From the NCBI RefSeq assembly GCF_003351045.1, contig NZ_QQZY01000001.1, positions 1 through 64,000 of the forward strand: DNA of 64,000 nt, written 5' to 3'. The translations under genes and the position numbers were made by a program. Of the stretch, positions 1-64,000 are shown piece after piece (position 1 is the stretch's first letter; each line of letters starts with the position of its first letter). Source of the stretch: Gaiella occulta (GTDB taxonomy: Bacteria > Actinomycetota > Thermoleophilia > Gaiellales > Gaiellaceae). The notes under the pieces are model-generated. The model searched no databases, had not been told where the DNA came from, and saw only the letters and a program-made list of their open reading frames with translations.

Positions 1-98
1 GCCCGCTCCACCAGCTCCTGCGCGAGCGACTCGTCGACCGACCGCTCAGCGCTCCCCGCCACCGCCGACGACGCGACCGGTGTAGTCAGATCAGACAT
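1..98 (-). CDS. Transposase N-terminus, IS256-like (partial, runs off left edge)
   Basis: This is an open frame entering from the left edge and read leftwards, starting at the ATG at 98. A good ribosome site (AAGGGAG) lies just upstream at 104-110. Only 32 residues are visible. They end in a stretch reading ESLAQELVERA, which resembles the start of actinobacterial IS256-family (mutator) transposases. A terminal-repeat-like sequence follows about 50 bases upstream of the start, as expected for such an element. The catalytic DDE residues lie outside the window. Family assignment rests on this short match and on the adjacent repeat, so it is moderate. Confidence 0.55.
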   Translation of the reverse strand, partial: MSDLTTPVASSAVAGSAERSVDESLAQELVER

Positions 99-144
99 CA
101 CAGCTCCCTTCCGCCGGCGCTATGGCCGGCAAGCCAGGCAACTG

Positions 145-171
145 GACTTACACCGTTCGTCGGACAGTCCC
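145..171. repeat. Probable terminal inverted repeat of the IS256-like element
   Basis: The sequence contains TTACACCGTTCGTCGGACAG. It resembles IS256-family ends, which carry TTACAC on the inner side and end near a GGAC/GTCC motif. It sits between the transposase start and the tRNA hairpin, so the element's outer boundary is probably near 171. The matching repeat at the other end lies outside the window and no target duplication can be checked. Confidence 0.45.
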
Positions 172-193
172 GGTCTCCGGGGGTCTTCTTGCG

Positions 194-223
194 GTCGAGG
201 ATCCCAACTCCGGGATCCTCGAC
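194..223 (-). terminator. 12-bp perfect hairpin after tRNA-Lys, probable terminator
   Basis: GTCGAGGATCCC (194-205) and its exact reverse complement (212-223) flank a 6-base loop. The hairpin lies 15 bases past the 3' end of the leftward-reading tRNA. There is no clear U-tract on the far side, as is common for stem-loops in GC-rich actinobacteria. The likely job is ending the tRNA transcript and insulating it from the insertion element. Confidence 0.6.
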
Positions 224-237
224 CTTGCAGCGAGGAG

Positions 238-310
238 TGGGCCGTGAAGGATTCGAACCTTCGACCTTGGGATTAAGAGTCCCCTGCTCTACCAGCTGAG
301 CTAACGGCCC
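238..310 (-). tRNA. tRNA-Lys(CTT)
   Basis: Read on the minus strand this folds into a full 73-base cloverleaf. The 7-bp acceptor stem is GGGCCGT/ACGGCCC, the D-loop has the usual AGCTCAGCTGGTAGAGC, and the T-arm carries GGTTCGAATCC. The anticodon loop is CTCTTAA, with anticodon CTT, which reads AAG lysine codons. The discriminator base is A and the CCA end is not encoded. A -10 box lies 12 bases upstream and a hairpin follows. Confidence 0.97.
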
Positions 311-322
311 GGGCGGTTGTGA

Positions 323-328
323 AGGATA
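323..328 (-). promoter_or_regulatory. -10 box of tRNA-Lys
   Basis: TATCCT on the minus strand, 12 bases before the mature tRNA 5' end, fits a sigma-70-type -10 element. No convincing -35 is seen. A GC hairpin (391-397 with 401-407) lies in the 130-base gap between the tRNA and ctaC, which otherwise shows nothing. Confidence 0.5.
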
Positions 329-427
329 GCGGCGGTGCGCCGGCTCCGAGGGCGGTGCGGCCGGCCCGCGCCCGGCTGCGCCGGCGCCTCGCGCGCCTTG
401 GGCGCGCCTTCACGCTGATCCGTGATG

Positions 428-433
428 TAGTCT
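428..433 (+). promoter_or_regulatory. -10 box of the caa3 oxidase operon (leaderless)
   Basis: TAGTCT lies exactly 7 bases before the GTG at 441. This spacing recurs in front of more than ten genes in the window and would put the transcription start at or next to the start codon. It supports GTG 441 over the ATG at 465. Confidence 0.5.
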
Positions 434-440
434 CGCGTCG

Positions 441-1445
441 GTGCGCAGGGGAGCGATCGTCCGCATGGCCGGGATCGGGATCGTCGTCGGGATCCTGGTC
501 ACGCTCGTCGCTGTCCTCATTCCGTGGCTGCCGACATCGGCGTCGGAGGAGATGGACCGCATCGAGTTCGTCTTCTGGTTCGCGACCGTGATCTGCATCG
601 GCATCTTCGCCCTCGTGGCGTCCGTGATCATCTACTCGGTGCTGACGTTCCGCTCGCCCCCCGAGGACGAGTCCGACGGCCCCTCCATCCACGGCCACAC
701 CGGCCTCGAGGTGGCGTGGACGGTCGTCCCCGCCGTGCTCGTGGTCGCGATCGGCGTGCTGAGCGCGGTCGTGCTCTCGCAGAACGGCAACGCCGGCCCG
801 AACCCGCTTCCGGTGAAGGTCTTCGCGCTCCAGTTCGCGTGGCGCTTCGAGTATCCGGAGCAGAACGGGCTCAAGTCGGGCGAGCTCGTGCTGCCGGTCG
901 GGCGCAGCGTCAGGTTCGAGATGCAGTCGGCAGACGTGATCCACTCGTTCTGGATCCCGGAGATGGGGCAGAAGCAGGACCTCGTGCCCGGCATCACGAC
1001 GCGCGTCGTCGTCACGCCGAAGCGGGAAGGCACGTTCAGGCTCGTCTGCACGGAGCTGTGCGGACTGGGCCACGCGACCATGCGCGCACCGGTGCGCGTG
1101 CTCTCGCAGGCGAAGTTCGACGCCTGGGTGAAGCAGCAGCAGGCGGGCGCGGGCGCTGGCGACAAGGGCGCCGCGACGTTCGCCGCCGCCGGCTGCGGCG
1201 GCTGCCACACGTTCACACCTGCAGGAACGAACGGGAAGATCGGCCCGTCGCTCGACAACGTCGCCGCCGACGCGAAGAAGGCGGGCGAGGATGTCCGGGC
1301 CTATGTGAAGGAGTCGATCGTCGACCCGAACAAGGTGATAGCGCAGGGCTATTCCGCAGGCGTGATGCCGCGCAGCTACGGGCAGTCGCTCTCCGCCGAG
1401 GAGATCGACGCGCTCGTGCAGTACCTGGCAGGGAGCACGCAGTGA
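441..1445 (+). CDS. ctaC: Cytochrome c oxidase subunit II with fused cytochrome c domain
   Basis: This is subunit II of a caa3-type terminal oxidase. It takes electrons from cytochrome c into the CuA centre and passes them to subunit I. Two N-terminal membrane helices (about residues 10-30 and 43-68) are followed by a cupredoxin domain. Its CuA ligands are visible: H168, then C203, E205, C207, H211 and M214 in CTELCGLGHATM. A C-terminal cytochrome c domain (about 240-334) has the haem site GCGGCH (C252, C255, H256) and likely axial M309. The fusion makes this caa3 rather than plain aa3. It heads the operon, with ctaD 22 bases downstream. GTG 441 is chosen from the -10 spacing; ATG 465 is the alternative. 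Confidence 0.95.
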   Translation: MRRGAIVRMAGIGIVVGILVTLVAVLIPWLPTSASEEMDRIEFVFWFATVICIGIFALVASVIIYSVLTFRSPPEDESDGPSIHGHTGLEVAWTVVPAVLVVAIGVLSAVVLSQNGNAGPNPLPVKVFALQFAWRFEYPEQNGLKSGELVLPVGRSVRFEMQSADVIHSFWIPEMGQKQDLVPGITTRVVVTPKREGTFRLVCTELCGLGHATMRAPVRVLSQAKFDAWVKQQQAGAGAGDKGAATFAAAGCGGCHTFTPAGTNGKIGPSLDNVAADAKKAGEDVRAYVKESIVDPNKVIAQGYSAGVMPRSYGQSLSAEEIDALVQYLAGSTQ

Positions 1446-1467
1446 CGAGCAGCGAAGGAGTGATGGA

Positions 1468-3408
1468 GTGACCGCCGTCGACCACGGCACCCCGCAAGAG
1501 AGCGCGCACGCCCCGGACCCCTGGGCGCCGCGGCCGCGCGGCTTCCTCATGCGCCCCGGCTTCGCCCGCGCAGCCTGGTGCACGGGCCTGTTCTTCCTCA
1601 TCGGCATGTACATCGTCGTCTCGATCCGCTGGCTCGCCGGCTGGGATCCCGTCTACGACTGGAACATCATCACGCCCGTCGGCGCGCTCACGACCGCGCC
1701 GATCGGCTTCCTGCTCGGGATCGGCGCCTTCGACTACTGGCTCTACTGGATCTCCGGACGGCCGACCCGCCCCGAGGATCACTCCGGGCACGGCGCCAGG
1801 ACATGGAAGGACTACTTCAAGGTCAACACCGACCACAAGGTGATCGGCGTCCAGTACCTGGCGACGACGTTCGTCTTCTTCGTGCTCGGCGGCCTGATGG
1901 CGATGCTGTTCCGGGCCGAGCTCGCCCGGCCGGGCATGCAGTTCGTGGACACGCAGACGTTCAACGGTCTCGTGTCGGTGCACGCGGCGTTGATGATCTT
2001 CGTCTTCATCATCCCCGCGTTCGCGGGGCTCGCCAACTTCGCCGTCCCGCTCATGCTGGGCGCGCCCGACATGGCGTTCCCGCGGCTGAACGCGCTCTCC
2101 TACTGGCTGCTGCCCATCGCCGGTCTGATGTTCCTCGCCAGCTTCCTCGCGCCGGGCGGCGCCTTCGCCACGGGCTGGACGAGCTACGCGCCGCTCGCTT
2201 CCGAGCAGCCGATCGGGCAGATCTTCTTCAACATGGGCGTGCAGTGGGCGGGCGCCTCGTCGATTCTCACCGCGCTCAACTTCCTCGTCACGATCATCAC
2301 GATGCGCGCGCCGGGGATGACGTTCTGGCGCATGCCGCTGCTCGTGTGGGCGAACTTCACGACCTCTCTCCTCGTCGTCATCGCGACGCCGTTCATCGCC
2401 GGCTCGCAGTTCTTCGTCATGTTCGACCGCATCCTGCACACGAGCTTCTTCACGGCCGACAACGGCGGCTACGTTCTCGGCTACCAGCACATCTTCTGGT
2501 TCTACAGCCACCCGGCCGTCTACATCATGATCCTGCCCGGCTTCGGGATCATCTCCGAGATCGTCTCGGTGATGAGCCGCAAGCCGATCTTCGGCTACCG
2601 GTTGATGGCCATCTCGCTGCTCGGCATCCTCGTGCTCGGCTTCTCGGTGTGGGCCCACCACATGTTCGTGGCGGGCATGGCCGACTGGCTCCGCGTGCCG
2701 ATGATGATCTCGACGCTGCTCATCGCCGTGCCGACCGGCGTCAAGGTGTTCAGCTGGCTCGCGACGATGTGGGAGGGACGCATCCGCCTCAACACGCCGA
2801 TGCTGTTCGCGCTCGGGTTCATCTCGATGTTCGTGATCGGCGGTCTCTCGGGCATCTACCTGGCGTCGGTGCCGATCGACATCCACGCCTCCGACACGTA
2901 CTTCATCGTCGCGCACATCCACTACGTGCTCTTCGGCGGCTCGGTGCTGACGATCTTCGCCGGCATCTACTACTGGTTCCCGAAGATGACCGGCCGCATG
3001 TACAACGAGCGCCTCGGCAAGCTCCACTTCTGGCTCACCTTCACGAGCTTCAACCTCACGTTCTTCCCCATGCACTGGGTCGGGCTCGTCGGCATGCCGC
3101 GCCGCGTCGCCGACTACGCGGACCGATTCGCCAACCTCAACCTCTTCGTCACGATCGCGTCGTTCGCGCTCGGCGCCTCCGTCGTCGTCTTCTTCTACAA
3201 CGTGATCGTGAGCTGGGCGCGGGGGCCGATCGCCGAGTCCAACCCGTGGCGCGCGATGACGCTCGAGTGGCAGGTGTCCTCGCCCCCGCCGGTGTTCAAC
3301 TTCGACGAGATCCCGCAGGTCGTCGGCGGTCCCTACGAATACGGCGTTCCCGGCGCCCGGCACGCGATCCTCTCCGGTGGCGCCGTGCCGCAGGAGGCGC
3401 GAACGTGA
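1468..3408 (+). CDS. ctaD: Cytochrome c oxidase subunit I, A2-type haem-copper oxidase
   Basis: This is the catalytic subunit that reduces O2 to water and pumps protons. The haem ligands are H172 and H485, and the CuB ligands are H348 and H397/H398. Y352 follows H348 in the YSHPAVY motif (346-352). The D-channel glutamate of A1 enzymes (GHPEV) is absent and the YS motif replaces it, which marks the A2 subfamily, in keeping with caa3. K426 in PTGVKVFSW is the likely K-channel lysine. At 646 residues it is longer than usual: the first ~120 residues before the normal start region add two predicted membrane segments. GTG 1468 follows GAAGGAG with 7-base spacing. It overlaps the next gene by GTGA. 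Confidence 0.96.
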   Translation: MTAVDHGTPQESAHAPDPWAPRPRGFLMRPGFARAAWCTGLFFLIGMYIVVSIRWLAGWDPVYDWNIITPVGALTTAPIGFLLGIGAFDYWLYWISGRPTRPEDHSGHGARTWKDYFKVNTDHKVIGVQYLATTFVFFVLGGLMAMLFRAELARPGMQFVDTQTFNGLVSVHAALMIFVFIIPAFAGLANFAVPLMLGAPDMAFPRLNALSYWLLPIAGLMFLASFLAPGGAFATGWTSYAPLASEQPIGQIFFNMGVQWAGASSILTALNFLVTIITMRAPGMTFWRMPLLVWANFTTSLLVVIATPFIAGSQFFVMFDRILHTSFFTADNGGYVLGYQHIFWFYSHPAVYIMILPGFGIISEIVSVMSRKPIFGYRLMAISLLGILVLGFSVWAHHMFVAGMADWLRVPMMISTLLIAVPTGVKVFSWLATMWEGRIRLNTPMLFALGFISMFVIGGLSGIYLASVPIDIHASDTYFIVAHIHYVLFGGSVLTIFAGIYYWFPKMTGRMYNERLGKLHFWLTFTSFNLTFFPMHWVGLVGMPRRVADYADRFANLNLFVTIASFALGASVVVFFYNVIVSWARGPIAESNPWRAMTLEWQVSSPPPVFNFDEIPQVVGGPYEYGVPGARHAILSGGAVPQEART

Positions 3409-4250
3409 GCGAGGAGCGGACCGTCGTGCTCGTCGTCGCCAACGAGACGCTCACGGGCGCCGAGCTGATCGAGGCCGTGCGGCGGCGCAACGAGGAGTCT
3501 CCGATCCGCGCCGTCGTCGTCGCGCCCGTCAACGAGCCGCGGGCGGGCTACGTCGTCTACGAGGACTCGCGCCGCGCCGCCGCGGGCCGCCGCCTCGACA
3601 GCACGGTCGAGGCGCTGCGAGCGGCAGGCATCCCCGCGCACGGAGGCGTCTTCCACGCCGGCCCGCTGGACGCCGTCAAGGACATCCTGGCGCAGGAGCA
3701 CATCGACGAGATCATCGTCTCCACCCACCCCGCCGCGACGTCCGGCTGGCTGCGCCGCAACCTCGTCGACGAGATCCGCAAGGTCGCAGGCGAGCGCCCG
3801 CTCGAGCACGTCGTCGCCGACGTGGCGGCGAGGACGGGAGCGGCGAACGTGCTCGTCGTCGCGAACGAGACCGTGCTCGGGCGGCCGCTGCTCGACCGCA
3901 TCCGCGCCCGCGCCCGCGAGGGACAGGCGAGCTTCCTCATCGTCAGCCCGCAGAGCGACGCGCACACCGCCGAGCACCCCGAGGCGGAGCGCCGCCTGCG
4001 CGCCGCGCTCTCGGAGCTGAGGGCCGAGGGGATCGAGGCACACGGGCAGATCGCGCACCCCGACCCGTACACGGCGGCGATGCAGGCCATCCACGACGAG
4101 CGCATCGACGAGGTCATCGTGTCGACGTTCCCGGGGGAGCGCTCCGGCTGGCTCCGGCGCGACCTCGTCGGGCGCCTGCGCAGCGACGCGAAGGTGCCCG
4201 TCGAACACGTCATCGTCGAGGCGGCGCAGCTGCAGGAGGTAGCGGCATGA
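3405..4250 (+). CDS. Tandem universal-stress-like domain protein in the cta operon
   Basis: This is a soluble 281-residue protein made of two similar halves of about 140 residues. Each starts with a hydrophobic strand ending in ANET and each has a later strand with STxP followed by SGWLRRxLV. The layout (alpha/beta fold, nucleotide-loop-like turns) resembles universal stress proteins, though no classic G-2x-G-9x-G-S/T motif is evident. It overlaps ctaD (GTGA) and ctaE (ATGA), so it is co-translated with the oxidase. A third copy of the domain lies downstream at 4886. The function is unknown; a role in oxidase assembly, regulation or nucleotide sensing is inference from position only. Confidence 0.8.
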   Translation: MSEERTVVLVVANETLTGAELIEAVRRRNEESPIRAVVVAPVNEPRAGYVVYEDSRRAAAGRRLDSTVEALRAAGIPAHGGVFHAGPLDAVKDILAQEHIDEIIVSTHPAATSGWLRRNLVDEIRKVAGERPLEHVVADVAARTGAANVLVVANETVLGRPLLDRIRARAREGQASFLIVSPQSDAHTAEHPEAERRLRAALSELRAEGIEAHGQIAHPDPYTAAMQAIHDERIDEVIVSTFPGERSGWLRRDLVGRLRSDAKVPVEHVIVEAAQLQEVAA

Positions 4251-4870
4251 CGGCCCATGCGGAGGCGGCCCTGCACGGACACGGCGACCATCACGGCCCG
4301 CCCGCCGCGAACCGCAGCTCGCGGCTCGAGCCCACGGTGCTCGGGATGTTCCTCTTCATCGCCTCCGAGGCGATGCTGTTCGGCGCCTTCTTCACCGTCT
4401 ACTTCTTCGTCCGCGTCGTCAATCCCGGCGCGCCGGAGATGTGGCCGCCGGAGCCGTTCGCGTTCCCGAAGTTCGTGGCGGGCGTCAACACGGCCGTGCT
4501 CGTGACCTCGAGCTTCACGATGCACTGGGCGCTGCAGTCGATCAAGCGCAACAACCGCAGGGGCATGCAGGCGGGGCTCGTGCTCACCATCCTCATGGGC
4601 ACGGCGTTCCTCCTCACACAGGCGATCGAGTACGCCCACGTCGGCTTCAACACGAGCGACGGCGCCTTCGCATCGGTCTTCTTCGGCCTCACCGGCCTGC
4701 ACGGCGCGCACGTCTTCGTCGGGCTGACACTGCTCACGATCGCGGCGGTACGCGCCTTCCGCGGGCACTACTCGCCCGCGCACCACCACGGCGTCGAGAT
4801 CCCCGGCATCTACTGGCACTTCGTGGACGTCATGTGGCTCGTCGTGTACGCCGCCGTCTACCTGCTCTGA
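4247..4870 (+). CDS. ctaE: Cytochrome c oxidase subunit III
   Basis: This integral membrane subunit of the caa3 oxidase stabilises subunit I and proton uptake. It has 207 residues with about five membrane helices, a normal length for the short bacterial form. Family hallmarks include SEAMLFG (near residue 40), the TGLHGAHV segment, and the C-terminal EIPGIYWHFVDVMWLVVY. The N-terminal 25 residues are His-rich (AALHGHGDHHG). The start is ATG 4247, overlapping the previous stop (ATGA), with GCAGGAGGT just upstream. No separate subunit IV (ctaF) follows. Confidence 0.95.
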   Translation: MTAHAEAALHGHGDHHGPPAANRSSRLEPTVLGMFLFIASEAMLFGAFFTVYFFVRVVNPGAPEMWPPEPFAFPKFVAGVNTAVLVTSSFTMHWALQSIKRNNRRGMQAGLVLTILMGTAFLLTQAIEYAHVGFNTSDGAFASVFFGLTGLHGAHVFVGLTLLTIAAVRAFRGHYSPAHHHGVEIPGIYWHFVDVMWLVVYAAVYLL

Positions 4871-4885
4871 GACCCCGATCCGCTG

Positions 4886-5539
4886 ATGCCGTTTGCCACG
4901 TACTCTGTGTGGGAGATGCGCAATCCACTGAGAGACGAGGCAGCGGCATTCCGGCTCGTGCTCGGCACGATCGCCTACCTCGTGCCGATCGTCGTCGCGT
5001 CCTGGATCGCCAGCTGGCTCGGCGTCGCCGTCTTCGCCGTCGCCACGGCGGCGGCGGTCTGGCGTCTGCGGGGCGGCCAGCGGCCCGCACCGCCCGTCGT
5101 CCACGTCGAGCACGCAGCGGTCGAGGACACACGCCGGATCCTCGTGATCGCGAACGAGACCGTCGCCGGAGCCGCGCTGCGAGCGGCGCTGCACGCGCGC
5201 GCCGAGGGGGTTTGCGAGGAGGTGCTCGTCGTCTCTCCCGCGCTCAACTCCCAGGTGCGCACGTGGACATCCGACGAGGACGGGGCGCGCGAGGCCGCTC
5301 GGGAGCGGCTGCGCGCGAGCCTCGAGCAGCTTGCCGCCGCGGGCGTGAACGCGCGCGGCGACGTGGGAGACGGCGACCCGCTGCAGGCGATCGAGGACGC
5401 GCTGCGCTCCTTCCCCGCCGACGAGATCGTCATCTCCACGCACCCGCCGGGCCGCTCGCACTGGCTCGAGCGCGGCGTCGTCGAGCAGGCACGGCAGCGG
5501 TTCGACGTGCCGGTCACGCACGTCGTCGGCGAGGGGTAG
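4886..5539 (+). CDS. Membrane-anchored universal-stress-like protein
   Basis: The protein has 217 residues. Two adjacent hydrophobic stretches (about residues 25-62) form a membrane anchor. From about residue 85 there is one copy of the domain found twice in the gene at 3405, with the same IANET strand and STHPPGRSHWLERGVV motif. It follows ctaE by 15 bases and is the last gene of the oxidase operon. The start is uncertain: ATG 4886 gives the longest form, and ATG 4916 (MRNPLRDEAAAF) would begin just before the anchor. The function is not known. Its position suggests it acts at the membrane beside the oxidase. Confidence 0.75.
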   Translation: MPFATYSVWEMRNPLRDEAAAFRLVLGTIAYLVPIVVASWIASWLGVAVFAVATAAAVWRLRGGQRPAPPVVHVEHAAVEDTRRILVIANETVAGAALRAALHARAEGVCEEVLVVSPALNSQVRTWTSDEDGAREAARERLRASLEQLAAAGVNARGDVGDGDPLQAIEDALRSFPADEIVISTHPPGRSHWLERGVVEQARQRFDVPVTHVVGEG

Positions 5540-5559
5540 AGCGCAGGCCGCGCGGCGCT
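5540..5559. terminator. Stop-to-stop hairpin between convergent genes
   Basis: AGCGC (5540-5544) and GCGCT (5555-5559) form a short stem between the stop codons of the convergent genes ending at 5539 and 5561. The stop triplets TAG and CTA can extend the pairing. It could serve both strands as a weak terminator. Confidence 0.35.
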
Positions 5560-5560
5560 G

Positions 5561-5977
5561 CTACTTGCCCGCGACGGAGGCGACGTAGCTCGCCACGTCC
5601 TCCGCGTCCTGGCCCTCGACGAGGTTCCGGGGCATCCCGGGCGCCCCGGTCGACGTCGTGCTGATCGGATAGGCGATCTGTCCGCGCACGACCTGCTGGA
5701 TCGTCGACTGGCCGAGCCCGTCGCGCCGGGACTGCGCGAACGCGTCGTCGAGGTTGGGGCCTATCTGCCCCTTGCTGCCCGCGTCGGCGAGCGTGTGGCA
5801 GCCGGCGCACCTCTGCGCGAACAGCTGCTTGCCGTTCGCCCGGTCGCCGTTGCCCTGGGAGTACCCGACGGAGCCCGAGCCGCCGCAGCCCGCCAGCACG
5901 AGCGCGCCCGCGGCGAGCGTCACGCCCGCGACGATCAGTCGCGCGCGCCGCGGGTGAGAGGCGACGGAACCCTCCAT
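5561..5977 (-). CDS. Small cytochrome c lipoprotein
   Basis: The protein has 138 residues. The N-terminus has a signal peptide ending in a lipobox (LVLAGC, C31), so it should be exported and lipid-anchored. The class I cytochrome c domain has CAGCH (C57, C60, H61) and a probable axial methionine in GAPGM (M115). It likely carries electrons to the CuA/cytochrome c domain of the neighbouring CtaC, which is inference from position. A TAGACT box 7 bases before ATG 5977 (5985-5990) suggests its own leaderless promoter. It is convergent with the oxidase operon. Confidence 0.9.
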   Translation of the reverse strand: MEGSVASHPRRARLIVAGVTLAAGALVLAGCGGSGSVGYSQGNGDRANGKQLFAQRCAGCHTLADAGSKGQIGPNLDDAFAQSRRDGLGQSTIQQVVRGQIAYPISTTSTGAPGMPRNLVEGQDAEDVASYVASVAGK

Positions 5978-5984
5978 CGGCGCG

Positions 5985-5990
5985 AGTCTA
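5985..5990 (-). promoter_or_regulatory. -10 box of the cytochrome c gene (leaderless)
   Basis: TAGACT on the minus strand, 7 bases before ATG 5977, shows the recurring leaderless spacing. It lies in the 23-base gap after the TPR gene. Confidence 0.45.
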
Positions 5991-6000
5991 CCCGGCGCGT

Positions 6001-6873
6001 CTAGCCGCCGGAGCCGGAGGCGCCGCCGCCCGCCGCCTGCTGTCTCAGCTGTGCGAGCTGCTGCTTCACGATCGCGGCGCTCGGGTCGTCCGGAGCGAGC
6101 TCGAGGAACTTCTCGTAGGCGCCGATCGCCGTCCGTGCGTCGCCTGCCTGCTGCGCCGCCTGCGCCAGCTCGAGCTGCACGTTGGGGTCGTTCGGCTGCA
6201 GCGCGGTGATCCGCCGGTAGGTGGAGACGGCATCGGCGTACGCCGTGCGCGCCTCCCCGACCGCCTCGTTGATGGCGGTGGAGGCCTGCGCGTTGAGGGC
6301 GGCGCCGATCCTGTCCTCGATGATAGGCCGGCCGTCGCTCGCAACGAGGCCCGGGTAGCTCTGCGCCGCGCCCGAGTAGACCGCCTGGAACTGCAGGCGC
6401 TGCGCGGCGCTCTGCTTCTCGGCCGCCTGCGCCAGGTAGAGGCCGGCAAGCTCGCGCAGCCCGTCGGCATCCCTGGGCTTGAGAGCGACGTACCGCCTGA
6501 GCGCCCGGATCGCCTCGTCGGTCCTGCCGTCGGTCTGGAGCGCGGTCGAGTAGTCGCGCCAGGCCTGCGCGTCGTTCGGGCGCTTCTCGGTCGCCGAGCG
6601 GGCGCTCGAGAGGGAGGGGGCGCCGCTCGAGCCGCCGCGGCCGCGGAACAGGTCGCCGATGCCGGTGCCGCCCGCGCCGACGCCGAAGGCGACGAAGCCG
6701 ACGGCGAACACGAGCGCGAGGAAGACGAACATCCACCGTGCGTGCCGGCGCAGCCGCGGGAAGAACATGGTGTCCTCGATCGCCGGCGCCGTGGCGCCGC
6801 GCGCAGGACGCGGCGCCGCTACGGGAGCATCCGCCTTCGGGCGCTTCGTGCCGCTCTTGCCGTGTCGGGCCAT
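6001..6873 (-). CDS. Membrane-anchored TPR protein
   Basis: The protein has 290 residues. The N-terminus is basic and cytoplasmic (about 1-45), followed by one membrane segment (about 46-70) and an outside region with tetratricopeptide-like helices. Repeat-like stretches such as NDAQAWRDYSTALQTDGRTDEAIRA occur near 98-125 and again near 225-260. The tail is Gly/Ser-rich. TPR domains hold protein partners. Given the neighbouring cytochrome c gene, a role in cytochrome maturation or oxidase assembly is possible but unproven. The start ATG 6873 has AAGGA nine bases upstream. Its first 55 bases overlap the 3' end of the amidohydrolase gene. Confidence 0.8.
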   Translation of the reverse strand: MARHGKSGTKRPKADAPVAAPRPARGATAPAIEDTMFFPRLRRHARWMFVFLALVFAVGFVAFGVGAGGTGIGDLFRGRGGSSGAPSLSSARSATEKRPNDAQAWRDYSTALQTDGRTDEAIRALRRYVALKPRDADGLRELAGLYLAQAAEKQSAAQRLQFQAVYSGAAQSYPGLVASDGRPIIEDRIGAALNAQASTAINEAVGEARTAYADAVSTYRRITALQPNDPNVQLELAQAAQQAGDARTAIGAYEKFLELAPDDPSAAIVKQQLAQLRQQAAGGGASGSGG

Positions 6874-8096
6874 CGGGTCAGTCCTTTCCGGTAGCGCTGC
6901 TCGCCGCCCACCAGAGTAGCGACGACGCGATCGGGGGAGCCGCCCAGCACCACCGCCGCCGCCGGATCCTCGACCGGATGGACGGGCGATCCGGCGAGCG
7001 TCACGATCGTGAGGTCGGCCTGCTTGCCCGGGACGAGCGACCCGAGCCGGTCGTCGAGCCGGAGCACCCGTGCTCCGCCGAGCGTGGCGAGCTCGAGCGC
7101 CTCGCCGGCGCCGAGGGCGTCCGGCCTGCCGGCGCGGGCGCGGGCGACGACGACGGCGGTGCGCATCTCGTCGAAGATGTCGAGCGACGGGGTCGACGCG
7201 GGGCTGTCGGTCGCGATCGCGACGGGGATGCCGGCGCGGCGCAGCTCCTCGACGGGCGCGATGCCGCAGCCGAGGTAGCCGTTGGAGCGGGGGCAGTGGG
7301 CGACGCCGACCGCGTGCTCGGCGAGCAGCGCGATCTCCTCCTCGTCGGCGTGGACGCAGTGGGCGGCGGTCAGGTGGGGGCCGAGCAGGCCCGCCTCCGC
7401 CAGCAGCCGGATCCCCGTCGTCCCCGGCGGAGGCACGAGGAACGCGCCGAGCGGCGTCCAGTCGCCCGTGCCGTCGACGAGCCAGGCGCGCTCGGCCGCG
7501 CTCTCGGCGAGATGCGTCGCCGTCGGCAGCCCGAGCGCGGCGCATGCCGCGTACACCTCCTGCGTGCACGTGTAGGGGGCGTGCGGCGACACGCCGACGA
7601 GGACGCGGTCGGAGAGGTACGGGTCGACGAGCTCGCGGAGGTCGTAGAAGCGCTCGAGCGCGGACGCGTCGCGGCCGAACACCTCGAGGTAGACGACGGC
7701 GCGCAGCCCCGCCTCGGCGGCGCCGATCGCCGCCGTGCCCGCGAAGCTGCAGTCGCCGATCGTCGTGATTCCCGAGCGCAGGCACTCGAACGCGCCGGCG
7801 CGGGCGATCGCGGTCATCTCGTCGAGCCCGAGCGCCTCCTTGCGCCGCACGTGCATGCCGATCCACGGCACGAACGGGAGCCCGTCGCCGAACCCCGCGT
7901 AGACCGCGTACTCGATGTGCGAGTGCGCATCGACGAAGCCCGGCACGATGACGCTTTCGGCGAAGCGTTCGCCGTGACCGATCGCCGCGGCCGTGCCGAC
8001 CGCCGCGATCGTGCCGTCGTCTGCGATCGCGACGGCGCCGTCGCGGATCGGCTCGCCCTCGACCGGGACGACCCAGTCCGCGGAGACGACCGTCAG
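6819..8096 (-). CDS. Amidohydrolase (ATZ/TRZ, MTA/SAH-deaminase-like)
   Basis: This is a metal-dependent hydrolase of about 425 residues in the chlorohydrolase / MTA-SAH / 5'-deoxyadenosine deaminase group. The metal and catalytic residues are clear: DAHSH (H58, H60), THLAE (H195), HCVHAD (H246) and ATDSP (D297). The substrate cannot be read from sequence; an aminated nucleoside or triazine-like ring is typical. No ATG, GTG or TTG start fits. The best candidate is CTG at 8096-8094, which overlaps the tatC stop as CTGA and has GGGAG five bases upstream. The start is therefore tentative. The 3' end overlaps the next gene by 55 bases. Confidence 0.85.
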   Translation of the reverse strand: MTVVSADWVVPVEGEPIRDGAVAIADDGTIAAVGTAAAIGHGERFAESVIVPGFVDAHSHIEYAVYAGFGDGLPFVPWIGMHVRRKEALGLDEMTAIARAGAFECLRSGITTIGDCSFAGTAAIGAAEAGLRAVVYLEVFGRDASALERFYDLRELVDPYLSDRVLVGVSPHAPYTCTQEVYAACAALGLPTATHLAESAAERAWLVDGTGDWTPLGAFLVPPPGTTGIRLLAEAGLLGPHLTAAHCVHADEEEIALLAEHAVGVAHCPRSNGYLGCGIAPVEELRRAGIPVAIATDSPASTPSLDIFDEMRTAVVVARARAGRPDALGAGEALELATLGGARVLRLDDRLGSLVPGKQADLTIVTLAGSPVHPVEDPAAAVVLGGSPDRVVATLVGGEQRYRKGLTRWPDTARAARSARRRMLP

Positions 8097-8866
8097 AGCG
8101 TCTCCCAGCCCTCGTCCGGCGCGTGCGCCGTCCAGCGCTTCTCCATGAACCGCGACAGCCAGATCGACGACTCGAACAGCACGAGCAGGGGGACCGTCTC
8201 GAACAGGAGCGAGACGGGATCGACGGTCGGCAGCAGGATCGCGAAGGCGACCATCAGCACGTAGCCGACGCGCCTGTTGCGCCGCAGCTTCTCCGAGGAG
8301 AGCACGCCGATGCGCACGAGCGCGAGGATGAAGATCGGCATCTCGAACGCGATGCCCGACGCGAGCAGCACCATCGAGGTGAACGACAGGTAGTAGCTCG
8401 CGCGCACCTGCACGTCGTAGAGGCTGTCGTCGAAGTTGGTGAGGAAGTTGACGGCGGCCGGGAGCACGACGAAGTACGAGAAGGTGACGCCGGCGGCGAA
8501 CAGGCCGGTGCCGATGACGACGAACACCGAGAGGGCGCGCTGCACGCCGCGGTCGACCGCGGGGGCGAGGAACGCCCACACCTGCCACAGCAGGATCGGC
8601 AGCACGATCCCGATCGCGGCAGCCATGCTCACCTTCACGGCGGTCGTGAACGGCTCGGTGACGCCCAGGGTCACGAGCGTCTTGTCCGCCGGTAGCGGGC
8701 GCTTGAGCCAGTCGATGAGACGGGCATGGAACGCGAACGTGAGGATGAACGCGGGGATCACCGCGCCCAGCACGATGAAGACGCGATGCCGAAGCTCCGT
8801 CAGGTGCTCGACGAGCGTCGCCTCCTCGTCGGGCTCGAGGCGGCGGGGGACGATCCGGCGGATCAT
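8093..8866 (-). CDS. tatC: Twin-arginine translocase subunit TatC
   Basis: This is the signal-peptide-receptor subunit of the Tat system, which exports folded, often cofactor-bearing proteins through the cytoplasmic membrane. It has 257 residues and six membrane helices, the normal size. Family motifs are HLTELR (21-26), VTEPFTTAVKVS in the first loop region and FEMPI near residue 175. The start is ATG 8866, 12 bases after the tatA stop. Rieske and other cofactor proteins are typical Tat clients, but none near here shows a twin-arginine signal. Confidence 0.95.
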   Translation of the reverse strand: MIRRIVPRRLEPDEEATLVEHLTELRHRVFIVLGAVIPAFILTFAFHARLIDWLKRPLPADKTLVTLGVTEPFTTAVKVSMAAAIGIVLPILLWQVWAFLAPAVDRGVQRALSVFVVIGTGLFAAGVTFSYFVVLPAAVNFLTNFDDSLYDVQVRASYYLSFTSMVLLASGIAFEMPIFILALVRIGVLSSEKLRRNRRVGYVLMVAFAILLPTVDPVSLLFETVPLLVLFESSIWLSRFMEKRWTAHAPDEGWETL

Positions 8867-8878
8867 CCGCGAGAGGCT

Positions 8879-9139
8879 CTAGGAGACGGAGTCCCGCTCG
8901 CGCGGCTGGGACGGCGTGGTGGCGGGGGACTCGTCCGGCGCCGTCGCGGCGGGCTCCGCCGGCGGCAGCTCGGTCGCGTACGGATCGTCGTTCTTGTCGT
9001 TGCCGGACACCGAGTCCTTGAACTCGCGCATCCCCTTGCCGAGCTGGCGGCCCATCTCCGGCAGGCGCTTCGGCCCGAAGACGAGCAGCAGCACGAGCAG
9101 GAGGATGAGGAGCTCCCAGATTCCGATTCCGAACGGCAT
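8879..9139 (-). CDS. tatA: Twin-arginine translocase pore subunit TatA
   Basis: The protein has 86 residues: one N-terminal membrane helix (about 5-21), the FGPKRLPEMGRQLGKGMREFK hinge and amphipathic helix, then an acidic, Pro/Ala-rich tail. This is the TatA/TatE layout. It forms the protein-conducting assembly with TatC, encoded 12 bases downstream. A longer frame extends upstream to 9277, but ATG 9139 begins right at the family start (MPFGIGIWEL) and has TAAGGT at the 7-base leaderless spacing. No separate tatB is visible. Confidence 0.92.
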   Translation of the reverse strand: MPFGIGIWELLILLLVLLLVFGPKRLPEMGRQLGKGMREFKDSVSGNDKNDDPYATELPPAEPAATAPDESPATTPSQPRERDSVS

Positions 9140-9146
9140 GTCGCGC

Positions 9147-9152
9147 ACCTTA
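9147..9152 (-). promoter_or_regulatory. -10 box of tatA (leaderless)
   Basis: TAAGGT on the minus strand lies 7 bases before ATG 9139. The same bases could be misread as a ribosome site. The recurring -10 spacing in this window favours a promoter. Confidence 0.4.
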
Positions 9153-9262
9153 GCAGCGTCGCGCCCGCCGGATGCAAGCCGTGCGCGGAACAACACGATC
9201 GCAACGTGCGTCGTGCACCTGTGGGAGCCGGCCCGCCCGTTCCCGGTCCGGCTACCATGCAC

Positions 9263-9299
9263 TGAAGCGAACTTCACCTTTTTGCTGAAGCGGACTTCA
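9263..9299. promoter_or_regulatory. Tandem palindromic operator before sufCBD
   Basis: Two copies of TGAAG-N4-CTTCA occupy 9263-9276 and 9286-9299, with centres 23 bases apart (about two helical turns). The surrounding bases (CTGAAGCG[A/G]ACTTCACCT) are repeated too. They lie in the divergent tatA/sufC region, 37-60 bases before the sufC start and close to a possible -10 (TACCAT, 9253-9258). Tandem palindromes there are what a dimeric repressor needs. SUF operons are commonly iron or Fe-S controlled, but no regulator gene is adjacent. Confidence 0.6.
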
Positions 9300-9335
9300 C
9301 CTCTTCGTCGAGACGGGAATCGAGGAACTCAGACA

Positions 9336-10114
<779 letters not shown>

Positions 10115-10118
<4 letters not shown>

Positions 10119-11536
10119 GCACCACCGAGAACGATGTCGTCAAGGGGATCCGCAGCGACTACAAGTACGGGTTCTCGAATCCGGACGACGCCAAGGACTA
10201 CTTCTTCAAGTCGGGGCGCGGTCTCTCCCACGAGGTCGTCGAGGCGATCGCCGAGCACAAGGGCGAGCCGGAGTGGATGCGCAGGTTCCGCCACACGTCG
10301 CTCGACTACTTCTATGCGCGGCCGCTGCCGACATGGGGCGGGAACGTCGCCGAGATCGACTTCGACAACATCTACTACTACATCAAGCCGACCGAGAAGC
10401 AGGCGGACACGTGGGAGGACCTGCCGGCCGAGATCCTCGACACGTGGGACAGGCTCGGGATCCCGGAGGCGGAGAAGAAGTACCTCGCCGGTGTCGGCGC
10501 CCAGTACGAGTCGGAGGTCGTCTACCACAAGCTGCAGGCCGACCTCGAGGAGAAGGGCGTCATCTTCCTCGACATGGACTCGGCGCTGCGCGAGCACGAG
10601 GACATCGTCAAGCAGTACATGGGGACGATCATCCCGCAGAACGACAACAAGTTCGCGGCGCTCAACTCGGCCGTGTGGTCGGGCGGCTCGTTCATCTACG
10701 TGCCGCCGGGCGTCAAGATCGAGATGCCGCTGCAGGCCTACTTCCGCATCAACGCGGAGAACATGGGCCAGTTCGAGCGGACGCTGATCATCGTCGACGA
10801 GGGCGCCTACGTGCACTACGTCGAGGGCTGCACGGCGCCGATCTACTCGTCCGACTCGCTGCACTCGGCGGTCGTCGAGATCGTCGTCAAGCCGCGCGGG
10901 CGCTGCCGCTACACGACGATCCAGAACTGGTCGAACAACGTCTACAACCTCGTCACCAAGCGCGCCGTCGCCTACGAGGACGCGACGATGGAGTGGGTGG
11001 ACGGCAACCTGGGCTCGAAGCTGACGATGAAGTACCCGGCGGTCTGGCTGATGGGCGAGAGGGCACACGGCGAGGTGCTGTCGATCGCGTTCGCCGGCAA
11101 GGGCCAGCATCAGGACGCGGGCGGCAAGGTCGTGCACGTGGCGAAGAACACGACGAGCGTGATCACCTCGAAGTCGATCTCGAAGGACGGCGGCCGTGCC
11201 GGCTACCGCGGCCTGCTCGAGGTGGCGCGCGGCGCCACCGGCTCGAAGTCGAAGGTCGTCTGCGACGCGCTCATCCTCGACGAGGAGTCGCGCTCCGACA
11301 CCTACCCGTACATCAAGGTGGACGAGAGCGACGTCGAGCTCGGCCACGAGGCGACCGTCTCCAAGATCGGCGAGGAGCAGCTCTTCTACCTGAGGAGCCG
11401 CGGCCTCTCCGAGCCGGAGGCGAGCGCGATGATCGTGTCCGGCTTCGTCGAGCCGATCACGAAGGAGCTGCCGCTCGAGTACGCCGTCGAGATGAACCGG
11501 CTCATCCAGCTGCAGATGGAAGGCTCCGTTGGCTAG
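10115..11536 (+). CDS. sufB: Fe-S scaffold protein SufB
   Basis: This is the scaffold subunit of the SufBC2D complex where the nascent cluster forms. At 473 residues it is the normal length. It shows typical SufB blocks: [20 protein letters not shown] at the start, [38 protein letters not shown] (with a conserved Cys), and the [19 protein letters not shown] segment. The final block has [21 protein letters not shown] 10115 overlaps sufC. The stop lies inside the sufD start (TTGGCTAG). Confidence 0.97.
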
Positions 11537-12755
11537 CGGAACGCTGCGAATTCCGCTCGAGGAGGATCGCGTCGGTCGCGAGGCGGCCCGAGCCCGTTAT
11601 CGGGAGCTTCCGCTGCCGACGACACGGGACGAGCACTGGCGCTTCACCGACCTGTCGGGCTTCGATCCGGACGGGTACGGTGACGGGCTTCGGCCCGGCA
11701 CCGACGCCGCCTCCTCCCCGGCACCCGCGACGATGCTCGACATCGATGCGGCCGGCGTCGCCGCGGTGACCGAGGGCGGCGTCACGATCGAGCATGCTCC
11801 CGACGGCATCCGCTTCGAGCTGCTGGCGGATGACCACCCGCTGCTCGGAACCCTCGTCGGCCACGACGAGAAGTTCGCCGCCCACAACGCGGCGATGTGG
11901 CAGCACGGCCTGCTCGTGCACGTCCCGAGCGGCGTCGTCGTCGAGAAGCCGCTCTTCGTCCGCATCGCCAACACGGTCGAGGGCGGGTCGCTGTTCTGGC
12001 GGCTGCTGATCGTGGCCGAGCCGCACAGCCGCTTCTCCGTCGTCGAGGAGTACGTGTCGGCGACGCCGGAGCTGTCCGGCTACTCGAACGCCGCCGTCGA
12101 GATCGTGATCGAGGAGGGGGCAAAGGTCGAGTACGTGTCGGTGCAGAGCCTGTCGCGGCAGACGTGGCACTTCGGCTCGCATCATGCGCGCGTGGGGCGC
12201 GACGCCGAGCTCGACTGGGTTGCGGGCGGATTCGGCTCGCGCGCCGGCAAGGTGTGGATCCGCAACGACCTCGCCGGCCAGGGCGCCACCTCGCGCGTCA
12301 CCGGCGCCTACTTCGCCGACGGCACGCAGCGCCTCGACTACGACACCTTCCAGGAGCACATCGCGCCGAACACGACGTCGGACTTCGCGTTCAAGGGTGC
12401 GTTGCGCGAAGCGGCGAGCGCCGTCTGGCGCGGCATGATCCGGGTCGAGGAGGGCGCGCAGAAGACGAACGCCTACCAGGAGAACCGCAACCTGCTGCTC
12501 TCGAAGACCGCGCACGCCGACTCGATCCCGGGCCTCGAGATCCTCGCCAACGACGTGCGCTGCACCCACGGCGCGACGCTCGGCCAGGTCGACCGCGAGC
12601 AGCTCTTCTACCTGATGGCGCGCGGCCTGCCGCGCAGCGAGGCCGAGCGCCTGATCGTGCGCGGCTTCTTCCAGGACGTGCTCGACCGCATCGAGCTGGC
12701 GCCGGTGCGCGAAGCGCTCGGAGCGGCGCTCGAAGCGCGCATCCCGCGGGCGTAG
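11529..12755 (+). CDS. sufD: Fe-S assembly protein SufD
   Basis: This is a SufB paralogue that completes the SufBC2D scaffold. The 408-residue protein has the N-terminal [11 protein letters not shown] motif, the central beta-helix region and the C-terminal [24 protein letters not shown] block. The start is TTG 11529, overlapping the sufB stop by eight bases with GGAAGG six bases upstream. It ends the first suf unit. The cysteine desulfurase partners are 4 kb downstream. Confidence 0.95.
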
Positions 12756-12766
12756 CCGCCTACGCC
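12749..12766. terminator. Hairpin holding both stop codons of convergent genes
   Basis: GGCGTAG (12749-12755) and CTACGCC (12760-12766) form a perfect 7-bp stem with a CCGC loop. The sufD stop TAG is in one arm and the stop of the opposing gene is in the other. It may end transcription in both directions. Confidence 0.5.
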
Positions 12767-13140
12767 TGGCGGCGGAGCCCGACGAGTGCCGCGACGGCCT
12801 TCTCGAGCTCGGCGCAGACCGCGTCCGCGACGTAGACCGTCCACGGGTGCGGCGGCGTGCCGCCCGTGTAGGCGACGACGGGCTTGCCACGCCCGTGCGC
12901 GTACCAGGCCTCCATCGCCGTTCCCTCGTCCGGCGCGCTGAACGACGCGAGCACGGCGTCGCAGGAGTCGATCTCGGCGAGGTCGCCCTCGACGATCTCG
13001 GCCTCATGGCCCTCCGTCCGGCCACGGAAGTCGCGCCGCATCGGGTCGACCGGCTCGCAGCCGCTCTCCCGCAGCAGCGCCGCCGCGCGGCGGCGGTACT
13101 CGTCGGCGTAGGGCGGCCCGGCGAGGTAGACGCGCTTCAT
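12760..13140 (-). CDS. Nucleoside 2-deoxyribosyltransferase-like protein
   Basis: The protein has 126 residues. It has the N-terminal strand VYLAGP, the segment DLAEIDSCDAVLASFSAPDEGTAMEAWYAHGRGKPVVAY and a flavodoxin-like fold pattern typical of the nucleoside 2-deoxyribosyltransferase family. The glutamate in GTAMEAW is the expected catalytic nucleophile. These enzymes move or remove deoxyribose between bases; relatives also hydrolyse nucleotide derivatives, so the exact reaction is open. It sits divergently against queF, a modified-base gene, sharing one palindromic promoter, which hints at a purine-related role by inference only. Confidence 0.8.
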   Translation of the reverse strand: MKRVYLAGPPYADEYRRRAAALLRESGCEPVDPMRRDFRGRTEGHEAEIVEGDLAEIDSCDAVLASFSAPDEGTAMEAWYAHGRGKPVVAYTGGTPPHPWTVYVADAVCAELEKAVAALVGLRRQA

Positions 13141-13144
13141 GGGG

Positions 13145-13155
13145 CGTACAGTACG
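13145..13155. promoter_or_regulatory. Palindromic bidirectional -10 box (queF / deoxyribosyltransferase-like)
   Basis: CGTACAGTACG is an 11-base perfect palindrome around a central A. On the plus strand it contains TACAGT (13147-13152), 7 bases before ATG 13160. On the minus strand it contains TACTGT (13153-13148), 7 bases before ATG 13140. One symmetric -10 thus seems to serve two leaderless genes. Confidence 0.6.
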
Positions 13156-13159
13156 AGGT

Positions 13160-13540
13160 ATGAGCGAAGAGCCGCTGCCGGAGTTCGTCGCGCTCGGTCA
13201 CGCGGGCTCGGAGCACTACGCCGGGCTGGAGACGTTCCCCAACCCGGGCGTCGCGCACGTGGAGATGACGAGCGACGAGCTCGCCGCGATCTGCCCGGTC
13301 ACCGGCCAGCCGGACCTCTACGTCGCGACGATCGAGTACGAGCCGCAGGGCCTCTGCCTCGAGTCGAAGTCGCTGAAGCTCTACCTCGCCGCGTTCCGCA
13401 ACGAGGGCCACTTCTGCGAGGCGCTCGCCGTCAGGATCCGCGACGACGTGGCGGGAGCTCTCGGGCTCGGGCCGCAGGCGGTCACGGTGACGCTCGAGCA
13501 GAAGGCGCGCGGCGGCATCACGATCGTCGCGACCGCGTAG
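13160..13540 (+). CDS. queF: NADPH-dependent 7-cyano-7-deazaguanine reductase
   Basis: This enzyme reduces preQ0 to preQ1 in queuosine tRNA modification. The 126-residue length is that of the short, unimodular type. The catalytic C45 is in AAICPVTGQPD with D52, the QueF motif is LESKSLK (68-74), and NEGHFCE (81-87) carries the His/Glu substrate residues. A longer start at 13139 would overlap the divergent gene. ATG 13160 is preferred because the -10 lies 7 bases before it. No queC, queD or queE is in the window. Confidence 0.94.
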   Translation: MSEEPLPEFVALGHAGSEHYAGLETFPNPGVAHVEMTSDELAAICPVTGQPDLYVATIEYEPQGLCLESKSLKLYLAAFRNEGHFCEALAVRIRDDVAGALGLGPQAVTVTLEQKARGGITIVATA

Positions 13541-13660
13541 CTCGCCGACCTCGTCGGGCAGCTGTGTCCTTGGAACATGCGCGCAGGCACGTCGTCGACA
13601 CGGCCCTCCCCGGCGAGGTCGAGCCGTGACCCGGGCGCCGTCACCCGGTGGCCGTGCGCG

Positions 13661-13666
13661 TACCCT
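13661..13666 (+). promoter_or_regulatory. -10 box of the Lon-N-domain gene (leaderless)
   Basis: TACCCT lies 6 bases before GTG 13673. The 132-base gap before this gene holds nothing else that I can identify. Confidence 0.45.
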
Positions 13667-13672
13667 TTCCCT

Positions 13673-14287
13673 GTGAACGAGATCGGCATCTTCCCGCTCG
13701 GCATCGTGCTGCTGCCCACAGAGCAGGTGCCGCTGCACATCTTCGAGCCCCGCTACCTCGAGCTCATCGGCGAGTGCATCGAGCAGGAGGCTCCGTTCGG
13801 GCTCGTCTACGCCGACGACGACGGCATCCGCCAGATCGGAACGCTCGCCGCCGTCGTGGAGGTGACGGAGCGGTTCGAGGACGGGCGCCTCAGCATCGTC
13901 GTCGAAGGGCACGAGCGCTTCCGGCTGCACGAGCTCACCGAGGGGCGAAGCTTCCACACGGGGCTCGTCGAATCCGTCGACGACGAGGACGATCCCGCCG
14001 ACGCGGCGGACGTGGAGCGTGCGCTGGCGCTGTTCCACCGTATGGTCGAGCTGACGGGCACCGAGGTGACCCCGCCGCCGGCGCACGCACCCGAGCTGTC
14101 GTTCGCGCTTGCAGGCCGGTTCGACTTCGCGCCCGACCTGAAGCAGGAGCTGCTCGACGAGACGTCGGAGCGAATCCGGCTACGCCGCCTGTGCGAGCTG
14201 CTCGAGCTGGCGGCGGCGACGGTCGAGCGCCGGCGCGAGATCGCCGCGCGGGCGCAGACGAACGGCAAGGTGCATCCGCCTGAATGA
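13673..14287 (+). CDS. Lon protease N-domain-like (PUA-like LON substrate-binding) protein
   Basis: The protein has 204 residues and begins EIGIFPLGIVLLPTEQVPLHIFEPRYLELI, the hallmark of the LON substrate-binding domain. The AAA ATPase and Ser-Lys protease domains of Lon are absent. The C-terminal half is helical and charged (HRMVELTG, LRRLCELLELAAATVERRREI). Stand-alone forms are widespread and mostly uncharacterised; substrate recruitment is a guess. GTG 13673 is chosen because the domain starts there and a -10 lies 6 bases before. It overlaps or abuts the ATPase gene. Confidence 0.88.
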   Translation: MNEIGIFPLGIVLLPTEQVPLHIFEPRYLELIGECIEQEAPFGLVYADDDGIRQIGTLAAVVEVTERFEDGRLSIVVEGHERFRLHELTEGRSFHTGLVESVDDEDDPADAADVERALALFHRMVELTGTEVTPPPAHAPELSFALAGRFDFAPDLKQELLDETSERIRLRRLCELLELAAATVERRREIAARAQTNGKVHPPE

Positions 14288-14294
14288 CGCCGCC

Positions 14295-16625
14295 GTGCGC
14301 GCCGGGCTGACCGAGGCCGAAGCGCGGCGGCGCCTCGACGCGCGCGGGGCGGCGCCCGAGATCGAGACGAGCCGCTCGACGGCGAGCACCGTCCGAGCGA
14401 ACGTCGTCACGCCGTTCAACGCGATCCTCCTCTCCCTGGGACTGCTCACGCTCGTGTTCGGGGACTGGCGCGACGCGCTCTTCCTCGGCATCGTCGTCAG
14501 CAACTCCGCCATCGGCATCTGGCAGGAGCTCCGTGCCAAGCGCAAGCTCGACGAGCTCGCCGCGCTCGTGGCGCCGCGCGCCACCGTCGTGCGCGGCGGC
14601 GAGGCGCGCGCCCTCGCCCTCGCCGAGATCGTCGAGGGCGACCTCGTGCGCCTCGCGCCCGGCGACCAGGTCGTCGCCGACGGGCCGCTCGTGGAGGCCG
14701 CAGGACTGCATCTCGACGAGTCGATCCTGACCGGCGAGTCGCGGCCCGTCGCACGCGCCGTCGGCGACGAGGCGCTCTCCGGCTCGTTCGTCGTCGAAGG
14801 GTCGGGCGCGATGGAGGTTGCGGCCGTCGGTGCAGACAGCCATGCGGGGCGCATCGCGGGAACGGCACGCGAGTTCCGCCACCCGCGCTCCCCGCTCGAG
14901 CGCTCGATCAACCGCCTGCTCTACGTGCTCCTCGGCGTGATGGTGCCGCTCGGCGGCATGCTCGTGGTCGTGTTGTGGAAGCAGGACGTGGGTGTGCGCC
15001 ACGCCGTCGACACGTCCGTCGCCGGCATGGTCACGCTCGTGCCGGAGGGTCTCGTGCTGCTCGTCTCGGTCACCTACGCCGCCGCAGCGCTGCGCCTCGC
15101 GCGGGCAGGAGCACTCGCCCAGCAGCTGAACGCGATCGAGTCGCTCGCCTCCGTCGACACGATCTGCATCGACAAGACCGGCACGCTCACCGAGTCGCGG
15201 CTCAGGGTCGTCGCGCTCGCACCGGTCGAGGGAACGGCAGAGCAGGAGCTCGCCCACGCGCTCGCACGCTTCGCCGCGTCGTTCGACCCCCGCAATCCGA
15301 CGCTCGACGCCGTCGCCGCCGCCGTGCCCGCCCCGGCGGAGCCCGCGGACGAGGCGATCCCGTTTCTCTCGCGACGGCGCTGGAGCGGGCTGCGGATCGG
15401 CGGCACCCGCTACGTGCTCGGGGCCCCCGAGCTCTTCCCGCTCGGCGCGCTGACGGCCGTGGCCGGCGAGCAGCAGGAGGCGGGACGGCGCGTGGTCGCA
15501 TTCGGCGTCGCGGCGGCGGCGTTCCCGGCCGACCCCGACGAGGGGCCGCCGCCGCTGCGGCCACTCGGGATCGTGGTGCTCGCCGAGGACCTGCGTCGCG
15601 ACGCCCGCGCGACGGTCGCGTTCTTCCTGAAGCAGGGCGTCGAGGTGAAGGTGCTGTCGGGCGACGCGCCCCGCACCGTCGGCGCCATCGCGCGGGACGC
15701 CGGCATCCCGATGCACGGCGAGGCGATCGACGGCTCGTCGCTCCCCGACGAGGCCGCGGAGCTCGCCGCGGTCGCGCGCGACGCCGCCGTCGTCGGGCGC
15801 GTCTCTCCCGAGGGGAAGCGCCGGATCGTCGAGTCGCTGCGCGCGCAGGGCCGCTACGTGGCGATGGTCGGGGACGGCGTCAACGACGTGCCGGCGCTGA
15901 AGGCGGCCCGACTCGCCGTCGCGCAGGCGTCGGGAGCGCAGATGGCCAAGGCGGTCGCCGACGTCGTTCTCGTCAGCGGCGACTTCGCGGCGCTGCCCGG
16001 CATGGTCGCCGAGGGCCGCCGCATCCTGCGCAACATCCAGCGCGTGACGAAGCTGTTCGTCGCCAAATCCGTGTTCGCCGCCTTCCTCATCGTGGCGATC
16101 GGCATCACGCCCGCCGCCTATCCGCTGCTGCCGCGGCACCTCACGATCGCCGCTGCGCTCACGGTCGGGATCCCGGCCTTCTTCCTCGCCCTCGCGCCCA
16201 GCGAGGGCCCGTGGCATACCGGCCGCTTCCTGCGCGAGGTGTCCCGCTTCTCCGTTCCGGCAGGCGTCGCCGCCGGGCTGGGGGTGACGACGACGTACCT
16301 CGTCTCCAGCAACGTGTTCGACCTCGGGCTGCTGCAGTCGCGCACCGCCGCGACCTCGACCCTGATCGTCGTCGGCCTCTACCTCGTGCTCGCGCTCGAG
16401 GCGACGAGCACGAAGCGGGCGCGGCTCGTCGGGCTCCTCTGCGCGCTGCTCCTCGCGGCCTACGTCGCGGTCATCGCTCTCCCCGGGCTGCGCACCTTCT
16501 TCGAGCTCGCGGTCCCGAACGCGGCGGCGACGACGCTGGTCGTGATCGGGTCCGCGGTTGCGATCGGCTTCCTGTGGCTGACGGACGAGCGCTTCGTCCC
16601 CCTGAGCCGCGGCTCGGCCGCCTGA
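14295..16625 (+). CDS. P-type cation ATPase, CtpE-like
   Basis: This membrane pump is driven by ATP through an aspartyl-phosphate. It has 776 residues. The actuator loop is TGES (about 146), the phosphorylation site is DKTGTLTE (D293) and the hinge is GDGVND (about 526). The helix-4 motif is LVPEGLVLLVS, close to mycobacterial CtpE, which transports calcium, and unlike the CPx motif of heavy-metal pumps. There is no N-terminal metal-binding domain. The start is uncertain: GTG 14295 is the first normal codon, but the frame stays open to a CTG at 14280 overlapping the previous gene. Calcium as substrate is inference from the CtpE likeness. Confidence 0.85.
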   Translation: MRAGLTEAEARRRLDARGAAPEIETSRSTASTVRANVVTPFNAILLSLGLLTLVFGDWRDALFLGIVVSNSAIGIWQELRAKRKLDELAALVAPRATVVRGGEARALALAEIVEGDLVRLAPGDQVVADGPLVEAAGLHLDESILTGESRPVARAVGDEALSGSFVVEGSGAMEVAAVGADSHAGRIAGTAREFRHPRSPLERSINRLLYVLLGVMVPLGGMLVVVLWKQDVGVRHAVDTSVAGMVTLVPEGLVLLVSVTYAAAALRLARAGALAQQLNAIESLASVDTICIDKTGTLTESRLRVVALAPVEGTAEQELAHALARFAASFDPRNPTLDAVAAAVPAPAEPADEAIPFLSRRRWSGLRIGGTRYVLGAPELFPLGALTAVAGEQQEAGRRVVAFGVAAAAFPADPDEGPPPLRPLGIVVLAEDLRRDARATVAFFLKQGVEVKVLSGDAPRTVGAIARDAGIPMHGEAIDGSSLPDEAAELAAVARDAAVVGRVSPEGKRRIVESLRAQGRYVAMVGDGVNDVPALKAARLAVAQASGAQMAKAVADVVLVSGDFAALPGMVAEGRRILRNIQRVTKLFVAKSVFAAFLIVAIGITPAAYPLLPRHLTIAAALTVGIPAFFLALAPSEGPWHTGRFLREVSRFSVPAGVAAGLGVTTTYLVSSNVFDLGLLQSRTAATSTLIVVGLYLVLALEATSTKRARLVGLLCALLLAAYVAVIALPGLRTFFELAVPNAAATTLVVIGSAVAIGFLWLTDERFVPLSRGSAA

Positions 16626-16639
16626 CGAAGGTGCCCGGG

Positions 16640-16645
16640 TACCAT
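16640..16645 (+). promoter_or_regulatory. -10 box of sufS (leaderless)
   Basis: TACCAT lies 6 bases before ATG 16652, in the 26-base gap after the P-type ATPase. This means sufS has its own promoter. It lacks the tandem palindromes found before sufC. Confidence 0.45.
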
Positions 16646-16651
16646 GAGGCC

Positions 16652-17896
16652 ATGGCCGTGACGACCGCCCCCGCACTCGACGCCCACCGGTTGCGCGCCG
16701 ACTTCGCCGTCTTCGACGAGATCGTCGACGGGAGGCCGGTCGCGTATCTCGACTCGGCGTCGTCGACGCAGAAGCCGCGGCAGGTCCTCGACCGCATGCG
16801 GCACTTCTACGAGCACGAGTACGCCAACGTGCACCGGGGCGTCTACCGGCTCGCCGAGCGCGCCACGGAGGGGTACGAATCCGCGCGCCGCACCGTCGCG
16901 GCGTTCGTCAACGCCCCGTCCGAGCGCGAGGTGATCTTCACGCGCAGCACGACCGAGGCGCTCAACCTCGTGGCCTACGCGTGGGGTCTCGACAACCTCG
17001 GCCCGGGCGACGTGGTCGTGGTCTCCGAGCTCGAGCACCACGCGAACTTCGTGCCCTGGCAGTACGTCGCCAGCCGCACGGGCGCGAGCTTCCGCCACAT
17101 CCCCATCGACGACGCGGGCGAGCTGCAGCTCGAGGCGCTCGAGACGCTGGCCGGCGAGGGAACGATCAAGGTCGTCGCCACCGGGCTCATCTCGAACTCG
17201 CTCGGGACGATCAACCCGGTCGAGCGCATCGCGGCATGGGCGCACGAACAGGGGGCGATCATGGTCGTGGACGCAGCCCAGGCGGCGCCGCACCGCGCCG
17301 TCGACGTGCAGGCGCTCGGCTGCGACTTCCTCGCCTTCTCGTCGCACAAGCTCTGCGGCCCGAGCGGCGTCGGCGCCCTGTGGGGCCGCCGCGATCTGCT
17401 CGAGGCGATGAGCCCGTTCAACCTGGGCGGCGAGATGATCCGGTCGGTGGGCCTCGACAGGACGACGTTCAACGAGCTGCCGTACAAGTTCGAGGCGGGC
17501 ACGCCGGCGATCGCCGAGGCGGTCGGGTTCGGCGCGGCCGTCGACTACGTCTCCGCGGTGGGGCTCGAGGCGATCGAGCGCCACGAGCACGAGATCACCG
17601 TCTACGCGATGGGGCGGCTCGGTGAGCTCGGCTTCGTGCGGCTGTTCGGCCCTCCCGTGGAGCGTCGCGCCGGCATCATCTCGTTCGCGGTCGAGGGCGT
17701 GCACCCGCACGACGTGGCGCAGGTCCTCGACTGGGAGGGCGTCGCCGTGCGCGCGGGCCACCACTGCACGCAGCCGCTGATGGCGCGTCTCGGAGTGGCG
17801 GCGACGACGCGCGCGAGCTTCTACCTGTACTCCCTCCCGGAGGAGGTCGACCGTCTGGTCGACGGCCTGCACAAGGTGAAGAGGAGCCTCGGGTGA
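16652..17896 (+). CDS. sufS: Cysteine desulfurase SufS
   Basis: This PLP enzyme takes sulfur from cysteine as a persulfide for Fe-S assembly. The 414 residues are of group II type. The PLP lysine is K233 in SSHKLCGPSG, the catalytic C372 is in RAGHHCTQPLM, and the PLP-stacking ELEHHANF is at 126-133. It overlaps sufU by GTGA, and SufU is the usual sulfur acceptor for this SufS type. The separation from sufCBD by four unrelated genes is notable. Confidence 0.96.
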   Translation: MAVTTAPALDAHRLRADFAVFDEIVDGRPVAYLDSASSTQKPRQVLDRMRHFYEHEYANVHRGVYRLAERATEGYESARRTVAAFVNAPSEREVIFTRSTTEALNLVAYAWGLDNLGPGDVVVVSELEHHANFVPWQYVASRTGASFRHIPIDDAGELQLEALETLAGEGTIKVVATGLISNSLGTINPVERIAAWAHEQGAIMVVDAAQAAPHRAVDVQALGCDFLAFSSHKLCGPSGVGALWGRRDLLEAMSPFNLGGEMIRSVGLDRTTFNELPYKFEAGTPAIAEAVGFGAAVDYVSAVGLEAIERHEHEITVYAMGRLGELGFVRLFGPPVERRAGIISFAVEGVHPHDVAQVLDWEGVAVRAGHHCTQPLMARLGVAATTRASFYLYSLPEEVDRLVDGLHKVKRSLG

Positions 17897-18327
17897 GCGA
17901 GTTCGAGCAGCTGTACAGAGAGGTCATCCTCGACCACTACAAGACGCCGCGGAACCATGGCCTGCTCGATCCCAACGACGCGGTGGCAGAAGGGCAGAAC
18001 CCGCTGTGCGGCGACGAGGTCACCGTCTCGGTGCGCTTCGGCGCGGCCGACGTGATCGACGAGGTCGGCTTCGAAGGGCGCGGCTGCGCGATCAGCCAGG
18101 CGGCCACCTCGATGCTGACGGATCTCGTCAAGGGCCGCGCTGCCGAGGACGTCGCCGCGATGTCGAAGGACGAGCTGCTCGACGAGATCGGGATTCCGCT
18201 CACGCCCGTGCGGCTCAAGTGCGCGCTGCTCGGGCTCGGCGTGCTGAAGGTCGCCCTGCACAAGGCCAAGGGCACGCCGCTCCCGGAGGAGTGGGGCACC
18301 TCGACCGTGGACATCCGGCTCAGCTGA
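17893..18327 (+). CDS. sufU: Zinc-dependent sulfurtransferase SufU
   Basis: This 144-residue IscU-like protein takes the persulfide from SufS in organisms with the SufBCDSU system. The zinc/sulfur ligands are visible as NPLCGD, GRGCAISQAATSML and LKCALLGLGVL, the CxD...C...C pattern. It has the SufU-type insertion between the second and third cysteine rather than the IscU LPPVK motif. GTG 17893 overlaps the sufS stop. GTG 18330 of the Rieske gene follows 2 bases after its stop. Confidence 0.94.
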   Translation: MSEFEQLYREVILDHYKTPRNHGLLDPNDAVAEGQNPLCGDEVTVSVRFGAADVIDEVGFEGRGCAISQAATSMLTDLVKGRAAEDVAAMSKDELLDEIGIPLTPVRLKCALLGLGVLKVALHKAKGTPLPEEWGTSTVDIRLS

Positions 18328-18329
18328 CG

Positions 18330-18647
18330 GTGGTCGAGATCGAGGTCTGCCCGCTCGGCGAGCTGCCGCCCGGCACGGTGCGGATCGTCGCGGCCGCGCC
18401 GCTCCTGTCGATCGGCGTCTACAACTGCGACGGCGCCCTGTACGCGCTCGAGGATCGCTGCTCGCACGACGACGGCCCGCTGTGCGAAGGGGAGTTCGAC
18501 TGCGCGGAGGGCATCGCCGTCTGCCCCCGCCACGGCGCCCGCTTCGAGATCGCGACGGGACGGGCACTCTCCCTGCCGGCCTACATCCCGGTCGACACCT
18601 ATCCGGTGCGGGTGCGGGACGACGGGATCGTCGTCGTCGACGTGTAG
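18330..18647 (+). CDS. Rieske-type [2Fe-2S] ferredoxin
   Basis: This 105-residue soluble Rieske protein has cluster ligands CSHDDGPL and CPRHGARF (the C-x-H ... C-x2-H pattern). There is no signal peptide or membrane segment, so it is cytoplasmic, like the ferredoxin components often found inside actinobacterial suf clusters. It may pass electrons to assembly or to dioxygenase-type enzymes; the partner is unknown. The start is GTG 18330. A CTG at 18324 overlapping the sufU stop (CTGA) is the alternative. Confidence 0.88.
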   Translation: MVEIEVCPLGELPPGTVRIVAAAPLLSIGVYNCDGALYALEDRCSHDDGPLCEGEFDCAEGIAVCPRHGARFEIATGRALSLPAYIPVDTYPVRVRDDGIVVVDV

Positions 18648-18677
18648 GCCCCGCCTTTCGCCGTCCTGCCCGCTCGA

Positions 18678-18685
18678 TATACACT
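18678..18685 (+). promoter_or_regulatory. Probable -10 region of the 18.7 kb RNA unit
   Basis: TATACACT (TATACA or TACACT as the hexamer) would start RNA near 18692. No clear -35 is seen. It lies 30 bases after the Rieske stop. Confidence 0.45.
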
Positions 18686-18691
18686 CGGGCT

Positions 18692-18930
18692 ACCGCGGAA
18701 AGGAGGTGGTCCGGACGTGACAGATTCGTGCAGTACCGGCAGTGGAGGTACCAGCGGGTAGAGGCGTGTCCCCGAGACCCACGGGGAATCGCCATAGCCA
18801 CGCGTAGGGGACGCGCGATCCGCGCCGCCGGCCGGGAATCCTCCGGTGCAGGCAGGAAGCGCCTCTACCACTTCGACGCTGGCCACCGGGAGCGAGGGCC
18901 GCCGTGAGGCGGCCCTCACCCTCTTTCCGG
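18692..18930 (+). ncRNA. Unassigned structured RNA / small-ORF transcription unit
   Basis: This self-contained unit of about 235 bases has its own -10 before it and a 10-bp terminator at its end. AAAGGAGGTGGTCC (18699-18712) matches the reverse complement of the bacterial 16S 3' tail almost throughout, allowing one G-U. A long-range helix pairs GGTAGAGGCG (18757-18766) exactly with CGCCTCTACC (18860-18869). Local hairpins lie between them (TCCCC/GGGGA at 18769-18787, CGCGT/ACGCG at 18801-18815), and GTACC/GGTAC (18733-18751) lies before them. Two small ORFs are possible: 14 codons from GTG 18717, nine bases after the Shine-Dalgarno, and 59 codons from GTG 18728 ending in the terminator loop. 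I do not recognise the RNA family. A structured regulatory RNA or leader is my reading. Confidence 0.55.
18894..18917 (+). terminator. Strong intrinsic terminator of the 18.7 kb RNA unit
   Basis: GAGGGCCGCC (18894-18903) and GGCGGCCCTC (18908-18917) form a perfect 10-bp stem with a GTGA tetraloop. It is followed by ACCCTCTTTCC, a weak U-tract. It separates the unit from the convergent membrane-protein gene. Confidence 0.75.
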
Positions 18931-18962
18931 GGGATCCGCGACGGGAGCCGTGCGGGTCGAGG

Positions 18963-19625
18963 TCACGGCCCGACACGGCGCAGTCGCAGCGCCAGGGCGG
19001 CGATCCAGCCGAACAGGATCGCCAGGAAGACGAGGAACGTCGCCTGTCCGTGCGGACCGCCGACGAGCGAGAGAGCCAGGGCGACGCCGACGAGCGGCGA
19101 CGCGACGGCGAACGGCCGCCAGCGCCTGTCGCCGCGGAGCGCGAGCCCGAGCACGCAGGTCGCGAGCAGGATCGACGGCAGCGCGACGACGAACGAGATG
19201 CCGTGGATCCAGCCGTTCGGCGTCGACGGGTCGCCGCCGTGCACCGACGTCCAGTCGACGCGTGCGGATGAGGTCGCGATCGCCGTTCCGAACAGCACGA
19301 GCAGCGTGGTCGCGACGATCGCCGACGGGCGCCGTGGAATCGCTCGACGGAGGCCGATCGCGAAGATGACCACGAGCAGCCCCGTGACGGCGAATGCGAC
19401 GACCTGCATCCATCCGTGGGGCCCGAGCGCGAGGCAACTCGGATAGGGGAGGCTTTCGCCGCCGAACAGCCTCCAACCGATCGAGTGCAGGAAGTCCCTG
19501 CTCCACCACGTGTTGAGCAGGACGAGGCCGAGGAACAGCGGTCCCGCCGCGATCCCGGCCGCAGGGCCGAGGCGCACGGACACTGGTCGCGCGCCGGCCG
19601 TGGGTGCATGTGGGAGGTCGGTCAT
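18963..19625 (-). CDS. DUF998-like membrane protein
   Basis: The protein has 220 residues with about six membrane helices and little else. The arrangement (GPLFLGLVLLNTWW near the start, then HGWMQVVAFAVTG, NGWIHGISFVVALPSI) matches DUF998-type integral membrane proteins of unknown function. The start ATG 19625 has AAGGAGA seven bases upstream. Its promoter (TACCGT on the minus strand, 19654-19659) leaves a short leader, unlike most genes here. It is divergent from the two-component system. Confidence 0.75.
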   Translation of the reverse strand: MTDLPHAPTAGARPVSVRLGPAAGIAAGPLFLGLVLLNTWWSRDFLHSIGWRLFGGESLPYPSCLALGPHGWMQVVAFAVTGLLVVIFAIGLRRAIPRRPSAIVATTLLVLFGTAIATSSARVDWTSVHGGDPSTPNGWIHGISFVVALPSILLATCVLGLALRGDRRWRPFAVASPLVGVALALSLVGGPHGQATFLVFLAILFGWIAALALRLRRVGP

Positions 19626-19653
19626 CGCAGGTCTCCTTGGGGTCGTTTGCGAG

Positions 19654-19659
19654 ACGGTA
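19654..19659 (-). promoter_or_regulatory. -10 box of the DUF998-like gene
   Basis: TACCGT on the minus strand, 28 bases before ATG 19625, leaves a normal leader that includes the AAGGAGA ribosome site. Confidence 0.4.
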
Positions 19660-19765
19660 GGGCCGGTGCCCGTACCGGGCCTCGGCAGGCAGGCTGGATC
19701 GCGCCCGTCCTCGCGGATGAGCCGCGCTCAGCCGTTCGGCGGAGGCGACGGCGAGCCCGGCGCGG

Positions 19766-19771
19766 TACCGT
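19766..19771 (+). promoter_or_regulatory. -10 box of the two-component operon (leaderless)
   Basis: TACCGT lies 6 bases before GTG 19778. Confidence 0.45.
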
Positions 19772-19777
19772 CCGCGC

Positions 19778-20965
19778 GTGACGCTGCGCTGGAGCGACCG
19801 GAAGCAGGACGTGGCGGACGTCACGATGGCGCTGGCGATCGCCGTCGAGGGGCAGATCGAGGCGTGGACGGCGCCGCTCTACCCGTCGAGCGGCGCCGGC
19901 AGCCCGCACATCGTCGGGTCGCGCCCGGTCGTGGCCGCGTCGTACCTCGTCGTGGCGCTCGCCCTGGTCGTGCGCCGTCGGCACCCCGCCGGCACGCTCG
20001 TCGCGATGGTGCTCGCGGCAGCGGTGCCCTCGCTGCTGTACGGGACGTCGCAGGGGTTCGCCCAGGTGCTCCCGTTCACGGTGGCGCTCTACACGGTCGG
20101 CGCGCACCGGGCGCGCCGCACGTCGGCGTGGGGCCTCGCCCTGCTCGCCGGCTTCGTCGCCTTCGGGCAGGCGCTCGATCCGGCGGTGCACTCGGTCGGC
20201 GACATCATCGGGGTGTTGCCGTTCGTTGTCCTGTTGATGCTCTTGCCGTTGGTTGCCGGCATGTACGTGCGCACCCGCCGCCTCTACGTCGCCGAGCTGC
20301 AGGCGCGCGCCGTGCGCGCCGAGGAGGAGCGTGAGGAGCGAGCCCGTGCCGCCGTCGTCGACGAGAAGCGGCGTATCGCGCGCGAGCTGCACGACGCCGT
20401 CGCACACTCGATGAGCGTGATGGTGGTGCAGGCCGAGGCCGCGGAGGAGATGCTCCGTCTCGACCCCGAGCGCGCACGCGTCCCCGTACAGCAGATCCAG
20501 CGCGTGGGCCGGGAGGGCCTCGCGGAGATGCGTCGCCTGCTCGGCGTTCTGCGTCGCGACGAGTCCCCCGCGAGCGCCCCGCAGCCCGGCCTCGCCCGCC
20601 TGCCGGAGCTTGCCGAGGAGATGCGGGCGGCAGGGCTGTCGGTCGAGCTTGCGGTCGCCGGCGAGCCGGGACCGTTGCCCGTCGGCGTGGACATCTCGGC
20701 GTACCGCATCGTCCAGGAGGCGTTGACGAACGTGCTCAAGCACGCGGGCGCCTCGCACGTGACCGTGCGCGTCGCCTTCGGGGACACGCTCGTGCTCGAG
20801 GTCGAAGACGACGGCGCCGGGGCGCCTGCGCGCGGCAACGGCGGCCACGGCATCGTCGGCATGCGCGAACGGGTCGCGCTCTACGGAGGCACGCTCGATG
20901 TCGGCACGAGCTCGGGTGGAGGGTTCGGCATCCATGCCACGCTGCCTGTCGTGGAGCCGGCATGA
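19778..20965 (+). CDS. Sensor histidine kinase, NarL/DesK type
   Basis: The protein has 395 residues. The N-terminal half has about four to five membrane helices with short loops and no large external domain, so the signal is probably sensed in or at the membrane. A coiled stretch (170-195) leads to the HisKA_3 dimerisation motif RRIARELHDAVAHSMSVM with phospho-acceptor H205. The C-terminal HATPase has VQEALTNVLKHA, VEDDGAG and GHGIVGMRERVALYGG. It overlaps the response regulator by ATGA, a normal pair. The signal is unknown. Confidence 0.93.
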   Translation: MTLRWSDRKQDVADVTMALAIAVEGQIEAWTAPLYPSSGAGSPHIVGSRPVVAASYLVVALALVVRRRHPAGTLVAMVLAAAVPSLLYGTSQGFAQVLPFTVALYTVGAHRARRTSAWGLALLAGFVAFGQALDPAVHSVGDIIGVLPFVVLLMLLPLVAGMYVRTRRLYVAELQARAVRAEEEREERARAAVVDEKRRIARELHDAVAHSMSVMVVQAEAAEEMLRLDPERARVPVQQIQRVGREGLAEMRRLLGVLRRDESPASAPQPGLARLPELAEEMRAAGLSVELAVAGEPGPLPVGVDISAYRIVQEALTNVLKHAGASHVTVRVAFGDTLVLEVEDDGAGAPARGNGGHGIVGMRERVALYGGTLDVGTSSGGGFGIHATLPVVEPA

Positions 20966-21621
20966 TCCGCGTCCTCCTCGCCGACGATCAGGAGCTCGTG
21001 CGCGACGGGTTCGCGATGATCCTCGACGCGCAGGACGACGTCGAGGTCGTGGCGTCCGCCGCCGACGGCGCCGAGGCCGTCGAGCGGGTGCAGGCGACCA
21101 TTCCCGACGTCGTCCTGATGGACGTGCGCATGCCCGGGGTCGACGGCATCGAGGCGACCAGGCGCCTGCGGGCGGGCGGCTTCGAGCGGCTCGGGATCCT
21201 CATGCTGACGACGTTCGACCTCGACGAGTACGTGTACGAGGCGCTGCGCGCGGGCGCCAGCGGGTTCCTGCTCAAGGACGTGCCGCGCGCGACGCTCGTC
21301 GACGCGGTGCGGGTGATCGCCGCCGGCGATGCGCTGTTCGCGCCGGCGATCACCCGCAAGCTGATCGAGCGCTACGTCGCCGGGCCGCGCGTCAGCGATG
21401 CGCCTCCGCCCGAGTTGGCCGAGCTCAGCGAGCGCGAACGCGACGTGCTGCTGTGCGTCGTGCGCGGCCGCTCGAACGCAGAGATCGCCGCGGATCTCTA
21501 CGTCAGCGAGGCGACGGTCAAGACCCATGTGGCCGCCGTGCTGCGCAAGCTCGGCGTGCGCGACCGCGTGCAGGCAGTCGTGTGGGCCTACGAGACCGGC
21601 GTCGTCAGGCCCGGCGGCTGA
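20962..21621 (+). CDS. LuxR/NarL-family response regulator
   Basis: The protein has 219 residues. The receiver domain has the acidic pair at D8/D9, phospho-acceptor D54 in VLMDVRMPG, T83/T84 in MLTTFD and lysine in FLLKDV. The C-terminal LuxR helix-turn-helix (ELSERERDVLLCVVRGRSNAEIAADLYVSEATVKTHV) binds DNA. It is the partner of the kinase it overlaps. Target genes are not evident; the nearest candidate is the divergent membrane-protein gene, by position only. Confidence 0.94.
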   Translation: MIRVLLADDQELVRDGFAMILDAQDDVEVVASAADGAEAVERVQATIPDVVLMDVRMPGVDGIEATRRLRAGGFERLGILMLTTFDLDEYVYEALRAGASGFLLKDVPRATLVDAVRVIAAGDALFAPAITRKLIERYVAGPRVSDAPPPELAELSERERDVLLCVVRGRSNAEIAADLYVSEATVKTHVAAVLRKLGVRDRVQAVVWAYETGVVRPGG

Positions 21622-21633
21622 GCGGACGCCGCC
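21613..21633. terminator. Hairpin around the response-regulator stop
   Basis: GGCGGC (21613-21618) pairs with GCCGCC (21628-21633), with the TGA stop in the 9-base loop. It lies between convergent genes. Confidence 0.35.
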
Positions 21634-21638
21634 GGCGG

Positions 21639-21962
21639 TCACGGCGATCGGGGACGCCGTGCTCCGACGCGGCTGCGGGCCCGCGCCAGGTGGCGCGCGT
21701 GCATTCGTGGAACGTCCTCGGGCAGCGCGGGTATGCGCCGCCGGACGATATCGGCGATCGTCGCGGCGGCTGCGCGGATGCGCGCGCGGCGCTCGCGCTC
21801 CGCGACGACGAGCCTGCGTGTGCTCTCGTAGCACGGTGTCGCGAGCCGAGCCCGGCGCGCCCGGCGGCGGAGCCGGCGCCAGACCTCGGCCGCGCAGCCG
21901 AGATCTCGCGTCTCGCGGACGGCCCGCACGAAGCGGGCGTCGATCGCGGGGGAGAACTGCAT
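21639..21962 (-). CDS. Hypothetical small basic protein
   Basis: The 107 residues are very rich in Arg and Ala with predicted helices throughout. The segment PCYESTRRLVVAERERRARI and the hydrophobic spacing in the IADIVRRRIPALP region look like real protein rather than a random GC-rich frame. No family is recognised with confidence; a small helix-turn-helix protein is possible. No ribosome site or -10 was found for ATG 21962, so existence is only moderately supported. The 196 bases up to the next gene (21963-22158) show nothing I can identify. Confidence 0.45.
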   Translation of the reverse strand: MQFSPAIDARFVRAVRETRDLGCAAEVWRRLRRRARRARLATPCYESTRRLVVAERERRARIRAAAATIADIVRRRIPALPEDVPRMHARHLARARSRVGARRPRSP

Positions 21963-22158
21963 GTCGTGCAGCGTGCCCGAAGGGCCGTGACGTGTGTGCG
22001 TCGCCTCCGCGACGCTTCTGTGTCGGCTCCCCTCGCCCGTGGGGCGTTGCGGAACGTCAGGTCGCCCACCCGCGGACGGGAACGCTCGTGCCGATGTGTC
22101 ACAAGCTGCTCCTCACGCGGTCGTGGGGCTCCGCGCGTGCGGAGTGCCGCACGCGGCG

Positions 22159-23109
22159 TCAGCTCGGCCCGCCGCCGGGATGCTCGGCGCTGTCGCCGGC
22201 GTGCTCGGCAGTCGGCTGTCGCGCCGCCGCGGCGCGGCGCAGCTGCTCGTCGAGCGGCACGAGGTCGTGCAGGCCGAGTTCGGCCATGCCGGCGCCGCCG
22301 TCGCAGACGACGTTGTCGCCGAGGCCGAGCATCGTCAGCTGATCGCGGGTCAGCGGCGGGTCGGGGAGCCGTTCGAGCACGAGCGCAGGCGCACGCATCA
22401 ACAGCGCGGGGATGTGCACCGTCGGCCGGCGGGTGCCGAGCGCCTCCTTGATCGCGCGCCAGAGGCCGTTCCAGTCGACGACCTCCGGGCCGCCGAGCTC
22501 CACGAGCAGGTCGTCCGAGCGGTCGCTCGCGAGGACGACCGCGCGCGCGACGTCGTCCACCCAGATCGGCTGCAGTCGCTGTCTGCCCGGGCCGACCACC
22601 GGCGTCACCGGCGCGAGGCGAGCGATGCGCAGGAAGCGCGGCAGCGCGCCGCCGTCGGCGCCGAAGACGAAGCTCGGCCGCAGGATCGCGTGCGGGATGC
22701 CGGCTGCAGCCACCGCTTGCTCGCACTCCCACTTCGCCCGGTAGTAGGGCACGGTTCCCTTCGTCTCCTCGCTCGTCCCGAGCGCGCTCATGTAGACGAG
22801 GCGCCGCGCTCCCGCCTCCTGCGCCGCGGCGATCACAGCGGCGGTGCCCTGCACCATCACCCGCTCGAAGTCGGCCGGGCGGCCGGCGATGATCGCGACG
22901 AGATGGACGACGGCGTCGACGCCTTCCGTCGCCTCCCGGAGCGACGCCGGATCGGTGACGTCGCCGTGGGCGAGCTCGCAGTCGACCGCGTCCAGCATGG
23001 CCGTGGCGGCGGCGTCGCGCACGAGCGCGCGCACCCGCCGGCCCTCGGACGCCAGCGCCGCGACGACGTGACGTCCGACGAACCCGGTTGCGCCCGTGAC
23101 GAGGATCAC
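22159..23109 (-). CDS. NAD(P)-binding Rossmann protein, NDUFA9/NmrA-like
   Basis: The protein has 316 residues. The N-terminal [13 protein letters not shown] is the dinucleotide-binding loop (TGxxGxxG). VVHLVAI and the YRAKWECEQ segment follow, where a Tyr-x3-Lys pair (YYRAKWE) survives. The pattern ([34 protein letters not shown]) is that of the atypical SDR group with complex-I NDUFA9-like and NmrA-like proteins, so it may bind rather than turn over a substrate. GTG 23109 overlaps the dcd stop (GTGA). Confidence 0.85.
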
Positions 23110-23672
23110 GACTCGAAGTTCTTCCAGTAGCGGCTCGGCGTCGGGCCGCGCTGGCCCTGGTACTTCGACCCGAGCGACCCCGCGCCGTACGGCGTCTCCG
23201 CCGGCTCGGACATCTGCACGAACGAGATCTGGCCGATCTTCATGCCGGCGTAGATGGTTATCGGCAGGCTCGCGACGTTGGACAGCTCGAGCGTGACGTG
23301 GCCGTCCCAGCCGGGGTCGATGAAGCCGGCGGTCGAGTGGATGAGCAGGCCGAGCCTGCCGAGCGACGACTTCCCGTCGAGGCGGGCGACGAGATCGTCG
23401 GGCAGCGTCACACGCTCGAGCGTCGAGCCGAGCACGAACTCGCCGGGGTGGAGGATGAACGGCTCGTCGTCCTCGATCTCGACGAGCTCCGTGAGGCCCT
23501 CCTGCTCGCGCTTCACGTCGATGTACGGGTAGCGCGAGTTGCGAAACACCCGGAACAGCCGGTCGACCCGAACGTCGAGGCTCGACGGCTGCAGCAGAGC
23601 CGGATCGTAGGGGTCGATGCCGATGCCGCCCGCCTCGACGAGGCGACGGATCGCGCGGTCGGAGAGGACCAT
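23106..23672 (-). CDS. dcd: dCTP deaminase, probably dUMP-forming
   Basis: It deaminates dCTP for thymidylate synthesis. The 188 residues closely follow mycobacterial Dcd. Motifs are LQPSSLDVR near the start, [33 protein letters not shown] (catalytic Glu in LELSN) and the C-terminal [16 protein letters not shown]. Mycobacterial and archaeal enzymes of this type also cleave the triphosphate, giving dUMP directly; that extra activity is inferred from similarity. The start ATG 23672 has TAGGAT six bases before it. Confidence 0.93.
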
Positions 23673-23678
23673 GCCGCG

Positions 23679-23684
23679 ATCCTA
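23679..23684 (-). promoter_or_regulatory. -10 box of dcd (leaderless)
   Basis: TAGGAT on the minus strand lies 6 bases before ATG 23672. Confidence 0.45.
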
Positions 23685-23765
23685 GAGGCTTTCGCGCCCG
23701 TCTCGCGCGCAGCGGGTTCGCGGTCGTCGCGCGGGGGATGCGATAGGCTCCCTGACCCGGTGTCC

Positions 23766-24956
23766 ATGCTGTACGGACCGATGGACCCGAACGAGCGCTT
23801 CCGCGCTCGGCGGGACCAGATGCGCCGGTCGAAGCGGCGTCGGCGCGCCGCGGTCCTGGCGCTCGCGCTGACCGCGGTGATCGGCGTCGTCATGGGCGCG
23901 CGCTTCGTCGGCGGCGAGCACCCGACCCAGGCGGCCGTACCCGCCCGGCCGGCGGCCGCAGCGGGCGCGTCGGCGCCGCGGCCGCGGCCGCTGCCGCTCG
24001 AGGTCCGCGGCGTCCACGTGACGGGAGCGCTCGCGTCGCTACCCGGGAAGTTCGCCGACTACGTCGGCTACACCCGCTACGGGCTCAACACGATCGAGCT
24101 CGACGTGAAGGACGAGAGCGGCGAGATCGGGTTCGTTCCCGCCGACGTGCCGCTCGCGCGGCAGGTAGGGGCGGCGCGCCCGTTGTACGAGCCGCGCACG
24201 CTGGTCCGGCTCGCGCACCGGCGGGGCGTCTACATGATCGGCCGCGTCGTCTGCTTCCAGGACCCCAAGCTCGCGCAGGGACGACCGGACCTCGCGGTGC
24301 GGCGGCGCGACGGCTCGGTGTGGACGACGAGTGGCGGGCTCGGCTGGGTGAACCCCTACGACCGGCGCGTATGGGACTACTGCGTCTCGATCGCCGAGGC
24401 GGCGGCGCGGGCCGGCTTCGACGAGATCATGTTCGACTACGTCCGCTTCCCCTCCGACGGCGACGTCGGGAGCGCCGTCTACCGCGGTGAGACGAGCACG
24501 CCGCGCGGGCGCGTCATCGCCGGCTTCGTCGCCTACGCCAGGCGCCGGCTCGAGCCCCAGGGCGTGCGCGTCGCCACGGCGTTGTTCGGGCTCGCCGCGA
24601 CGCGCGACCTCGGCATCGGCCAGGTGCCGCGCTGGATCTCGGCGCATGTCGACAGCGTCTCGCCGATGTCGTATCCGGCCCTCTACGGCGCCGGCGAGCT
24701 CGGTCTCGCGAGCCCGAGCGAGCAGCCGGGCGAGACGGTGTACCGCACGCTCTCGGACTTCCGCCGCCAGATGAAGGGATCGCGCGCCCAGCTCGTGCCG
24801 TGGGTGCAGGACTGGGGCTACACCCCGCAGCAGGTCATCGCGCAGATCGCCGCCGCCCGCCTGCAGGGCGCAAAGGGCTTCCTGCTCTGGAACGCGTCCG
24901 GGATCTACACGACGGAAGCGCTCGCGCCGGAAGCGCTCGCGCCGCCCGCCGGCTAG
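23766..24956 (+). CDS. Membrane-anchored DUF4015-type putative glycoside hydrolase
   Basis: The protein has about 396 residues. It has a short basic cytoplasmic N-terminus, a membrane or signal segment (about 28-48), a Pro/Ala linker, then a TIM-barrel-like domain. The domain begins EVRGVHVTG and continues with YGLNTIELDVKDESGEIGF, GFDEIMFDYVRFPSDG, VDSVSPMSYPALY and LVPWVQDWG. This is the DUF4015 glycosidase-like pattern. The Asp/Glu pairs in ELDVKDE and FDYVRFP are likely active-site residues. It probably acts outside the cell on a polysaccharide; the substrate is unknown. The start is uncertain: ATG 23766, ATG 23781, or GTG 23760 just after a TAGGCT box at 23744. Confidence 0.82.
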   Translation: MLYGPMDPNERFRARRDQMRRSKRRRRAAVLALALTAVIGVVMGARFVGGEHPTQAAVPARPAAAAGASAPRPRPLPLEVRGVHVTGALASLPGKFADYVGYTRYGLNTIELDVKDESGEIGFVPADVPLARQVGAARPLYEPRTLVRLAHRRGVYMIGRVVCFQDPKLAQGRPDLAVRRRDGSVWTTSGGLGWVNPYDRRVWDYCVSIAEAAARAGFDEIMFDYVRFPSDGDVGSAVYRGETSTPRGRVIAGFVAYARRRLEPQGVRVATALFGLAATRDLGIGQVPRWISAHVDSVSPMSYPALYGAGELGLASPSEQPGETVYRTLSDFRRQMKGSRAQLVPWVQDWGYTPQQVIAQIAAARLQGAKGFLLWNASGIYTTEALAPEALAPPAG

Positions 24957-24959
24957 CGG

Positions 24960-25559
24960 CTAGGGCCCGAGGCGCCGCCGCTGCCAGCCGCCGTCAGCGG
25001 CTCGCGTGTAGAGCACCCGGTCGTGCAGGCGGCTCTGCTGTCCCTGCCAGAACTCGATCGTGTCCGGGACGATGCGATAGCCGCCCCAGAACGGCGGCAG
25101 CGGCACCTCCTCCTCGCCGGCGAAGCGACGCTCCACCTCGGCGTAGCGCCGCAGCAGCTCGTCACGCGAGGCGAGCGGGCGCGACTGCGGCGAGGCCCAG
25201 GCGCCGAGCCGGCTGCCCCGCGGCCGTGTGCGGAAGTAGGCGAAGGACTCGTCGTCGTCGACGCGGACGACAGTGCCCTCGACCCGCACCTGACGATCCT
25301 GCAGCTCCCAGTGCAGCACGATCGCCGCGCGCGGGTTGGCTTCGAGCTCGACGGCCTTCCGGCTCTCGCGGTTCGTGTAGAAGACGAATCCGCGCGGGTC
25401 ATGCCCCTTCAGCAGCACCATGCGCACCGACGGGGCGCCGTCCGCCGCCGCCGTCGCGAGCGCCATCTGCTCCGGGTAGGGCACGCCTGCCGCCGACGCC
25501 TCGGCGAACCAGCGCTCGAACTGGACGTGGGGATCGGGATCGAGGTCGTCGACGTCCAC
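24960..25559 (-). CDS. pdxH: Pyridoxamine 5'-phosphate oxidase
   Basis: This FMN enzyme oxidises pyridoxine or pyridoxamine 5'-phosphate to PLP. The 199 residues include the FMN-binding SVRMVLLKGHDPRGFVFYTN, the ASPQSRPL segment and the C-terminal PPFWGGYRIVPDTIEFWQGQQSRLHDR, all diagnostic. GTG 25559 is chosen over longer upstream frames because the family start fits and TAGGCT lies 7 bases upstream. It is divergent from a PLP-dependent aminotransferase, which uses its product. Confidence 0.95.
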   Translation of the reverse strand: MDVDDLDPDPHVQFERWFAEASAAGVPYPEQMALATAAADGAPSVRMVLLKGHDPRGFVFYTNRESRKAVELEANPRAAIVLHWELQDRQVRVEGTVVRVDDDESFAYFRTRPRGSRLGAWASPQSRPLASRDELLRRYAEVERRFAGEEEVPLPPFWGGYRIVPDTIEFWQGQQSRLHDRVLYTRAADGGWQRRRLGP

Positions 25560-25566
25560 CGCTTCG

Positions 25567-25572
25567 AGCCTA
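25567..25572 (-). promoter_or_regulatory. -10 box of pdxH (leaderless)
   Basis: TAGGCT on the minus strand lies 7 bases before GTG 25559. The divergent gabT promoter uses the same hexamer 18 bases away. Confidence 0.5.
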
Positions 25573-25589
25573 CCGCCCCGAGGCTCCGC

Positions 25590-25595
25590 TAGGCT
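25590..25595 (+). promoter_or_regulatory. -10 box of gabT (leaderless)
   Basis: TAGGCT lies 7 bases before ATG 25603. Confidence 0.5.
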
Positions 25596-25602
25596 CCGGA
25601 TC

Positions 25603-26925
25603 ATGGCCGCGACGAGGACGATCGAGCTCCGCACGGAGATCCCGGGCCCGCGCTCGCGGGAGATCTTCGCGCGCGCCGCGGTGGCCCTCGCGAAGCCGCT
25701 GCAGGTGTATCTGCCCGTCTTCGCCGCGAAGGCGCACGGCGCGACGATCACGGACGTCGACGGCAACACGTTCATCGACTTCGCGGGGGGTGTCGGCGTG
25801 GTCAACGTCGGCCACTGCAACCCGCACGTCGTCGACGCGATCCAGGAGCAGGCGGCCCGCTTCGTCCACACGGACTTCACCGTCGTGCCCTACGAGTCCT
25901 ACGTGGATCTCGCCGAGCGCCTCGGCGCGCTTGCGCCCATCGGCGGGCCCACGCGCGCCGCCTTCTTCAACTCCGGCGCGGAAGCCGTCGAGAACGCCGT
26001 CAAGATAGCCCGTCTCTCCAGCGGTCGTCCGGCCGTGATCGCCTTCGAGGCCGGCTTCCACGGCCGCACGCTCCTTGCCATGACGATGACGTCGAAGGTG
26101 CACCCGTACAAGACGGGGATGGGACCGTTCGCCCCCGAGGTGTACCGTGCGCCGTTCCCGCACGCCTACCGCGGCATCTCCTCCGAGGATGCGCTCGCCG
26201 CGATCGAGCGCATGTTCCACACCCACGTGGCGCCGTCCCAGGTCGCGGCGATCGTCTTCGAGCCGCAACTCGGCGAGGGGGGCTTCATCCCGGCCCCGCC
26301 GGCGTTCGTCGAGGGCATTCGCGCCATCTGCGACCGCCACGGCATCGTCATGGTCGCCGACGAGGTGCAGACCGGCTTCGGCCGTACCGGCCGCATGTTC
26401 GCGATGGAGCACTACGGCGTCGAGCCCGACCTCGTCGTCGTCGCCAAGTCGATCGCGGCCGGCCTGCCCCTCTCCGGCGTGATCGGCAGGGCCGAGATCA
26501 TGGACGCGCCGCACGCCGGCGCCGTCGGCGGTACCTACATCGGCAACCCGGTCGCTCTCGCGGCGGCGCTCGCAGTGCTCGACGTGTTCGCCGAGGACGA
26601 CCTCGTCGCCCGTGCCGCGGTCGTCGGCGAGCGGATCCGCGAGCGCATGCTCGCATGGCAGCGGCGCCGGCCGCAGATCGGCGACGTGCGCGGCCTCGGC
26701 GCCATGCTCGCGGTCGAGCTCGTCCGCGACCCCGCCACGAAGGAGCCGGCGGCCGACCTCGCCGCGCGCGTGATCGAGGCGGCTCTCGAGCGCGGCCTCA
26801 TCCTGCTCAAGGCCGGTGTCGAAGGCAACTGCATCCGGGTGTTGTGTCCGCTCACGATCGAGGACGCCGTCCTCGACGAGGCGCTCGCCGTCTGGGACGA
26901 CGCGCTCGCCGCCGTCCTCGCGTAG
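25603..26925 (+). CDS. gabT: 4-Aminobutyrate aminotransferase (class III)
   Basis: This PLP enzyme moves the amino group of GABA, or a similar omega-amino acid, to 2-oxoglutarate. It has 440 residues. Motifs are FFNSGAEAVENAVKIAR, GFHGRTLLAMTMTSK, EPQLGEGGFIPAP and VADEVQTGFGRTG; the PLP lysine is in VVAKSIAAGLPLSG. TYIGNPVALAAALAVLD closes the active site. The GabT-like MTSKVHPYKTGMGPF segment favours GABA over ornithine. No succinate-semialdehyde dehydrogenase is nearby, so the pathway role is inferred from family. Confidence 0.9.
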   Translation: MAATRTIELRTEIPGPRSREIFARAAVALAKPLQVYLPVFAAKAHGATITDVDGNTFIDFAGGVGVVNVGHCNPHVVDAIQEQAARFVHTDFTVVPYESYVDLAERLGALAPIGGPTRAAFFNSGAEAVENAVKIARLSSGRPAVIAFEAGFHGRTLLAMTMTSKVHPYKTGMGPFAPEVYRAPFPHAYRGISSEDALAAIERMFHTHVAPSQVAAIVFEPQLGEGGFIPAPPAFVEGIRAICDRHGIVMVADEVQTGFGRTGRMFAMEHYGVEPDLVVVAKSIAAGLPLSGVIGRAEIMDAPHAGAVGGTYIGNPVALAAALAVLDVFAEDDLVARAAVVGERIRERMLAWQRRRPQIGDVRGLGAMLAVELVRDPATKEPAADLAARVIEAALERGLILLKAGVEGNCIRVLCPLTIEDAVLDEALAVWDDALAAVLA

Positions 26926-26940
26926 GCAGCCCTTCCTCCT

Positions 26941-26966
26941 CCCGGCGCCGGCCGGCGAGGGCCGGG
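26941..26966. terminator. Bidirectional hairpin between gabT and ddl
   Basis: CCCGGC (26941-26946) pairs with GCCGGG (26961-26966) in the 46-base gap between two convergent genes. Inner GC pairs (CCGG repeats) can extend it. Confidence 0.45.
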
Positions 26967-26971
26967 GAGAC

Positions 26972-27991
26972 CTAGTACTCGAGCCGCGAGCGGCGCTCGT
27001 GGCGTTCGAGCGCCAGCGCGATCAACCGGTCGAGCAGCTCCGCATAGGGGATGCCGGCGGCGTCGAACAGCTTCGCGTACACGCTCGTCGCGGTGAAGCC
27101 CGGGATCGTGTTCAGCTCGTTCACGACCACCTCGCCGTCGGGCCGCACGAAGAAGTCGACGCGGGCCATGCCCTCGCAGTCGGTCGCCACGAACGACTCG
27201 ATCGCGAGGCGGCGCACCCGCTCCGCCGCCTCGTGCGGCAGGCGGGCCGGCACGACGAGCTCCATGCCGCCGTCGGCGTACTTCGCGTCGAAGTCGTACC
27301 AGTCCGCCCGGGCGACGATCTCGCCGACCGGCGAGGCGACCGGATCCCGGTCTCCGAGCACGCCCACCTCGACCTCCATGCCCGGTTGGAACTCCTCCAC
27401 CAGCACCTTGTCGTCGTGGCGGCGGGCAAGCGCGACGGCGGCCTCGAGATCACGCTCCTCGGTTACCTTCGAGATGCCGACCGACGACCCGAGCCGCGCC
27501 GGCTTGACGAACACGGGGTAGCCGAACGGGTTCCGCACGGGGTCACCGGCGCGCAGCGTGAGGTTCGGCGCCACGGGAATGCCGCGGTCGCGCAGCACCG
27601 CCTTGAACAGATCCTTGTCCATGCACAGCGCCGACGCCGCCACGCCCGAGCCGACGTACGGAACGCCGGCGAGCTCGAGCAGGCCCTGCACCGTCCCGTC
27701 CTCGCCGAACGGGCCGTGCAGGATCGGGAGCACGACGTCGACGGCGCCGAGGGCCGCCGGGGCGGCGGCAGTCGGGATCGGGAGCGACGGCGCCGCCGCC
27801 GCCGCGGCCGGCGCGGCAGAGCCGGCGGCGGCGGGAAGCGCCCACGTGCCGTCGCGGCCGATCTCGATCACCCGCGTCTCGTAGCGGGCGGGATCGAGCG
27901 CGTCGAGCACCGAGCGGGCGGAGGCCAGCGAGACCGCGCGCTCGCTCGAGCGTCCACCGGCGAGGATCGCGATCCGCATGCGCGCGCTCAC
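26972..27991 (-). CDS. ddl: D-alanine--D-alanine ligase
   Basis: This ATP-grasp enzyme makes the D-Ala-D-Ala of peptidoglycan precursors. It has about 339 residues. Motifs are VDVVLPILHGPFGEDGTVQGLLE, the ATP-grasp FVKPARLGSSVGISK and the metal/carboxylate VVNELNTIPGFTATS. An Ala/Pro-rich insert (about residues 50-80) between the first strands is unusual and probably a surface loop. GTG 27991 overlaps the pknB stop (GTGA); ATG 27979 is an alternative. It ends the cell-wall signalling operon, matching substrate supply to cell-wall synthesis. Confidence 0.94.
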   Translation of the reverse strand: MSARMRIAILAGGRSSERAVSLASARSVLDALDPARYETRVIEIGRDGTWALPAAAGSAAPAAAAAAPSLPIPTAAAPAALGAVDVVLPILHGPFGEDGTVQGLLELAGVPYVGSGVAASALCMDKDLFKAVLRDRGIPVAPNLTLRAGDPVRNPFGYPVFVKPARLGSSVGISKVTEERDLEAAVALARRHDDKVLVEEFQPGMEVEVGVLGDRDPVASPVGEIVARADWYDFDAKYADGGMELVVPARLPHEAAERVRRLAIESFVATDCEGMARVDFFVRPDGEVVVNELNTIPGFTATSVYAKLFDAAGIPYAELLDRLIALALERHERRSRLEY

Positions 27992-29937
27992 GGCGTCGTG
28001 GCGGTCGTGGCGGTCGTGGTCGTGGTCGTGGTCGGCGGAACGTACGTGCCGACGAACAGCGTCACGACCGTCCCGGGCTGCTGGTCGCTGTTGCCCGGCG
28101 GATCCTGCGACATCACGACGCCGTCGAAGGCCTGCACGTCGGTGTCCTGCCGGGTCACCGTGACCTTGAAGCCGGCGGCCTTCAGCGTCGCGCGCGCGTC
28201 CGCCTCCAGCTGCCCGCTGACGTCCGGGAGCGTCGTCGTCGTCGGGCCGTTCGAGACGGAGACGACCACGGTCGAGCCCTTCGTCGCGGTCGAGTTCCCG
28301 AGAGGCACCTGGCTCACGACGACCCCGGCCGGCTGGTCGCTCTCGACGGGGGTGCGCTTGACGGCGAACCCCTGCGCCTGCAGCAGCCCGAGCGCGGTTG
28401 CGTAGTCCATTCCCACGACGGCGGGCACGCCGACGGGCTTCGGCCCCGTCGAGTAGTTGATCCTCACCGTCGCCCCCGACACGAGCGGCGTTCCCGGCTT
28501 CGGATCCTGGCCCGTCACGATGTTCGTCGGCTTGTCGGAGGGGACGCCCACGGTCTTCGCCTGCAGGCCCGCCTGGGTCAGCGTCGCCACAGCGTCGGCG
28601 AGAGACGTGCCGACGACGCCGGGCACCTTGACCGTCGGCTTGCCGCTGGAGACGAGGATGGTGACGATGCCGCCGCGCGCGAGGCTCGTGCCCTCCTCCG
28701 GCTGCTGCGCGAAGACGATGCCGACCGGCGTGTCGGCGTTCGGAACGCGGCGCACGTTGTCGTCGAAGCCGTCGGCGTGGATGAGCGTGACCGCCTTCCG
28801 CTCCACGAGCCCGGTGTACTGCTGCACGCGCAGCGGCTTGGTGCTGTCGATCTGACTCTGCACCTTGTCGTAGAGGAAGTAGCCGGCGGCGGCGAGCGCG
28901 AGCAGCGCGCCGAGCGCGAGCAGCCACGGCCAGATGCTGCGTCGCCGCACGACGGGGCCGTCGTAGGCGCGGTAGCGCTCTCCGCCGCCGTACGCACCCC
29001 CCGTGCCGCCGACGCGAGGAGCAAGGCGCGTGGCCGCGGTCTCGTCGAGCGCCCCGGCGCCCGCGAGCACCATCGTCGCGGCGTTCTCGGTCTCGCTGCC
29101 GACCGCGTCGCCGCGGGCGACGAGCTCGAGGTCGCGATCCATGTCGCCGGCCGAGCGGTAGCGATCGGCCGGCTCCTTGGCGAGCGCGCGCAGCACCACG
29201 AGGTCGAGCCCGTGCGGAATGCCGTCGCGGCGGGTCGACGGAGAATCCGGCGTCTGCGAGAGATGCTTCATCGCGATCTCGACCGGTGTCTCGCCGCCGA
29301 ACGGCACCGTGCCCGTGAGCAGCTCGTACAGGACGACCCCGGTGGAATAGAGGTCGGAGCTTTCCTCGACGGGGGCGCCGCGCGCCTGCTCGGGCGACAG
29401 GTACTGCGCCGTGCCGACGATCGAGCCCGCCTCCGTCATCTCGCTCGCGCCCGCCCGGGCGATGCCGAAGTCGGCGACCTTGACGCGTCCCTCGCGGTCG
29501 ACGAGCACGTTGTGCGGCTTGATGTCCCGGTGGATGATCCCGTTGCGGTGCGCGTAGCGGAGCGCCGCGAGGATCTGGCGCGTGTACGAGATCGCGACCG
29601 GCACCGGACACGGGCCGCGTGTCACGATCAGCTCCTTCAGCGTCCTGCCCTCGATGTACTCCATCACGATGAAGTAGGAGCCGTCGTCGACGCCGCGGTC
29701 GTAGATCGAGACGATGTTCGGGTGCGACAGCGCCGCCGCGTGCGTCGCCTCGCGACGGAAGCGCTCGACGAACTGCGCGTCGTTCGCGTAGCGCTCGTGC
29801 AGCAGCTTCACCGCGACGCGGCGGCCGAGCTCCTGGTCCTCGGCGAGCCAGACGTCGGCCATGCCGCCGGCGCCGAGCTTGCGCTCGAGGCGGTAGCGGC
29901 CTGCGAACAGCGATCCGGTGAGGTCGGTGTGTGCCAT
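27988..29937 (-). CDS. pknB: PASTA-domain serine/threonine kinase PknB
   Basis: The protein has 649 residues. The kinase domain (about 14-275) has the glycine loop GAGGMADVW, lysine in VAVKLL, the catalytic loop HRDIKPHN, DFG and the SPEQARG segment. A juxtamembrane linker is followed by one membrane helix (about 345-365) and four extracellular PASTA repeats, each with a VP/LPDVxG-type start. PASTA domains bind muropeptides or lipid II, so the kinase senses the cell wall. The tail ends in a Thr/Pro-rich stretch. ATG 29937 has GGAGG close by. It lies between pbpA and ddl, the usual context. Confidence 0.96.
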   Translation of the reverse strand: MAHTDLTGSLFAGRYRLERKLGAGGMADVWLAEDQELGRRVAVKLLHERYANDAQFVERFRREATHAAALSHPNIVSIYDRGVDDGSYFIVMEYIEGRTLKELIVTRGPCPVPVAISYTRQILAALRYAHRNGIIHRDIKPHNVLVDREGRVKVADFGIARAGASEMTEAGSIVGTAQYLSPEQARGAPVEESSDLYSTGVVLYELLTGTVPFGGETPVEIAMKHLSQTPDSPSTRRDGIPHGLDLVVLRALAKEPADRYRSAGDMDRDLELVARGDAVGSETENAATMVLAGAGALDETAATRLAPRVGGTGGAYGGGERYRAYDGPVVRRRSIWPWLLALGALLALAAAGYFLYDKVQSQIDSTKPLRVQQYTGLVERKAVTLIHADGFDDNVRRVPNADTPVGIVFAQQPEEGTSLARGGIVTILVSSGKPTVKVPGVVGTSLADAVATLTQAGLQAKTVGVPSDKPTNIVTGQDPKPGTPLVSGATVRINYSTGPKPVGVPAVVGMDYATALGLLQAQGFAVKRTPVESDQPAGVVVSQVPLGNSTATKGSTVVVSVSNGPTTTTLPDVSGQLEADARATLKAAGFKVTVTRQDTDVQAFDGVVMSQDPPGNSDQQPGTVVTLFVGTYVPPTTTTTTTATTATTP

Positions 29938-29950
29938 GCGCCTCCGTACG

Positions 29951-31429
29951 TTAGGGATTCGCCGTCGGTGTCAGGAGCGCCTGCATCACGGTGCGGGCGA
30001 TCGGCGCGGCGGTGGCACCGCCCGTCAGCGACTGGTTCTGGAGCACGACGGCGACCGCGAGCTCCGGCCTGGCGCCCTCCGGGCCCGCGAACGCGATGAA
30101 CCAGGTGATGTTGCTGCCGGCGACCCCGGTCTCGGCCGTGCCCGTCTTGCCGCCGACGCGCAGGCCGGGAATCCGTGCCGCGACGCCGGTGCCCGCCTCC
30201 ACGGCGCGCACCATCATCTCGCCGACGTCGCGCGCGGTCGCCGGCCGCACCGCGCGCCCGAGCTGCTCCGGTCTCGTGCGCTCGCGCGTCTTGCCGTTCG
30301 GCGTCACGATCTTCTCGACGACGGACGGGCGCATGAGGATGCCGCCGTTGCCGATCGCGCCCGCCACCATCGCCATCTGCAGCGGCGTCACGAGCAGGCG
30401 CTCCTGGCCGAACGCCATGCGGCCGGCGTCGACGTCGCGGTCGCGCTTCGGGTCGTAGAGCGACCCGCGGCGGTAGAGGCCGCTCGGGAGACGCTCGCTC
30501 TCCGGCGTCTCGAGCGGCGGGCGCTCGTAGAACCCGAACCGCTTCGCCTGCGCGAGGATCCGCTTCGCCCCGAGCGCGAGGCCGATGTTGCAGAAGACCG
30601 AGTTGACCGAGTGCTGGAGCGCGGTCGCGAGCGAGATGGTGCCGAACGGCCGCGACGTGTCGAAGTTGTTCACGCGCTTGCCGTACACCGTGCAGTACCC
30701 GGGGTCGGTGAAGGTGGAGGAGGGGGTGTAGCGGCCGGACTCGAGCGCAGCCGACGCCGTCACGACCTTGAACGTCGACCCCGGCGGGTAGAGGCCCTGG
30801 CTCGCCCGGTTGAGCAGCGGCGAGGCGGGTTTGCAGTTGGCGCTGATGCGCTCGATGCGGCCGAAGTTCGTCTCGACGTCGTTCGGGTCGTAGCTCGGCG
30901 ACGACGCCATCACGCGCACGCGTCCCGTGCGCGGATCGAGCGCGACGACGGCTCCGCAGTTGGAGCCGAGCGCCTCGAAGGCGGCGCGCTGGGCGCCGAC
31001 GTCGAGCGACGTGACGACGGTTTCGCCGACGATCGGCTTGCCGTTGAGCTTGTCCAGCGACCGGTCGACGAGCGACGAGAGGCTCTGCGACGAGCCGGTG
31101 AGCGCCTCGTTGAGCGATCGCTCGAGGCCGGTGCGCGAGCGCGCGACCGTGGAGTAGCCGACCACGTGGGCGGTGAGGCGACCCTGCGGGTAGCGGCGGA
31201 AGTAGAGCGTGTGCCCGTTCGTCGTGCGGGCGCGGTTGCGCGCGAGCACGCGGGAGGGAGAGAGGATGAGGCCGCGCTTGATCTCGAACTGGGCGACGCG
31301 CTGGATCTCGTTGTCCTGCCGCTCGGCGAGCGCGGGGCGAGCCCACGTCTGCCAGTACGTCGTCGCGACGATGAGGACGACGAGAAGCCCCATCGCGATC
31401 GTTCCGACCCGGCCGATCTGACGGTTCAA
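29951..31429 (-). CDS. pbpA: Class B penicillin-binding protein (PbpA-like transpeptidase)
   Basis: This transpeptidase cross-links peptidoglycan. It has 492 residues: one N-terminal membrane helix (about 8-26), a dimerisation region, then the penicillin-binding domain. The active-site serine is S218 in STFK, SVN is at 274-276, and KTGTAETG is near the end. It pairs with the SEDS glycosyltransferase encoded just upstream, which it overlaps by TTGA, so the start TTG 31429 is favoured. Membrane topology puts the catalytic domain outside. Confidence 0.94.
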   Translation of the reverse strand: MNRQIGRVGTIAMGLLVVLIVATTYWQTWARPALAERQDNEIQRVAQFEIKRGLILSPSRVLARNRARTTNGHTLYFRRYPQGRLTAHVVGYSTVARSRTGLERSLNEALTGSSQSLSSLVDRSLDKLNGKPIVGETVVTSLDVGAQRAAFEALGSNCGAVVALDPRTGRVRVMASSPSYDPNDVETNFGRIERISANCKPASPLLNRASQGLYPPGSTFKVVTASAALESGRYTPSSTFTDPGYCTVYGKRVNNFDTSRPFGTISLATALQHSVNSVFCNIGLALGAKRILAQAKRFGFYERPPLETPESERLPSGLYRRGSLYDPKRDRDVDAGRMAFGQERLLVTPLQMAMVAGAIGNGGILMRPSVVEKIVTPNGKTRERTRPEQLGRAVRPATARDVGEMMVRAVEAGTGVAARIPGLRVGGKTGTAETGVAGSNITWFIAFAGPEGARPELAVAVVLQNQSLTGGATAAPIARTVMQALLTPTANP

Positions 31430-32739
31430 AGGCGCTCCGCCGCCGACGCCGAGGCCCGGTTGGAGACGAGCATGAGCAGGGCCAGCAGGACGAAGTTCGA
31501 GATGATCGACGAGCCGCCGTAGGAGACGAACGGCAGCGTGATGCCCGTCAGCGGCACGACACGCAGCACGCCGCCGACGATGATGAACGTCTGCAGGGCG
31601 AGGCCGAAGGTGAGCCCCGTGGCGAGCAGCTTCGAGAAGCCGTCCTGGGCGATGAGCGCGATGCGCATGCCGCGGGCGACGGCGACCATGAACAGGAGCA
31701 GCACCGCCGCCGCCCCGATCAGGCCGAGCTCCTGGGCGAGCGCCGAGTAGACGAAGTCCGTCTTGAGGTACGGGATCAGCGGCGCGCCGTCCACCGTCTC
31801 GAACGTGCCCTTGCCGAGCCCGGTGCCGCCGTAGCCGCCGTTTGCAATCGAGTAGAGGCTCTTCACGAGCTGGTACGAGTCGCAGTTCTGACGGTACTCG
31901 AGCTTCCCGTTGATCGCGCAGTGCACCTTCTCGTCGGTCCACGGGTGCAGCCACACCGTGACGCGCTGCTGCACGCGCGAGAGCGCGTTGTAGAGGGCCG
32001 CGGATCCCGCCACGAACAGTGTCAGGCCGACGCCGACGTAGAGCACGCGCCCGGTGGCGGCATACACCATCGCGAGGAAGATGCCGAAGTTGAGCAGCGC
32101 CGAGCCGAGGTCGCTCGTCTGCACGAGCACGAGCATGGCGGCGCCCCAGATCGCGAGCAGCGGTCCGAGGTCCTTCAGCCGCCCCTGCGCGAGCGACTCG
32201 CGCTTGTCGCGCAGGTAGCCGGCAAGGAAGACGATGAGGAAGATCTTCGCGAGCTCGCCGGGCTGGAACTGGAAGGCGCCGATCCTCACCCACAGATTGA
32301 CGCCGTTGACGCGGTACCCGAGCCCCGGCACCGACGGCAACAGCAGCAGCACGACGGCGGAGACGCCGAACAGGTACTTGTAGCGCTCGAGCACGCGGTA
32401 GTCCCAGCGCAGCCACAGGAGCGTCGCGGCGAAGGCGGCCACGCCGAGCGCCACCCACAGCGCCTGCCGGCGGGCGTCGCCGGGCCCGAGGCGGTAGATC
32501 ACCGTCAGGCCGATCGCGGTCAGCAGCCCGGCGAGCGGCAGCAGCGTCGGATCGGCCCAGGGCACCGCGACGCGTGCGACGAGATGGCCGACGAGGTAGA
32601 GGCCGAAGACGACCCCGACGTAGCCGAGCCAGCGGACGGAGGCGAGCCCGCTCTGGGCGATCGAGACGCTGGCGAAGGCCGCCGAGGCGACGACCGCCGC
32701 GAGGAGGAGGTTGGCGAGCTCCTTGTTGCGCGCGCTCAC
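31426..32739 (-). CDS. SEDS-family peptidoglycan glycosyltransferase (FtsW/RodA)
   Basis: The protein has 437 residues with about ten membrane helices. Family hallmarks are GVNLWVRIGAFQFQPGELAKI, VQTSDLGSALLNFG, the conserved Asp-rich loop around GGYGGTGLGKGTF, and the C-terminal LTGITLPFVSYGGSSIISNF. It polymerises lipid II and works with the class B PBP downstream. Whether it acts in division (FtsW) or elongation (RodA) cannot be settled. In actinobacterial fhaA-fhaB-pstP clusters this position is usually called RodA. GTG 32739 overlaps the phosphatase stop. Confidence 0.93.
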   Translation of the reverse strand: MSARNKELANLLLAAVVASAAFASVSIAQSGLASVRWLGYVGVVFGLYLVGHLVARVAVPWADPTLLPLAGLLTAIGLTVIYRLGPGDARRQALWVALGVAAFAATLLWLRWDYRVLERYKYLFGVSAVVLLLLPSVPGLGYRVNGVNLWVRIGAFQFQPGELAKIFLIVFLAGYLRDKRESLAQGRLKDLGPLLAIWGAAMLVLVQTSDLGSALLNFGIFLAMVYAATGRVLYVGVGLTLFVAGSAALYNALSRVQQRVTVWLHPWTDEKVHCAINGKLEYRQNCDSYQLVKSLYSIANGGYGGTGLGKGTFETVDGAPLIPYLKTDFVYSALAQELGLIGAAAVLLLFMVAVARGMRIALIAQDGFSKLLATGLTFGLALQTFIIVGGVLRVVPLTGITLPFVSYGGSSIISNFVLLALLMLVSNRASASAAERL

Positions 32740-33662
32740 CGCGCGATGCCCCACCACACGAGCAGCGGGCCGACGGTAGCCGCCGCGACGACCGCGGCGA
32801 GCGCGAGCCGGCGCCCGCCCGCACCCGCGCCGTGACGTCGCACGGGCGGCGCGGTCGGCGGCGGCGGCTGCGGCGCCCCGCCCGGTACTGCCTGCTCGGC
32901 GGTCACGGCGTCGGGCTCGGCGGCGAGCTCCGATGGGGGCGGCTCGCCGTCGATCACCTCGAACAGCACGACCGTGATGTTGTCCTCGCCGCCGGCGCCG
33001 TTGGCGGCGTCGACGAGCGCCCCGGCGCCCCGCTCTGGATCGCCGCCGGCCGCGTCGAGCAGCGCGAGGATGTCCGCGTCGCGCACCATCGAGGTGAGGC
33101 CGTCGGAGCACAGCAGGTAGAGGTCGCCGGGAAGCATCGACACCGTGAGCGCGTCGACCTCCACCTGCGCCTCCGTCCCGAGCGCGCGGGTGATCACCGA
33201 GCGGTGGGGATGCTGCTCCGCCTCCTCGGGCGAGAGCCGCCCGCTGCGGACGAGCTCGGCCACGAGCGAGTGGTCGGCCGTCAGCTGTGCCAGTTCGCCG
33301 CCGCGCACCCTGTAGGCGCGAGAGTCGCCGACATGCCCGATCGCGATCGTCCCGGCCCGCTCGTCGACGAGCATGGCCGTCACCGTCGTCCCCATGCCCG
33401 CCACGGTCGGATCGCCGAGCGCGTGCCGGAAGATACGGTCGTTGGCCTCCCGCACGAGCTCCGCGACGGCCTCGGCGCCGCGGAGCTCGAGGGCGCGCTC
33501 CTCGAGCGCGGCCGCGGCAAGACGCGAGGCGATCTCGCCTGCCTGTGCGCCGCCCATGCCGTCGGCGACCGCGAACAGCGGCGGATCGCAGACGAATGCA
33601 TCCTCGTTCTGCAGGCGCCGGCGTCCCGTGTCCGTCAGCGCGCTCGCCCGGCCGATTCTCAT
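32736..33662 (-). CDS. PP2C-family Ser/Thr protein phosphatase (PstP-like)
   Basis: The protein has 308 residues. The catalytic domain (1-240) has RxxNED (RRRLQNEDAF), VADGMGGAQAGE, HVGDSRAYR and LCSDGLTSMV, with the metal-binding aspartates in place. A final GGEDNITVV is followed by a Pro-rich linker and one C-terminal membrane helix (about 285-305). The catalytic domain is cytoplasmic, where it dephosphorylates PknB and its substrates. ATG 33662 overlaps fhaB (ATGA). Confidence 0.95.
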   Translation of the reverse strand: MRIGRASALTDTGRRRLQNEDAFVCDPPLFAVADGMGGAQAGEIASRLAAAALEERALELRGAEAVAELVREANDRIFRHALGDPTVAGMGTTVTAMLVDERAGTIAIGHVGDSRAYRVRGGELAQLTADHSLVAELVRSGRLSPEEAEQHPHRSVITRALGTEAQVEVDALTVSMLPGDLYLLCSDGLTSMVRDADILALLDAAGGDPERGAGALVDAANGAGGEDNITVVLFEVIDGEPPPSELAAEPDAVTAEQAVPGGAPQPPPPTAPPVRRHGAGAGGRRLALAAVVAAATVGPLLVWWGIAR

Positions 33663-34159
33663 CGCTCCACCCTCAGGTCTGTCTGGCCGATGCGGAGGAC
33701 GTCGCCGCTGCGCAGCAGCCGGGCGCTCGTCACGCGTGCACCGTTCACGAACGTCCCGTTCGTGGATCCGAGGTCCTCGACCCAGAGGCCGTCGGGGCGC
33801 GGCTCGAGCAGCGCGTGGCGCGTCGACACGAACTCGTCGCCGTCGAGCCGCACCGCGTTCTCACCGCCGCGCCCGAGGCGCGTCGGCGCCGCGACTTCGA
33901 GCATGCTGCCCGCCTGCAGGGCCGGGCTGTCGAGCACGAGCAGCCGTGCTCGTGGCCCCCGCACGACGGGCTCGTAGCGCGCGCGCAGTGCGTCCGCCTC
34001 CTGCGCGCCGATGACGAGCGACTCCTGGGGGGCGGCGCGCAGGTCGCGCGTGGCCGACCGCACGACCGCCCAGATGAACAGGTAGAGCAGGATGAGGAAG
34101 CCGATCTTGAGCGCCAGCAGCGCCACGTCGGCGTCGACGGCGCCGAGTACGCCCGTCAC
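33659..34159 (-). CDS. fhaB: Membrane-anchored FHA-domain protein
   Basis: The 166 residues comprise one N-terminal membrane helix (about 13-33) and a cytoplasmic FHA domain (about 85-166). The phosphothreonine-binding motifs are LGRGGEN (GR), STRH (S, R, H) and DLGSTNGTFVNG. It reads threonine phosphorylation by the operon's kinases and likely brings SEDS/PBP proteins under their control. GTG 34159 overlaps fhaA (GTGA). It matches FhaB/FipA in position and layout. Confidence 0.93.
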   Translation of the reverse strand: MTGVLGAVDADVALLALKIGFLILLYLFIWAVVRSATRDLRAAPQESLVIGAQEADALRARYEPVVRGPRARLLVLDSPALQAGSMLEVAAPTRLGRGGENAVRLDGDEFVSTRHALLEPRPDGLWVEDLGSTNGTFVNGARVTSARLLRSGDVLRIGQTDLRVER

Positions 34160-34989
34160 GGGAGCGCGCGGCCGAAGACGATGTCCGTGGCGCCGATGGT
34201 GATGCGGTCGCCGTCCGCCAGCTTGGCCCGCGTCACCCGGCGGCCGTTCACGTCGGTGCCGTTCGTCGACCCGAGATCGACGAGCCAGTAGGTCGCGCCC
34301 TCCTGCACGATCTCGGCGTGGCGGCGGGACACGTTGACGTCGGCGAGCCGGATGTCCGCTTCTCGCGACCGGCCGATGACGACCGACCGTGACGTGATCG
34401 GGTGGGCGCGACCGTCCACGGTCAGCGTCACCACCTCGCGCTCCGGCTCGGGCGGCGCGACACCGTCCTCCCGCGCGAACGGCGGTGAGCGGTAGATCAT
34501 CGTCGCCGCCGGCGCGCTGTCGAGAGCGGGCGTCGCGGCCGGCGGCGCCGGCACGAGGGGCGTCGGCGGCGCCGGGATCGGGGCGCTGGACGCAGGCGGC
34601 AGCGGCGGCAGGCCCTCCTCGGGCTGCGCCACACGGGTGGCGATGCCGAACTCCCCGATCACGAGGTCGACGTCGGTCGTGATCGAGACGCGCGGCGGCG
34701 TCAGCAGGGCATAGCCCTCCCTGCGCGCGTGCTCCGTCAGGTACTCCTGCAGCTCGCCGATCAGCGATCCCTCGTACGACGCGAACTGCTGCCGGTCGCC
34801 GGGCGAGAGGTAGACGGTGTACTCGTTCGGGACGTAGACGCGCGAGACGGAGACCGAGCGGTGCTCGTCCATCTCCTTCGCCAGCTTGCGGGCGAGCTCG
34901 ACCGGCTGCACGTGCGCGCGGAAGGCCCGGCCGAAGACGCCTTCGAAGAGGCCTTCGATCTTGCTCTCGATGGTGCGCAGGACGCTCAT
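34156..34989 (-). CDS. fhaA: DUF3662 and FHA domain protein (FhaA)
   Basis: The 277 residues begin with the DUF3662 domain (SKIEGLFEGVFGRAFRAHVQPVELARKLAKEM, about 8-125). A Pro/Ala linker (about 130-180) leads to an FHA domain (about 190-277) with VIGRSREADI, SRRHAEI and DLGSTNGTDVNG. FhaA binds phosphorylated partners such as the pseudokinase MviN/MurJ in mycobacteria, linking kinase signalling to lipid II export; that partner is known from the family, not seen here. GGAGGAGG lies about 11 bases before ATG 34989. Confidence 0.93.
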   Translation of the reverse strand: MSVLRTIESKIEGLFEGVFGRAFRAHVQPVELARKLAKEMDEHRSVSVSRVYVPNEYTVYLSPGDRQQFASYEGSLIGELQEYLTEHARREGYALLTPPRVSITTDVDLVIGEFGIATRVAQPEEGLPPLPPASSAPIPAPPTPLVPAPPAATPALDSAPAATMIYRSPPFAREDGVAPPEPEREVVTLTVDGRAHPITSRSVVIGRSREADIRLADVNVSRRHAEIVQEGATYWLVDLGSTNGTDVNGRRVTRAKLADGDRITIGATDIVFGRALP

Positions 34990-35011
34990 TGCGGGGGAGG
35001 CCTCCTCCGCG

Positions 35012-36661
35012 CTAAGGGTAGCGGCCACTCGCGCGCGACACCGCGGCGAGCACGCCGCACAGCAGCCAGGTGCCGAGCACGAAGCCGAGCGCGGGAACCC
35101 CGGGTGCGCCGAGCAGCACGACCGCCAGCTGCAGCGCGCCGAGCGCCGCGATGCCCCACAGCCCCCGGCGCCGCGCGGCGGGGAGCAGCGCGGCGGTGAG
35201 CGCGAGCCCGGCGGCGGCGACCGGGATCGCCGGGTCGGCGGCGAGCACCGAGGTGGCGGCCGCGACCACGTCCCCGACGCGCGTCGAGCCCGCGAGCCCG
35301 AGGCTTTCCACGCGCGCTCCCGCCGGCGGCAGGGGAGCGCCGCGAAGCCCCGCCACGAGCGCCGCGACGAGGACTCCGACGCCTGCGTGGGCGGCGCGCC
35401 GCGCCGCGCCACGCGCGGGCTGGACGGCGAGTGGCAGCAGCGCGAGGGCCCCCAGCGAGGCGAGGATCGGCGCGGCCGCGAAGAGCAGCCCGGCACGCGC
35501 GTCGCGCCAGCAGAGGGCGAGCCAGCCGAGCGCGACGACCGCGTAGGCGACCGCCGCCGCCTGTGCGAGATTGCCGAGCGGGAAGACCGGAGCGAACAGC
35601 GCGATCGCAAGCCCTGCCCGCGGCGAGCGGAGCGCCGCGAGCCCGGCGGCGAGGGCGAGCAGCAGCACGAGGCCGGGCGTCCAGAAGGGCAGCAGCGTCG
35701 CCGCTGCGACGGTGGTCGCCGCCGCGAGCCCGGCGGGGACGAGCCGGCGCTCCAGCGGCAGCCGTGCCGCGGCGCGCGCCGGCCGGGCGCGGCGGGCTGC
35801 CGGCGGCCGCGGCACGACATGGCGCGCACGGCGGGGGGCGCCGACGGCGGCGCGCAGCTGCACGGCGAGACGCTCGGCCGATGGCCTGCGCGACGGGTCG
35901 ACGGCCAGCGCGGACTCGATCGCCTCGACGAGCGCGGCCGCGAGATCGGGCCGCTGCTTCGTGATCGGCGGTGCGCCCGCCTCGATCGCGGCGGCGACCT
36001 GGGGCAGAGGCACGCCCCAGAACGGGTGCTGGCCGGCGAGCGCCTCCCAGAGCAGGACACCGACGGCCCACACGTCGCTCGCCGTCGTCGCCTCGCCGCC
36101 CGCGAGTCGCTCCGGCGAGATGTAGGCGAGCGTGCCGGGCACGTCCCCGACCGCGGTGAGCGTGTCCGTCTCGTCGAACTGCGCGAGGCCGAAGTCGAGC
36201 AGGCGCACCGACAGCTCGGGCTTGTCCTCGATGAGCACGTTCGAGGGCTTCACATCGCGGTGGACGATGCCGAGCCGGTGCGCGTGCGCAAGGCCGTCCA
36301 GAACCTGCGCAGCCGCCTCGATCGACGCGCGATCCGTCAGCTTGCCGGCCCGCAGCGCCTCGCGCATCGTGCGTCCCTGGACGTATTCGTAGGCGATGTA
36401 GACGTGGCCGGCGTCCCCGCCGAAGTCGTAGGCGCGTACGCAGCGCTCGTGCCGCAGCCGCGACGCCGCCTCCATCTCGCGGGCCGCGCGCGAGGCGCGC
36501 TTGCCCTCCCGCGGCACGATCTTGAGCGCCACTTCGAGCCCGGTGCGCTCGTCGCGCGCGAGCCAGACCGAGCCCGAGCCACCGCGACCGAGCGGGCGCA
36601 GGGGGCGGTATCGGTCGAGGACGAGGTCTCGTTGCGGAAGGGCGTAGGCGGCGCTCGACAC
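35012..36661 (-). CDS. Ser/Thr protein kinase with polytopic membrane C-terminus
   Basis: The protein has 549 residues. The kinase domain (about 18-280) has GRGGSGSVW, lysine in VALKIV, HRDVKPSNV, DFGLAQF and SPERLAGG, so it looks active. Instead of one helix plus PASTA repeats, the C-terminal half (about 310-545) has around nine hydrophobic segments and no external domain. It heads the cell-wall operon, where mycobacteria have pknA, but its layout differs. The signal is unknown. GTG 36661 has AAGGGG ten bases upstream. The frame upstream is open but starts no recognisable domain. Confidence 0.88.
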   Translation of the reverse strand: MSSAAYALPQRDLVLDRYRPLRPLGRGGSGSVWLARDERTGLEVALKIVPREGKRASRAAREMEAASRLRHERCVRAYDFGGDAGHVYIAYEYVQGRTMREALRAGKLTDRASIEAAAQVLDGLAHAHRLGIVHRDVKPSNVLIEDKPELSVRLLDFGLAQFDETDTLTAVGDVPGTLAYISPERLAGGEATTASDVWAVGVLLWEALAGQHPFWGVPLPQVAAAIEAGAPPITKQRPDLAAALVEAIESALAVDPSRRPSAERLAVQLRAAVGAPRRARHVVPRPPAARRARPARAAARLPLERRLVPAGLAAATTVAAATLLPFWTPGLVLLLALAAGLAALRSPRAGLAIALFAPVFPLGNLAQAAAVAYAVVALGWLALCWRDARAGLLFAAAPILASLGALALLPLAVQPARGAARRAAHAGVGVLVAALVAGLRGAPLPPAGARVESLGLAGSTRVGDVVAAATSVLAADPAIPVAAAGLALTAALLPAARRRGLWGIAALGALQLAVVLLGAPGVPALGFVLGTWLLCGVLAAVSRASGRYP

Positions 36662-36782
36662 GTCGGAGGCCCCTTCGCCGCCGCGCGGACACGTCCTTCC
36701 GTGCCGCCGCGGCGGGGCTGCCACGGGGCAGGGCAGGTTGCGCGGAATCGCTCTCTTCCTGCCTCCCGGCCGAAGCATGTCG

Positions 36783-36788
36783 TACACT
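36783..36788 (+). promoter_or_regulatory. -10 box of the 36.8 kb membrane-protein operon
   Basis: TACACT lies 29 bases before GTG 36818, leaving a normal leader with the GGGAG ribosome site. It lies in the 156-base divergent gap to the kinase gene. Confidence 0.4.
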
Positions 36789-36817
36789 CGCCCCGTCCCC
36801 CCGACGGGAGCAGATGC

Positions 36818-37984
36818 GTGAGCGCGCACGACGACGACATTCTCGACTTCGACTTCTTCGAGGACGACGCGACCCGTGAGACGCACGGCGAGCGGCGGCC
36901 TGCCGGCGCAGGGCGGCCGCAGGGCGGCGGCGGCCGGGGGCCGCGGCGGCCGGCGTTCCGCGCCCCGCACGGTCTCACGCCGCTGCTGCGCCTGGTCGGC
37001 CTGATCGCGTTCGCGATCGTGATCGTCGTCCTGCTCGTCGTCTGGGGCCAGGGCTGCTCGAGCAGCCAGAAGCGCGACACCTACAACCGCTATATGAGCG
37101 ACATCGGCGGCGTCGGGTCGAGCTCGACCAAGATCGGCGCCGACCTGGCGGAGCTGCTCACGACCCCCGGCCTCAAGCAGACGGAGCTGGAGACGAAGCT
37201 CGGCGGGCTGATCCAGCGACAGCAGCAGGACATCGGCCAGGCGCAGGGCCTCGACGTGCCGGGGCCGCTGCGGCCGGCGCACGAGCATGCGATCGAGGCG
37301 CTGCAGCTGCGCGCCGGCGGCATGCAGGGCCTGCTCGCCACGTTCAAGGCGACGAAGGGCCAGGACGCGAAGAAGGCGACCACGGCCGGAGAGGAGCTGG
37401 CGGCGCAGGCGCGGCGCCTCGAGGCGAGCGACGTCGTCTGGCAGGACCTCTTCCGCGCGCCCGCGCAGGCGGCGGTGCAGAACGAGGGCCTGAGCGATGT
37501 CACGGTTCCCGCATCCGTCTTCGCCGCCAACGCCGACCTCTACAGCGCCCGCTCGATGACGTCGATCTGGCAGCGCATCCACGGCGCCGCCACGGGCGGC
37601 ACCGCGTCCGGCGTGCACGGCACGGGCATCGAGTACACGAAGGTGCTGCCCGCCGGGACGCCGCTCACGATCGGCGGCAACGCGACCGTCGTGAAGGCGT
37701 CGACGGATCTCGCGTTCGAGGTGGGCGTGAAGAACACGGGCGCGAACCAGGAGGTGCGCGTCGAGGTGACGCTCACGATCCCGAAGGGGTCGACGCCGAT
37801 CGTGAAGAAGCAGACGATCGACCTGATCGACATCGGCGAGGTCAAGACGGTCACCTTCAGGGACATCCCCGAGCCGCCGTTCGGGGAGAAGACGACGGTG
37901 AAGGTCGACGTGACGCCCGTCTCCGGCGAGCAGAACAAGGCCAACAACACGGCCGAGTACCCCGTCATCTTCTCCATCGGATAG
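36818..37984 (+). CDS. Single-pass membrane protein of unknown function
   Basis: The protein has 388 residues. The N-terminal 50 are acidic then Gly/Arg-rich (DDDILDFDFFEDD, GGGGRGPRRP). One membrane helix follows (about 58-78). The external region starts with a helical part (about 85-260) and ends in an Ig-like, CARDB-like beta domain (about 270-388; LAFEVGVKNTGANQEVRVEVTLTIPKG). It lies divergently next to the cell-wall kinase operon and directly upstream of a DUF4446 gene. A cell-envelope role is plausible but unproven. GTG 36818 has GGGAG eight bases before it. Confidence 0.8.
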   Translation: MSAHDDDILDFDFFEDDATRETHGERRPAGAGRPQGGGGRGPRRPAFRAPHGLTPLLRLVGLIAFAIVIVVLLVVWGQGCSSSQKRDTYNRYMSDIGGVGSSSTKIGADLAELLTTPGLKQTELETKLGGLIQRQQQDIGQAQGLDVPGPLRPAHEHAIEALQLRAGGMQGLLATFKATKGQDAKKATTAGEELAAQARRLEASDVVWQDLFRAPAQAAVQNEGLSDVTVPASVFAANADLYSARSMTSIWQRIHGAATGGTASGVHGTGIEYTKVLPAGTPLTIGGNATVVKASTDLAFEVGVKNTGANQEVRVEVTLTIPKGSTPIVKKQTIDLIDIGEVKTVTFRDIPEPPFGEKTTVKVDVTPVSGEQNKANNTAEYPVIFSIG

Positions 37985-38455
37985 ATGTTCGACTCCCTCG
38001 CCGTCGCCGTTGCGGCATGCGCCGTCGCGGCCCTCGCGCTGCTCGGTGTCCTTCTGCTCGCGCGCGGCCTGCGCAGGGTGCAGGCGGCGCAGCGTGCCGT
38101 GCTCGGCGGCACCTCCCGCGACATGGTCGACTTCGCCGTGTCGCTGCAGGCGCGCATCGACGACCTCCATCGAGCCGTGGACGAGGTCGCCGCCGGCCTC
38201 TCGCGGGTCGACCGTCGCGTCGACGGCGCCATCACCAACACCGCCGTCGTCCGCTACGACGCCTACGAGGACACGGGCGGCCAGCAGTCCGCCTCGTTCG
38301 CATTCCTCGACGCGACCCGCACCGGCACCGTCGTCACCGCGATCCAGGGGCGCGACTACGCGCGCATCTACGTGAAGGACGTCGACCGCGGCAAGGCGTC
38401 GGTCGCGCTCTCACCGGAGGAGCAGGAGGCCGTCGAGCGCGCCATGGCCCGCTGA
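37985..38455 (+). CDS. DUF4446 family membrane protein
   Basis: The protein has 156 residues. It has an N-terminal membrane helix (about 4-27), a coiled stretch (ARIDDLHRAVDEVAAGLSRVDRRVD), and the DUF4446 core VVRYDAYEDTGGQQSASFAFLDATRTGTVVTAIQGRDYARIYVKDV. The function of the family is unknown. ATG 37985 follows the previous stop with no gap, so the two are co-translated. Confidence 0.88.
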   Translation: MFDSLAVAVAACAVAALALLGVLLLARGLRRVQAAQRAVLGGTSRDMVDFAVSLQARIDDLHRAVDEVAAGLSRVDRRVDGAITNTAVVRYDAYEDTGGQQSASFAFLDATRTGTVVTAIQGRDYARIYVKDVDRGKASVALSPEEQEAVERAMAR

Positions 38456-38476
38456 CGGCGCCGCCGCGCCCGCTGG

Positions 38477-38482
38477 TACGCT
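38477..38482 (+). promoter_or_regulatory. -10 box of the HNH gene (leaderless)
   Basis: TACGCT lies 8 bases before GTG 38491, in the 35-base gap after the DUF4446 gene. Confidence 0.4.
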
Positions 38483-38490
38483 CGCGCCAC

Positions 38491-39000
38491 GTGCACCACG
38501 TCCTCGTTCTGAACGCGAGCTACGAGCCGCTCAACGTGTGCTCGGTCCGCCGGGCGCACGTCCTCGTGTGGAAAGGGAAGGCCGAGGTCGTCGAGAGCCA
38601 TGCGCAACCGCTCCGCTCGGCCGCGGGCGCGTTCGTGAGGCCGCACGTGATCCGCCTGCTGCAGTACGTGCGCGTCCCCCGGGCGATCAAGCGCCGCATC
38701 TCGCGCCGGGCGCTGTTCGCCCGGGACGGCTGGCGCTGTGTGTACTGCGGCACGCGCGAGGGGCGGCTCACGCTCGATCACGTCGTTCCGCGCTCGCGGG
38801 GCGGCGACTCGGTGTGGGAGAACGTCGTCACCGCGTGCGCGCCGTGCAACCTGCGCAAGGGCGACCGGCTGCTCGAGGAGACGTCGATGTCCCTCCCTCA
38901 TCCACCGCGGGCGCCCGCGCCCCTGCTGTTCATCAGGCTGGCGGCCCAGCGCGTTCCGGAGAGCTGGCACCCGTACCTTCCCTCGCTGGAAGCCGCCTAG
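38491..39000 (+). CDS. HNH endonuclease domain protein
   Basis: The 169 residues start VLVLNASYEPLNVCSVRRAHVLVWKGKAEVVE, the usual front part of this small HNH family. The HNH core CVYCG...LTLDHVVPRSRGG...ENVVTACAPCNLRKGD follows, with two CxxC zinc pairs and the catalytic DH. This family is very common in actinobacteria and cyanobacteria as single chromosomal genes; its target is not established. Nothing nearby suggests a mobile or defence context. GTG 38491 is set by the -10 spacing. Confidence 0.9.
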   Translation: MHHVLVLNASYEPLNVCSVRRAHVLVWKGKAEVVESHAQPLRSAAGAFVRPHVIRLLQYVRVPRAIKRRISRRALFARDGWRCVYCGTREGRLTLDHVVPRSRGGDSVWENVVTACAPCNLRKGDRLLEETSMSLPHPPRAPAPLLFIRLAAQRVPESWHPYLPSLEAA

Positions 39001-39020
39001 TGCTCCGGCCTACGGGCGGC
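38992..39020. terminator. Hairpin around the stops of HNH and lyase genes
   Basis: GCCGCC (38992-38997) pairs with GGCGGC (39015-39020), with both stop codons of the convergent genes in the loop. It may act on both strands. Confidence 0.4.
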
Positions 39021-39894
39021 TGCCGGCGCGATACACCTTCCCGGGCAGCGGGTGTGCGAGCGTGCGCTCGAGCCATTCCGCGACCCGGATGAGCGCGTCC
39101 AGGTCGACGCCGGTCTGCACCCCCTCGCGCTCGAGCGCGTAGACGACGTCCTCGGTGGCGACGTTGCCGGTCGAGCGGGGCGCGAAGGGGCAGCCGCCGA
39201 TGCCTCCGACCGATGCGTCGACGAGCGTGGCGCCGGCCTCGACGGCGGCCAGCGCGCAGGCGACGGCGGTGTTACGCGTGTCGTGCAGGTGCACGCCGAC
39301 CGGCAGGCGCGTCGTGCGTGCCCGCTCCACCGCTCGGCGTACCTCCGTCGGCACGGCGATGCCGATCGTGTCCGCGAGCACGACCTCGTCGGCGTCCGCC
39401 GCCGCACACCGGGCGACGAGGTCGAGCACCTGCATCGGGTCGGCGCGCCCTTCGAACGGGCATCCGAAAGCGGTCGAGATGGTCACCGTCGCGCGGCGGC
39501 CGTCCGCATGGGCCGCGGCGATGACGGCGGCCGTGCGGGCGAGCCCCTCGGCGACCGACGAGCCGCCGTTGCGCCGCTGGAACGTCTCGCTCGCCGCGAA
39601 GGTCGCGTGCACCTCGGCGAGAGCCGTCGCGCGGAGCCGCTCGTAACCGTGCCGGTTGAGGACGAGACCCGCGAAGATGACGCCGTCACGGGCCTCGAGC
39701 GCCGCCGCCACCTGCTCGGCGCCGGCCATCTGCGGCACGAGCTCGTCGCGCACGAAGCTGGCGGCCTCGACGCGCGCCACGCCGGTGAGCGCGAGGCGGT
39801 TCGCGAGCGCGGCGCGCAGCTCGGGTGCGAGCACCTCCGGCTCGTTCTGGAGCCCGTCCCGCGGGCCCACGTCGCAGATCTCGATCGCCGTCAC
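39010..39894 (-). CDS. Hydroxymethylglutaryl-CoA lyase-like enzyme
   Basis: The 294-residue DRE-TIM metallolyase starts with VGPRDGLQNE, which carries the catalytic Arg-Asp. Metal ligands are in HLHDTRN, and GGIGGCPFAP carries the catalytic cysteine loop typical of HMG-CoA lyase. It splits HMG-CoA to acetoacetate and acetyl-CoA, in leucine breakdown, or a similar acyl-CoA. GTG 39894 overlaps the pheA stop (GTGA), an odd pairing of a catabolic and a biosynthetic gene. A TAAGCT box 7 bases before it (39902-39907) might also let it be transcribed alone. Confidence 0.88.
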   Translation of the reverse strand: MTAIEICDVGPRDGLQNEPEVLAPELRAALANRLALTGVARVEAASFVRDELVPQMAGAEQVAAALEARDGVIFAGLVLNRHGYERLRATALAEVHATFAASETFQRRNGGSSVAEGLARTAAVIAAAHADGRRATVTISTAFGCPFEGRADPMQVLDLVARCAAADADEVVLADTIGIAVPTEVRRAVERARTTRLPVGVHLHDTRNTAVACALAAVEAGATLVDASVGGIGGCPFAPRSTGNVATEDVVYALEREGVQTGVDLDALIRVAEWLERTLAHPLPGKVYRAGSRP

Positions 39895-40751
39895 GCCGCC
39901 GAGCTTAGAGCCTGGCCCTCCCGGTCGGCGCGGTAGGAGCCGAAGACGCGCAGGTGCGCCGTCAGGCCACGCATCTCCCGCAGCGTCGCCGAGATCTCCG
40001 GGTCGAGCGGGTGTCCCGTGAGCACGGCGTCGAAGCGGTAGCTCCACGGCTGCGACGGGATCGGCCGCGAGACGAGCAGGTTGAGGTCGATGGCGTGCCG
40101 CGCGAGCGGCTCGAGGGCGTGATGGAGGGCGCCGGGCCGGTGGTCGGTGATGAACGAGAACGCCGTCCGCCAGACGCCGTCCCGCCGGTCGAGCCTCGTG
40201 TAGGGCGCGACCGAGACGAAGCGCGTGAACGCCTCCGGATGGTCGCCGACGTTCTCCGCCAGCACCGTCAGCCCGTTCAGGCGCGCGGCGCGGTCGCTTG
40301 CGATCGCGACGACGGCCGGGTCGCCGAGACGGGCGACGATCGCCGCGGCGTCCCCCGTCGTCGGCGCCACGGTCGCGGAGGCGCCCGGCATCGACGCGAG
40401 CAGCCGGCGGCACTGGTCGAGCGCCACCGGATGCGAGTGCACCTCGCGAACCTCGTGCAGCGCGATCTCGGCCGGGCCGACGAGGCAGTGCCGGATCGGC
40501 AGGATCGCCTCCGCGACGATCGAGAGCGGCGACTCGTAGAGCAGGTCGTGCGTCTCCGCCACCGGGCCGACGAGCGAGCTCTCGATCGGGAGCACGCCGA
40601 ACGGCACGCGTCCCGACGCGACGGCGTCGACGACGTCGGAGAAGGCCGGCAGTGGCACGAGGCGCGCGGCCGGGAAGAGGCGGTCGCAGGCGGCGGCGGA
40701 GTGGGCGCCCTCGCGGCCCGGGTAGGCGACGGTGAGCTCGTTCGATGTCAT
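39891..40751 (-). CDS. pheA: Prephenate dehydratase
   Basis: This enzyme converts prephenate to phenylpyruvate for phenylalanine synthesis. The 286 residues comprise a periplasmic-binding-like catalytic domain (1-185; VAYPGREGAHSAAA, GVLPIESSLVGPV, and the TRF motif in EAFTRFVSV) and a C-terminal ACT domain (about 195-275; HRPGALHHALEP, LNLLVSRPIPSQPWSYRF) that senses Phe. There is no chorismate mutase domain. ATG 40751 has AAAGG about 9 bases upstream. The 150-base leader holds a Phe-containing leader peptide and hairpins. Confidence 0.95.
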   Translation of the reverse strand: MTSNELTVAYPGREGAHSAAACDRLFPAARLVPLPAFSDVVDAVASGRVPFGVLPIESSLVGPVAETHDLLYESPLSIVAEAILPIRHCLVGPAEIALHEVREVHSHPVALDQCRRLLASMPGASATVAPTTGDAAAIVARLGDPAVVAIASDRAARLNGLTVLAENVGDHPEAFTRFVSVAPYTRLDRRDGVWRTAFSFITDHRPGALHHALEPLARHAIDLNLLVSRPIPSQPWSYRFDAVLTGHPLDPEISATLREMRGLTAHLRVFGSYRADREGQALSSAA

Positions 40752-40796
40752 GCGGCGATGCCTTTCAGGAGACGACGGATCCGCCGGGGATCTCAG

Positions 40797-40835
40797 CTAG
40801 CCGGCGCGAGGCGGTGGAGCGAAAGCGCCGGCTAG
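40797..40835 (-). terminator. Attenuator-type hairpin in the pheA leader
   Basis: CTAGCCGGCGC (40797-40807) and GCGCCGGCTAG (40825-40835) form a perfect 11-bp stem with a 17-base loop. On the transcript the first arm begins at the stop codon of the Phe leader peptide. No U-tract follows. It could be the terminator of an attenuator or a site that hides a later signal. Confidence 0.6.
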
Positions 40836-40900
40836 CCCGTAAAGGCGCAGCCGAAGAGCGCGAAGCCGGGGCGGGACGAGGGGGGCTGCGCGCTCTGCAT
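40832..40900 (-). CDS. Probable Phe leader peptide before pheA
   Basis: A 22-codon frame runs from ATG 40900, five bases after the leuB stop, to TAG 40832. It ends PGFALFGCAFTG, with three Phe codons in eight positions. The codon region (40845-40852) can pair with the leader start (40884-40891, GCGCAGCC/GGCTGCGC), and the 11-bp hairpin begins at the stop codon. That is the layout of ribosome-mediated attenuation. TACCCT (40910-40915, minus) nine bases before the ATG could be its promoter inside the end of leuB. Confidence 0.55.
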   Translation of the reverse strand: MQSAQPPSSRPGFALFGCAFTG

Positions 40901-40905
40901 CGTCG

Positions 40906-41898
40906 TCACAGGGTAGGCGTCGCGTCGAGGGCGCGCAAGACGGCGTCGCCGAACGCGGCCGTCGTCGCCGTGCCGCCGATGTCCGGTGTCGGCGCCGCCT
41001 CGAGGGCGTCGGCGACTGCCCGCTCCAGCGCGGCCGCCTCGGTCGGGCGGCCGAGCCCGTAGGCGAGGAGCAGGGCCACGGAGCGCAGCATCGCCGCCGG
41101 GTTGGCGATGCCGCGGCCGGCGATCTGCGGCGCAGAGCCGTGGACGGGCTCGAACAGGCCGGGCCCGGCGTCTCCGAGGGAGGCGGACGCCGCGAGCCCG
41201 AGCCCGCCGGTCACGGCGGCGGCGACGTCCGAGAGGATGTCGCCGAAGGTGTTCTCGGTCAGCACGACGTCGATCGTCTGCGGCGCCTGCACGATCGTCA
41301 TCGCGAACGAGTCGACGAGCGCGTGGTCGAGGGGAACGTCCGGGTAGTCGTCCTCCCCGAGCGCGGTCACGACGTCCCGCCACAGGCGCGAGGTGTGCAT
41401 CACGTTCACCTTGTCCACCGAGGTGAGCCGGCCGCCGCGAGCCCTCGCGATCTCGAACCCGCGCCGGGCGATCCGCTCCACCTCGGGCCGCGAGTACTCG
41501 CACGTGTCGAACCATGTCCCGTCCTCGCGCACGCCCTTCGCGCCGAAATAGAGGCCGCCGACGAGCTCGCGCACGATCATCATGTCGACGCCGTCGCCGC
41601 GCGCCGGGCGCAGGTTCGCGTACACGCCGAGCTCCTTGCGCAGGCCGAGCAGCCCCTGCTCCGGCCGCACGGGCCTGCCCTCGAGCTCCGGCAGCCCGAC
41701 GGCGGCGAGCAGCACGGCGTCGGCGGCGCGGCAGGCGGCGAGCGTGTCGTCCGGGAGCGGCGTCCCCTGGGAGAGAATGGCGTTCCCGCCGAAGGCGTGC
41801 TCGGAGTGGGCGATGCCGAGCGCGTCGAGCACGCGGATCGCCTGCGCGGCGACCTCGGGCCCGATGCCGTCGCCGGGCAGGACGGCGACGTGGCTCAC
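40906..41898 (-). CDS. leuB: 3-Isopropylmalate dehydrogenase
   Basis: This NAD-dependent decarboxylating dehydrogenase acts in leucine synthesis. The 330 residues include PGDGIGPEV, LRKELGVYANLRP (substrate arginines), SRPEVERIARRGFEIA, SVDKVNVM (catalytic Lys), LTENTFGDILSD (metal Asp residues) and EPVHGSAPQIAGRGIANP (NAD site). It is complete and normal in length. GTG 41898 overlaps leuD (GTGA). A divergent paralogue lacking these catalytic residues lies at 54110. Confidence 0.96.
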   Translation of the reverse strand: MSHVAVLPGDGIGPEVAAQAIRVLDALGIAHSEHAFGGNAILSQGTPLPDDTLAACRAADAVLLAAVGLPELEGRPVRPEQGLLGLRKELGVYANLRPARGDGVDMMIVRELVGGLYFGAKGVREDGTWFDTCEYSRPEVERIARRGFEIARARGGRLTSVDKVNVMHTSRLWRDVVTALGEDDYPDVPLDHALVDSFAMTIVQAPQTIDVVLTENTFGDILSDVAAAVTGGLGLAASASLGDAGPGLFEPVHGSAPQIAGRGIANPAAMLRSVALLLAYGLGRPTEAAALERAVADALEAAPTPDIGGTATTAAFGDAVLRALDATPTL

Positions 41899-42488
41899 GC
41901 GATGCCCCGTGCGTGTTCGTAGGCGGCGATCGCGTCTTCGTGCTGCAGCGTCAGGGCGATGTCGTCGAGCCCGTTGAGCAGCCGGAAGCGGGTCGCCTCG
42001 TCGAAGGAGAACGGGATCACCTTGCCGTTCGGCGCGGTCACCGTCAGCGCCTCGAGGTCGACCACGACCTCGGAGCCGCGGTCGAGGTCGACGGCCTCCA
42101 TCAGCTCCTTGACGTCGTGCTCGGGGAGCTGGATCGCGACCATGCCGACCTTGCCGGCGTTCGAGCGGAAGATGTCGCCGAACGACGGGGCGATGACGAC
42201 GTCGAAGCCGTAGTCCTGCAGCGCCCAGGCGGCGTGCTCTCGCGACGAGCCGCAGCCGAAGTTCCGCCCCGCGAGCAGCACCTTCGCGCCCGCGAACTGC
42301 GGCTGGTTGAGCTCGAAGCCCGGCCGCGGGTTGCCGTCGTCGTCGTAGCGCCAGTCGAAGAACGCGAACGCGCCGTAGCCGGTGCGCTCGATGCGCTTGA
42401 GGAACTGCTTGGGGATGATCTGGTCGGTGTCGACGTCGGGGCGGTCGAGCACCGCGACACGGCCCTCCACGCGGGAGATCGGTCTCAT
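41895..42488 (-). CDS. leuD: 3-Isopropylmalate dehydratase small subunit
   Basis: The 197-residue swivel domain partners with LeuC to isomerise isopropylmalate. Motifs are [24 protein letters not shown] near the start and [37 protein letters not shown] in the middle. It overlaps leuC (ATGA) and leuB (GTGA). Confidence 0.96.
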
Positions 42489-43897
42489 GCCGGCGCCCCC
42501 GCGGCGTCGAGCTCGCGCACGTCGACGAAGCGGCCGTGCAGCGCCGCCGCCGCCGCCATCTGCGGGCTGACGAGGTGTGTGCGCCCGCCGCGGCCCTGGC
42601 GCCCCTCGAAGTTGCGGTTCGAGGTCGAGGCGCAGCGCTCGCCCGGCGCGAGGATGTCGGGGTTCATGCCCAGGCACATCGAGCAGCCGGCGAGGCGCCA
42701 CTCGAAGCCGGCGTCGAGGAAGATCCGGTCGAGCCCCTCCTCCTCGGCCTGCCGGCGCACCTGCGCCGAGCCGGGCACGACGAGCGCCGTCACGCGCGGG
42801 TCGACCTTGCGACCCGCCACCACCGCGGCGGCGGCGCGCAGGTCCTCGATGCGCGAGTTCGTGCACGAGCCGATGAAGACGCGGTCGACGCGGATGTCCG
42901 CGATCGCCTGGCCGGGGCGCAGCCCCATGTATTCGAGCGCCCGCTCGGCCGCCGTTCGATCGTCGGGGTTGCGCAGCGAGGACGGGTCGGGAACCGTCCC
43001 CGTCACCGGCACGACCATGCCCGGATTCGTCCCCCAGGTCACCTGTGGCGCGAGGTCGCGGACGTCGACCCGTACGTGGGCGTCGTAGACGGCGTCCTCG
43101 TCGGAGGCGAGGGAGCGCCAGTCCTCGACGGCGCGCTCCCAATCGGCCCCCGCCGGCGCGAACGGTCGTCCCTCGAGGTAGGCGAACGTCGTCTCGTCGG
43201 GTGCGATCATGCCGGCGCGCGCCCCCCACTCGATCGTCATGTTGCAGATCGTCATGCGCTGCTCCATCGTCAGCGCCGCGATCGCCTCCCCCGCGTACTC
43301 GACGACGTGGCCGACGCCGCCGTCGACGCCGACCTGGCCGATCGCGCCGAGAATGAGGTCCTTGGCCGTGAGGCCCGGCGGCAGAGCCCCGACGAACTCG
43401 AGCAGCATCGTCTGCGGACGGCGCTGGTCGAGGGTCTGGGTCGCCAGCACGTGCTCGACCTCGGAGGTGCCGATGCCGAATGCGAGCGCGCCGAAGGCGC
43501 CGTGCGTCGAGGTGTGGCTGTCGCCGCAGACGATCGTCTTGCCGGGCTGCGTGAGGCCGAGCTCCGGCCCGATCACGTGGACGATTCCCTCGCGGCCCGA
43601 GCCGGTGCCGTAGAGGCGGATGCCGAACTCCTCGCAGTTCGCGCGCAACGCCTCCAGCTGGGCCTTCGCCATCGTGTCGGTGATCGGACCCGGCAGCGTC
43701 GGGACGTTGTGGTCCATGGTCGCGACCGTCAGCTCCGGGCGCCGTACCTTGCGGCCCGAGAGCCGGAGGCCCTCGAAGGCCTGGGGCGAGGTGACCTCGT
43801 GGACGAGGTGGAGGTCGATGTAGAGCAGGGTCGGCTCGCCCGGCGCGTCGCGTACGACGTGCCGGTCCCAGACCTTGTCGAAGAGCGTTCGGCCCAT
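42485..43897 (-). CDS. leuC: 3-Isopropylmalate dehydratase large subunit
   Basis: This aconitase-type [4Fe-4S] dehydratase acts in leucine synthesis. It has 470 residues. The cluster cysteines are in GSCTNSR and [41 protein letters not shown] is diagnostic. It depends on the Fe-S machinery encoded at 9-18 kb. It is the first gene of leuCDB. No leuA is present in the window. TACGAT six bases before ATG 43897 indicates its own leaderless promoter. Confidence 0.97.
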
Positions 43898-43903
43898 CGT
43901 CCA

Positions 43904-43909
43904 ATCGTA
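43904..43909 (-). promoter_or_regulatory. -10 box of leuCDB (leaderless)
   Basis: TACGAT on the minus strand, 6 bases before ATG 43897, lies just past the strong hairpin at 43913-43956. Confidence 0.5.
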
Positions 43910-43912
43910 CTG

Positions 43913-43956
43913 TGGAGGCGAGCAGCTCCGGACGCCTCCGGAGCTGCTCGCCTCCA
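43913..43956. terminator. Perfect 20-bp hairpin between thrC and leuC
   Basis: The arms 43913-43932 and 43937-43956 are exact reverse complements (TGGAGGCGAGCAGCTCCGGA and its complement) around a CGCC loop. The hairpin starts 8 bases after the stop of the upstream threonine synthase and ends just before the leuC -10. It is the strongest stem in the window and should end the thrC transcript. No U-tract follows. Confidence 0.75.
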
Positions 43957-43964
43957 TCTCGACG

Positions 43965-45185
43965 TCAGGAGACGGCGAGGACGTCGTCGAGGAAGGCGTC
44001 GGCATCCGCCTCGATCGCGACCGGCTCGTAGGTGTGTGCCACGGGCCCGGGGGTCTTGAGGCCGTCGCCCGTGACGAGCAGGACGACGCGCGAGCCCGGG
44101 CCGAGCTCGCCCGCCTCGACCGCGGCCCGCAGCGCGCCCAGGGTGACACCGGTCGCTGTCTCGCCGAAGACGCCGGTCGTCCCGGCAAGCAGCGCCATGT
44201 TCTCGCCGATCGCCTCTTCCGGCACCGCGTAGATCGCGCCCCCGGTCGCGCGTGCCGTCGCGACGGCGAAGTCCCCGTCGGCCGGGTTGCCGATCGCGAG
44301 GGAGCGGGCGATCGAGTCGGGCCGCACCGGGGTCACCCGGGAGCCGCTCGCGAAGGCCGTGGCGACGGGGCGGCAGCCCTCGGCCTGGCCGCCGAACAGG
44401 CGTGGCGTCGTGCCGCCCACGAGGCCGAGGCGGCGCAGCTCGTCGAAGCCCTGGCCGACCTTGTGGTAGAGCGCGCCCGAGGCGATCGGGATCACGACCG
44501 CGTCCGGCGTCTCCCAGCCGAGCTGCTCGGCGATCTCGTAGGCGAGCGTCTTCGAGCCCTCGGCGTAGTACGAGCGCAGGTTGACGTTGACGAAGCCCCA
44601 CGGCAGCTCGAACGAGAGCTCGACGGACAACCGCGAGCAGTGGTCGTACGTGCCGTCGACGGCGTAGATGCGAGGGCCGTACACGGCGGCGGCGGCGAGC
44701 TTCTCGGGCTCGAGGTCGGCCGGCACGAACACCGCCGCCTCGAGCCCCTCGGCCGCGGCCCGGGCGGCGACGGCGCCCGCGAGGTTGCCGGTGGACGAGC
44801 AGGAGAGCGTCTCGAAGCCGAGCTCCTGCGCCTTGCGCGCCGCCACGGCGACGACGCGGTCCTTGAACGAGTGCGTCGGGTTCGCCGTGTCGAGCTTCAA
44901 CCACAGCTCGGCGATGCCGAGCTGGGCGGCGAGGCGCGGCGCCGGGGTGAGCGGCGTCATGCCGGGCGCAAGGCGGGCGTCCTCGGGAGCGGAGACGGGC
45001 AGCAGGTCGGCGTAGCGCCAGATCGACGCGGGGCCGGCCTCGATGCGCTCGCGGGAGACGGTGGCGCGTAGCTGCTCCCAGTCGTACACGGGATCGAGGG
45101 GGCCGAAGCACGTCGCGCACGTGCCGGTGGCCGTGGTCGGGTACTCGGCCGCGCAGTTACGACAGGCGAGGGAAACGGCGGGCAT
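43965..45185 (-). CDS. Threonine synthase-family PLP enzyme under SAM riboswitch
   Basis: The 406-residue fold-type II PLP enzyme has an N-terminal zinc ribbon (CRNC ... CATC, about residues 8-27). The PLP lysine is in [22 protein letters not shown] follows, and [11 protein letters not shown] is the C-terminal phosphate loop. The family converts O-phosphohomoserine to threonine. A second threonine synthase sits with hom and thrB at 48562, so this copy is redundant, and a SAM-I riboswitch precedes it. It may therefore act in the methionine branch; that is inference. AGGAGG lies nine bases before ATG 45185. Confidence 0.85.
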
Positions 45186-45206
45186 GAATCGGAACCTCCT
45201 GGTCGT

Positions 45207-45299
45207 CGCTCGACATCCGTCCGGGATTGGCACCGTCGCCCATGGGGGCAGGTTGCCGAGGCGTCACAGGGCCGGTCCCTCAGCCTCTCTCGATGCGGA
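45207..45299 (-). promoter_or_regulatory. SAM-I (S-box) riboswitch
   Basis: On the minus strand the order of conserved blocks is that of the S-box: GAGAGAGGCTGAGGGACCGG (about 45274-45293), GGCCCTGTGACGCCTCGGCAACC (45251-45273), then GGTGCCAATCCCG (45223-45235). The closing P1 strands are GCATC near 45293-45297 and GATGTC near 45212-45217. The ribosome site of the downstream gene begins only about 10 bases after P1. No separate terminator is evident, so control may be at translation. Binding SAM would turn the gene down. Confidence 0.9.
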
Positions 45300-45327
45300 G
45301 CGGGCGAGCCCGCGTCCGTCCCACGAC

Positions 45328-45338
45328 GTACAGTGTAC
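45328..45338. promoter_or_regulatory. Palindromic -10 element upstream of the SAM riboswitch
   Basis: GTACAGTGTAC is a perfect palindrome around a central G. It gives TACACT on the minus strand (45337-45332), well placed to start the riboswitch transcript. It also gives TACAGT on the plus strand, pointing into the 3' end of ilvD. It resembles the palindromic -10 at 13145. Confidence 0.45.
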
Positions 45339-45345
45339 TCATATT

Positions 45346-47046
45346 TCACGCGGGCATCGTGACAGCACCCTCCGAGGCGGGCCGCACGAGCGACGCGTAC
45401 TTGGCGAGCGCGCCGGACGTCACCTTCGGCGCCGGCGTCACGTGGTCGGCGAGGCGGGCGGCGATCTCGTCGTCCGCGAGCTCCACGTCGATGCGGCGGC
45501 TGTCGACGTCGATGACGATCGTGTCGCCCTCGCGCAGCGCGGCGATCGGGCCGCCCTTCACGGCCTCCGGGCAGACGTGGCCGACCATGAAGCCGTGCGT
45601 CGCCCCGGAGAAGCGCCCGTCGGTGACGAGCGCGACCTCGTCGGAGAGGCCCTCGCCCACGATCGCGGCCGTGACGTGCAGCATCTCGCGCATCCCCGGA
45701 CCGCCGGCCGGGCCCTCGTAGCGGATCACGACCACGTCGCCTGCCACGATCTTCCCGGCCTTGACGGCGGCGAACGTCTCCTCTTCGCAGTCGAACACGC
45801 GGGCGGGGCCACGGTGGTGAGTGCGCTCCGACCCGGCGAGCTTGACGACGCACCCTTCCGGGGCGAGGTTGCCGCGCAGGATCGCGATGCCGCCGCGTGA
45901 CTTGATCGGCGTCTCGATCGGCACGATCACCTCCTGCCCCTCCGTCTCGACGGCGGCGTCGGCGATCTCGCCGAGCGTGCGGCCGTCGACGTTGAGCGTC
46001 GTCGGGTCGATCAGACCTGCCTTCTTCAGCTCCCGCGCGACGAGAGCGACGCCGCCCGCCCGATGGACGTCGGTTGCGACGAAGCGGCCGAACGGCTTCA
46101 GGTCGGCGATGATCGGCGTGCGCGCGGAGATGGCGTCGAAGTCGTCGATCGTGAAGTCGATGTCGAGCTCCTTCGCGATCGCGACCAGGTGGAGGACGCC
46201 GTTCGTGGACCCGCCCGTCGCGGCGACCGAGGCCGCGGCGTTCTCGAGCGAGGCCTTCGTGATGATCGACGACGGGCGCATGTCACGCCGCACGAGGTCG
46301 ACGACGAGCCTCCCGGCCTCCTCCGACGCTGCCTTCTTGGACGTGTCCAGCGCGGGGATGTCGTTGCGGCCGGCCGGGCTGATGCCGAGGAACTCGAGCG
46401 CCGTCGCCATCGTGTTGGCGGTGAACTGCCCGCCGCACGCCCCCGCCGCCGGGCAGGCGGCCGACTCGAGCTCGTGCAGGTCCTCCTTGCTGATCTTGCC
46501 GGCGTTGTAGGCGCCGATGCCCTCGTAGACGTCCTGGATCGTGACGTCCTTGCCACGCCAGCGGCCCGGCGCGATCGAGCCCGTGTAGAGCACGAGACCG
46601 GGGATGTCGAGCCGTGCCAAGGCCATCACGGCGGCCGGGATCGTCTTGTCGCAGGCGATCAGGCACACGAGGCCGTCGAACAGGTGCCCGCGCGCGACGA
46701 GCTCGATCGAGTCCGCGATCGTCTCGCGCGAGACGAGCGAGGCGCGCATGCCGGTCGTGCCCATCGAGACGCCGTCGGAGACGGCGATCGTGTTGAACTC
46801 CATCGGCGTGCCCCCGGCGGCGCGGATCCCCTCCTTCACGTGGGGCGCGAGCGCGCGCTGGTTGAGGTTGCACGGCATCGTCTCGATCCACGTCGTGCAG
46901 ACGCCGATCACGGGCTTCGCGAGGTCGTCGTCGCTGAAGCCGACCGCCTTCAGCATCGAGCGCGCGCCGGCGCGGTCGGGGCCGTCGGTCATGGCGGCGC
47001 TGTGGCGCTTCGCCGGGTCGGACGGGCGGTCGTAGGGGGTGCTCAC
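45346..47046 (-). CDS. ilvD: Dihydroxy-acid dehydratase
   Basis: This Fe-S dehydratase is the third shared step of isoleucine and valine synthesis. The 566 residues are the normal length. The cluster cysteines are in CTTWIETMPCN, CDKTIPAAV and ACPAAGACGG. The C-terminal DGRFSGATHGFMVGHVCPEA is diagnostic. The start GTG 47046 overlaps the rhodanese stop (GTGA). It is the last gene of a long run from ilvB to ilvD on this strand. Confidence 0.97.
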   Translation of the reverse strand: MSTPYDRPSDPAKRHSAAMTDGPDRAGARSMLKAVGFSDDDLAKPVIGVCTTWIETMPCNLNQRALAPHVKEGIRAAGGTPMEFNTIAVSDGVSMGTTGMRASLVSRETIADSIELVARGHLFDGLVCLIACDKTIPAAVMALARLDIPGLVLYTGSIAPGRWRGKDVTIQDVYEGIGAYNAGKISKEDLHELESAACPAAGACGGQFTANTMATALEFLGISPAGRNDIPALDTSKKAASEEAGRLVVDLVRRDMRPSSIITKASLENAAASVAATGGSTNGVLHLVAIAKELDIDFTIDDFDAISARTPIIADLKPFGRFVATDVHRAGGVALVARELKKAGLIDPTTLNVDGRTLGEIADAAVETEGQEVIVPIETPIKSRGGIAILRGNLAPEGCVVKLAGSERTHHRGPARVFDCEEETFAAVKAGKIVAGDVVVIRYEGPAGGPGMREMLHVTAAIVGEGLSDEVALVTDGRFSGATHGFMVGHVCPEAVKGGPIAALREGDTIVIDVDSRRIDVELADDEIAARLADHVTPAPKVTSGALAKYASLVRPASEGAVTMPA

Positions 47047-47756
47047 GGCTTCTGGCCTCCTGTCTCGATGGGATAGCCCTCCCGGCGGCACCATTCCGAG
47101 AACGAGCCGGGATAGAGGCGGACGTCCTCGCGGCCTGCGAGGACGAGTTTCTGGGCGACGACGCAGGCGGTGACGCCGGAGCCGCAGGTGGCGACGATCT
47201 CGGGCGGCTCGGTCGCGCCGTCGGGTAGCGGCTCCTCGAAGAACGCGTTGCGCGCGCCGGGGATGCGGCCGGCGACCGGGTCGAGCGGCTCCTCGTCGCC
47301 GCGCCAGCGGGCGGGGCTGCGGGCATCGAGGAGGACGAGGGACGGATCGCCCAGCCGCGCGAGGATCTCCTCCGCGGCGATCACGTCGTCGCCGCGCTCG
47401 CGCGCGACGAACCCGGTGGGCTCGACGGCCGGCTCGTCGCGGACGAGCGGCCCCGCGTACGCGCGCAGGTCGAGCGTGCCCGCAGCGTCGTGTCCCACGT
47501 GTCGCAGCAGCCACCAGCAGCGCGCCGCCCAGCCGCTGCCGTCGTCGACGGCGAGGACGAAGGTGTCGCCGCCGATGCCCGCGCGCCCGAACACGTCCGC
47601 CAGCTGCGCCGCCGTCGGCAGGGGGTGGCGCCCGCCCCGCGCCGGGTCGGGCCCGACCGCGCTCAGGTCGCGCTCGGGGTCGAGGTGCACGGCACCCGGC
47701 AGGTGGCCCGCCGCGTATGCGGGGCGCCCCCGCACGTCGACGAGGCGGACCGTCAC
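47043..47756 (-). CDS. Rhodanese-like sulfurtransferase (two domains)
   Basis: The 237 residues contain two rhodanese domains. The first (about 1-110; VDVRGRPAYAAGHLPGAVHLD) has no active cysteine. The second (about 125-237) has VLLDARSPARWRGD and the active-site loop VATCGSGVTACVV with the catalytic Cys. The CGSGVT loop fits mercaptopyruvate/thiosulfate sulfurtransferases. It is sandwiched between thrB and ilvD with 4-base overlaps, an unusual place for a sulfur enzyme. GTG 47756 is the start. Confidence 0.9.
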   Translation of the reverse strand: MTVRLVDVRGRPAYAAGHLPGAVHLDPERDLSAVGPDPARGGRHPLPTAAQLADVFGRAGIGGDTFVLAVDDGSGWAARCWWLLRHVGHDAAGTLDLRAYAGPLVRDEPAVEPTGFVARERGDDVIAAEEILARLGDPSLVLLDARSPARWRGDEEPLDPVAGRIPGARNAFFEEPLPDGATEPPEIVATCGSGVTACVVAQKLVLAGREDVRLYPGSFSEWCRREGYPIETGGQKP

Positions 47757-48565
47757 AGCGCTCCCCTCGGCACCACGGCCAGGGGGCGCACCTCGTGGTC
47801 GGGGAAGCGACCGCGCAGCGCGGCGGCGCAGGCGTCCACGCCGGCGGCCCAGGCGATGACCGTCGGGCCGGAGCCGGACAGCGTCGCGCCGGCGCAACCG
47901 GGCGGCAGCTCCGCGCGGATCGCGTCGAGCACGGCCGAGGGGCGGTAGGGCTCGTGCAGGCGATCCCACAGGGCCTCCGCGAACAGCATCCGGTCACCGG
48001 ACACCGCTGCGGCGCCGAGCAGCGCCGCACGCCCCGCGGTGGAGGCGGCGTCGGCGTGGGAGACCGCCGCGGGCAGCGTGCCGCGCGACGCGGCCGTGGA
48101 GGTGCGCGTCTGTGGCACGACGGCGACCGGTGCCAGGGGGAGCGTCTCCGCGATCCGTGCCGCGCGGCCGTCCCAGGCGACGGTGAGCCCGCCGAGCAGG
48201 GCGGCGGCGAGGTTGTCGGAGTGGCTCTCGAGCGTGAGCCCGGCCGCGAGCAGGTCGTCGACCGGCGCACGGGGTGCGGCCGCCGCGAGGCCGAGCGCGA
48301 TCGCGGCCGCCGACGAGCCGAGGCCGCGCTCGAGCGGGATCCGGTTCGTGAAGCGGAAGCGCTTGCCGGCGGGGTCGGCGAGCAGCGCGTACGCGCGCAC
48401 GGCGAGGTTCGACGCGTCGGCGGCGAGCTCGCCCGCCCCCTCGCCCTCGATCGTGATGCCGTCGCCGTCGCTCAGCTCGAGCTCGTTCCAGAGGTCGAGC
48501 GCGACGGCGACGCAGTCGAAGCCGGGGCCGACGTTGGCCGACGTTGCGGGTGCACGAACGATCAT
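47753..48565 (-). CDS. thrB: Homoserine kinase
   Basis: This GHMP kinase makes O-phosphohomoserine, the substrate of threonine synthase. The 270 residues include RAPATSANVGPGFDCVAVAL, the ATP loop IPLERGLGSSAAAIALG and the C-terminal GATLSGSGPTVIAWA. Overlaps on both sides (ATGA with thrC, GTGA with the rhodanese) show one operon hom-thrC-thrB. Confidence 0.96.
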   Translation of the reverse strand: MIVRAPATSANVGPGFDCVAVALDLWNELELSDGDGITIEGEGAGELAADASNLAVRAYALLADPAGKRFRFTNRIPLERGLGSSAAAIALGLAAAAPRAPVDDLLAAGLTLESHSDNLAAALLGGLTVAWDGRAARIAETLPLAPVAVVPQTRTSTAASRGTLPAAVSHADAASTAGRAALLGAAAVSGDRMLFAEALWDRLHEPYRPSAVLDAIRAELPPGCAGATLSGSGPTVIAWAAGVDACAAALRGRFPDHEVRPLAVVPRGAL

Positions 48566-49530
48566 GCGCGGGCGGCTTGTGCGATCGCGTCCGGGTCGGC
48601 CTCGACGAGCAGGGGGGCGACCCCGTGGCGATCGGCGTTCTCGATGTCCTTGAGGCCGTGACCCGTGATCGTGACGACGAGCCGCTCGCCGGCGACGGCG
48701 CCCTTGCGGATGGCGGCCAGGCCCGCGGCGGAGGACGGCTCGCAGAACAGGCCCTCGAGCGACGCGAGCTCGCGCCACGCCACCACGATCTCCTCGTCGG
48801 AGACGGCGACCACGTGGGCGCCGGCGGCGGCCACGCTGCCGGCGTGCACCGGCTCGCCGATGCGGATCGCCGAGGCGAGCGTCGTCGGGCGATGCTCCGC
48901 CTCCACCGAGTAGAGGGGCGCCGCCAGCGAGAGCTCGCCGAGGCCCTTCGCGTAGGCGGACGTGTTGCCGCCGCCCCCGTACGGGACCACGAACGCGTCG
49001 GGCGCGGCTCCGAGCTCCTCGACGATCTCGAAGACGGCCGTCTTCTGCCCTTCGCGCCGGTTGGGGTTGACGGAGTTGACGAGCACATGGGTGCCGCGGC
49101 GCGCGAGCTCCTGCGCGGCGGCGAGCGCCTCGTCGAAGTCGCCGCGTACCTCCAGCACCTTCGCTCCGAGCATGCGCGTCTGCGCCGCCTTCGCGCCCGC
49201 GACCGCGCCCTGCGGCGTCAGCACGAGCGCCGGGATGCCGGCGCGCGCCGCATAGGCGGCGGCCGAGGCGGCCGTGTTCCCCGTCGACGCGCAGATGACG
49301 GCCTCGGCGCCGTCCTCCAGCGCCTTCGACACGGCCACGGTCATGCCGCGATCCTTGTACGAGCCCGTCGGGTTCGACGCCTCCCACTTCAGCCACAACT
49401 CGACGCCGAGCCGCCGCGACAGGCGCGGCGCCCGCAGCAGGGGCGTCGAGCCCTCGCCGAGCGAGACGACCGGCGTCGCAGCCGTGACGGGGAGCCGGTC
49501 GCGGTAGCGGTCGATCAGCGCAGCCGTCAT
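48562..49530 (-). CDS. thrC: Threonine synthase
   Basis: The 322-residue PLP enzyme has the PLP lysine in PTGSYKDRGM, the phosphate-binding CASTGNTAASAAAYAARAG and the C-terminal VVTITGHGLKD. It lacks the zinc ribbon of the copy at 43965. Its place between hom and thrB with 4-base overlaps makes it the housekeeping threonine synthase. ATG 49530 is the start. Confidence 0.95.
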   Translation of the reverse strand: MTAALIDRYRDRLPVTAATPVVSLGEGSTPLLRAPRLSRRLGVELWLKWEASNPTGSYKDRGMTVAVSKALEDGAEAVICASTGNTAASAAAYAARAGIPALVLTPQGAVAGAKAAQTRMLGAKVLEVRGDFDEALAAAQELARRGTHVLVNSVNPNRREGQKTAVFEIVEELGAAPDAFVVPYGGGGNTSAYAKGLGELSLAAPLYSVEAEHRPTTLASAIRIGEPVHAGSVAAAGAHVVAVSDEEIVVAWRELASLEGLFCEPSSAAGLAAIRKGAVAGERLVVTITGHGLKDIENADRHGVAPLLVEADPDAIAQAARA

Positions 49531-50834
49531 GTCCAGCCCAGCTCCTCGACGCCGCGGTCCGACACGACGGGCAGCGCGCTCGCCTCGCCGCGCGACTCGG
49601 GCAGCGCCCTGATCGCCGTGAGGGCCGCTTCCACGCGCCCCGCGGGCGCCTCGTGCGTGACGACGTGCAGCACCGCGTGCCCGTCGCCGGGCTGCTGCAC
49701 GAGGCGTGCCACGGAGACGCCCTCGGCGGCGAGCTCGTGCGCGATCCGCGCCAGCACGCCGGCACGGTCGTCGACCTCGAGCCGGAGGTAGAACGGCGAG
49801 GTGAGATCGCCCGCCGGCAGCCGCTCCAGCTTGCGCCACACCGGGTCGTTCTGCAGGAAGCCCGTCCCGGTCGTGCCGACGACGGAGACCATGTCCGCGA
49901 CGACGGCGGAGGCGGTCTCGATGCCTCCGGCGCCCGGCCCTTCCAGCGTGATCTCCCGGATCGCGTCGCCCTGCAGCATGACCGCGTTGAACGCCCCCTC
50001 GACGGCGGCGAGCGGGTGGTGGCGATCGACGAACGCCGGGCCCACTCGCACGTCGACGCGGTCGCCGACGAGTGTGGCGCGGCCGATCAGCTTGAGGTGC
50101 ATGTCGAGAGCGCGCGCCGCGACGACGTGGTCGAGCGTGACGTGCTCGATCCCCTCCACGTCGACCCAGTCGAGCGGCACGCGGGTGCCGAACGCGACCG
50201 TGGCGAGGATCGCCGTCTTCGCCGCGGCGTCGATGCCGGCGACGTCCTCGGTCGGATCGGCCTCGGCGAACCCGAGCCGCTGCGCTTCCGCGAGCGCCTC
50301 CCCGTACGGGCGGCCGCCCTCCATCGCGGAGAGGATGAGGTTCGTCGTGCCGTTGACGATGCCGAGCACGCGGTGCACGTTCGTGACCACGAGCGACTCG
50401 CGCAGCACCTTGATCACGGGGATGGCGGCGCACACCGACGCCTCGAAGCGCAGCTGCACGCCGCCGGCGGCCGCCGCCTCGAAGAGCTCGGCGCCGCGGC
50501 GGGCGACGAGCTGCTTGTTCGCGGTCACGACGGGGCGGCCCGCGCGCAGCAGCTCGAGCACGTAGTCGCCGGCGGGATCGACGCCGCCCATGACCTCCGC
50601 GACGACCTGGATCGCCGGGTCGTCGCGGATCGTCGCGAAGTCGTCGCTGAGCACGCCCGGCTCGGGAGAGAAGCCGCGGTCCTTCGAGGTGTCGCGCACG
50701 AGCGCGCGGGTGACGCGCAGCCGGTGGCCGGTCGCGCGCTCGATCTCGTCGGCCGACTCCTCCAGCAGCCGGTGCACCGCGGCCCCGACGGTGCCGTACC
50801 CGAGCAGCGCTACGGGAACGTCGACGGAGGCCAC
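49527..50834 (-). CDS. hom: Homoserine dehydrogenase with ACT domain
   Basis: This enzyme reduces aspartate semialdehyde to homoserine, the branch point to threonine and methionine. The 435 residues contain the NAD(P) loop LGYGTVGAAV, VTANKQLVA, NGTTNLILSAM, EADPTEDVAGIDAAAK (catalytic acids and Lys) and a C-terminal ACT domain (about 350-425) that normally gives threonine feedback control. GTG 50834 lies directly after the ilvC stop, so it is coupled to ilvC. Confidence 0.96.
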   Translation of the reverse strand: MASVDVPVALLGYGTVGAAVHRLLEESADEIERATGHRLRVTRALVRDTSKDRGFSPEPGVLSDDFATIRDDPAIQVVAEVMGGVDPAGDYVLELLRAGRPVVTANKQLVARRGAELFEAAAAGGVQLRFEASVCAAIPVIKVLRESLVVTNVHRVLGIVNGTTNLILSAMEGGRPYGEALAEAQRLGFAEADPTEDVAGIDAAAKTAILATVAFGTRVPLDWVDVEGIEHVTLDHVVAARALDMHLKLIGRATLVGDRVDVRVGPAFVDRHHPLAAVEGAFNAVMLQGDAIREITLEGPGAGGIETASAVVADMVSVVGTTGTGFLQNDPVWRKLERLPAGDLTSPFYLRLEVDDRAGVLARIAHELAAEGVSVARLVQQPGDGHAVLHVVTHEAPAGRVEAALTAIRALPESRGEASALPVVSDRGVEELGWT

Positions 50835-51821
50835 CTAGTGGTCCCCGGCCCGGTGCATGAGGGAGCGCAGCTCCTTGCCGACCGTCTCCAGCGCCGTCTG
50901 CGCGGCCTCGGCGCGCATCGCCTTCAGGCGTGCCTCGCCGTTCTCCATGTCCTCCACCCATTCGCGGGCGAACGCGCCGCTCTGGATGTCGTCGAGGATC
51001 GCCTTCATCGCCTCGCGCACGTGCTCGTCGATGACGCGCCTGCCGCGGGTGTAGTCACCGAACTCGGCCGTGTCGGAGATCGAGTAGCGCATGCCGGCGA
51101 GGCCGCCCTCCCACATCAGGTCGACGATCAGCTTCAGCTCGTGCAGGCACTCGTAGTAGGCGATCTCCGGCTGGTAGCCGGCCGCGACGAGCGTCTCGAA
51201 GCCCGCGCGCACGAGCTCCGCGGTGCCCCCGCAGAGCACCGCCTGCTCGCCGAACAGGTCCGTCTCGGTCTCCTCCTTGAACGTCGTCTCGAGGATGCCG
51301 GCACGGCCGGCGCCGATACCGACGGCGTAGGCGAGCGCGAGGTCGCGCGCCCGGCCCGACGCGTCCTGGTGCACCGCGATCAGGGCCGGTGTTCCGTAGC
51401 CCTCGGTGAAGAGCCGGCGCACGACGTGACCGGGGCCCTTCGGGGCGACCATGATGACGTCGTTCGCGCCGGCGGGGGCGACGCGCTCGTAGAGGACGTT
51501 GAAGCCGTGCGCGAACAGCACGGCTGCTCCCGGCGCCAGGCTCGGGGCGACGTGCTCGGCGAACACCTGCGGCTGCACCTGGTCGGGAAGCAGGATCGCG
51601 ACGAGCTGGGCGCCCCCGACCGCTTCGGCGATCGTGCGCACGCCGAGGCCTGCCGCCTCGGCCGCCTCCCAGGAGGCGGAGCCCTCACGGAGGCCCACCT
51701 CGACCTGGATACCGGAGTCGCGCAGGTTGAGGGCGTGGGCGTGGCCCTGGCTGCCGTAGCCGATCACGGCCACCTTGCCGGAGAGCAGTCCCAGGTCGCC
51801 GTCGCGGAGGATCGTCGCCAT
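50835..51821 (-). CDS. ilvC: Ketol-acid reductoisomerase (class I)
   Basis: This is the second shared step in isoleucine and valine synthesis. The 328 residues fit the short class I form. Motifs are [19 protein letters not shown] (NADPH loop), [14 protein letters not shown], and the metal acids in [19 protein letters not shown] and [21 protein letters not shown] 51821 has AAAGGTG nine bases before it, better than the upstream GTG. The 64-base gap to ilvN holds nothing notable. Confidence 0.97.
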
Positions 51822-51885
51822 GCGTTCGTTCACCTTTCGTCGCGTTGATGGGGTCGTGCGGGCGCGGCTGCGCGCCGCCGGTCGA

Positions 51886-52398
51886 TCAATTGATGGCAGA
51901 CAGCCGTCGCGCCTGCCGCTTCGCCGACGCGCGGGCCATGCCGACGCGTCCGGTGCGGACGAGCTCCTGGATGCCGTGCGGCCGGGCGAGCTCCTGGAAC
52001 GAGTCGAGCTCCTCGGGCGTGCCGGTGAGCTCGAAGAGGATCGCGTCCGGGCCGAGGTCGACGACACGCCCCTTGAAGGCCTCCGCGGTCGTGATCAACT
52101 CCGCCCGGCGCTCAGGCGACGCGCTCACCTTCAAGAGCAGCAGCTCGCGCTCGACCGCCTCGTCGGGTGCGAGCTCGGTCACGCGGAGGACGTTGACGAG
52201 CTTGTGGATCTGCTTCTCGATCTGCTCGAGCGAGTGGTGCTCGCAGTCGACGCGCAGCGTGATGCACGACACGCCGCGCCGCTCGGTCGGCCCGACCGCG
52301 AGCGAGTCGATGTTGAACCCGCGGCGGGCGAACATCGTCGCGATGCGCGCGAGCGCGCCAGGCCTGTCCTCGACCAGTACCGACAGCGTGTGCTTCAT
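51886..52398 (-). CDS. ilvN: Acetolactate synthase small (regulatory) subunit
   Basis: The 170 residues comprise an N-terminal ACT domain ([37 protein letters not shown]) that binds valine and a C-terminal regulatory domain. It activates IlvB and gives feedback control. It overlaps ilvB by ATGA. Confidence 0.96.
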
Positions 52399-54113
52399 TG
52401 CGTCGCCTCCACCGGCTCCTCGTACTCCACCATGTCGAGCGCCGCCGCGCCCGCGGGGATCATCGGGAAGCACTGCTCGGACGGGTCGACGCGGCAGTCG
52501 ATCACGACGGTGCGGTCGAGCGCGAGGGCCTGCTCGAGCGCAGGCTGCAGCTCCGCCTCGGACTCGACGAGCATGCCGACGCCGCCGTAGGCCTCGGCGA
52601 GCCGGACGTAGTCGGGCACCCGGTCTCCCAGCCCGACGTGCGAGCGCCGGCCGTCGAAGAACATGTCCTGCCACTGGGTGACCATGCCCAGGTAGCCGTT
52701 GTTGACGAGCACGACGACGATCGGGAGGTCGTCGATCACCGCGGTCGTGAGCTCCTGCGCGGTCATCTGGAAACAGCCGTCGCCGTCGACGCAGACGACC
52801 TTCGCCTCCGGCCGGGCCGCCTTGGCGCCGATCGCGGCCGGGATCCCGTAGCCCATCGTGCCCAGGCCGCCCGACGTGATGAAGGTGCGGGGCCGCTCGG
52901 CGAGCAGGTACTGCATCGCCCACATCTGGTGCTGCCCGACGCCGGTGGTGAAGATCACGTCCTCGCCGGCGGTGAGCTCCTGCAGCGTCTCCATCAGCTT
53001 CTGCGGCTTCAGCCAGTCGCCGCCGGAGCCGTAGCGGAGCGGGAACTCGTCGCGCCACCCCTCGATCCTGCGCACCCACGCGTCGGGCGCCGCGACGCCG
53101 CTCTCCCGGTGCTTGCGCACCTCCCGCGCCAGCTCCGCGAGCGCCTTCTTGAGCGGGCCGACGACGGGGATGTCGGCGTCGCGCAGCTTCGAGATCTCGG
53201 CCGGGTCGATGTCGAGGTGGACGATCGTCGCGCCCGGAGCGAAGGCCGACAGCTTGCCGGTGACGCGGTCGTCGAAGCGGGCGCCGATCGCGACGAGCAC
53301 GTCGCAGGTGTTCATGGCGAGGTTCGACCACTTCGCGCCGTGCATGCCGGGCCAGCCGAAGTGCAGGGGGTGGGTCTCGGGGAAGGCGCCCTTGCCCATC
53401 AGCGTCGTGACCACCGGCAGCCCCCCCGCCTCGGCCAGATCGCGCAGCTCGTCGCAGGCCTCGCCGTTGATCGTGCCGCCGCCGACGTAGAGGACGGGCT
53501 TCTCGGCGCCGGCGATGCGCTCGCCCGCCTCGCGGATCTGCAGCGGATGCACCTTCGACGGGGGCCGCCAGCCGGGCAGGTCGACCGTGTCCGGATAGAC
53601 GAAGTCGAGCGTCGCCTCCTGGATGTCGCGCGGCACGTCGACGAGGACCGGGCCGCAGCGGCCGCTGCGGGCGACGTGGAACGCCGCCTTCATCACGGCG
53701 GGGATCTCCTTCACGTCCTGCACGAGCCACGAGTGCTTGACGATCGGCATCGTGATGCCGGTGATGTCGCACTCCTGGAAGGCGTCGGTGCCGATCAGCG
53801 TCGAGCGCACCTGGCCGGTGATGCAGACGAGCGGGGTGGAGTCCATCCAGGCGTCGGCGATCGGCGTCACGAGGTTGGTCGCGCCGGGCCCCGAGGTGGC
53901 GATGGCGACGCCCACGCGTCCCGACGCGCGCGCGTAGCCCTGCGCCATGTGGCCGGCGCCCTGCTCGTGCCGGGCGAGCACGTGCCGCACGGACGTGCCG
54001 CGCGCCATCGCGTCGTAGGTCGGCATGATGGCGCCGCCGGGGATGCCGAACATCACCGCCACGCCCTCGGCCTCGAGGGAGCGGAGGATCGCGTCCGCGC
54101 CGTTCATCCTCAT
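52395..54113 (-). CDS. ilvB: Acetolactate synthase large subunit
   Basis: This ThDP and FAD enzyme makes acetolactate or acetohydroxybutyrate, the first committed step for branched-chain amino acids. The 572 residues include the cofactor-activating Glu in RHEQGAGHMAQGYAR, SGPGATNLVTPIADAWMDS, and the ThDP motif GDGCFQMTAQELTTA...NNGYLGMV. GGGAG lies 7 bases before ATG 54113. It overlaps the upstream LeuB-like gene (ATGA). Confidence 0.97.
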   Translation of the reverse strand: MRMNGADAILRSLEAEGVAVMFGIPGGAIMPTYDAMARGTSVRHVLARHEQGAGHMAQGYARASGRVGVAIATSGPGATNLVTPIADAWMDSTPLVCITGQVRSTLIGTDAFQECDITGITMPIVKHSWLVQDVKEIPAVMKAAFHVARSGRCGPVLVDVPRDIQEATLDFVYPDTVDLPGWRPPSKVHPLQIREAGERIAGAEKPVLYVGGGTINGEACDELRDLAEAGGLPVVTTLMGKGAFPETHPLHFGWPGMHGAKWSNLAMNTCDVLVAIGARFDDRVTGKLSAFAPGATIVHLDIDPAEISKLRDADIPVVGPLKKALAELAREVRKHRESGVAAPDAWVRRIEGWRDEFPLRYGSGGDWLKPQKLMETLQELTAGEDVIFTTGVGQHQMWAMQYLLAERPRTFITSGGLGTMGYGIPAAIGAKAARPEAKVVCVDGDGCFQMTAQELTTAVIDDLPIVVVLVNNGYLGMVTQWQDMFFDGRRSHVGLGDRVPDYVRLAEAYGGVGMLVESEAELQPALEQALALDRTVVIDCRVDPSEQCFPMIPAGAAALDMVEYEEPVEATQ

Positions 54114-55099
54114 CGTCCCACTCCCATCGCGAACTCGGTGTCCCGCCGTGCGCTCGGGAGCAAGCCGAGCACGACGTCGACGAACTCCCGTGTCGTGGCC
54201 GCCACGCCCGGTCCGCTCATGTCCGGCGTGCGGCTCGCCGACAGCGCCGCCGCGAGACTCTCTTCGAGCGTCTGCGCCGCGGCCCTGCGTCCGATCCCCT
54301 CGTCGAGCAGCAGCGCCGCCGCGAGCAGCATCTCGCTCGGGTTCGCCACGCCCTGGCCGGCGATCTCGTCGGTGCTGCCGTGGGTGGGGGCGAACAGGCA
54401 CGGGCCGCCGCGCGAGAGCAGCCCGGTCGCCGTCAGGCGGCGGCGGCCCGAGAGCCGCGGCGCCTCGAAGAGAGCCTCGGCGAGCACGTGCTCGGTCACG
54501 AGCACGCCCACCGTCTCGGGACGCGCGCTGAGGGAGCGCAGCGCCTCCGTGAGGGAGATCTCCGTGACGTCGATGCCCGCGTGCCGCGCCGAGGCCGCGG
54601 CGACGGCCGCCGCCCATCCGTCGTTGACGGAGACCGAGACGAGGCGACCCGCCCGGGAGCGGGCGCTGCGGAACGCGCGCTCGATCGTCCACGCGGACGC
54701 GCCGGCGTGCAGCGGTGCGAACTGGGTGAGCGTGCCGCCGCCCTCGAGCAGCGTCCGGGTCATGGAGGCTGCGAGCTCGAGGCCCGCCTTCACGCCCTCG
54801 AGCGCCGGCTCCATCGCGCCCGCGACGAGCACGGCGTCGGCCGCGAGGATCGCGCGCCGCGTCGAGGTAGGGAGCGCGTGGCCCGAGCGCTGCAGCGCCT
54901 CGCCGCCGAACGGCGGGTGCACCTCCTCGACGGAGAACCCGTGCATGCGCGACAGCTCGGCGAGCGCGCGGCTCGCCTCGGCCATCACCTCGGGCCCGAT
55001 CCCGTGCCCGGCCAGGCATGCGATGCGCGCCGCCGGCGCGGTTGCGGCCTCGGGGCCGTGCCCGGCAGGGCCTCCTCGGTCGATGCTGTCGGTTCTCAC
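54110..55099 (-). CDS. LeuB-like protein lacking catalytic residues (likely pseudoenzyme)
   Basis: The 329-residue protein keeps the isopropylmalate/isocitrate dehydrogenase outline: AGHGIGPEV at the start, RAFRSARSRAGRLVSVSV in the middle, and APTHGSTDEIAGQGVANPSEM at the dinucleotide site. Compared with the intact LeuB at 40906, the LRKELG...RP arginines, the SVDKVN lysine and the TFGDILSD aspartates are all replaced (SVNDGW, TEHVLAEALFE). It is unlikely to catalyse the LeuB reaction. It heads the ilvBNC operon (ATGA overlap with ilvB) behind a leader peptide. A regulatory or sensing role is speculation. The start is GTG 55099 with AGGAGGAG upstream. Confidence 0.8.
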   Translation of the reverse strand: MRTDSIDRGGPAGHGPEAATAPAARIACLAGHGIGPEVMAEASRALAELSRMHGFSVEEVHPPFGGEALQRSGHALPTSTRRAILAADAVLVAGAMEPALEGVKAGLELAASMTRTLLEGGGTLTQFAPLHAGASAWTIERAFRSARSRAGRLVSVSVNDGWAAAVAAASARHAGIDVTEISLTEALRSLSARPETVGVLVTEHVLAEALFEAPRLSGRRRLTATGLLSRGGPCLFAPTHGSTDEIAGQGVANPSEMLLAAALLLDEGIGRRAAAQTLEESLAAALSASRTPDMSGPGVAATTREFVDVVLGLLPSARRDTEFAMGVGR

Positions 55100-55193
55100 G
55101 GTGCTCGATTCTCCTCCTACGGCGGCCCTGCGGGCGTACCGGTGCTAGCTCTTCCGTCGGCGTCTGCACCCGAAGCGCGGTGCGTGAGCGACA

Positions 55194-55213
55194 TCTCCCC
55201 CTAGCGGGGGAGA
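55194..55213 (-). terminator. Hairpin at the end of the ilv leader peptide
   Basis: TCTCCCCC (55194-55201) and GGGGGAGA (55206-55213) form a perfect 8-bp stem with a TAGC loop. On the transcript the first arm covers the last codons of the leader peptide. Further down, GCACC / GGTGC / GCACC segments can pair in two exclusive ways, as in attenuators. Confidence 0.55.
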
Positions 55214-55293
55214 ATGATCAGCTCGATGCCGGCGCCGCGCGATACCGCGAGGCGCTGATCGCGTACCAGAGAGGATACGGCGCGGCAGAGCAT
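55201..55293 (-). CDS. Probable branched-chain leader peptide of the ilv operon
   Basis: A 30-codon frame runs from ATG 55293 to TAG 55201. It ends GIELIILPR, so five of its last nine codons are Ile or Leu, and the hairpin at 55194-55213 overlaps its end. It lies about 100 bases before the first gene of ilvBNC. This is the expected form of a leader for ribosome-mediated attenuation by isoleucine and leucine. No ribosome site is obvious; a TACGAC box lies only 4 bases before the ATG. Confidence 0.5.
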   Translation of the reverse strand: MLCRAVSSLVRDQRLAVSRGAGIELIILPR

Positions 55294-55599
55294 CTGGGTC
55301 GTAGCATGCCTGAACAATCGATTATCCGCAACCGTGTGGTAATGCGAGGGGACGAAGGGCGCTTGTCACGCGGCGCCGGACCATCTATCCTCGACGGACG
55401 ATGCGCATTGCGAACGGGATCCTCGTAGCGCTGCCGGCGGCGAAAGCCGTCCCGTCGGCGAGCCCGATCGCCTTCGTCGCGCTGCCGCGTAGCAGCTAGT
55501 CGGCCCTCCGCTTCCCTCCCGCCCCGCCGGCTAGCCAGACGAAGCATCACCCGGCGGGAGCGTCAGTCACCCATCCCCCGAGCGAGGAAAGGCGGATCC
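55294..55599. other. Divergent regulatory gap between ilv leader and gltB
   Basis: The roughly 300 bases contain no convincing main gene. Going right there is AT-richer sequence (about 55310-55340, with GATAAT on the minus strand as a possible ilv -10). A TATCCT box lies at 55386-55391, followed 9 bases later by a 32-codon plus-strand frame (55401-55499, starting MRIANGILVALP) that may be a leader for gltB. A hairpin follows, CCCGCCGG (55523-55530) with CCGGCGGG (55551-55558). None is proven. Confidence 0.4.
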
Positions 55600-58500
55600 G
55601 TGAGCGGTACCCGGCACCTCCTGCACGACCCGTCCCGAGAGCGCGATGCCTGCGGCATCGGCCTCGTCGCGGATGCCCGCGGCCGGGCCTCGCGCGAGCT
55701 GCTCGACCGCTGCCTCGCCGGCCTCGCCGCCGTCTCGCACCGCGGCGCCTGGGCCGCCGACGGCGTCAGCGGCGACGGCGCCGGCGTCCTGTTGCCGCTG
55801 TCGGCGGCGCTGACCGGCGAGCCCGGCGCCGGGCTCGCCATGTGCTTCCTGCGCGAGCCGTGGCTGAAGAACGTCGTCGAGGAGGCGTGTCGGGCCGAAG
55901 GGCTCGAGCCGGCCGGTTGGCGCGACGTGCCACACGACGTGGCTGCGCTCGGCTCGACCGCGACGGCGAGCATGCCGCGCATCGCGCAGATGCTGCTCGC
56001 GCCGACACCGCACGCCGACGCCGAGGCGCGCGCGACGCGCGCGCGGCGCCGTGCCGAGACGATCGCCGGCGTCTACGTCGCCTCCCTCTCGTTCCGCACC
56101 GTCACCTACAAGGGCCTCTGCGCCGCGACGCAGCTCGCGACCTTCTACCCGGACCTCGCCGATCCCGCGTACGCGGTTTCCTGGGCGATCTTCCACCAGC
56201 GTTTCTCCACCAACACCGAGCCGAGCTGGGAGCGGGCGCAGCCGTTCCGCCTGCTGTGCCACAACGGCGAGATCAACACGATCGACGGCAACGTCGCGTG
56301 GATGGAGGCGCGGGAGCGCGCCCTCGGCGTCGAGGAGGGGCTCGCCCCGTCGCTCGACGTCAACGGCTCGGACTCGGCCCTCCTCGACAACGCCCTCGAG
56401 CTGCTCGTCCGCTCCGGCCGCGACGTGTGCGAGGCGGTGACGCTCCTCGTGCCGCCCGCGTGGCAGAACGACCCGCGCCTCGAGCCCGAGGTGCGCGACA
56501 TGCACCGCTACGGGGCCATGCTCGTCGAGCCCTGGGACGGCCCGGCCGGCATCGTGTTCAGCGACGGCCACACGTGCGGCGCCGCGCTCGACCGCAACGG
56601 GCTGCGGCCGCTGCGGGTCTCCGTCACGGGGGACGGACTCGTCACCTGCTCCTCCGAGTCGGGTGCGATCCCGCTGCCCGAGGGCGCCGCGGTGCGCCGC
56701 GGGCGCCTCGGCCCGGGCCAGGTGCTCTCCGTCGACCCCGACCGTGGGCTCCGCTTCGACGGCGAGCTCAAGCGCGAGCTTGCGGCACGGCGCCCCTACG
56801 GCGCCTGGGTCGACCAGAGCATCGTGCGCCGCCCGGCAGGCGAGCCCGGGCCGGTGCCGGAGGCCGATCTCGGCCCGCGCCACGCGCTGTTCGGCTACAC
56901 GCGCGAGGAGATGAGCCTGATGCTGCGCCCGATCGCGCAGACCGGTCACGATCCCGTCTACTCGATGGGGGACGACGCGCCGATCGCGCCGCTCGCGGGC
57001 CGGCCGCGGCCGCTCGCCTCCTTCTTCCGGCAGCGCTTCGCCCAGGTCACGAACCCGGCCATCGACCACTACCGCGAGCGCACCGTGATGTCCGTGGCGA
57101 CGCTGCTCGGCCCGCGCGCGGGCCTCGACGCCGACGGCCCCTTGCCCACCCTCGTCGTCCTGCCGGGCTTCCTGCTCACACGGGACGGGCTCGAGGGGCT
57201 CGCCCCGGAGCGGGTGGAGATCACCTTCGCCGCCGGCGAGGGTCTCGGGCCCGCGGTGGAGCGCGTCGCCGACGACGCCGTCGCCGCGGTCGAGCGCGGC
57301 GCGACGCTCATCTGCCTCTCGGACGTGTCGGCGGGCGGTGAGCGCGCCGCGATCCCGTCGCTTCTCGCGGTGGCGGCGGTGCACGGCCGCCTCGTCGAGT
57401 CGGGGCTGCGCACCCGCTGCTCGCTGCTCGTCGAGAGCGACGAGCCGCGCGACACGCACATGGTCGCCACGCTGCTCGGCTACGGCGCCGACGCGATCTG
57501 CCCCCGTCTCGCCCTCGAGACGGTCGCCCAGCTCGCGGCCAGCGACAAGGTGGGAGGCGACCGCCCGTCGCCCGACGAGGCGCAGCGGCGCCTGCTCGCC
57601 GCGCTCGAGGACGGCGTGCTCAAGGTGATGGCGAAGATGGGCATCTCGGACGTCGCGAGCTACCGGGGCGCCCGCCTGTTCGAGGCCGTCGGGCTCGACC
57701 GGCGGCTCGCGCGCCGCTTCTTCGGCGGCACCCATTCGGCGATCGGCGGCATCGGGCTCGACCGGCTCGAGCGCGAAGCGCTCGACCGCCTGGCCGCGTC
57801 GAAGGCCGAGAAGATCGAGCTCGAGAACCCCGGCTTCTACAAGTTCCGCAAGGGCGGCGAGCCTCACGCGACCGACCCCGCCGTGGTGGCGGCGCTGCAG
57901 GAGGCCGTCTCCGAGGAGGGCGTGAAGGCCGCCCATGCGCTTCGCGGCGCGGTGCGCAGCGGCAACGCCGGGCTGTACGAGCGCTTCGCGGTGATGGTCA
58001 ACGAGCGGACGCCGATCGAGCCTCGCGACCTGCTCGAGCTGGTGCCGTCGGCGGCGCCGGTGCCCGTCGAGGAGGTCGAGCCGGTCGAGGAGATCGTGAA
58101 GCGCTTCTCCGGCGGCGCGATGTCGCACGGCGCCCTCTCGGCCGAGGCCCACGAGACGCTCGCGATCGCGCTCAACAACCTCGGCGCGCGCTCCAACTGC
58201 GGCGAGGGAGGAGAGGATCCCGCGCGCTACCGCAGCGAGCGCAACTCGAAGATCAAGCAGATCGCGTCCGCGCGCTTCGGCGTCACGGCCGAGTACGCGG
58301 TCTTCGCCGAGGAGCTGCAGATCAAGGTGTCGCAGGGATCGAAGCCCGGCGAGGGCGGGCAGATACCGGCGCACAAGGTGACGGAGGAGATCGCGCGGCT
58401 GCGCAACACGCAGCCGGGCGTGTCGCTGATCTCACCGCCCCCGCACCACGACATCTACTCGATCGAGGATCTCGCGCAGCTCATCTTCGACCTGCGCGAG

Positions 58501-59931
58501 GTGAACCCGGACGCGGCCGTCTCCGTCAAGCTCGTCTCCGTCAGCGGCGTCGGCGTCGTCGCGGCGGGCGTGGCGAAGGCCCACGCGGACGTGATCCACG
58601 TGGCGGGCGCCGACGGCGGCACCGGGGCGAGCCCGCTGCCGTCGATCAAGCACGCGGGCGCGCCGTGGGAGCTCGGGCTCGCCGAGGCACAGCAGGCCCT
58701 CGTCGCCAACAATCTGCGCGGCCGCGTCCGGCTCCGCGTCGACGGGGGCTTCAAGACCGGCCGCGACGTCGTCGTGGCGGCGCTGCTCGGCGCCGACGAG
58801 TACTCCTTCGGCACGGCGCTGCTGCTGGCGGAGGGGTGCCTGATGGTGCGCTCCTGCCATCTCGACACGTGTCCGGTGGGGATCGCGAGCCAGCGGCCCG
58901 AGCTGCGGGCGAAGTTCGGCGGCACGCCCGAGATGGTCGAGGCGTACCTGCTGTTCGTTGCGCAGGAGGTGCGCGAGCTGATCGCGTCGCTCGGCTTCCG
59001 CCGGCTCGACGAGGCGATCGGGCGCGTCGAGTGCCTGCGGCAGCGGCGCACCGGCGACCCGTCGGCCGACGCCCTCGATCTCGCCCCGCTGCTCGGACGG
59101 GCCGGCGACGGCCATGCGCGCTACGTCGGCCTGCCCGTGCCGCACGAGGGCGACCGGCTCGGGACGCTGCTGCTCGCGGCGGGCCGCGGGGCGGTCGAGG
59201 AGCCTCGCCTCGTCGAGCCGGGATACGCGATCACGAACGGCGACCGCTCGGTCGGCGCGCGCCTCGCCGGCGCGATCGCGCGCGAGGTCGGCGCGGGGCC
59301 GCCGCAGGGCCGCGTGCGCGCCCGCTTCGAGGGATCGGCCGGGCAGAGCTTCGGCGCGTTCCTCACCGCCGGCGTCGAGCTCGACCTCGTCGGCGAGGCC
59401 AACGACTACGTGGGCAAGTCGATGTCGGGAGGGCGCATCGTGATCGCTCCACCCGCGGGCGACGCCGGCGACCCGGTTCTGCTGGGGAACACCGTCCTCT
59501 ACGGAGCGACGGGCGGGGAGCTCTACTGCGCGGGCGCGGCGGGCGAGCGCTTCGCCGTCCGCAACTCGGGCGCGACGGCGGTCGTCGAGGGCGTCGGAGA
59601 CCATGCCTGCGAGTACATGACGCGGGGCACCGTCGTCGTGCTCGGGCCGCACGGGCGCAACCTCGGCGCCGGCATGACCGGGGGCGAGACGTTCCTGCTC
59701 GACGCCGACGCGCGTCTCCTCAACGACGAGCTCGTCACCCTGCTCGAGCTCGACCGCGACGACGAGGCGCGGCTGCTGCGCCTGCTCGAGCGGCACCGCC
59801 GCACGACGGGGTCGGCGCGGGCCGCGGCGCTGCTCGACGATCCGGCGGCCCTGCGGCGCTTCCGGCGCGTCGTGCCGCGCGCGCTCCTCGCGAGGCTGGA
59901 CGAGGAGGAGGGCGGGCGGCTCAGCGCCTGA
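55600..59931 (+). CDS. gltB: Glutamate synthase large subunit
   Basis: The enzyme makes two glutamates from glutamine and 2-oxoglutarate. The 1443 residues begin with a short propeptide of 17 residues before the catalytic C18 (ERDACGIG), the N-terminal nucleophile of the glutaminase domain. A central domain and the FMN domain (GGAMSHGALS, GEGGEDP, HVAGADGGTGASPLPSIKHAG) follow. The 3Fe-4S cysteines are C1080, C1086 and C1091 (GCLMVRSCHLDTCPVG), and a C-terminal GXGXG helix closes the protein. AGGAAAGG lies 8 bases before GTG 55600. The partner gltD is not in the window, so the subunit pair is split here. Confidence 0.97.
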   Translation: MSGTRHLLHDPSRERDACGIGLVADARGRASRELLDRCLAGLAAVSHRGAWAADGVSGDGAGVLLPLSAALTGEPGAGLAMCFLREPWLKNVVEEACRAEGLEPAGWRDVPHDVAALGSTATASMPRIAQMLLAPTPHADAEARATRARRRAETIAGVYVASLSFRTVTYKGLCAATQLATFYPDLADPAYAVSWAIFHQRFSTNTEPSWERAQPFRLLCHNGEINTIDGNVAWMEARERALGVEEGLAPSLDVNGSDSALLDNALELLVRSGRDVCEAVTLLVPPAWQNDPRLEPEVRDMHRYGAMLVEPWDGPAGIVFSDGHTCGAALDRNGLRPLRVSVTGDGLVTCSSESGAIPLPEGAAVRRGRLGPGQVLSVDPDRGLRFDGELKRELAARRPYGAWVDQSIVRRPAGEPGPVPEADLGPRHALFGYTREEMSLMLRPIAQTGHDPVYSMGDDAPIAPLAGRPRPLASFFRQRFAQVTNPAIDHYRERTVMSVATLLGPRAGLDADGPLPTLVVLPGFLLTRDGLEGLAPERVEITFAAGEGLGPAVERVADDAVAAVERGATLICLSDVSAGGERAAIPSLLAVAAVHGRLVESGLRTRCSLLVESDEPRDTHMVATLLGYGADAICPRLALETVAQLAASDKVGGDRPSPDEAQRRLLAALEDGVLKVMAKMGISDVASYRGARLFEAVGLDRRLARRFFGGTHSAIGGIGLDRLEREALDRLAASKAEKIELENPGFYKFRKGGEPHATDPAVVAALQEAVSEEGVKAAHALRGAVRSGNAGLYERFAVMVNERTPIEPRDLLELVPSAAPVPVEEVEPVEEIVKRFSGGAMSHGALSAEAHETLAIALNNLGARSNCGEGGEDPARYRSERNSKIKQIASARFGVTAEYAVFAEELQIKVSQGSKPGEGGQIPAHKVTEEIARLRNTQPGVSLISPPPHHDIYSIEDLAQLIFDLREVNPDAAVSVKLVSVSGVGVVAAGVAKAHADVIHVAGADGGTGASPLPSIKHAGAPWELGLAEAQQALVANNLRGRVRLRVDGGFKTGRDVVVAALLGADEYSFGTALLLAEGCLMVRSCHLDTCPVGIASQRPELRAKFGGTPEMVEAYLLFVAQEVRELIASLGFRRLDEAIGRVECLRQRRTGDPSADALDLAPLLGRAGDGHARYVGLPVPHEGDRLGTLLLAAGRGAVEEPRLVEPGYAITNGDRSVGARLAGAIAREVGAGPPQGRVRARFEGSAGQSFGAFLTAGVELDLVGEANDYVGKSMSGGRIVIAPPAGDAGDPVLLGNTVLYGATGGELYCAGAAGERFAVRNSGATAVVEGVGDHACEYMTRGTVVVLGPHGRNLGAGMTGGETFLLDADARLLNDELVTLLELDRDDEARLLRLLERHRRTTGSARAAALLDDPAALRRFRRVVPRALLARLDEEEGGRLSA

Positions 59932-59950
59932 TCCGCATAGATAGCGATTT

Positions 59951-59970
59951 GTATGCATACTATGCAGAAC
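59951..59970 (+). promoter_or_regulatory. argC promoter with probable ARG box
   Basis: The -10 TACTAT (59958-59963) lies 7 bases before ATG 59971. It sits inside overlapping palindromes: GTATGCATAC (59951-59960) and TGCAT-ACT-ATGCA (59954-59966). ARG boxes bound by ArgR are palindromes of this size and AT-rich type, and argR is the last gene of this operon. A repressor here would block RNA polymerase. A further GCATA occurs at 59935-59939. Confidence 0.6.
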
Positions 59971-60963
59971 ATGGCTTCCGTCAGCATCGTCGGCGCGGCC
60001 GGCTACACCGGCCAGGAGACCCTCGACCGGGTGCTCGCCCACCCGCAGCTCGAGCTGGTCGCGATCGGGTCGGACTCGCTCGCGGGGCAGCCGGCGACGG
60101 CGCTCGACCCGCGTCTGAACCGCAACGGCGGCAAACGCGCGCCGATCTTCATCACGAACGACGCGGCGCTCGCGTGCGGGGCCGACATCACGTTCGTGTG
60201 CCTGCCGAACGAGCGCGCCGCCGCGATCGAGCCTCCCGCACGCGGCGTCGTCATCGATCTCTCGGGCGCGCACCGGTTCGACGACGCGGAGGTGTACCGG
60301 CGCTGGTACGGGTTCGACCATCCGCGCGCCGGCGAGCTCGGCCGCTGGTCGTACGCTCTGCCCGAGCTCGTGCCGCCGCACGGGACGCTGATCGCAAACC
60401 CGGGCTGCTACGCGACCGCTGCCCTGCTCGCGCTCGGTCCGCTCGCGGGGGCGATCGATCCTGCCGGCGTCGTGGTGGACGGCAAGTCCGGCATGACCGG
60501 GGCCGGCAAGGTGCCGCGGCCGTCGATGCACGCGGGCGCGGTGCTCGAGAACATCTCCCCGTACAAGGTCGGCGTGCACCAGCATGCGCCGGAGATCGCG
60601 GCGCACCTCGGCTTCGACGTGACCTTCGTGCCCCACCTGCTGCCCGTGCGCCGCGGGCTGCTCGCGACCTGCTACGTCCGCTCCGGCGGAGCAGGCCTGC
60701 GGGCTCTGCTCGAGGCCCACTACGCGGACAGCCCGGTCGTCACCGTGCTTCCCGAGGGAGCGACGCCCGACCTGTCCCGCGTCCGGCACACCGACGCCGC
60801 CGAGATCGCCCTCTTCGACGACGGGTTCACCGACCGCACGATCGTGATCTGCGCCGTCGACAATCTCGGCAAGGGGGCGGCGGGGCAGGCGGTGCAGAAC
60901 GCCAACCTCCTCTTCGGCTTCCCCGAGGCGGCCGGGCTGCGCCTCTCCGGGGTGCTCGTCTAG
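59971..60963 (+). CDS. argC: N-acetyl-gamma-glutamyl-phosphate reductase
   Basis: This NADPH enzyme is the third step of arginine synthesis. The 330 residues include the Rossmann start SIVGAAGYTGQETL, catalytic Cys in NPGCYATAALL, and VDGKSGMTGAGKVP with the HQHAPEI histidines. A longer frame begins at 59953, but the -10 box overlaps that stretch and the family start matches ATG 59971. Confidence 0.96.
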   Translation: MASVSIVGAAGYTGQETLDRVLAHPQLELVAIGSDSLAGQPATALDPRLNRNGGKRAPIFITNDAALACGADITFVCLPNERAAAIEPPARGVVIDLSGAHRFDDAEVYRRWYGFDHPRAGELGRWSYALPELVPPHGTLIANPGCYATAALLALGPLAGAIDPAGVVVDGKSGMTGAGKVPRPSMHAGAVLENISPYKVGVHQHAPEIAAHLGFDVTFVPHLLPVRRGLLATCYVRSGGAGLRALLEAHYADSPVVTVLPEGATPDLSRVRHTDAAEIALFDDGFTDRTIVICAVDNLGKGAAGQAVQNANLLFGFPEAAGLRLSGVLV

Positions 60964-60965
60964 CG

Positions 60966-62123
60966 ATGTCCGTCACCGCTGCGAAGGGCTTCGTCGCGAG
61001 CGGCGTCGCGGCCGGCATCCGCCCTTCGGGCAAGCCCGACCTGGCGCTCGTCCGCTCCATTCCGCGCGCGGTCGGCGCCGCCATGTGGACGACGAACAGG
61101 GTGCAGGCGGCGCCGATCACCGTCTCGAAACGGCACCTGGAGGCGGCGCAGCCACAGGCCGTGGTGATCAATGCCGGCGTCGCCAACGCCGCCACCGGCG
61201 CCCGCGGCGAGGCTGATGCGGTGGCGACGGCGGACGGGGCCGCCGCGCAGCTCGGCCTGCCGCCCGACGAGGTGCTCGTGCTCTCCACCGGCGTGATCGG
61301 CGCGCCGCTCCCGGTGGACAAGGTGCTCGCGGGTATCCGCGCCGCCGTTCTCGACCTCTCCCCCGAGGGCGGCGGCGCGGCTGCGGGCGCCATCCTGACG
61401 ACGGACTCCGGGCCCAAGCTCGCCGTCGCGGCCGGGCCGGGGTTCACGGTCGGCGGCATGGCGAAGGGAGCCGGGATGATCCACCCGTGCCTTGCGACGA
61501 TGCTCGTCGTGATCACGACCGACTACCCGCTGCGGGCCGAGGAGGTCGACGGCTTCCTGCGCCCCGCCGTCGAGCGCACGTTCAACCGCATCTCCGTGGA
61601 CGGAGACTGCTCCACGAACGACGCCGTCATCCTGCTCGCCAACGGCGCGAGCGGCGCCGGCCGCGACGACGACGCGTTTCGCGCCGCCCTGCACGACGTC
61701 TGCGCGCGCCTGGCGCGGCAGGTCGTCGAGGACGGCGAAGGGTGCACGGTCGTGCTCGAGGTGCGCGTCGACGGCGCGGCCTCCGAGACCGACGCCGTCG
61801 CGATCGCCCGTCGCATCGCCACCTCGCCGCTCGTCAAGACGGCCGCGTTCGGGCACGACCCGAACTGGGGCCGCGTGCTGATGGCGGCCGGCTCCGCTCC
61901 CGGGGCAGACGGGTTCGCGGCGCTCGACACGGAGCGGCTCACCGTGGCCTTCGACGGCGTTCCCGTGTTCGCCGCGGGCGCGCCGACGGGCGACGTGCCG
62001 ACGCTTGCGGGCGCCGTCTGCCGTATCGACCTCGACCTCGGCCTCGGCGACGGCGCCGCGGCGTATCTCGCGTCCGACCTCTCCTACGACTACGTGCGCA
62101 TCAACGCGGAGTACACGACGTGA
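60966..62123 (+). CDS. argJ: Bifunctional ornithine acetyltransferase / N-acetylglutamate synthase
   Basis: ArgJ moves the acetyl group from acetylornithine to glutamate, closing the acetyl cycle; many forms also make acetylglutamate from acetyl-CoA. The 385 residues are self-cleaved at the Thr in GAGMIHPCLATMLVVITTD. INAGVANAATG and SVDGDCSTNDAVILLANG are typical. With ArgJ no argE is needed, and none is seen. It starts 2 bases after argC and overlaps argB (GTGA). Confidence 0.95.
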   Translation: MSVTAAKGFVASGVAAGIRPSGKPDLALVRSIPRAVGAAMWTTNRVQAAPITVSKRHLEAAQPQAVVINAGVANAATGARGEADAVATADGAAAQLGLPPDEVLVLSTGVIGAPLPVDKVLAGIRAAVLDLSPEGGGAAAGAILTTDSGPKLAVAAGPGFTVGGMAKGAGMIHPCLATMLVVITTDYPLRAEEVDGFLRPAVERTFNRISVDGDCSTNDAVILLANGASGAGRDDDAFRAALHDVCARLARQVVEDGEGCTVVLEVRVDGAASETDAVAIARRIATSPLVKTAAFGHDPNWGRVLMAAGSAPGADGFAALDTERLTVAFDGVPVFAAGAPTGDVPTLAGAVCRIDLDLGLGDGAAAYLASDLSYDYVRINAEYTT

Positions 62124-62788
62124 GCCGCGTCGTGCTCAAGCTCGGCGGCCGCGTCGCGGCGCAGGCGGCGGCGCGGGCGCAGGCGCTGCGGGCCGAGGGG
62201 CACGAGGTGGTGATCGTCCACGGCGCCGGCCCGCAGATCACGGCCGAGCTCGAGCGCCGGGGCATCTCCGTCCGGTTCGTCGACGGCCGCCGCGTCACGA
62301 CGCCCGAGGTGCTCGACGTCGTGCGCGGCTCGCTCGCGCAGGTCAACGCCGAGGTGTGCGCCGCCGTCGGCGGCGAGGCGGTGGGGCTGTTCGGTGACGC
62401 GATCGGCATGCAGGCCCGGCGCGTCGAGAGCCTCGGCCTCGTCGGCGACCCGGTCGCCTGCGCACCGGCGGCCGTGCTGGGCGCGCTCGCCGCAGGGCGC
62501 GTGCCGGTGATCGCGCCGCTCGCGGAGGGCCCGCTCAACGTCAACGCGGACGAGGCGGCGGCCGCGCTCGCGGTCGGCCTCGGCGCCGAGCGGATCCTCT
62601 TCGTCACCGACGTCGCCGGCGTGCTCGTCGACGATGCCGTCGTCGAGCGCATCGGCGCCGACGAGGCGGACAGGATGCTCGGCGCCGGCTGTCTCGAGGG
62701 CGGCATCGTGCCCAAGCTGGAAGCGGCCGTGCGCGCGGTGCGTGGCGGCGTCCGCGCGTCGATCGGCACGACGGAGGTGTCGGCGTGA
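62120..62788 (+). CDS. argB: Acetylglutamate kinase (short form)
   Basis: This enzyme phosphorylates N-acetylglutamate. The 222 residues are shorter than the usual 258-300. VVLKLGGRV (phosphate-binding Lys), VHGAGPQI, PLNVNADEAAAALAVGLGAERILFVTDVAGV and GGIVPKLEAAV (catalytic Lys) are intact, so it should be active. It lacks the N-terminal helix found in arginine-inhibited hexameric kinases, so feedback by arginine may be absent. It overlaps argJ and argD by GTGA. Confidence 0.94.
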   Translation: MSRVVLKLGGRVAAQAAARAQALRAEGHEVVIVHGAGPQITAELERRGISVRFVDGRRVTTPEVLDVVRGSLAQVNAEVCAAVGGEAVGLFGDAIGMQARRVESLGLVGDPVACAPAAVLGALAAGRVPVIAPLAEGPLNVNADEAAAALAVGLGAERILFVTDVAGVLVDDAVVERIGADEADRMLGAGCLEGGIVPKLEAAVRAVRGGVRASIGTTEVSA

Positions 62789-63933
62789 TCGCGGCCGGCG
62801 CGCGCGACGCGGTGCTGCCCACCTACGCCCGGGCCGACCTGACCGTCGTGCGCGGGGAGGGATGTCGCGTGTGGGACGACGCCGGGCGCTCCTATCTCGA
62901 CTTCGTCGCCGGCATCGCCGTCGTCGGCCTCGGCCACTGCGCGCCCGGGCCCGCCGAGGCCGCCCGCGCGCAGCTCGATCGCCTCTGGCACGCGTCCAAC
63001 CTCTACTGGACGGAGCCGATGCTGCGGCTCGCGGGGCTCCTGTCCGAGCGATGCGGCGGGGCGCGCGCGTTCTTCTGCAACTCGGGCGCCGAGGCGAACG
63101 AGGCGGCGCTCAAGATCGCGCGCAAGGCGACGGGCCGCACGCGCATCGTCGCGCTCGCAGGCGGCTTCCACGGCCGCACGCTGGGCGCGCTCTCCGCCAC
63201 CGGCCAGCCCGCGAAGTGGGAGGGCTTCGGCCCGCTCGTGCCCGGCGTCGCCTTCGCGAAGCCCAACGACGTGGAGTCGCTCGAGGCGGCGCTCGCGCCC
63301 GCCGCCGACACGGCGCTCGTGCTGCTCGAGCCGGTGCTCGGCGAGGGCGGCGTCATCCCGCTCGAGCGGGCGTTCGCGCGTGCCGCCGCCGAGCTCGCGC
63401 GAGAGATCGGGGCGCTCCTGTGCGTCGACGAGGTGCAGACAGGGATGGGCCGCAGCGGCACCTTCTTCGCGCACGAGCAGCTCGGCGTCGAGCCGGATCT
63501 CGTCACCCTCGCCAAGGGGCTCGGCAACGGGCTGCCGATCGGCGCGTTGCTTGCGGGCGAGCGCGCCGCGCCGGGATTCGTCCCCGGCGACCACGGCTCC
63601 ACGTTCGGCGGCAACCCGGTCGCGTCCGCCGCCGCATGCGCGGTCGTGGAGGCGATCGACGAGACGCTGCTCGGCCACGTGCGCGCCCGCGGCACCCAGC
63701 TCGCAGCCGGGCTCGAGGCACTGCCCGGGGTGCTCGAGGTGCGCGGCCGCGGACTGCTCCTCGGCGCGCGGCTCGATCGGCCGGTGGGGCCCGTCGTCGA
63801 CGCGTGCCGTGACGCCGGGCTGCTCGTGCTGTCGGCCGGACCGGACGTGCTGCGACTGACGCCGCCCCTCGTCGTCAGCGAAGACCAGGTCGTGGAGGCG
63901 CTCGCGACGATCGGGAGCGTGCTCGCCGCATGA
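62785..63933 (+). CDS. argD: Acetylornithine aminotransferase
   Basis: This class III PLP aminotransferase is the fourth step of arginine synthesis. The 382 residues include FFCNSGAEANEAALKIARKA, GGFHGRTLGALSATGQ, EPVLGEGGVIPL, CVDEVQTGMGRSG, the PLP lysine in LAKGLGNGLPIGALL, and GDHGSTFGGNPVASAAA. ArgD length and the HGSTFGGNP motif separate it from the GABA enzyme at 25603. It overlaps argR (ATGA). Confidence 0.95.
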   Translation: MIAAGARDAVLPTYARADLTVVRGEGCRVWDDAGRSYLDFVAGIAVVGLGHCAPGPAEAARAQLDRLWHASNLYWTEPMLRLAGLLSERCGGARAFFCNSGAEANEAALKIARKATGRTRIVALAGGFHGRTLGALSATGQPAKWEGFGPLVPGVAFAKPNDVESLEAALAPAADTALVLLEPVLGEGGVIPLERAFARAAAELAREIGALLCVDEVQTGMGRSGTFFAHEQLGVEPDLVTLAKGLGNGLPIGALLAGERAAPGFVPGDHGSTFGGNPVASAAACAVVEAIDETLLGHVRARGTQLAAGLEALPGVLEVRGRGLLLGARLDRPVGPVVDACRDAGLLVLSAGPDVLRLTPPLVVSEDQVVEALATIGSVLAA

Positions 63934-64000
63934 ACCGCCGGGAGCGACAGGCGGCGATCCTCCGCCTCGTGCGTGAGCAGGCGCTCTCGACGCAGGCGGA
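63930..64000 (+). CDS. argR: Arginine repressor ArgR, N-terminus (partial, runs off right edge)
   Basis: The first 23 residues, reading RRERQAAILRLVREQALSTQ, match the start of the ArgR winged-helix DNA-binding domain. The gene overlaps argD (ATGA), the normal place for argR at the end of an arg operon. ArgR with arginine bound represses the arg genes; the probable ARG box on the argC promoter would be its target. The sensing domain lies outside the window. Confidence 0.85.
   Translation, partial: MNRRERQAAILRLVREQALSTQA

What the first reader, a model, noticed from the sequence alone, without database searches (positions are those of the whole stretch)
18678..18930. Free-standing structured RNA unit with a near full-length anti-16S Shine-Dalgarno
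Between the Rieske gene and a convergent membrane gene lies a unit with its own -10, an extreme ribosome-binding sequence (AAAGGAGGTGGTCC, complementary to essentially the whole 16S 3' tail), a perfect 10-bp long-range helix (18757-18766 with 18860-18869), several inner hairpins and a 10-bp terminator. The only ORFs are 14 and 59 codons, and the 14-codon stop lies in the long-range helix. I cannot match it to a known RNA family. It might be a leader, a ribosome-binding regulatory RNA or a small-protein gene.
Basis: partly seen in the sequence, partly recalled or inferred. Interest (0 to 1): 0.75.

Follow-up and report, generated by a model that had tools for sequence, protein, structure and literature searches.

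The report
Free-standing RNA with ribosome-read mini-gene
The window holds a short stand-alone RNA gene, conserved across a whole bacterial class and beyond, in which a 10-18-codon, serine-rich mini-gene is built into a conserved RNA fold behind an extremely strong ribosome-binding site; it matches no catalogued RNA family and is probably a regulatory RNA whose shape is set by ribosomes.

Summary
A blastn search finds the unit in 96 of 103 genomes of the family, including 35 of 35 high-quality ones. A covariance model finds it across the class. A pattern scan finds it in Acidimicrobiia, Tsukamurella and Gordonia, with weaker single hits in other phyla. Rfam 15 has no match. The RNA starts at window 18692, six bases after a position-fixed -10 box, and ends at a terminator near 18917. 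Its helices are supported by compensatory changes.

The 14-codon frame is a real, selected mini-ORF. The start codon is kept but mostly not ATG, and the stop lies in the structure. In-frame serine codons of both families (AGY and TCN) and aspartate codons are 2-3 times enriched, with no effect in other frames. The 59-codon frame is not conserved. Flanking genes differ between lineages, so this is not a leader.

Best reading: a new class of autonomous RNA in which ribosome position on the mini-ORF sets the fold, acting in trans. The output is unknown. A serine or initiation sensor and a 30S-binding RNA are live options. No expression data were available.

The parts
18680..18685 (+). -10 promoter box (TACACT); inferred transcription start at 18692
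   Evidence: TANNNT box 19-20 bases before the SD in most of 234 distinct upstream regions
18692..18917 (+). the RNA (5' end inferred from the -10 box; ends in the terminator hairpin; some trailing bases to about 18926 likely)
   Evidence: promoter and terminator positions; conservation
18693..18696 (+). P0, 5' strand: leader CCGC, pairs with 18742-18745 (GTGG)
   Evidence: kept by G-U/G-C changes in this family; compensatory changes in the second lineage group
18697..18712 (+). SD1: GGAAAGGAGGTGGTCC, complement of the 16S 3' tail (16 pairs, some G-U)
   Evidence: near-invariant in all copies; duplex -27.8 kcal/mol; 16S end read in the same genus
18717..18761 (+). mini-ORF, GTG start, 14 codons (VTDSCSTGSGGTSG), TAG stop inside P2
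   Evidence: start, frame and stop kept in the family; one open frame in 215 of 229 homologues; in-frame Ser and Asp enrichment
18742..18745 (+). P0, 3' strand
18744..18749 (+). SD2: internal GGAGGT, strand shared by P0 and P1
   Evidence: near-invariant; read in three frames by different lineages with the stop 14-18 bases downstream
18747..18756 (+). P1, 5' strand (GGT and CCAGCG), pairs with 18877-18882 and 18885-18887
   Evidence: 5 of 7 core pairs with compensatory changes; top mutual-information pair
18757..18766 (+). P2, 5' strand (GGTAGAGGCG), contains the stop codon
   Evidence: 99.3% of cells paired, 5 pairs with compensatory changes
18768..18773 (+). P3, 5' strand (GTCCCC), pairs with 18807-18812
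   Evidence: 96.6% of cells paired, 2 pairs with changes on both sides
18774..18806 (+). highly conserved P3 loop, containing TAGCCA
   Evidence: many invariant columns
18807..18812 (+). P3, 3' strand (GGGGAC)
18814..18824 (+). P4 hairpin (CGCG/CGCG)
   Evidence: 98.1% of cells paired
18827..18853 (+). P5 hairpin, variable in length and missing in some copies
   Evidence: 82% of cells paired, compensatory changes in two pairs
18860..18869 (+). P2, 3' strand (CGCCTCTACC)
18877..18887 (+). P1, 3' strand (CGCTGG..ACC)
18894..18917 (+). terminator hairpin, 10 bp, followed by a weak T tract
   Evidence: hairpin plus T-rich tail in 171 of 221 copies against 72 of 285 reversed controls

Best explanation
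This is an autonomous RNA gene of an undescribed class: a translated, structured regulatory RNA acting in trans. Shown by comparison: the RNA begins just upstream of a complete 16S-tail complement (SD1). SD1 serves a 10-18-codon mini-ORF that mostly starts at a non-ATG codon, carries serine and aspartate codons first, and ends at a stop inside a long-range helix. The 5' end, the internal GGAGGT strand and the 3' end form P0, P1 and P2 around the second half of the ORF. Inferred: ribosome position selects the state. With no ribosome all helices stand and SD1 lies exposed in the P0 loop. A ribosome held at the early serine codons opens P0 but leaves P1 and P2. A ribosome at the stop melts all three, and the fold resets after release. 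The RNA would thus report initiation capacity or seryl-tRNA supply, or hold 30S subunits. The output step is unknown.
For: Conservation in 96/103 family genomes and across the class. Covariation in two lineage groups. Own promoter and terminator and lineage-variable neighbours. Kept start, open frame and stop. In-frame Ser (AGY 180 vs 86; TCN 115 vs 57), Asp (102 vs 33) and stop (0 vs 31.5) statistics, absent in other frames, robust to thinning. GGAGGT-to-stop distance 14-18 bases although three frames are used.
Against: No expression, ribosome-profiling or phenotype data. Minimum-energy folds of single sequences prefer other pairings, some of which hide part of SD1. 16 of 172 distinct peptides have no serine, so serine sensing cannot be universal. 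No target or output is known. P0 in the window's own family rests on few changes. The ORF frame was chosen as the open one, so the absence of stops is partly by construction.
Confidence: 0.5

Rival explanations
1. 30S parking or titration RNA: the 16-nt complement captures free 30S subunits, poor start codons slow their conversion to 70S, and the mini-ORF is only the slow exit route. The RNA buffers initiation capacity.
For: SD1 is the strongest 16S complement of the window and is near-invariant. Start codons are mostly not ATG (151 of 172 unique segments).
Against: Does not explain in-frame serine and aspartate selection or the elaborate fold around the stop. It needs high abundance, which is unknown.
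Confidence: 0.2
2. Dual-function base-pairing sRNA: the regulatory work is done by antisense pairing of a loop (such as the conserved P3 loop), and the ORF only tunes stability or makes a minor peptide.
For: Free-standing, terminator-ended, about 150-235 nt, with a highly conserved P3 loop.
Against: The interior loop differs between lineage groups while the SD1-ORF-SD2-stop layout stays. No target search was done.
Confidence: 0.15
3. Gene for a tiny functional Ser/Asp-rich peptide; the RNA structure only controls its synthesis.
For: Both serine codon families are enriched in frame, which indicates selection on the amino acid.
Against: C-terminal halves are unrelated between lineages (STGSGGTSG, SGGGSS, CGTLEVPGR, RTEEVAAA), and GGAGGT is read in three frames. 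16 of 172 peptides have no serine.
Confidence: 0.1
4. Cis-acting attenuator or leader of a downstream gene.
For: Anatomy resembles leader-peptide attenuators: strong SD, short ORF with codons for one amino acid (mostly locally rare serine codons), long-range helices, terminator.
Against: The nearest downstream gene is on the opposite strand in 114 of 201 neighbourhoods and on the same strand in 74, and neighbours differ by lineage. In the window the next gene is convergent.
Confidence: 0.05

Closest known systems
Leader-peptide attenuators (trp, his and other amino-acid leaders)
   Same: Strong SD, short ORF enriched in codons of one amino acid, long-range helices overlapping the ORF end, intrinsic terminator.
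   Different: Free-standing: no regulated gene downstream; start mostly not ATG; complete 16S-tail complement.
Rfam CC2171 (RF01867), Caulobacter sRNA
   Same: Small RNA with GAAAGGAGGUGAUCC followed closely by GUG (consensus shown).
   Different: Scores only 19.1 bits against a cut-off of 75, with the match confined mainly to the SD and a short hairpin. Whether CC2171 holds an SD2 and a stop in a helix was not tested; a possible analogue.
Dual-function sRNAs (such as SgrS, RNAIII; from general knowledge)
   Same: Free-standing small RNA that also carries a short translated frame.
   Different: Here the ORF end and stop are strands of the core helices, and the peptide's C-terminal half is not conserved between lineages.
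tmRNA
   Same: Structured RNA with an internal short reading frame engaged by ribosomes.
   Different: The genome has its own normal tmRNA elsewhere; this RNA initiates at an SD, and neither Rfam nor ARAGORN calls a tmRNA here.
Serine sensor in Bacillus subtilis sinR (PMC3862929)
   Same: Ribosome slowing at serine codons used as a signal.
   Different: There the codons lie in a protein gene and only TCN codons act; here both families are used, in a structured mini-ORF RNA.

Membership tests
Any Rfam 15 family | Score at or above the family's gathering cut-off | tested here: not met
   No match at this locus in the window nor in 13 homologous loci
CC2171 (RF01867) | Covariance-model score of at least 75 bits | tested here: not met
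   19.1 bits, E 0.05
Cis-acting leader-peptide attenuator | Regulated gene downstream on the same strand | tested here: not met
   Next gene opposite in 114 of 201 neighbourhoods; in the window it is convergent
Cis-acting leader-peptide attenuator | Short ORF enriched in codons for one amino acid | tested here: met
   Serine 36% against 17% expected; both codon families, in frame only; but 16 of 172 peptides have none
Cis-acting leader-peptide attenuator | Mutually exclusive terminator and antiterminator | not tested
   No antiterminator arm paired with the terminator was looked for across homologues
tmRNA | tRNA-like domain and tmRNA model match | tested here: not met
   No ARAGORN or Rfam tmRNA call in the window; tmRNA found elsewhere in the genome at 155.5 bits
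Dual-function sRNA | Free-standing transcript | tested here: met
   Position-fixed -10 box and terminator; variable neighbours; no transcript data
Dual-function sRNA | Translated short ORF | tested here: met
   By selection signature only; no ribosome profiling
Dual-function sRNA | Base-pairing with target mRNAs | not tested
   No target prediction was run
Small-protein gene (59-codon frame) | Frame open in relatives | tested here: not met
   63 of 84 relatives stop before codon 40

The most novel reading that the evidence does not exclude
A widespread, previously unrecognised class of trans-acting sensor RNA: a free-standing attenuator in which ribosomes recruited by a full 16S-tail complement read serine codons (or the quality of a non-ATG start) and thereby set the shape of an RNA that signals translation or serine status to the cell, found in several actinobacterial classes and possibly other phyla.
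Probability: 0.2. Interest if true: 0.92.

Novelty: categorically new. Interest (0 to 1): 0.8.

Why it matters
A single-copy RNA present in every good genome of a bacterial family, found across its class and in other classes, is probably important to the cell, yet it is absent from Rfam and no held paper found here describes it. It combines features not known to me together: a complete 16S-tail complement, start codons that are mostly not ATG, a mini-ORF whose stop and second half are strands of a conserved fold, and codon-level selection for serine. It gives a concrete object for asking whether bacteria have trans-acting RNAs that sense ribosome behaviour, in lineages with little known riboregulation.

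Tried and rejected
59-codon ORF: not conserved. Known Rfam family: none; CC2171 resembles it mainly around the SD. tmRNA replacement: rejected, tmRNA present. Cis leader: rejected by neighbour orientation. SD1 sequestered by the 3' strand of P1: suggested by the minimum-energy folds of the window and of Svornostia, but the required CCACC is not kept in most copies (my reading of A2 and A4; not counted by script), so not adopted as general. Conserved peptide as main product: weakened by the three reading frames across SD2. Conserved flanking gene: local only (a methyltransferase-like protein upstream in many family copies, a gyrase-A-like protein upstream in Solirubrobacterales; names from reading the sequences, no family search run). 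Literature: eight searches on motif sequence, Caulobacter CC2171, 30S sequestration, dual-function RNAs and serine leaders gave no description. Viral contigs: one match, about what chance gives by a rough estimate. Exact pattern in the phylum: 25 of 296 genomes, 0 in reversed controls; it demands exact SD1 and GGAGGTG and so misses the window's own copy (GGAGGTA): a lower bound.

Full report
Observation. The whole stretch folds better than shuffles (z -2.5), but the case rests on comparison. The SD forms the strongest 16S-tail duplex in the 64-kb window, and the 16S end GGATCACCTCCTTTCT was read in a genome of the same genus and in other genomes of the class.

Conservation. A DNA search finds the unit in 96 of 103 genomes of the family, 35 of 35 good ones; a few further matches are short and several genomes show split copies at contig ends. 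Eighty-four copies were located by motif, and those complete enough were aligned. An unbiased mutual-information scan put the P1 pair 59-179 (C-G, U-A, G-C; all cells paired) at the top. On 40 diverse copies the structure P1-P5 has 96% of cells paired, 16 of 31 pairs with changes on both sides, and 73 such cells against 19 in shuffles and 3-19 in slid controls. A model from these copies finds 114 of 129 genomes of the order and 172 of 299 of the class.

Wider distribution. About 3-4 chance hits are expected in such a scan by a simple base-count estimate of mine, and two (L194, L233) lack the other features. The Planctomycetota and Gemmatimonadota/Latescibacterota copies carry a short ORF, a stop in a hairpin and a 3' CCTGG-type strand, but common ancestry with the actinobacterial RNA is not proven and MAG labels can be wrong. 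In 296 phylum genomes the exact pattern hits 25, with none in reversed controls.

A second lineage group. Thirty-six Solirubrobacterales/Acidimicrobiia-type copies share the layout with a different interior. A structure with P0 (5' leader CCAG with CUGG just before SD2), P1, P2, a 3' hairpin and a loop contact GGGAC-GUCCC has 66 both-side changes against 23 in shuffles. The loop contact is nearly invariant, so it is weakly supported. P0 in the window's own family is kept mostly by invariant or G-U/G-C pairs, so it rests on the second group.

Transcription unit. Over 234 distinct upstream regions a -10 box sits 19-20 bases before the SD in most, which places the start at the conserved A of the ACC leader. 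A hairpin with a T-rich tail follows in 171 of 221 copies against 72 of 285 reversed controls. Neighbours vary by lineage, and the next gene downstream is on the opposite strand in 114 of 201 neighbourhoods. My gene caller was a simple GC-position script and some loci are duplicates, so individual calls may be wrong. No expression data were available.

The mini-ORF. In the family, 81 of 84 copies have ATG/GTG/TTG 11-16 bases after the start of GGAGG; the other three appear to have CTG or ATA by eye; all 84 have TAG or TAA at the same place. Upstream of SD2 the two other frames are interrupted in 57 and 21 of 84 copies, the ORF frame in 1 (and there before its start codon). Over 229 homologues, 215 have exactly one open frame; GGAGGT is read in three different frames, yet the stop lies 14-18 bases after it in all but one. 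Start codons in 172 unique segments are TTG 51, GTG 40, CTG 34, ATG 21, ATC 12, ATA 7, ATT 7; these were assigned by position, so a few may be wrong. Between start and SD2, in-frame AGY codons number 180 (86 expected), TCN 115 (57), GAY 102 (33) and stops 0 (31.5); the other two frames show no such excess. After thinning to 93 segments, Ser has z 11.5 and Asp 8.2; 115 of 144 serine codons are AGT/TCT/TCA, against 3 of 87 in five window genes. Using two unrelated serine codon families at the same positions argues for selection on the amino acid. Because the frame was chosen for being open, the zero stops are partly by construction, but the serine and aspartate excess is not.

Mechanism. Shown: conserved fold, conserved selected frame, and the geometry of SD1, start, SD2 and stop. 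Inferred: a ribosome at the stop cannot coexist with P0, P1 and P2, while one on codons 2-6 reaches P0 only (from a footprint of about 15 bases beyond the A site, general knowledge). This makes a ribosome-read switch the most economical account. What the switch controls is not known. Serine sensing is plausible but weakened by 16 of 172 peptides without serine. Initiation sensing is suggested by the poor start codons (AUU-type starts are discriminated by IF3, general knowledge), and 30S parking by SD1. The serine sensor of Bacillus sinR shows that ribosome slowing at serine codons can be a signal (PMC3862929).

Comparison with the known. Rfam has no match for this locus or for 13 homologues. 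CC2171 shares the extreme SD but scores 19.1 against a cut-off of 75. Attenuators share the anatomy but fail the downstream-gene test. tmRNA is present elsewhere in the genome. I rate it categorically new because no tested family fits, noting that only Rfam and an open-access paper set were searched and that a description elsewhere cannot be excluded.

Noticed in passing
45210-45299 (-): SAM riboswitch (RF00162, 70.4 bits) in the window.
   Followed up: no
237-310 (-): tRNA-Lys (CTT) gene.
   Followed up: no
18656-18668: A weak C-rich motif (GTCC/CGTC) recurs 32-36 bases before SD1, about 14 bases upstream of the -10 box, in place of a clear -35.
   Followed up: partly
L320 (IMGVR_UViG_3300037475_000032), about 300-400, - strand: The only viral contig with the pattern; an ATC-start frame through GGAGGT to a TAG with a GGTGG/CCACC hairpin can be read, but one match is about what chance gives.
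   Followed up: partly
L142-L161, L183, L205, L241 and others: In Solirubrobacterales the RNA lies just after a gyrase-A-like gene and often faces an HNH-type gene: a stable local neighbourhood not shared by other lineages (names from reading the sequences).
   Followed up: partly
L189, L193, L197, L230 and other Acidimicrobiia copies, about 170-190 bases after SD1: A recurring CCTTTCCAG near the 3' end is complementary to GAAAGG of SD1; not tested for conservation or covariation.
   Followed up: no
L178, L185, L265, L274: Tsukamurella and Gordonia carry a compact version with peptide MVNFRTEEVAAA or MISFRTEEVAAA and GGAGGTGG facing a CCACCT strand.
   Followed up: partly
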